Part shown: in pieces, positions 1-22,010 of the stretch
Layout: each line of letters begins with the position of its first letter
Numbering within the stretch: the first letter of the stretch is position 1
IMG/VR virus record: IMGVR_UViG_3300031565_014018
Location: 1-22,010 of that record
Origin: a virus
Length of the DNA stretch: 22,010 nt
Direction: 5' to 3' (one strand)
Notes under the pieces: generated by a model
Seen by the model: the letters and a program-made list of their open reading frames with translations, nothing else
Database searches by the model: none
What the model was told of the DNA's origin: nothing
Translations under genes and position numbers: made by a program

Positions 1-321
1 GGATTTAGAAACATGCCAGTCACTAAAGAATTTAGATTCTTTATTTGTTATGGAAAAGTAATTAGTGGCGGCTACTACTGGACTAATTATATTGAAGATT
101 TATCAGTAAAGCCCGATGTCAATGAGGTTCCAAAAGAGTTTCTCGATGAAGTCATTGAGAGAGTTGGAAAAAATTGCAACTTTTATGTTGTTGATGTTGG
201 TCAAAAACTTGACGGAAGTTGGATGGTTGTTGAGTTGAATGATGGACAATGTTCGGGATTGTCTGATAATAATCCAGAAGTATTGTATAAAAATTTATTT
301 AATATAATCAATATTCTATAG
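1..321 (+). CDS. ATP-grasp ligase, C-terminal part (5' end outside window)
   Basis: The frame is open at base 1 (codons for G-F-R-N precede the first Met at 13), so this is the 3' part of a longer gene and Met13 is probably internal. The residues E-F-R-F-F, the beta-rich segment through F-Y-V-V-D-V-G, and the C-terminal V-V-E-L-N-D-G-Q-x-S-G-L followed by a helix match the end of ATP-grasp domains of the R2K type (often annotated DUF4343). In ATP-grasp folds the Arg, the Asp of the D-V strand and the E-x-N pair contribute to ATP/metal binding. Such enzymes join a carboxylate to an amine or thiol through an acyl-phosphate; phage members are predicted peptide or protein modifiers, but the substrate here is unknown. 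It is the only plus-strand gene and converges with the head-protein gene ending at 360, with no clear terminator in the 38-base gap. Confidence 0.75.
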   Translation, partial: GFRNMPVTKEFRFFICYGKVISGGYYWTNYIEDLSVKPDVNEVPKEFLDEVIERVGKNCNFYVVDVGQKLDGSWMVVELNDGQCSGLSDNNPEVLYKNLFNIINIL

Positions 322-359
322 TTATATTACTTCTACACATAAATGCTATCCGTTTACGG

Positions 360-1049
360 TCAGAGCCATAGACATTCCAAAAACGAATTTCTAGGATTTG
401 GTGGTCCCGTAACTATAGCAATTGTTGGGTGGTTTTCACTTGGTTGTCTCGTTGTGAAGTATCCCGCTTCGGATACAAACAATGGAGCATTCAAAGGATA
501 TCGTTGAGCCGCTTCATATTGGTCAGTTGCGCAAATCATTCTTTGGAACCAAATAGAAATTCTATTTGAGCCCATTGTATCATCATCACCAGGAACATTC
601 GGAACCTGATATGTATAACTTACAACAGTTCTAATTGCATCAGGAATTCCATCGCCATCCAGGTCAACATTCAGCTCGGTTCCTGTTGGAAAGACAACTA
701 CACCGTTTCTTGAATTTAATAAAACTTTTACATCTCGACTAATAAAGCTTCGTTCTAAAACGTTAGGATTATCAAGGGTTGCTTGAATATCCATAACAGA
801 AACATATTTATTACCCTGACGAATTCCTGTTGCTGGTGCAATAACTTCTTCATCAACGGCTTGTGAATAAAACGATCTGGTTCTTGTATTATCAATAATT
901 CCTAAAGGTGCGGTTCCATCTGAAACCCCGTAAACGATATTATTTCCTTCAAGCATTAATTGGCCCACCATTCCGGGCATAAAATCACCAACAGATGATA
1001 CTGGATAACTTGTAGCAAGAGAGTTGCCAATTTGAATTAATCTTAACAT
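360..1049 (-). CDS. Probable head decoration/accessory virion protein with Ca-binding-type loop
   Basis: A 229-aa protein, mostly predicted beta, last in the downstream minus-strand unit. The N-terminal part (F-M-P-G-M-V-G-Q-L at 23-31, then P-L-G-I-I at 48-52) has the pattern of small capsid-associated proteins, in which a P-G-x-V turn is followed by a P-x-G-I strand. Residues 129-137 read D-L-D-G-D-G-I-P-D, the aspartate ladder of calcium-binding loops of the dockerin/thrombospondin type. The C-terminus (about 186-229) is again beta-like with prolines. It follows the 191-aa gene by 36 bases and starts at ATG without a good Shine-Dalgarno. At 229 aa it is short for a major capsid protein of a large phage, so I favour a decoration or stabilising protein; a tail or minor head role is also possible. 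It ends with TGA. The virion role is inferred from context and composition. Confidence 0.45.
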   Translation of the reverse strand: MLRLIQIGNSLATSYPVSSVGDFMPGMVGQLMLEGNNIVYGVSDGTAPLGIIDNTRTRSFYSQAVDEEVIAPATGIRQGNKYVSVMDIQATLDNPNVLERSFISRDVKVLLNSRNGVVVFPTGTELNVDLDGDGIPDAIRTVVSYTYQVPNVPGDDDTMGSNRISIWFQRMICATDQYEAAQRYPLNAPLFVSEAGYFTTRQPSENHPTIAIVTGPPNPRNSFLECLWL

Positions 1050-1085
1050 AATTTTTTATATAACATTAGTTAATTATAACATTAA

Positions 1086-1661
1086 TTAATAAGGAACAAC
1101 AGAAGATTCGCCTAAACTTTCATTATCGTCTTCAAGCATTGCTTTTTCAAACTTTTCAATATCATCAGTAGTACCAGTTTTTTCATCTTCATTTTCATCT
1201 TCATCTTCATCTTCATCTTCATCTTCATCTTCATTGTCAGCAGGGCTACCTTTATCTTCAAATTTCACATCTTCAGAAATAGTAGAAAGCATTTCTTCTG
1301 CTTGTTTGCGAAGATTTTTTCTATTTTCTAAAGCAATGCTTTCTAAAAGTTTACTAGTAATATTTTCTTCTTGAATCATTCCTTTTGAAGCAAAAAACTC
1401 AGCAATTTTAACCAAATCAACAATAGCTGATCTTGCTGTAACAGGAGGAGTTGCATCCTTTTGTTTTTCTAAATCTTCTTTATCTTTTTTTGAACTTTCT
1501 GAATTTTTGTCCAGTTCTTTTTCTGGATCTTTTTTTGGATCTTTTGAATCTTGCGCAATCTTACTTAATTTAATAGAACCACTAAATAGTTTTTTATGTT
1601 CATCGCTGTCCATGATGCGAATCATTTCTGAACTAATATCATCAGAATTTTGTTGTCTCAT
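1086..1661 (-). CDS. Acidic low-complexity protein of the virion module
   Basis: A 191-aa protein of unknown function. The layout is an N-terminal helical peptide ending in K-I-A-Q (34-37); a lysine/glutamate-rich disordered stretch (38-75); a helical hairpin (about 79-130) with V-K-I-A, then K-G, then K-L-L-E-S; a run of alternating Glu/Asp (about 144-160); and an acidic tail. The Glu/Asp run is encoded by a perfect hexanucleotide repeat. The helical hairpin resembles the C-terminus of the 254-aa protein two genes upstream. The start has a strong Shine-Dalgarno (AAGGAG, spacing about 5). It is probably a small virion-associated or scaffold-like protein whose N-terminal peptide may be processed. 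No catalytic motif is seen. Confidence 0.6.
   Translation of the reverse strand: MRQQNSDDISSEMIRIMDSDEHKKLFSGSIKLSKIAQDSKDPKKDPEKELDKNSESSKKDKEDLEKQKDATPPVTARSAIVDLVKIAEFFASKGMIQEENITSKLLESIALENRKNLRKQAEEMLSTISEDVKFEDKGSPADNEDEDEDEDEDEDENEDEKTGTTDDIEKFEKAMLEDDNESLGESSVVPY
1182..1235. repeat. Hexanucleotide TTCATC tandem repeat inside the 191-aa gene
   Basis: Six perfect TTCATC units run from 1194 to 1229, with imperfect units on both sides. Read on the minus strand they encode alternating Glu and Asp. The unit is a multiple of three, so slippage would change the length of the acidic run without breaking the frame. Confidence 0.9.
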
Positions 1662-1732
1662 AATGTCTCCTTAGTTACTGTCCATGGCCAGCATGAACCA
1701 ACATTTACATTTATACTTATCTATTCGTAGAA

Positions 1733-2161
1733 TTACGGTGATATACGTTGAAGCTCTTTAAGTTTTTGCAAATGATCACCAGTGATAAAATGCGGTTTTA
1801 CATTTTCAAAAATAGAAACTATAACATTTGGCTCAACACCTGGAGTACCTTTAGGGACCGCTAGTATGTTCCATACTTCTTTAATAGAAGGTGGATTCAT
1901 AGCAACTTGAGCTGATGGGTTGTCTCTTTTTTGAATAAGATCTTTTAAATAACGAATAAATTTATTATGATTATTTTTTTTAGTGGTGTCTGGACCCATA
2001 TTGACACCTTCAAGAGCGTTTAAATTATTTTCTAATAGCGCAGGATTTGTAATTGTAGTTTGCCCATAGTTGGGTTGTTCGGTCATTTCTGTACCCACTT
2101 CAACTTCTTGCGCTTTTTTCTTTATAGAAAAAACACTATATCTAGGAAACATGCGTTTCAT
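1733..2161 (-). CDS. Small protein of the virion module with putative N-terminal propeptide
   Basis: A 142-aa protein not matched to a known family. A basic, aromatic N-terminus (residues 1-18) ends with three lysines and A-Q (K-K-A-Q at 15-18). A disordered Gln/Asn/Thr-rich linker follows (19-58), then a probably folded helical C-terminal domain (about 60-142). Its ATG shares a base with the stop codon of the 254-aa gene (TAATG), and I see no separate Shine-Dalgarno, so it is probably translated by reinitiation. The arrangement (short basic peptide, K-x-A-Q, linker, domain) recurs in neighbouring genes and suggests a protein packaged in the prohead and trimmed there. That role is inference; the gene itself is well supported by coupling and frame. 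Confidence 0.6.
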   Translation of the reverse strand: MKRMFPRYSVFSIKKKAQEVEVGTEMTEQPNYGQTTITNPALLENNLNALEGVNMGPDTTKKNNHNKFIRYLKDLIQKRDNPSAQVAMNPPSIKEVWNILAVPKGTPGVEPNVIVSIFENVKPHFITGDHLQKLKELQRISP

Positions 2162-2925
2162 TATTTGATTAATTTACTAATAGCAGAATGTAAAAGTTTA
2201 TCAGCAATTAGTTCGCTTCTAACATCGCCTTTTTCTCCCAAATAAGTTGCAATTTTTTGAATCCTATCAAGAACCAAAGCTGCTGTTGGTACCGGACCCG
2301 GACCACGAATGCCCATTCCTTCACCTCCTGGACCACTATATGGTGTTTCTGGAACATCAGCAGGAACCGCGTCTTCAACATCTTCTCCTTCTAAACTGAC
2401 ACTGGTTGGATATCTAAAAAGATTAGCCGGATCAATATCTTCAAATTCCATTTCTTCTACACGTCCATCTTTTGGATACTCTCTAATTAAAGTATCTCCT
2501 GGCATAATAAGAGGTTTAGGTTCTTCAAGACCACTAACTGCTTCTGGTTTATCCATTAATGCATCATAAGCCATATCTTTAACTGGTCCAAGTTCTGCAT
2601 TTATTTCATCTTCAGAATCTGAATCAATTTCATTCTTAGGCTTAGGAAAGGATAAAGGACTATACTCTCCTCTTGCATCTCCAAAATTCTCTCCTGTTGC
2701 CTCTTCAAATCTTGAAGGTAGTCCAGTAGGACCACCACCACTGTCTAATTCATCAACAGCATTTGAAATAGCATCAGGATCCATATCAACAGAACCACCT
2801 GTATCTTCTTTACCATAAAGTCCAGTTGGAGAAAGTTGTGCTTTCTTCTCTAATTGCCCACCATAAGAGGCAACAATATTGCCCATAACAAAAGCTAATT
2901 CATTTCCATATTTTGGTTTTAACAT
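2161..2925 (-). CDS. Acidic, Pro/Gly-rich protein of the virion module, first gene after the terminator
   Basis: A 254-aa protein of unknown function. Residues 1-26 form a hydrophobic, helical N-terminal peptide, followed by K-K-A-Q (27-30). Residues 31-215 are mostly disordered and acidic, with many Pro, Gly, Asp and Glu. The last 35 residues (220-254) form a helical hairpin with Q-K-I-A, E-K-G and K-L-L-H-S, like a segment of the 191-aa protein. It is the first gene of a four-gene minus-strand unit, behind a sigma70-like promoter and with a purine-rich AGGAGAGG ribosome site about 11 bases before the ATG. The second gene overlaps its stop codon. A virion or assembly-scaffold role is likely from context; no enzyme motif is visible. 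Confidence 0.6.
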   Translation of the reverse strand: MLKPKYGNELAFVMGNIVASYGGQLEKKAQLSPTGLYGKEDTGGSVDMDPDAISNAVDELDSGGGPTGLPSRFEEATGENFGDARGEYSPLSFPKPKNEIDSDSEDEINAELGPVKDMAYDALMDKPEAVSGLEEPKPLIMPGDTLIREYPKDGRVEEMEFEDIDPANLFRYPTSVSLEGEDVEDAVPADVPETPYSGPGGEGMGIRGPGPVPTAALVLDRIQKIATYLGEKGDVRSELIADKLLHSAISKLIK

Positions 2926-2950
2926 CGTTTAAATTTCCTCTCCTAAAGGT

Positions 2951-2979
2951 ATTCAAGGTTAATGCTATATAATTGTCAA
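2951..2979 (-). promoter_or_regulatory. Sigma70-like promoter for the four-gene downstream unit
   Basis: On the minus strand a perfect -35 box TTGACA (2974-2979) is followed after 17 bases by TTGAAT (2951-2956), which matches TATAAT at four of six positions. It lies between an intrinsic terminator and the ribosome site of the 254-aa gene, where a new promoter would be needed. The -10 box is imperfect, so a phage-specific sigma factor or an accessory activator is possible. Confidence 0.55.
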
Positions 2980-2984
2980 AAACT

Positions 2985-3019
2985 TAAAAAAATAAGCTCC
3001 TTATAAAAAGGAGCTTATT
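2985..3019 (-). terminator. Rho-independent terminator after the protease/scaffold gene
   Basis: A perfect 10-bp inverted repeat (arms 2991-3000 and 3010-3019, GGAGCTTATT pairing with AATAAGCTCC) encloses a 9-base A/T loop. On the minus strand the hairpin is followed by a T run (2985-2992, partly within the arm). It begins 22 bases after the protease/scaffold stop codon. A shorter T run on the plus side gives a weak bidirectional character, but no plus-strand gene reads into it. Confidence 0.85.
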
Positions 3020-3041
3020 TTCAACAATCTAAAATTTGCGT

Positions 3042-6000
3042 TTAGAAATTATTTTTGAATGTATGATTGGAGAATACATCATTGATTTGTTCATATAGTG
3101 ATTTATCGCCTTCACCTGTGGTGATATTGCTATCCATGGCTAAACCATTTTGAATACTACTTACACCATGATCGCTAGCTGTCTTTTGTAGTTTGGTTCG
3201 ATGAGTAGCAATGACTCTTCGCATTGTTTCATATGCCTCAGGATTCCATTTTACAACCCGCTCAACTTCATTCTTAACAGCTTCACGACTATTGGGAATT
3301 AAACCAACTTCTCGCATTTCATGTGCAATCTCGAATGCTCGTGCAATTTTGACTTTAATGGCTTCTTCATCAACTGCAGCACTCTTTTTGTTTTCATAAT
3401 CACCAACTAAACCAGAAGCAAATTCTGAACCTCCATCAACTTGACCATAGTATTTCTTCCAATATGAAACTGCTTCAGCATCCATTCCATTGGCAACAAG
3501 TTGATCAAGATTCGCAACCTTGACTCGACCAGCTTTGATTAGGTTATCAAGCTCTTTTGCATTTGCAGCAACTTTGGCAACCTTGGGATCTTTTCTTGCA
3601 ACTTCTTCCATTTTGCTGTGTGTGGCAGGAAGGTCTTCAACAACTGCTTCACTTGATTTGGTATCAAGTTGACCTAATGTTTCACTGCCTGATGGATGAG
3701 CGCGACCTAGCATTTCACTAACCTTTAAAGCATCTGCAGCAATTTTACGACGATAACCTTTGCGTCCATCTATAGTGTTCAAATCGAATTCAGATTCAGC
3801 TTTCTTTGTTTTGCCCATCATAACTCCTCCTGGCCCACATTTGCCATCTTTGGGTTGTTTGCCTCCCTTCGTATTATCAACTTTATTCTCTTTATCAACT
3901 TTTGTAGCTTTACCAACCGCTTCTGCTTTCTCATCATCTTTTGCAGCTTTTGCAGCGGCTTTTGCAGCAGCATATTCTTCTTTTGCAGCTTTTGCAGCTT
4001 CAGCTGCTCTTTCAGCTTTTATTTTAGCTTTAACGGCTGCTTTTTCAGCTTTTGTAGCTGCAGGCATTGCCTTAGTTGCATCCTTTTGAATACCACCTTG
4101 CAGTGCAGCAGCTTTCTTTTCAAGACCTTCAGTTCCTCTTGCATATTTTACAAAAGCTTTTTGAAGCTCTTCTGCTTTTTTAATAACATCTTTTGCTTCA
4201 TCAATTGCAGCTGTAACAAGTGAGGTAACAAAATCAGCATTAACTGTTTCAATGCCAGGAATATCCATGGTACTCAAAACCATATCAACTTCTCGTTTGG
4301 TATCATTGATTTCAGCATAGATGTTTTTGAAAGAACTCATAAGACCAGCTTTCAATACTGGTTCCATATTTTGAAGTGCTTTAACAGCATCTTCTTCAGA
4401 TGCATTTTTTTCAAGAACACGCAAAGCGGCAGCAACAACTTCTTCTGGATTTTCACCTTCTGCACTCATCAAGCCACCAGGCAATTCAGGAGCATCTTCA
4501 ACAGGAGCGCTTGTGCCTTCGCCTTCAAGAACAGCTAAGCCGTCTTTGATTTCATCGGCCAATTGACTAAGAACACCCGAAACGGTTTCAGCATTTTCTT
4601 TAACAGCATCAGCAGCAAGATTTGCTTTTTCGATAGGGTCCGCAACAGAACTAGGAGTAACTCTTAATTCTGGTCCTTTCTCTTCTCCACCTTCCATAGA
4701 CTCATCCATAGGGGGCGCATCCATAGGAGGAGGCGCATCACCCATAGGAGGTGTCATTTCATCTGGGTCTTCTGTTGGAGGAGGAATTGCTCCATCTAAT
4801 TCTCCCTCTACTTGAGCTACCTTAAACATCTGTACTGTTTTTTGAACACCAGACGCATGTACTGATCGGAGTAATTCACGACCGAAATTTTTTGTACTAA
4901 CAGCTCCATAAAGAGCTGGTTTTCCACCAGTTAACTCATTAAGAGTGGCCGAAAAAACAACTTTGTTGTTCGACATAATGTCCCATCGATGATTAGGGGT
5001 ATCATCATTTCCATCTGGAGTTGCAGCCTTAATAAAATAACCCTTTAAAGAAGCTCTATTGAGTTCTTTTTTGGTTTTTGCATCATTACCCATCATTCCA
5101 TCAGGTTTGATAGTAGAATCAGCATGCATTTGTTTATCTTCTTTTTGCGCTTTATCAGCTAATGGATCTACTTTATAAGTAGTAGGCTCTTCTGTGCCTT
5201 GCATATAAGCGCTTTTATCCAACTTAGCTTTTGCTTGAGCAACAGCTTCTGCACGAAGTGCTTTTCTTTCATCAAGTTTAGCACGAGCTAGCATTTTCTT
5301 TTTCTCTAAATCACCAGGATACATCCCATCGATTGGTCCCACGTCGGGAACATTCTTCAACTGACGATCTTCGTTATTACGAACCTGTTCGGCCATTGGA
5401 TCTTTTTCATATTTTGGCTGTCCAGGAGTTGGCTCTTCTGTGCCTTGGTAGAAACCTTTTTTATCTAATTGTTTTTGGGACATTAACTCCTCCGTATTAA
5501 ATTTAGCAATTTTCCCTATCATCTCTTCTATGCTTGACATCTTAGTTTTGATAAGATTTAAGCTATTTTGGTACCCTTGACGGGTTTCGGTAACTGCCTC
5601 TTGTGCAGCCGTTGCCCTTAATGCAAAATTATTGTCATCTTTTTCTGCCAAAATTTCATGCTCGATTGACGCAACCCTCATCAACAAATCAGAAACCTCT
5701 TCTTTTATAGAAGATAGTTGCTCAAGAGTTGTTGAAGTGCCACTCTTTTTTAATGTGTTTTCAATAGTATTTGTCGCTGCAATTATTTGTCTAACTCTTG
5801 CTAGCGGGTCAGCCCCATTAACTACCAAACTTAGTTCAATTGGAGCCAAATCAACATTTATTTCACCATATGCAATTCTGTTTTTAACATGATCACAATA
5901 CTCGCCTTCAGTCTTTGCAATATTTCCGCATTCAGTACAAATGGATCTACCAACAGCCGTACCCATACTGACAGAGTTTGCTACTCCAGTCTGGACATTT

Positions 6001-6521
6001 CGTGCTAAATCCCCATAAGTAACTTTATCTAACGCACAAAGACCAATAATACATTTATTTTTTTCATCATAAAATGTATCTATAATAAGCCCACGCATAC
6101 CTTCAACACTACTGGATTGGTGGTCTTTGCATAGTGGTTTACCAACCCATTTTTTATAAGCCTTTTTTAGTTCTGATTCAGGAAAAATATCACCATTATT
6201 ATTTTTATAAGGCTTAATACTAGCATCAGAACATTTCCATTTCCAAGAACCATTACCATCTATCAACCATTCAGCTTTTACATCAGAACCATCAGCGCTT
6301 TTTCTTAATAAATTATTATCATCATATAATGATCTTTCAGCTGCATGCATCATAATAGCAGAAAAATATAAAAATTCATTAGCTTTTGGAGCTATTCTTT
6401 TATATTGTGATGCTACTTTTTTGAAACGCGCAACAACATAATCATCATTTATGGCAACATCAGTAGGCTTTACGTCATGCGTAGAAAAATTAATTGCCGA
6501 ACCAAATTTTAGTATAACCAT
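3042..6521 (-). CDS. Prohead maturation protease fused to a giant scaffold-like region
   Basis: A 1159-aa protein. Residues about 1-245 look like a capsid-maturation serine protease of the HK97/T4 gp21/herpes-assemblin fold: V-G-K-P-L-C-K-D-H with His134, and G-V-A-N-S-V-S-M-G with Ser183 or Ser185 as nucleophile. A C-x2-C...C-D-H set (C195, C198, C209, H211) follows, probably a zinc site, and the domain closes with L-A-P-I-E-L-S-L-V-V-N-G-A-D-P. The rest is scaffold-like: coiled-coil segments (250-345), two copies of a segment built on Q-G-T-E-E-P-T (352-404 and 434-480), a K-V-A-Q site (567-570) before a Pro/Met/Asp-rich linker, an Ala/Lys/Glu-rich helix (795-875), and a more ordered C-terminus (about 910-1150). 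Protease-scaffold fusions are known, but this one is unusually long. It should process head proteins and itself. The start has an ideal AAGGAG site. Confidence 0.8.
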   Translation of the reverse strand: MVILKFGSAINFSTHDVKPTDVAINDDYVVARFKKVASQYKRIAPKANEFLYFSAIMMHAAERSLYDDNNLLRKSADGSDVKAEWLIDGNGSWKWKCSDASIKPYKNNNGDIFPESELKKAYKKWVGKPLCKDHQSSSVEGMRGLIIDTFYDEKNKCIIGLCALDKVTYGDLARNVQTGVANSVSMGTAVGRSICTECGNIAKTEGEYCDHVKNRIAYGEINVDLAPIELSLVVNGADPLARVRQIIAATNTIENTLKKSGTSTTLEQLSSIKEEVSDLLMRVASIEHEILAEKDDNNFALRATAAQEAVTETRQGYQNSLNLIKTKMSSIEEMIGKIAKFNTEELMSQKQLDKKGFYQGTEEPTPGQPKYEKDPMAEQVRNNEDRQLKNVPDVGPIDGMYPGDLEKKKMLARAKLDERKALRAEAVAQAKAKLDKSAYMQGTEEPTTYKVDPLADKAQKEDKQMHADSTIKPDGMMGNDAKTKKELNRASLKGYFIKAATPDGNDDTPNHRWDIMSNNKVVFSATLNELTGGKPALYGAVSTKNFGRELLRSVHASGVQKTVQMFKVAQVEGELDGAIPPPTEDPDEMTPPMGDAPPPMDAPPMDESMEGGEEKGPELRVTPSSVADPIEKANLAADAVKENAETVSGVLSQLADEIKDGLAVLEGEGTSAPVEDAPELPGGLMSAEGENPEEVVAAALRVLEKNASEEDAVKALQNMEPVLKAGLMSSFKNIYAEINDTKREVDMVLSTMDIPGIETVNADFVTSLVTAAIDEAKDVIKKAEELQKAFVKYARGTEGLEKKAAALQGGIQKDATKAMPAATKAEKAAVKAKIKAERAAEAAKAAKEEYAAAKAAAKAAKDDEKAEAVGKATKVDKENKVDNTKGGKQPKDGKCGPGGVMMGKTKKAESEFDLNTIDGRKGYRRKIAADALKVSEMLGRAHPSGSETLGQLDTKSSEAVVEDLPATHSKMEEVARKDPKVAKVAANAKELDNLIKAGRVKVANLDQLVANGMDAEAVSYWKKYYGQVDGGSEFASGLVGDYENKKSAAVDEEAIKVKIARAFEIAHEMREVGLIPNSREAVKNEVERVVKWNPEAYETMRRVIATHRTKLQKTASDHGVSSIQNGLAMDSNITTGEGDKSLYEQINDVFSNHTFKNNF
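5082..5468 (-). repeat. Duplicated ~50-residue segment in the scaffold region
   Basis: Residues 352-404 (bases 5310-5468) and 434-480 (bases 5082-5222) of the protease/scaffold protein align: both begin L-D-K, share Q-G-T-E-E-P-T exactly, then D-P-x-A, E-D-x-Q and a D-G-M...D ending. The copies have diverged at DNA level, so this is an old duplication of a protein module and not a recent tandem copy. Confidence 0.75.
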
Positions 6522-6574
6522 ATTTCTCCTTCAATGATATCATGTATATGGAAAAATAATAGTATATCTATGCA

Positions 6575-6748
6575 TTATTGCTTCACCCATGGCGGTACAT
6601 CTTCATCGTCCGAAGCTTCTTTTTCAATCCAATCCTCATCGGGATTAGCTGCCTTCTCAAGTTTTTTTTGCAAATACTCTTCACTAACTTCTTTGCGTGG
6701 TTCGACAACACCACCAACAGAACCTTCACTATATTTTATAAATCCCAT
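6575..6748 (-). CDS. 57-aa acidic protein between phosphatase and protease genes
   Basis: A small ORF fills the gap between the phosphatase-domain gene and the protease/scaffold gene. It begins with ATG one base after the upstream stop codon and has an AGGA ribosome site 5 bases before the ATG. The product starts M-G-F-I-K-Y, has a G-S-V-G-G-V-V turn, a charged helix (about 18-33), an acidic stretch with one Trp, and ends P-P-W-V-K-Q. It has no membrane segment or catalytic motif. Its position suggests a small assembly factor or a peptide linked to the scaffold. Tight packing and the ribosome site support it being real; the function is unknown. Confidence 0.6.
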   Translation of the reverse strand: MGFIKYSEGSVGGVVEPRKEVSEEYLQKKLEKAANPDEDWIEKEASDDEDVPPWVKQ

Positions 6749-6749
6749 A

Positions 6750-8165
6750 TTATTCCTTTTTTGTTTTTAATTCAACATCTTTTTTGTCGTCACTCTCTCT
6801 AAAATCCTCACCAATAACATCTTTAGCAATTTTTCTTATAATTCTATCTTGTACAATAGATTTAATTTTAGCACATTGTTTTTGCACTTCAATTAAAATA
6901 TTTACAACATTAATTTGAAAATCTTTATCTTTCAAATTCTTTTCCATAAAATTACCCAAATCAATAGTCAAATCAGCAAGCCCACGAACTGTATCTTTTA
7001 ATGTTTGTTGCATTGGACCTATTTGAGTGTCTGTTGAAAATAAACCAAGCTGATCAACACAAGCATCAAACGATGTCTTATATTTCTCAGCTTCTTCATC
7101 GGACATTCCAACAGGCTTTAAATCATCTAATATGTCAATATATCTTGCTCCAATTAAACGCCATATGTTTTTTTTCATATTTGCACCAAAAGCTTTAAAA
7201 TGAGAAACAGATTTTGTTTCTTCCATAATATTGTAATTAATGCCTTCTGTGTTTTTAAAAAGATCTAACATTTTATTAACTGAATTTGCAATTAAAATAT
7301 CTATTAAATCTAAAAATGAACGTAATGTTTTTATAAGTTCCCTTGCTTTTTTCTTTTCACCAGCACCAATAGGTTTTGTAATATGTTGTACGTCTTGTGC
7401 TTCAAGTTTTTTTTGCAACGATTTCAATATTCCCCTTCGAATCATTTTATCTTTTATGAAAGCTTGAGATTCTGGAGAAGGCTCCGGTACAGACCACATA
7501 TCTGATACTGACGTAGAACCTCCTGGGTTTTGAAATGGAGCGTTATATCTGCTCTTATCCACCGCATCTCCTTTCATTTTGTTTCCTATAAAGTTAAGAG
7601 CAAATGTATTTTTAGAACAGTTAGGACACTTGCCTTCATGAAATGTCATTCCGCAATTATTACAATGCTCACCACTGTCTACCATGGATTCATATTCTTC
7701 AAGGCTAACTGGTTTGTCAGTATATTTACCATTATTTATTACATCCAAGTATTCTTGAACGCTATCATCATCAACACCAAGACCAAAACCCAAGTTCACA
7801 GCCTCTTGAACCGCTTGTTGTGCTGGCATATCACTATCAGTCCTAAATCTCGCAATAAACATTCCTGTTCTATCTTTACCCCACTTACAATGAACATACG
7901 TTACGTCGTCACCAACCAAAGCTACTGGGCCAATCTCGTCAATTTGTTTCAAGGCTTTTTCATGATCAAAACCGTGAATTGGAATTATAAAATGTTTGAT
8001 TCCATTTTTTTTACATTCATCTTTTATCTTTATGCCGCTATCCCTGTCTAAACTGATTATCTTATTTATGCCCCATTCTTTTTTAAGCATAGATATTTCT
8101 TCAAGATCAGGTGCTCCTCCTCGATATAGCAAATCTGGTACTACTTCAACAAACCTAGAGGGCAT
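6750..8165 (-). CDS. Tyrosine/dual-specificity phosphatase domain fused to a zinc ribbon and helical domain
   Basis: A 471-aa protein. Residues 1-145 are a cysteine-based phosphatase: the P-loop V-H-C-K-W-G-K-D-R-T-G gives HC-x5-R-T with nucleophile Cys93 and Arg99, and D-L-L-Y-R-G-G-A-P near residues 11-19 is the usual N-terminal strand/turn of the family. Asp67 in the I-H-G-F-D segment could be the general acid. The G-K-D-R-T form of the loop occurs in bacterial PTP and lipid phosphatases such as MptpB. Cys168, 171, 180 and 183 (two C-x2-C knuckles) form a zinc ribbon. Residues about 235-460 are helical and of unknown function, probably the virion- or assembly-binding part. It overlaps the 154-aa gene by 11 bases and lies in the morphogenesis operon, so the enzyme may be packaged or act during head assembly. 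The substrate (phosphoprotein, lipid or RNA 5' end) cannot be told. Confidence 0.75.
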   Translation of the reverse strand: MPSRFVEVVPDLLYRGGAPDLEEISMLKKEWGINKIISLDRDSGIKIKDECKKNGIKHFIIPIHGFDHEKALKQIDEIGPVALVGDDVTYVHCKWGKDRTGMFIARFRTDSDMPAQQAVQEAVNLGFGLGVDDDSVQEYLDVINNGKYTDKPVSLEEYESMVDSGEHCNNCGMTFHEGKCPNCSKNTFALNFIGNKMKGDAVDKSRYNAPFQNPGGSTSVSDMWSVPEPSPESQAFIKDKMIRRGILKSLQKKLEAQDVQHITKPIGAGEKKKARELIKTLRSFLDLIDILIANSVNKMLDLFKNTEGINYNIMEETKSVSHFKAFGANMKKNIWRLIGARYIDILDDLKPVGMSDEEAEKYKTSFDACVDQLGLFSTDTQIGPMQQTLKDTVRGLADLTIDLGNFMEKNLKDKDFQINVVNILIEVQKQCAKIKSIVQDRIIRKIAKDVIGEDFRESDDKKDVELKTKKE

Positions 8166-8619
8166 GTTTTACTCCACTCTTTTTTATCGCCGTCATCAAT
8201 GATGCCTCTTCGGCATTTTTGATGTTTAATTGTTTTGCTTTATCTATTATTTTACTATATAATTTTAATATTTTTTTTGCATCATCTAAATTATCATTTG
8301 CTATTTTTGATAATATCATAGATTTGGATTGTTTTTTTATTAATTGATAAACTTCATTACTTGTTGTTCCTTCTATTCCTAATTCGTAAGGATCTTTTAA
8401 TGTTAATTCGCTTGGGTCCACAGGAACATTTTCATTTAATATATTATTAATTATATCTTTATTCACTTCTACAATAACCGGAGCTTCTCCGTTTAGTGTT
8501 AATTCATTTGCTTTTTTTAATACATCTTCAGACTCAACCAATTCAGAAGCCATAACAGTAATGTTTCCAGACATAACTTGTCCTACATTAGTTAGTTTCA
8601 TAATATAAAATTTTTTCAT
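8155..8619 (-). CDS. Hypothetical 154-aa protein of the virion operon
   Basis: An unrecognised, mostly helical protein. The first 60 residues have a beta-alpha pattern (M-K-L-T-N-V-G, then P-V-I-V-E-V), the middle is Asn/Pro/Glu-rich, and the C-terminal half (about 90-150) looks like two or three helices including L-S-K-I-A-N-D. The ATG at 8617-8619 overlaps the upstream stop codon by one base (TAATG) with a GGAG ribosome site, and its own stop lies 11 bases inside the phosphatase gene, so all three are coupled. The product is probably a small assembly or virion protein that acts with its neighbours. No enzymatic motif is seen. Confidence 0.55.
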   Translation of the reverse strand: MKKFYIMKLTNVGQVMSGNITVMASELVESEDVLKKANELTLNGEAPVIVEVNKDIINNILNENVPVDPSELTLKDPYELGIEGTTSNEVYQLIKKQSKSMILSKIANDNLDDAKKILKLYSKIIDKAKQLNIKNAEEASLMTAIKKSGVKHAL

Positions 8620-9584
8620 TATAACTCCAATAATTTATGCAAGGGTGCAAATTGAGATACGTTTCTAAGATTTCCTTTGTTTAATTCGGAAGCATTAAAA
8701 ATACTATTATTAAATTGTTTTGCAAAATTATTTACTTTTTCTAACACAATATTTAAAACATCTTGAGTTTCAATTTCTTTATCTGATGAAAACCGCATTT
8801 CATATGTGTCATTTTTAAGTAAAACTATACAATTAAATCCTATTTCATGAAGTGCAATTGCAAGTTCTTTCATATGAGATATTATTTTTTCTTCTTCAGT
8901 TGTTATAGATATTGAAAAATTTTTAATTGTATCATCAACAATATCAAATATATTTGTCATCCCATTGTTTGCAAAATCATCATATGTTTCGGAATTCATT
9001 TTTGCTGGAAACATATCATTGCAACAAGCAAAAGAAACAACACAATGCTTTCCATCCATTTCATCTAAAATTGCTTTTTTGATATGTTCTTGTTTAAAAT
9101 GATTATATGCTTTTCTTTTATTAAATAATGAATTATTTATAACGTTACCTACTAACTCAGAAAACGTTCCATTTTTTTGAGAACTATTAACTGTAATATT
9201 AGAACTATTAGAACTATTAGAACTATTAGCTATATCATCAACTGTAGTATTAACTGCATTATCAACATCATTTGTAGGAGCAGTGATAGGAGCAATGGTA
9301 GGAGCAATGGTAGGAGCAGGTTGTTTCGGTGCATTATCCACCTCTTTATCTGCAGGAGGATTAGGATTCATTGCAGTTGGAGCAGGAGGAGCAGTTGGAG
9401 CTACTGGTGGTTTAGCAACTGGAGCTACTGGTGGTTTAGCAACTGGAGCTTTAGGTGCAGCATTAGGTGGTTCCAGGTTTTGCTGCTCTTGTTGTCGCTC
9501 TTGATCAGGAGACATTATTTGTGCCTGTTTTTTAATATTGGCATCAACTATTCTGTCACAAATTTTATTCAGGAAATTACTCAT
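8619..9584 (-). CDS. Virion-operon protein with Pro/Ala repeat linker
   Basis: A 321-aa protein of unknown function. Residues 1-18 are an amphipathic N-terminal helix, followed by K-Q-A-Q (19-22). Residues 23-135 are a long disordered linker made of Ala/Pro/Val/Lys repeats and then an Asn/Ser repeat. A folded alpha/beta domain (about 150-321) includes C-V-V-S-F-A-C-C near residue 180, a long helix with M-K-E-L-A-I-A-L-H-E-I-G, and the strand N-C-I-V-L-L-K. It abuts the preceding gene directly and has a good AGGAG site. The tether-plus-domain arrangement suits a scaffold-anchored or packaged internal protein. The K-x-A-Q after the N-terminal helix may be a protease site (inference). Confidence 0.6.
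   Translation of the reverse strand: MSNFLNKICDRIVDANIKKQAQIMSPDQERQQEQQNLEPPNAAPKAPVAKPPVAPVAKPPVAPTAPPAPTAMNPNPPADKEVDNAPKQPAPTIAPTIAPITAPTNDVDNAVNTTVDDIANSSNSSNSSNITVNSSQKNGTFSELVGNVINNSLFNKRKAYNHFKQEHIKKAILDEMDGKHCVVSFACCNDMFPAKMNSETYDDFANNGMTNIFDIVDDTIKNFSISITTEEEKIISHMKELAIALHEIGFNCIVLLKNDTYEMRFSSDKEIETQDVLNIVLEKVNNFAKQFNNSIFNASELNKGNLRNVSQFAPLHKLLEL
9201..9227. repeat. Three 9-bp tandem units encoding Asn-Ser-Ser
   Basis: AGAACTATT is repeated three times exactly, giving an Asn-Ser-Ser run in the disordered linker of the 321-aa protein. It is in-frame low-complexity DNA prone to slippage. Confidence 0.85.
9397..9450. repeat. 24-bp tandem duplication in the Pro/Ala linker
   Basis: Bases 9397-9420 are repeated exactly at 9421-9444, and the first six bases recur at 9445-9450. 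The unit encodes eight residues of the Ala-Pro-Val-Ala-Lys-Pro-Pro-Val type. Perfect identity suggests recent expansion. A related 12-bp unit (GGAGCAATGGTA) is doubled just upstream at about 9289-9312. Confidence 0.85.
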
Positions 9585-10568
9585 TTATTCTCCTGTTGAT
9601 TCATCTGGTGTTTCAAGCTCCACAGTTTCAGGTTCAGATTCAGGTTCTGACTCTACCTTATTTTCAGGTATTGTTGTAATAGGCTGCACGTCTTCAACAA
9701 TAATTCTTAATGACATTGCTTTTTTTAAAGCACGTGAAATAGATAAAATACCAATATCAAATGATGTATTTACCACAAAAACACCCATGCCATCAACATT
9801 AAATTTTGAATCTCCATTAATTCTTATTATACATTCAAATTGTTTATTCTCATCATTAATTGGTCTATTATATAATCCAATTATTTTATAATCAGGTAGA
9901 TCTTTTTTTATTATTGAATCAAAAATTTTATTATCTTTTATATTTTGAATTATTTGATTTATTTGATCTGTATCAAATCCAGAATTTTCCAAACCTAAAA
10001 CACCACCTTTTCCAAAACCTTTAAATTTTTCTGAAGCAAATGATAAATAAAACCTATCCGCTGGAAATGAAATCTCCCCAACAGATAAGCCAATATCCTT
10101 CAATTCTTTGCCGGGAGTATATTTTTCAAGTAATGGACCCTTTGTTATGCTTCTGCCAATTCTTACGCCTTTTCTAGGTTGTTTTTCTTTTGTTTCTTCT
10201 TTTGTTTCTTCTTTTGTTTCTTCTTTTATTTCTTTTTGAGTTTCAAAGATTACACCTTGCATTTCAGAAAGCTTTTTATTTAAAGCACTAATACTTGTAA
10301 GTAAATCTTTTACTTTATAATCATAAGTAACAATATCTACACTTTCAATTGCATCTTCAATGCCCTTTATATCAGCATTAACTGCTTCAATAAGATATTT
10401 TATTTCTGCATGTTTTCCGCTAATTTCTTCAACTTGCCGACTAATAGCGGGACTGAACATGCTTGAAATCCATCTTTTAATTCGACCAAGCATTGTGGCA
10501 ACCTTGATAACATTATCGCTATCTTTAGCAATTTCTAAAGCTGCCATTCTTATAATTCTATTATTCAT
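9585..10568 (-). CDS. Coiled-coil plus alpha/beta domain protein of the virion operon
   Basis: I place the start at the ATG at 10566-10568; the longer reading opens only with a TTG further upstream. This gives 327 aa and an 8-base overlap with the preceding gene, with a GAGG site nearby. Residues 1-45 are helical and basic (M-L-G-R-I-K-R-W), 45-120 a likely coiled coil, and 115-130 a K-E-E-T repeat linker. Residues about 165-300 form an alpha/beta domain with several strands (for example G-V-F-V-V-N-T-S-F-D-I-G). The C-terminal 25 residues are a Glu/Pro/Ser tail. The plan, helical anchor, charged linker, folded domain and acidic tail, is like that of the next gene. No enzyme family is recognised; a structural or assembly role is inferred from position. 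Confidence 0.55.
   Translation of the reverse strand: MNNRIIRMAALEIAKDSDNVIKVATMLGRIKRWISSMFSPAISRQVEEISGKHAEIKYLIEAVNADIKGIEDAIESVDIVTYDYKVKDLLTSISALNKKLSEMQGVIFETQKEIKEETKEETKEETKEKQPRKGVRIGRSITKGPLLEKYTPGKELKDIGLSVGEISFPADRFYLSFASEKFKGFGKGGVLGLENSGFDTDQINQIIQNIKDNKIFDSIIKKDLPDYKIIGLYNRPINDENKQFECIIRINGDSKFNVDGMGVFVVNTSFDIGILSISRALKKAMSLRIIVEDVQPITTIPENKVESEPESEPETVELETPDESTGE
10187..10234. repeat. Four 12-bp tandem units encoding Lys-Glu-Glu-Thr
   Basis: Three exact copies of CTTTTGTTTCTT and a fourth with one change run from 10187 to 10234. They encode a K-E-E-T repeat at the end of the coiled coil in the 327-aa protein. The unit keeps the frame, so copy-number change would only lengthen or shorten the linker. 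Confidence 0.85.
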
Positions 10569-12036
10569 CTGCCTCTTCAGCAATTGCTATAAGTTTTAAT
10601 TTCAAATTTTCATCATCAACATTGTTGGCATATTTTTTAATATATTCAGCAAGTCCTTTATAATCCCCAGAATCAATATATTTTGAAAAAGCTAATGCAG
10701 GTTTTTGATTTGGTAAATTTATATAATATTTTGTTTTTTTATCATATGCAGGACCAATACTTTCATCAGTTGGTGGGTTTAAGTTTGTACCCGCAGTAAA
10801 TGAATCAGCTTCTCCTGATAAAGCTTCATTAAGTTTTTTTTCTGATGGGCGCTCATCTCCTGACCAATATTCTTCTACACTAACCTGATCATCACTAGGT
10901 GTAACGCTACCCTCTTCTGCAGGTGGGGCTTCTACTGTTGAAGTTTCAACCTCCGAGTGTTGAGATGTAGAAATTGCTTCAGAAGGGTCAGAAGGTTCAG
11001 AGGGTTCAGAAGGTTCAGAAGGTTCAGTTTTTGCAACCAAATCTTTAAAATGTTCATTCCAAAGAGGAACAATTCTAACCATTGCATCGTTGCCCCTACG
11101 AATTAATTTTGATATTTCTTTTATATATTCATCAGGATCACCCACATTGACAGCATGACTAACTATATTTAATGTGCCAGCAGATTGATCTAATGTGCTT
11201 TGCATTAAATCAAAGATTTTTTCCATTGACTTTTTAAGGTTTCTACCTCTCATAAGAGATTTATAATGAAAAGAATCAAGTAATCCTTTTTTTACTAATT
11301 CTTGATAAAGTTCAACTTCTGCCGCTGCTACTTTGTCTTCATTTTTGTTGCCAATTTCTGAACCTGGTATTTCTGTTGGGTTTTCAGATTCTTTTACCGA
11401 TTCTTCCTCTTCTAATTTTTCTTCTTCAGTTGCTTTATCTGCAAGATTTTTAACAGTTTGAGATTCAATAGGTTGTTTATTTTTTCTTTTTTTATCACTT
11501 TCTCTTCTTTCGATTATTTCATTTGCATGATTTATCCACCGTAAAGCACCTTCATCGTTAAATTCATTTATTATTTCAGTAAATTCATTAGCATCAAAAT
11601 CAGGGTCAGTATATATTTCAGGTTCTTCTGGTGCTTTTTCAAGTTTTCCAAACCATTTACTATTTCGATAAATTTCAAATGAAACTTTAGACATCAAAGC
11701 TTGTAGATTACCTTTTGTTTGGCTGCTATCGGCTAATGTAATTATTATTACTTGTTGGTTGAAGAAGTCATTGACAGCATGAGCAAAACGTGATAAATCC
11801 ATTTTGAATTTGCCCCAATAAGCTTCTTTAGCAAACTGCTGTTGCTTTTTGAAAGCCGCTCGAATATTATCATCAATTTCAGTCATTATCCGAACAGCTT
11901 GTTTATAGCTGTCAGATTTTTTCTCAAGACCCCCTTTGCCAAAGGCAGAAAATAATCCGCTCCACCCTTTGGAACCAGCAAAGGGATTATTTCGCACGGA
12001 AATTAATGCTTCTTTTTTTATATCGTTATTATTCAT
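10561..12036 (-). CDS. Large helical virion/assembly protein just downstream of the portal
   Basis: A 491-aa protein with no recognised family. The N-terminus (1-45) is glycine- and lysine-rich. Residues 45-190 look folded, with F-A-H-A-V-N-D-F-F-N-Q-Q and a strand V-I-I-I-T-L-A-D. A Lys/Glu-rich low-complexity region follows (190-240), then a helical segment (245-345), an E-P-S repeat (about 347-362), a long acidic Ser/Pro linker, and a short C-terminal domain (about 430-491). Several separable segments joined by disordered linkers resemble the 644-aa protein at the right of the window. It follows the portal by 63 bases; no strong ribosome site precedes its ATG. It may be a head-interior or portal-associated protein, which is inference. 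Confidence 0.5.
   Translation of the reverse strand: MNNNDIKKEALISVRNNPFAGSKGWSGLFSAFGKGGLEKKSDSYKQAVRIMTEIDDNIRAAFKKQQQFAKEAYWGKFKMDLSRFAHAVNDFFNQQVIIITLADSSQTKGNLQALMSKVSFEIYRNSKWFGKLEKAPEEPEIYTDPDFDANEFTEIINEFNDEGALRWINHANEIIERRESDKKRKNKQPIESQTVKNLADKATEEEKLEEEESVKESENPTEIPGSEIGNKNEDKVAAAEVELYQELVKKGLLDSFHYKSLMRGRNLKKSMEKIFDLMQSTLDQSAGTLNIVSHAVNVGDPDEYIKEISKLIRRGNDAMVRIVPLWNEHFKDLVAKTEPSEPSEPSEPSDPSEAISTSQHSEVETSTVEAPPAEEGSVTPSDDQVSVEEYWSGDERPSEKKLNEALSGEADSFTAGTNLNPPTDESIGPAYDKKTKYYINLPNQKPALAFSKYIDSGDYKGLAEYIKKYANNVDDENLKLKLIAIAEEADE
10982..11026. repeat. Five 9-bp tandem units encoding Glu-Pro-Ser
   Basis: Five units of GAAGGTTCA (two with single-base changes) encode an E-P-S repeat in the linker of the 491-aa protein. 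The pattern is a flexible, acidic spacer. Confidence 0.85.
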
Positions 12037-12099
12037 TTAATCAACCATTATTCTGAAGTATTCACATTAATTTGATTTTATTATATTACCGCCAAGAAT

Positions 12100-15000
12100 T
12101 TATGCTGGAGGAGGCGGTGGGGCTCCACCTGTTGCGCCCGCGCCGCCGCCACTTGGAGGCTTTGGTGCTGGAGGCTTTGGTGCTGGAGGAGGAGGTAATC
12201 CGCCCCCTCCCATTGGAGGCGCTCCACTAGGACCGCCACTTTCTGCTTCTTCACCAGGAACTGGACCCTCTTGAGGTGTTTCACCAGGTAGAGGCGTGTC
12301 AGGAATATCTGGAACCTCATCGTTTACATCGAGAGAGCGAAGCTCACTCAATGACATATTAGCCAATGAAGCTTCTTCTTTTGCTCTAGTTGCATTTACA
12401 ATTGCTTCATGACGAATCATTCTTTGTTCATTTTCATAATCTAATCCAAGACTTCTAAATAAAGAATGCTCAGAAACAATTTTTTGCTCGCCAACAGCAA
12501 GGTTAGACAAAAATTGAATGTAATCTCCAAGATCAAACAAAGACATATGATTCCACTCAACATCGGGAATAATGAGTTTTCTTTGACCATCCACATCTTC
12601 CCAAAAATCATGCATTTGTGATATTGGAGCAAACACTTTAGATCTAATCCATTTAGATAACATATTTTGAAACTGCATGTATCTTTGTCTAAGAACATCT
12701 AAACTCAAACCACCATTTGCATAAGTGATGTCTCCAGATTCCATAATTACCTGGGGAACCATAAGTGCAATATAAATTTCTTTCATCAATCTTTCTAAGT
12801 CGGGATTGATATCGATAACTACATTGGAGCTTATCTTTTGAATATCTACGGAACCATGAGTAATAATTTTAAAGTCTTTATCATATTGCGCGGAGTTTCC
12901 TTGTATTGTAGTCTTTCCACAACGTCTTGTAACAAATAATCCTGTTGGAACTGTAAAACACCAAACTTTTCCAGCATATTGTTCAACGTTTAATAAATTA
13001 CGTTTTTCTTTTGTTTGACTATTTCTCGATGTTTTATAAACTAAAGGCAATTTACCTTTATCACTTGTTGACCACAAAACAGTATACAATGGTTGTCTTC
13101 GTCCATCAATATATTTTTCATCATCTCTCACAAAAGAAGTTGGAACAAATCCGCATTTATGCACAATTTCAAAAACATCATCTGCTAATTGTTTTGAAGT
13201 TGTATAATAAGCAAATCGTTTTGATTGTTTTTTGGGATTATCATAAACAGAACCATCTCCAGCTACTAAAGCATTTAAAAGAACTGTCAACAATCTTGGG
13301 CTTAAATCTAAAATCCATCTTGGAATATGTTTGTTAGATGATTTTGTATTTCCATCAGAATCTCCACATTCTTGTTTAAAATATTCATATAAATTTTTAT
13401 TATAAAATCTTCCTTTCCATAAATCCTCTCGTTTGTCTTTAGAAATAATTTGATGTTTGCATGATAGTTTTATAAAGTCACCAAACGCATCTGCACATTT
13501 TTTCATTTTATCATAATGTTTTGTAGTGGTTTGACAAATTTCTACCATGTGTTGATATTTATCATCACTAAAAACACAACCTTCACTAATCACATATCCT
13601 AAATATTCTAAATATAATTTTATTGGAACTTCATTATCGATAATGTTTACTGTTTTTATATCATCATTACCAGTCCATTTTATATTACTTCTAAATTTAG
13701 AATAATCATTCAAATTTAAATCTTTAGCCTCGGTTTTATGCCAATCACTCCAGATGGTTTTTCTTAAACTTCTATGACCATTAAATTCATATTGTTTGTT
13801 TGAAACCCACATTTTATGATTAGGAGTTACCATAATATCTATTTTATCATTTTTATAATGATACATTTCACCATCATGATTTTGCACATTTGCAGCAAGT
13901 GGTTCATGATATTCAAGTTCTTCAGTATCTGAATTAAAACAAGCAATTTTTATTCCGGGTTTTGGTTTGCTATCTATGACCAAACCATCAATTTCAATAT
14001 AATCAATTATTTCATAAAACTTTTTATATCCTTGATTTGTTAATACTTCCGTTTCTTCATCATGACATTCGAGTAAATTTCTCCAGTATTCTAAATCTGC
14101 TGGTGTAATTTTATATTCAGCATCAATACTGCCACCACCCAATTTCACTAACGTAATTGGATTAATCATATTGTCCGCTTGGGCATATTTACATTCTCTA
14201 AGTTTGTCCCAAAGCATTAAAGCTTTATATGCAGAAGCAATAAGACTTGTTCCTCTTGAGTCGTATGGACTTATTTTTCTCGCCAAATGAGAAATATAGA
14301 AGTTGTCTAGTGGAATGTTTTGTCCAGCCCGAACTAATTGTAAAATATTTGGTGGTATATTTCTTCGTAGTCTTATACTATCAGGATCTGTTCCAGTTAT
14401 AATTCTTCTTAATTCAGAATCAGGTCTAAGTGTAATTTGTGGTGGCCCAGAAACAACTGATCTGTTTATGTAGATGTAGTCTGGATTTTGAACAGTAACT
14501 CTGCTCCATTTACCCGTATGATCATCTAAATGCAAATAAGGAAAACATTCACCAGTTACAAAAAACTCCTGCGCCATTTCAACACAAGCATTATGTAATT
14601 GCATTTCATCAATCATAACATTAAAGAAATCTTCAATTTTTTTATCAGGACAACTAATATTTAATTTTGAAATAGGATAAGTGGAATGAAGATGAATTGC
14701 GTTATTTACAATTGGATTTAAAGCAAAAAATGCTCTTGACCAAGCGTTCATTGTACCCCTATCACGAGGGAGCTGTGTATTAGAAGTAAGCCATAATGGA
14801 CTGTATAGTTCGGGACCTTGTCTTACCGTGTCGCCCATTCCTCGCCAAGCACTACCAATAGAAGAAGACGATATTGAAGTAGAAGCGTTCTTCTTCATGA
14901 ATTCTCTTCTTTGATGGCCCGGAACCATTACAGCATGTGACATAATGCTTTGATCAACTAGCTCTTTATTTGTTTTAGAAAACGCATCAGCTGGTTGAAA

Positions 15001-15111
15001 TTTGCCTCTAATTATATCTTCATTAATATTACCATTATCACCCATAGATATTCTTGCAGCATCATTATCATTAATTCTTATAGGTTTACCGCGATTTTTA
15101 TTTCTAGACAT
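12100..15111 (-). CDS. Portal protein, interrupted in frame by an intein
   Basis: A 1003-aa precursor that should splice to 612 aa. The exteins read as a portal: residues 85-348 hold the conserved P-L-W-L start, the A-R-K-I-S-P-Y-D-S-R-G-T-S-L segment (278-290) and the following helix with K-A-L-M-L-W-D-K-L. After the intein come L-E-R-L-M-K-E-I-Y-I-A-L-M-V-P (772-786) and G-D-I-T-Y-A-N-G-G-L-S (793-803), typical of portal stem and crown regions. Twelve portals form the dodecameric ring for DNA entry at one vertex. The C-terminal 70 residues are rich in Pro and Gly and probably disordered. The gene lies directly after TerL (23-base gap), the classical TerL-portal order, with an AAAGG site before its ATG. 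Without splicing the ring should not assemble, because the intein sits inside the conserved core. Confidence 0.88.
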   Translation of the reverse strand: MSRNKNRGKPIRINDNDAARISMGDNGNINEDIIRGKFQPADAFSKTNKELVDQSIMSHAVMVPGHQRREFMKKNASTSISSSSIGSAWRGMGDTVRQGPELYSPLWLTSNTQLPRDRGTMNAWSRAFFALNPIVNNAIHLHSTYPISKLNISCPDKKIEDFFNVMIDEMQLHNACVEMAQEFFVTGECFPYLHLDDHTGKWSRVTVQNPDYIYINRSVVSGPPQITLRPDSELRRIITGTDPDSIRLRRNIPPNILQLVRAGQNIPLDNFYISHLARKISPYDSRGTSLIASAYKALMLWDKLRECKYAQADNMINPITLVKLGGGSIDAEYKITPADLEYWRNLLECHDEETEVLTNQGYKKFYEIIDYIEIDGLVIDSKPKPGIKIACFNSDTEELEYHEPLAANVQNHDGEMYHYKNDKIDIMVTPNHKMWVSNKQYEFNGHRSLRKTIWSDWHKTEAKDLNLNDYSKFRSNIKWTGNDDIKTVNIIDNEVPIKLYLEYLGYVISEGCVFSDDKYQHMVEICQTTTKHYDKMKKCADAFGDFIKLSCKHQIISKDKREDLWKGRFYNKNLYEYFKQECGDSDGNTKSSNKHIPRWILDLSPRLLTVLLNALVAGDGSVYDNPKKQSKRFAYYTTSKQLADDVFEIVHKCGFVPTSFVRDDEKYIDGRRQPLYTVLWSTSDKGKLPLVYKTSRNSQTKEKRNLLNVEQYAGKVWCFTVPTGLFVTRRCGKTTIQGNSAQYDKDFKIITHGSVDIQKISSNVVIDINPDLERLMKEIYIALMVPQVIMESGDITYANGGLSLDVLRQRYMQFQNMLSKWIRSKVFAPISQMHDFWEDVDGQRKLIIPDVEWNHMSLFDLGDYIQFLSNLAVGEQKIVSEHSLFRSLGLDYENEQRMIRHEAIVNATRAKEEASLANMSLSELRSLDVNDEVPDIPDTPLPGETPQEGPVPGEEAESGGPSGAPPMGGGGLPPPPAPKPPAPKPPSGGGAGATGGAPPPPPA
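12895..14067 (-). mobile_element. Intein with LAGLIDADG homing endonuclease in the portal gene
   Basis: The 391-residue insertion runs from Cys349 to Asn739 of the precursor. Block A is C-H-D-E-E-T-E-V-L-T, the usual splice-domain start. Block B has V-T-P-N-H with Thr429 and His432 (T-x2-H). Blocks C and E carry two LAGLIDADG motifs, L-G-Y-V-I-S-E-G (504-511) and A-L-V-A-G-D-G (614-620), with acidic residues Glu510 and Asp619 kept. Block F is V-W-C-F-T-V-P-T-G-L-F-V-T-R-R and block G ends I-Q-G-N, followed by Ser740 as the +1 nucleophile. The penultimate residue is Gly where His is usual. All residues needed for splicing and for a two-motif endonuclease appear present, so it should splice and may still home into intein-free portal genes. 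Confidence 0.93.
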
Positions 15112-15134
15112 TATACCTTTATTCTACAATATTA

Positions 15135-17012
15135 TCAACTTGAACCAAATGTTTTCATATTAGGCAAATACACTGATAACGCTTGTGTTTTACTTATGCC
15201 GTGTTGCTCTTTGCCGAACAAAAGATTAGTGTTTTTAAAACCTTTACTAATATAAAATTTATATGCAAGATAAGCATTTAATAAAGACATAAAACCATCA
15301 TTAGGTGTTAATCCTTTTACATAATTAAATTTAGCATTATTAGATCTGTCTCTTGTTATTTTTACTTCCATACTAGAACAATGATTAACTAACCAAGCAA
15401 TATGCTCAAAACTTCCAAGTGGAAATCTAAAGCAACCTTTTTTCATTAACATAAACATTTCTTCAATATAATAATTTCTATCAAATACTATAGTTTTTGG
15501 AAATACATGTTCATTAAATTTAATTTTCTTTAGCAAACGACCACCTGCAGCTTCGCTTGCAAGAAACTTTTTATCGTATTTGGCTTGCAAGAGCTGACTT
15601 AAATCTCCAGCATAACCAATATCTCCAACTCCTATTGTCACGTTATAATTCATATATACCTGATCAACAATGTCTAATTTATATTGTAAATCATTTTGTT
15701 TTAATTTATGTGCAAATTGAATTTCAAATCTTTCAGGTCCTTCAACGCTCATTACAACAATTGTGCTAAAAGATTGGCCTTGTTGCTGTTTTTTTGATTT
15801 AGAATCAGCAACATCTGCATCAGCTCTTTTCCCCCAGTCAGCCCCCATAAAAACTAATTTATTTTCAGAAGAAAGAATTCTTTTTCGCATTTTTCTTCCT
15901 AGATCACCACAAAACTCTCTAATTTGATCAGCAGTAATTCCAAGACCCTGTCCTGAATAAAACTCTCCTAATACTTCATTCATCCACGCTCTTTCAGTAT
16001 TGATCGGGTGAATGCCTGGTTTTTCAGCTTCAATTTTTTCTCTAGTAAAATTAGGCATATAAAGTTGATTGATGTGATAACCTATTAAATCACACTCATC
16101 TTCATCAAGTCCAATCCATTTACCTCTTTCAGTTGCTTTTCTTTTATCTTGTAAATGAGAACAATGAGGGCATTTTACGGTAAATTTATAAAGCCATATT
16201 TTTTCCCAACTATCTGAACCAGGAACATAAAGAGGAAAATATTCATTACAACTTTCACATCTTAAATGAAAAAGTTGTTGAGTAGATTTCATCCACATAG
16301 CATAATATTCAGAATCTCTATTTTTTGGTGTTCCCATGAAAACTTGAACACCACCAGGAGATTGCCCATATTGAGACATTGTCATCATTTTAATTGCATT
16401 AGATAATGCCGCTGCTGGCATATCTTGAATTTCATCAAATATAATAGAGTCAACAGTTCGTCCTCTTAATCTCGAAGCATCCACACCTGTTGATTCAACC
16501 CATATATGATTTCCATTTTGAAATTCTTTATATTGTAAACTTTCATTAACATTTTGGCTAATGAGGTTTTCCATAAATGATTTTATTTTTTTACCAGGCT
16601 TTGGCGTTTCATTACATCGAATAGCTTGAGAAATAGCTGCATTTAATTTTGTTTTAGTATAAGCTGCAGCAATATCTAATTGAGGAAAACAATGCATGAC
16701 ACGCATTGGTGGTCTACCATTGTTTCCAAAAGCACCACAACCCATCCAATACATTTCTAAATTTGCCGCCATTGTTGTAGCCCCAACCTGACGACCTTTT
16801 AAAAATATAATTGGTTTTGCATTTCTATCTAAAGCTTTTATACCAATGTGACGATACATATCAACAAAAGGTTTGTAACCATTTCCCCTCAATTTAAATG
16901 GTTTACCATCTAATGTTAAATGGTTTTCACAAAAATAAACAGGATCTAAATTTAAAACCGATTCTTTCATGGTGTTAAAAATAGTGGAATTATCTAAAAC
17001 ATTATTATTCAT
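15135..17012 (-). CDS. terL: Terminase large subunit
   Basis: A 625-aa packaging motor. The ATPase has Walker A K-G-R-Q-V-G-A-T-T (72-80) and Walker B S-I-I-F-D-E (189-194, catalytic Glu194), with a likely coupling motif M-G-T-P at 226-229. A four-cysteine zinc knuckle (C252, C255, C281, C284) lies between ATPase and nuclease, as in GpA-type terminases. The RNase H-like nuclease shows M-G-A-D-W-G (Asp392), G-D-I-G (Asp464) and N-D-G-F (Asp572) as metal-binding acids. It cuts concatemers and translocates DNA through the portal encoded next. No good Shine-Dalgarno precedes the ATG; an inverted repeat overlaps the start instead. Length and motif order are normal, and no intein is present in this gene. 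Confidence 0.95.
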   Translation of the reverse strand: MNNNVLDNSTIFNTMKESVLNLDPVYFCENHLTLDGKPFKLRGNGYKPFVDMYRHIGIKALDRNAKPIIFLKGRQVGATTMAANLEMYWMGCGAFGNNGRPPMRVMHCFPQLDIAAAYTKTKLNAAISQAIRCNETPKPGKKIKSFMENLISQNVNESLQYKEFQNGNHIWVESTGVDASRLRGRTVDSIIFDEIQDMPAAALSNAIKMMTMSQYGQSPGGVQVFMGTPKNRDSEYYAMWMKSTQQLFHLRCESCNEYFPLYVPGSDSWEKIWLYKFTVKCPHCSHLQDKRKATERGKWIGLDEDECDLIGYHINQLYMPNFTREKIEAEKPGIHPINTERAWMNEVLGEFYSGQGLGITADQIREFCGDLGRKMRKRILSSENKLVFMGADWGKRADADVADSKSKKQQQGQSFSTIVVMSVEGPERFEIQFAHKLKQNDLQYKLDIVDQVYMNYNVTIGVGDIGYAGDLSQLLQAKYDKKFLASEAAGGRLLKKIKFNEHVFPKTIVFDRNYYIEEMFMLMKKGCFRFPLGSFEHIAWLVNHCSSMEVKITRDRSNNAKFNYVKGLTPNDGFMSLLNAYLAYKFYISKGFKNTNLLFGKEQHGISKTQALSVYLPNMKTFGSS

Positions 17013-17028
17013 ACTGTATATGCAGTAT
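17011..17028. promoter_or_regulatory. Inverted repeat across the terL start codon
   Basis: ATACTG (17011-17016) and CAGTAT (17023-17028) form a 6-bp inverted repeat around a 6-base A/T-rich centre. It overlaps the terL ATG (17010-17012). It could be an operator for a dimeric repressor or a weak hairpin limiting initiation. The terL start lacks a ribosome site, which makes start-region control plausible, but the repeat is short. Confidence 0.35.
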
Positions 17029-17062
17029 AATTGAATTAAATTAAAATTATTTTTTAACTATG

Positions 17063-17713
17063 CTAATATTTAGACGATGGTGTTAGAATATCAAAAACGC
17101 CGTCATCCATTCTTACTGGCGTGTTGTGTCCTGTAAAATCTTTCAAGCTTTTATTTTGGCCATTCAATAAGTTTTCTGTAATAAAAATTTTAAGCCTAGG
17201 ATCTTCTGAATGATAATCTTTACCTAAAACCTCATTTACGTGTTCTATTTCACCAAGAGAACCATCATTATTTTCAATTAAGGTCGGTGTAATTTCTTCC
17301 ATGATAAAATTCAAAACTGGTTCCAATTGGAACGCATTATATCTTTTAATGTATCCAGTAATTGCTTCTTGAACACCAGGAATATCAAGCAACGAAACAC
17401 CATCCATAGTTATTTCTTTAATGTCAGTTTTTGTAGCTATTTTTTTTGTTGCTTTTTCTTTCTCTTCAGCAGCCTGCACTTCTTTTTGATATGCTTCCAA
17501 TCCTGTTCTTTCAATCAAATCAGCAACCATCTCAGCAACGGTTGTTTTTTTATGATTCATATAATTAACTCTCGTTAAAGATGATTGAATCTGATCACTA
17601 ATGCTTGTGGTGCTTTTTTTTGATAGATTTTTTTCAAAAGAATCTTGCAATTCATTGGACTCACTTGGGCCAAAATCAGATCGTTCAAACTCATACGCTC
17701 TATTAAAACTCAT
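17063..17713 (-). CDS. Protein preceding TerL (small-terminase position), function unassigned
   Basis: A 216-aa protein. The N-terminal 55 residues are polar and Ser-rich; residues 55-100 are helical and strongly charged (K-T-T-V-A-E-M-V-A-D-L-I-E-R-T-G, then E-E-K-E-K-A-T-K-K), a possible coiled coil. Residues 100-190 form a likely folded helical domain with D-I-P-G-V-Q-E-A-I-T-G-Y-I and N-F-I-M-E-E-I-T-P. The gene sits immediately upstream of terL, where many phages carry the small terminase subunit, and a helical oligomer would fit. I see no clear DNA-binding helix-turn-helix, so I do not assign terS. It has an AAGGA site 6 bases before its ATG and follows the 275-aa gene by 8 bases. Confidence 0.5.
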   Translation of the reverse strand: MSFNRAYEFERSDFGPSESNELQDSFEKNLSKKSTTSISDQIQSSLTRVNYMNHKKTTVAEMVADLIERTGLEAYQKEVQAAEEKEKATKKIATKTDIKEITMDGVSLLDIPGVQEAITGYIKRYNAFQLEPVLNFIMEEITPTLIENNDGSLGEIEHVNEVLGKDYHSEDPRLKIFITENLLNGQNKSLKDFTGHNTPVRMDDGVFDILTPSSKY

Positions 17714-17721
17714 ATCAATCC

Positions 17722-18549
17722 TTATGCTTGGTAACCCTTAATCCATTCACCTTCTCCATCATTAATATCTAACACCCCATCAAGAATTCTAATTCTATCT
17801 ATTGTAAGAGGATAATTCATATCTTTAATTAATTGAATAACTTGTACTTTTTCACGTTTGTCTAAAGTATATTCTTTACCAAGTTTTTCAAAAGTATCCT
17901 TCATATCTTTACCACCTTGAACTGATGCATCAATGCATGCTCTGGCAATAAAAGAAATTATATAAGGTACAACTATTTGGATATTACCAGTAGTAGATGT
18001 TTCAGCTTCTTTTATAAGATCATTTTTTTCAAAAGCTTTTTTCTTGTTTTCTTTTTCTAAAAGTTTTTTAAGCCGATCATTTAACTTATTTAACCCATCT
18101 CGAATCAGATTTCGAGCTTCTTGAGCTTTAGCAAAATCAATTTCTCGTTTAAAATCTTTAGACATTGCTCTGCTTATTTCTGTATCCAATCGCTTGAAAT
18201 AAGATAAAGCTCTTTCAACCCCAGTGGTAGCTTTGCCATCATGATTAGGAGTGCTGTCAATCATGTGTTTTAGCCAATGTAAGAATTTTCCAACACCATG
18301 AGATTTTTCCCAATTCCAATCATCAATCTCTTCTGGCTCCTCCATAATAATTTCTTGTAACTCTTCATCTTCTTCTTCATCTTCATCTGGCTCTCCTAAA
18401 ATAACTTCATCAGGAGCCCCTGGAACTAGACCAATAGTAAATATAATTTCTTCATCTTCTTGAGGTTCATCTAATACTACAGGTTCGCCTTCTGGAGAAG
18501 GAATTGGAATTGGAAATTCTATTAACTGAGCGTTTTTTTTATTTGACAT
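17722..18549 (-). CDS. Acidic N-terminal, helical C-terminal protein upstream of terminase
   Basis: I prefer the ATG at 18547-18549 (275 aa); a TTG five codons upstream would give 280 aa, and neither has a strong ribosome site. The product starts M-S-N-K-K-N-A-Q, so a K-x-A-Q site lies at residues 5-8. Residues 9-80 are Pro-rich and then strongly acidic. The rest is helical: a W-N-W-E-K-S-H-G-V-G-K-F segment (about 79-90), a charged coiled coil (about 140-180), and a compact domain (about 190-270) including I-V-V-P-Y-I-I-S-F-I-A-R-A. That last segment is hydrophobic but too short for a confident membrane helix. The function is unknown; its position between the CCA-enzyme cluster and terminase suggests packaging or head assembly. 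The 50-base gap before it contains TATAAATA on the minus strand. Confidence 0.55.
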   Translation of the reverse strand: MSNKKNAQLIEFPIPIPSPEGEPVVLDEPQEDEEIIFTIGLVPGAPDEVILGEPDEDEEEDEELQEIIMEEPEEIDDWNWEKSHGVGKFLHWLKHMIDSTPNHDGKATTGVERALSYFKRLDTEISRAMSKDFKREIDFAKAQEARNLIRDGLNKLNDRLKKLLEKENKKKAFEKNDLIKEAETSTTGNIQIVVPYIISFIARACIDASVQGGKDMKDTFEKLGKEYTLDKREKVQVIQLIKDMNYPLTIDRIRILDGVLDINDGEGEWIKGYQA

Positions 18550-18601
18550 GCCTGCACCGTACAAAAATGTTGATATTCTTTATTTATATATTAGATTATT
18601 A

Positions 18602-19105
18602 TTACGAGTCCTTTTTTATTTTACTCTCATCTTCCGAAGCAAACGAACCACTTAACAGAGATTCCATGTTACCCACTTGATTTCTAACCGGGTGCTCGCT
18701 GTAAAATCCTATTGGAACAGATGAATATCCATGAGAAAAATATTGTGTATAGGCTGGAAACCCAGTGAACTCTACGTGCCCCAATCCAGCCCCTTCATCA
18801 CCATAATTGCATTCAGCTTTCTTTTTGTTTTTTAAAATAAAATTTGCATATTTACATCGCTTTGGTTTTTCATCACTCCAAGTAAGAATAGACATATTAG
18901 AAGATACTACCTCTTCTAATTTTTCACGATTTTTTATTAATAATATATCACCGCCTTCTTTTCTTACTTTTAAAACAGGAGTCATTTCATCAATAAGCTC
19001 ACCAGCAGCTATGCATCCATCAGGAATCATTAAACCAAAAGGACAAGCCGTTACGTCATTATCTCGTATAACTGCAAGTTTTACTATTTTCTTATCCTTT
19101 TTCAT
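18602..19105 (-). CDS. Four-cysteine protein, possible metal-binding factor
   Basis: A 167-aa protein of unknown function. It opens with a basic start, then A-V-I-R-D-N-D-V-T-A-C-P-F-G-L-M-I-P-D-G-C, giving Cys21 and Cys31. A beta-rich middle (about 42-76) follows, then R-C-K-Y-A and A-E-C-N-Y-G-D with Cys84 and Cys99. These are the only four cysteines, placed in two pairs in the manner of a zinc or iron-sulfur site. The C-terminal third (105-167) is Gly, Tyr and Ser rich and may be extended. It overlaps the nucleotidyltransferase gene by 14 bases and has an AAAGGTG ribosome site, so the two are co-translated. A metal-stabilised virion or packaging cofactor is one guess; nothing in it proves an enzyme. 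Confidence 0.6.
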   Translation of the reverse strand: MKKDKKIVKLAVIRDNDVTACPFGLMIPDGCIAAGELIDEMTPVLKVRKEGGDILLIKNREKLEEVVSSNMSILTWSDEKPKRCKYANFILKNKKKAECNYGDEGAGLGHVEFTGFPAYTQYFSHGYSSVPIGFYSEHPVRNQVGNMESLLSGSFASEDESKIKKDS

Positions 19106-19862
19106 TTAACACCTTTAACAGTAATTCCGGGTTTTCAGACAATGCATCTCTGGTATCACCAGTTTGCGGTAAATAATCATTTATTCCTAATTCAGCTATA
19201 ATTTCAATCGCAATTTTTTTATTTTTATTCAATGCTTTATTTATTCTATCCGATGTATATTTTTTATCTACATTATTTAATATGTTTTTATTGCTTTTTA
19301 CCCAAGTAACAACTCTTTCTGTTGGTTTAAAATCTAATTTAGCACAAAGATATACTATTCTAGATATTCTTTTTGGATCATTTAATAATGTGATATTAGG
19401 ATCTAAACAAGTATCAATTTTTTTATTATTTAAATCATTTATACCTCTTTTAGTTAAATCATAAACTTTAGATAAATCTAAAGGCATTAACAATGTATTT
19501 ATTGTAAAATCTCTACTGAATATTTCTTTTTCTATAGGTGTTGCTTTAATGTTTTGTTTAATAAGAATAGAATCTATATTTGGAACATTAAAGTTATTAC
19601 TAAAATCTATATCAAATTTTTCAAATGAAAGCCGACCATGACCATCATTGAATGTCGTGTATTTGGCTCCATCAAATTTGGCAACTAAAGCTTGTCCAAG
19701 TTTATTGCTTGTATCGTCGCCACAAGTAAGATCAACATCTTTAATTTTATCGATATTACCAAGCATGATGTCTCTAACCATACCGCCAACAATATAAGGC
19801 GTAGAAGAACCTACTTCTTTAGCGGTAACATTAATTGTGTCAAAAACATCTTTTAATTTCAT
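19092..19862 (-). CDS. Short CCA-adding/poly(A)-polymerase-type nucleotidyltransferase
   Basis: The start is the ATG at 19860-19862, one base after the upstream stop; the longer frame begins only with TTG. The 256-aa product has the class II tRNA-nucleotidyltransferase head: Y-I-V-G-G-M-V-R-D-I-M-L-G (23-35) for nucleotide binding, D-V-D-L (42-45) with catalytic Asp42 and Asp44, R-D-F-T-I-N-T-L (117-124) and N-D-P-K-R-I-S-R (161-168) in the neck. These enzymes add CCA to tRNA 3' ends or A residues to RNA using CTP/ATP. The core motifs are complete, so activity is plausible, but the protein stops about 80 residues after the neck motif and lacks most of the body and tail of bacterial enzymes (about 400 aa). 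It is embedded in virion genes, away from any tRNA seen here. It may repair phage or host tRNAs, or act on another RNA. Confidence 0.85.
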   Translation of the reverse strand: MKLKDVFDTINVTAKEVGSSTPYIVGGMVRDIMLGNIDKIKDVDLTCGDDTSNKLGQALVAKFDGAKYTTFNDGHGRLSFEKFDIDFSNNFNVPNIDSILIKQNIKATPIEKEIFSRDFTINTLLMPLDLSKVYDLTKRGINDLNNKKIDTCLDPNITLLNDPKRISRIVYLCAKLDFKPTERVVTWVKSNKNILNNVDKKYTSDRINKALNKNKKIAIEIIAELGINDYLPQTGDTRDALSENPELLLKVLNEKG

Positions 19863-19863
19863 A

Positions 19864-21798
19864 TTACACCATAGGTTTAGCGATAGGTGGTGTAGCAACT
19901 GGGGTAGGAGTAACTGGTCTAGCAGGGGGAGCTACGGGTCTAGGCGCAGGCATTCCTTCCCCTTCAGGTAATTCTGTTTCTACATCTCTACCTTCGAGAG
20001 CATCAGATTGTTGCAATGCATCTTTCATTTCTTTATCCACTAATGATTCATCATCTTCTTGTTGAATAGTTACTTTTACTTTACCGCTTTCATCTATAAC
20101 AGACATAAGCTTAGATAAAATTTCATCAATACGAACTGATGTGTATTGATTTGATTCTAAGGCTGATCTTGTTGCTTCAGCTAATTGAGGAAACAAACCC
20201 GCAATTCCTAATTTATCAAGCATTAAATCTATAATGCTTAACTGCCTAGCAATTTCTCTATTTTTAAAAACACGTGATAATGCTTGTAATCTTCTTACAA
20301 CATCACTAACCTGAATGTTTTCAAGAGCCTTATCAATAGCGTTTTCTCCAACATTAGAATTAGTGGATAAATTTTCCGGTTCTTCTTTTTCAATCATATT
20401 TGGCATTTGAGCATTTTTGTAAATCTCTCTCGTTGTTGATGCTATTGAACACATGTTTTCAACAAGATTTTCTAATGTTTTTAATTCTGCTGTTTTATAT
20501 GTGGCCCAAGCATATGATGATGCTTTTTTATCTTCTGACACACTATTTGGCTTTTCTTCAGGCTCATCTTCCGGTTTATCATCCAAAGGATCCTTTTCTT
20601 CAGGAGACTCTGGCACCGATTCTGGAGGAGGGGGAGGAGGCTCAGGCACAAGAGGTGGTTCATTTTGTTTTTTATTTTCTAAAACTTGTTTTTTTACTTG
20701 ATTAATATTAGGTAATATGTTTTCTTTTGAAGAATAACCTAATTCATTTAATGTATCTATAATTGCTTTTTGTGGAGAATTTTCTCCATTTCCTGCATCA
20801 ATATTATCAAATGAAGGAGCTGGTTCACCCAAATCAAGATCAGCAAGAGGATCAGGTTCTTGCGCTATTTTGATAATCATTTTTGAACCATAATGATCAC
20901 CTTCATATTTTAATGTGTTAGCAGCACGCACAATAACATCTTTCAACATATCAGACGCACTCACTCTCAACACATCGTATTGTAAATCAGTCAACGCCCT
21001 TAGCAATTTTTCATATTCAGCCCCAGACAATTTTCTTCCAGTATCACTAGAAAGAATTTTTATCGCTGAGTTGATTCTACCAATAAGACTCGCTTTTGTT
21101 TTTTGAAATATTGCAGCTTCTTCTTGAGATTTTGAAAACTGTTGGGGAACAGGCTCTTCTTGTTGAAGAGGTTGCATCATACCAGGAATTCGTCGCATTG
21201 ATGGGTTAGTATTATTTGTTGGAAAAGTTACGCCATTGCCTGTGGTATATTGCGCTTTTTTATAAACTTTATTCGCTCCTTCTTCATAATATCTGAGCCA
21301 ATGTTCAAAATTGTTTTTCTCCATATCGTTCCATCCTTTTGTAATAGCATATAATGCGCCTTGTCTGGTAGTACCAAACAACCTCATTTTCATATACATT
21401 TCATTAGCGGCTGAAATCCACTTCTTAACATCATATGATTTTATTGGATTAGGTTCAAGATTTCCTATTGGATATCCTATTTTTTTCAAATTCAAATCAT
21501 CTAAAGCTAAAATAACCTTTTTTTGAAGGTCATCTATTCCATTTACAGAAGTAAGATATTTTTCAAATATATATTTACCAACTTCAGAATATATTTTTCT
21601 ATTTCCGGAACCTAATGCTCTTCTAACAAGAATCGGAACAAGCTGGGAAATATGATGAAACTTTCTCAAATCTCTCTCATTACCAACACCAATATTAGAT
21701 AATAATTCTCCATTTTTTAAGATAAATTGTTTATATTTATCGCTTGAAGCTTTTTTTAAAGCTCCATCAATTTTTTGTTGCATGAATTTATTTATCAT
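19864..21798 (-). CDS. Multi-segment virion/scaffold-like protein with three K-x-A-Q sites
   Basis: A 644-aa protein without a recognised family. Helical segments alternate with disordered linkers: helices 1-180, linker 184-222, helices 225-312, linker 314-345, a helical stretch (345-378), a Pro/Glu/Asp linker (380-425), a short helical segment (427-462), linker (465-485), helices (486-570), and a Pro-rich tail (610-644). K-K-A-Q (180-183), K-I-A-Q (310-313) and K-N-A-Q (461-464) sit exactly where a helical segment meets a linker, so the protein may be cut into several pieces in the prohead. It overlaps the preceding partial gene by 11 bases and is followed after one base by the nucleotidyltransferase. 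A scaffold, internal core protein or polyprotein of packaged domains would fit; this is inference. Confidence 0.55.
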   Translation of the reverse strand: MINKFMQQKIDGALKKASSDKYKQFILKNGELLSNIGVGNERDLRKFHHISQLVPILVRRALGSGNRKIYSEVGKYIFEKYLTSVNGIDDLQKKVILALDDLNLKKIGYPIGNLEPNPIKSYDVKKWISAANEMYMKMRLFGTTRQGALYAITKGWNDMEKNNFEHWLRYYEEGANKVYKKAQYTTGNGVTFPTNNTNPSMRRIPGMMQPLQQEEPVPQQFSKSQEEAAIFQKTKASLIGRINSAIKILSSDTGRKLSGAEYEKLLRALTDLQYDVLRVSASDMLKDVIVRAANTLKYEGDHYGSKMIIKIAQEPDPLADLDLGEPAPSFDNIDAGNGENSPQKAIIDTLNELGYSSKENILPNINQVKKQVLENKKQNEPPLVPEPPPPPPESVPESPEEKDPLDDKPEDEPEEKPNSVSEDKKASSYAWATYKTAELKTLENLVENMCSIASTTREIYKNAQMPNMIEKEEPENLSTNSNVGENAIDKALENIQVSDVVRRLQALSRVFKNREIARQLSIIDLMLDKLGIAGLFPQLAEATRSALESNQYTSVRIDEILSKLMSVIDESGKVKVTIQQEDDESLVDKEMKDALQQSDALEGRDVETELPEGEGMPAPRPVAPPARPVTPTPVATPPIAKPMV

Positions 21799-22010
21799 TT
21801 TTTTTATTAGGCTCCTCTGTAAATTCAGCTAGTTTTGGAAAACGATCAATCGCATCATCTATCTGATTATATACAGTTTCATTACCTAAATTTTCTCTAT
21901 CATTATGTAATGTTTCAAGATTATCAGAAAACTTTTCCATTAATAATAACGAAGTTTCTAAATCAACTTCAGCAAATGTCCTCCGTATCGCTTCTTGAAT
22001 TAACGCCGTA
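21788..22010 (-). CDS. C-terminal end of an unknown gene (5' part outside window)
   Basis: Open from the right edge, this frame gives the last 73 residues of a protein and ends in TAA inside the first codons of the 644-aa gene (11-base overlap). The visible part is helical and charged: A-L-I-Q-E-A-I-R-R-T-F-A-E-V-D at the edge, a middle with M-E-K-F-S-D-N-L-E-T-L, and an acidic/lysine end. No family can be named. The overlap shows that the operon continues to the right. Confidence 0.7.
   Translation of the reverse strand, partial: TALIQEAIRRTFAEVDLETSLLLMEKFSDNLETLHNDRENLGNETVYNQIDDAIDRFPKLAEFTEEPNKKNDK

Follow-up and report, generated by a model that had tools for sequence, protein, structure and literature searches.

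A predicted Cys-based phosphatase gene in the head operons of a group of large tailed phages

The locus and its fused gene

The window, by which we mean the whole stretch of DNA analyzed, is a 22,010-nt uncultivated virus record (IMGVR_UViG_3300031565_014018, positions 1 to 22,010). A head operon runs along one of its strands in the order TerL, portal with an intein, several unknown genes, orf154, phosphatase, a protease/scaffold-like gene and structural-looking genes. The features are as follows.

15135..17012, minus strand: large terminase subunit (TerL), from a PHROGs match
12100..15111, minus strand: portal gene with an in-frame intein (phrog_16240 portal, E=3.8e-39; LAGLIDADG_3)
8155..8619, minus strand: orf154, an open reading frame upstream of the phosphatase gene, overlapping its start by 11 bp
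6750..8165, minus strand: fused phosphatase gene (open reading frame, 471 aa), with PTP-type domain, zinc ribbon, disordered linker and helical domain
7716..8165, minus strand: phosphatase domain, residues 1-150 (Pfam, PDB profile search, model pLDDT 91-98, Foldseek)
7863..7892, minus strand: P-loop HCKWGKDRTG, residues 92-101 (conservation in aligned phosphatase rows)
7617..7664, minus strand: CxxC...CxxC zinc ribbon, residues 168-183 (C168, C171, C180, C183), from the sequence
7485..7607, minus strand: disordered linker, residues 187-227 (pLDDT < 50)
6798..7475, minus strand: helical domain, about residues 231-456 (HMM matches to a separate gene in relatives; model)
6522..6749, minus strand: non-coding gap preceding the protease gene, kept across the clade
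3042..6521, minus strand: prohead protease/scaffold-like protein, 1159 aa (phrog_18299 head maturation protease, E=1.8e-11)

The fused gene starts with the ATG at 8165 on the minus strand. An earlier, sequence-only reading had marked positions 7746-8165, which are the first 140 codons of the 6750-8165 frame, and had described a complete P-loop with Cys93 and Arg99, followed by a zinc ribbon and a helical region. Both descriptions are borne out: H92, C93 and R99 lie in HCKWGKDRTGM where they had been placed, and they are followed by C168, C171, C180 and C183 and by helices modelled over residues 231-451. The four-Cys pattern is limited to the branch of the window (the window, L004 and L034); the other relatives in that alignment lack it.

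The structure model of the fused protein, run with 105 alignment rows, has a mean pLDDT of 84.7, and replaces a single-sequence AlphaFold model (pLDDT 37.6) that was discarded. Residues 231-451 are mostly long helices in this model, with pLDDT of 92-98 over most of 268-451. The helical domain drew no match of its own among the PDB and BFVD hits listed, and none from the phage collection.

The non-coding stretch ahead of the protease gene is at least 139 bp long in all 83 loci measured, usually 140-310 bp with a median of 263 bp; a promoter scan of this gap gave nothing above chance worth naming. Two other features of these operons may be recorded here. A close relative, L005, has an intein-free portal homologue (501-2255), while intein-like matches occur in TerL of L025 and L026 and in the portal of L031, L032 and L033. 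The head operon of the window also includes a gene for a CCA-adding/poly(A)-polymerase head-domain nucleotidyltransferase (PF01743, 19092-19898), with relatives in about 40 annotated loci.

Fold and family placement

Pfam, profile and fold comparisons all point to a PTP-type domain, and a chance motif is ruled out as the sole basis of the assignment. Pfam Y_phosphatase2 matches residues 2-121 of the window protein with E=9.3e-6 and 25.8 bits against a curated cut-off of 27, which relatives exceed (L004 with 30.7 bits, L016 with 50.0 bits). In the PDB, a 7-row profile matched Pseudomonas aeruginosa TpbA (E=2e-14), as well as At1g05000/PFA-DSP1 and Siw14, and Foldseek with the model returned PTP-fold enzymes first, with TpbA, Siw14 and PFA-DSP1 at probability 1.00. 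By its HCx5R P-loop and modelled PTP fold the window protein is a member of the PTP (CX5R) superfamily, and a predicted phosphatase.

Its best profile and fold matches are thus Siw14/PFA-DSP1 (Y_phosphatase2) and TpbA, and a relative in BFVD, A0A6J5RU40 from an uncultured Caudovirales phage, is already named "SIW14-like". The bacterial relatives stand alone as enzymes and have apparent export signals; in contrast to such exported, TpbA-like enzymes, the phage proteins are not exported and carry a helical partner or a tail. With the MptpB-type atypical lipid phosphatases (Y_phosphatase3; PMC3091653) the window protein shares the HCxxGKDR[TA]G P-loop, and among its phage relatives a D-loop Asp is not kept consistently, although the window has one (D67). 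It has no export signal, is nearer to Y_phosphatase2 and is encoded in a phage head operon. As it scores 19.6 bits against the Y_phosphatase3 cut-off of 22.2 bits, we describe it as working like these enzymes and do not assign it to them, even if some phage relatives (L089, and L105 with 32.4 bits) pass that cut-off. The substrates of MptpB-type enzymes include both phosphoinositides and phosphopeptides (PMC3091653). With a P-loop of this HCxxGKDR type the substrate need not be phosphotyrosine, and the name "tyrosine phosphatase" is premature.

Some matches were left out of the clade: L037, a free-standing lipoprotein-like phosphatase in a different context, and L055-L062, which are weak bacterial matches. 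A match named "Acinetobacter phage MD-2021a" was rejected as a phage relative because it is a piece of bacterial chromosome (secA, ahpC, accD); both CAKLQH020000002.1 and CAKLQF020000003.1 bear this name and resemble bacterial chromosome (secA, accD, folC). The phosphatase tree, which has long branches, does not separate phage proteins from bacterial homologues as a single clade (4 changes), and so a single gain is not established.

Active site and the case for catalysis

Across 61 diverse aligned phosphatase rows, H92, C93, G96, R99, T100, G101, S38, D40, G16 and P19 are invariant (61/61), and D98 is kept in 98% of them. By the chemistry of the family, C93 would be the nucleophile that forms a phospho-cysteine intermediate and R99 would bind phosphate. 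The usual D-loop Asp is not consistently conserved: D67 of the window has a counterpart in 45/61 rows, in a column that is not fixed, and 16/61 rows lack it. For this reason the P-loop Asp, D98, is the candidate general acid, by analogy with MptpB-type enzymes, in which the Asp of the HCxxGKDR signature is catalytic and likely acts as the general acid (PMC3091653). Between the window and L004 the phosphatase domain has a dN of 0.13 and a dS of 1.25, which, with dS near saturation, indicates purifying selection in a qualitative sense.

Such an intact active site suggests a catalytically competent product. It also bears on whether the protein is an exapted structural component of the head, in which the phosphatase fold now serves mainly as a binding module. 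Two loci, L074 and L075, have kept the gene and its position while their catalytic residues are lost and the P-loop destroyed, as such a role would allow, and catalysis is therefore dispensable in that lineage. However, the P-loop would not be preserved if the role were purely structural, and HCxxGxxR is kept in 89/91 distinct proteins (88/91 in the form HCxxGxDR) with a median domain identity of 39% among relatives; the stricter HCxxGKDR[TV]G is present in 80/91. We consider the binding-module role very improbable.

Synteny and co-divergence in relatives

The first protein scans recovered two identical contigs (L002/L003), in which the fused protein is identical, and L004, in which it has 76% identity. 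An initial automatic profile scan gave known loci only, and it was a hand-made degenerate P-loop pattern that opened up the clade; combined with a domain alignment, it located the phosphatase gene in contigs of up to 338 kb. In a set of 12 large contigs tested (266-481 kb), every one has the gene.

So that the phosphatase would not select its own loci, IMG/VR was scanned with alignments of the protease and the portal, not the phosphatase, and the resulting loci (best 80 of 256 and best 80 of 255) were annotated with profile HMMs. The phosphatase is present in 74 of the 76 distinct loci in which portal and protease occur together, and the order portal-phosphatase-protease on one strand holds in 74/74 of those that bear it; the helical domain is matched in 76/76. 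Since the queries came from phosphatase-bearing loci and the best 80 were taken per scan, the 74/76 count is a statement about this clade. Within the clade, the linkage that the sequence-only reading had noticed, of a Cys phosphatase joined to a helical region amid head genes, stands, but its description as unexpected does not, the arrangement being the normal one.

The spacing of the genes is tight. In relatives, orf154 and the phosphatase gene usually overlap by 1 or 4 bp (median -4 bp), and the junction between phosphatase and helical gene has a median of 3.5 bp. Phosphatase distances follow those of the neighboring proteins, with Mantel r of 0.702 for the protease and 0.714 for the portal, where the largest of 999 shuffles gave about 0.28. 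This tracking fits a vertically inherited core gene, and as part of our best explanation we regard the phosphatase as an ancestral, vertically inherited component of the head operon in a clade of large tailed phages.

The phage collection yielded no cultured member of the clade. The head operon of Bacillus phage G is comparable in having homologues of the portal (gp14, E=8e-99) and of the protease-like protein (gp19, E=2e-41), but the phosphatase is absent from the whole 497-kb phage G genome, and one Bixzunavirus, whose portal and protease are also homologous, likewise has none.

Relocations and fusions

The two loci without a phosphatase in its usual place differ from each other. L130, a 13-kb fragment, has none between portal and protease. 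In L156 the gene is missing from the head operon, and the same 131-kb contig carries it elsewhere (L028, 9962-12736), among tail and baseplate genes (Baseplate_J, tape-measure-like), with an IS200/IS605 tnpA/tnpB pair alongside. In moving there, it has stayed among virion genes.

The helical domain has a gene of its own in most loci, beginning no more than a few tens of bases from where the phosphatase gene stops. Fusions of the two are found at three separated places in the tree (window/L004/L034, L089/L203, and L090), and the fusion has arisen more than once. A different fusion is seen in L202 (16900-18588), where the phosphatase domain is joined to a Nudix domain, with a DUF5661 match in addition. 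On the opposite strand of L004, downstream of the structural genes, we noted by eye an ATP-grasp-like and an IMP dehydrogenase/GMP reductase-like sequence (16583-18345).

A PxVG peptide near the C-termini of the phosphatase and the protease/scaffold protein

The C-terminus of most unfused phosphatases is a conserved tail of roughly the form [VI]PxVGxYDNDAGxRGFGPxExxGGF. The PxVG at its core lies in the last 90 residues of 58/89 phosphatases (0.60 expected from shuffles) and of 68/109 protease/scaffold proteins (0.00 expected), with only 3 occurrences in about 890 proteins of 16 other labelled operon families. Its distance to the C-terminus is mostly 34-45 residues in the protease/scaffold protein (about 38) and 26-31 in the phosphatase; L105 is one unfused relative that has it in both. 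As the motif-bearing rows are related, these counts are not independent, and their weight lies in the coincidence of the motif in two unrelated neighboring proteins. In the window, the fused phosphatase has no PxVG tail, and in its protease the corresponding position is occupied by SIQNGL.

The peptide may be a prohead sorting or docking signal, or a site of protease cleavage. Repeated cleavage sites inside the scaffold were considered and rejected, given that 67/68 motif-bearing proteins have one copy each.

The peptide and the gene arrangement also bear on the idea that the product is a late cytoplasmic enzyme, clearing a metabolite or signal such as an inositol phosphate, nucleotide or lipid phosphate, and merely co-transcribed with the head genes. 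The HCxxGKDR P-loop is of a kind with phosphoinositide activity (PMC3091653), one homologue is fused to a Nudix domain, the bacterial relatives are free-standing with apparent export signals, and the gene is able to relocate, as in L028. Against this, its position is fixed, with overlapping start and stop, it has been fused repeatedly to a helical head-operon protein, and it has the C-terminal PxVG in common with the protease/scaffold protein only. Taking both sides together, we find such a bystander enzyme distinctly unlikely.

Assembly factor or packaged enzyme

Neighborhood, fusion and shared tail favor a place in the prohead, and prohead association has thereby gained support from the genes themselves. 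Our best reading is a late, head-associated phosphatase that probably enters the prohead and stays on in the virion; we infer this virion location, as well as activity and substrate. It would be made late, along with the prohead protease/scaffold protein and the helical partner, with which it forms one predicted polypeptide in the window. The helical part, together with the PxVG peptide in unfused relatives, would bring the phosphatase into the prohead.

What the enzyme would do from there is less certain; the sequence-only reading had raised two roles, packaging with injection to alter host signalling, or control of a phosphorylation step in assembly. It may be packaged with the head, enter the next cell with the DNA and remove phosphate from a host molecule, a reading that we hold tentatively, at somewhat short of even confidence. 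The fuller version, a prohead-resident core virion enzyme that is recruited by PxVG or fusion, delivered with the genome and directed, as infection begins, at a signalling molecule of the host, is more tentative again. There are precedents for parts of this. In giant phages of the SPN3US/phiKZ type, enzymes are packaged with the head and ejected, and in SPN3US the prohead protease cleaves them (PMC10052503). Like these ejected proteins and the polyvalent proteins of phages, the phosphatase is encoded with head genes, its packaging here being a prediction; the papers searched contained no packaged phosphatase of this kind. Vaccinia VH1 is a dual-specificity phosphatase carried in virions, with known substrate and packaging. 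The likeness would be that of one virion phosphatase to another, Vaccinia being an unrelated virus.

Alternatively, the phosphatase might act in the producing cell during head morphogenesis, on scaffold, portal or a host factor, licensing for example the activation of the protease, in which case its presence in the virion would be unneeded. Near-universal retention is no less compatible with such an assembly function than with an injected effector, for which variation across the clade would often be expected, and to this extent conservation of the phosphatase counts against packaging. Further points against the packaged enzyme are that PxVG may be a cleavage or a docking site and is missing from the fused protein of the window, that the P-loop is destroyed in L074/L075, that 16/61 rows have no D-loop Asp, and that the L130 fragment has no phosphatase in place. 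Core-gene behavior (74/76 distinct loci among the best 80 of 256 and of 255, and co-divergence with portal and protease), the adjoining protease/scaffold gene with its common C-terminal peptide, and the pseudophosphatase of L074/L075, which suggests a place in an assembly complex, all agree with it. However, phage G and the Bixzunavirus, which have homologues of the portal and protease, form heads in the absence of a phosphatase, and there is no conserved phage kinase of the Hanks type to supply a substrate. Pkinase scores over its curated cut-off in 2/12 large contigs, and with Hanks-type kinases in just these two, a phage kinase-phosphatase pair was rejected; a phosphoprotein substrate would then be phosphorylated by the host, or by another type of kinase. 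On this evidence we rate a role confined to assembly as unlikely, and retain the packaged, head-associated phosphatase as our preferred reading.

The PTP fold and the "SIW14-like" entry were known before; what is new is the place of the gene in the head operon, and in the open-licence papers searched, no description was found of a phosphatase gene conserved in head operons. The PxVG peptide may provide a handle on sorting into, or cutting in, these proheads, and a motif with which to seek other cargo. An intact phosphatase at a fixed place beside the prohead protease suggests that making or delivering these particles may need the removal of phosphate. A near-obligatory, metal-independent phosphatase in the head operon would point to a step in virion production or delivery that depends on phosphorylation, a step that is absent from T4-style models.
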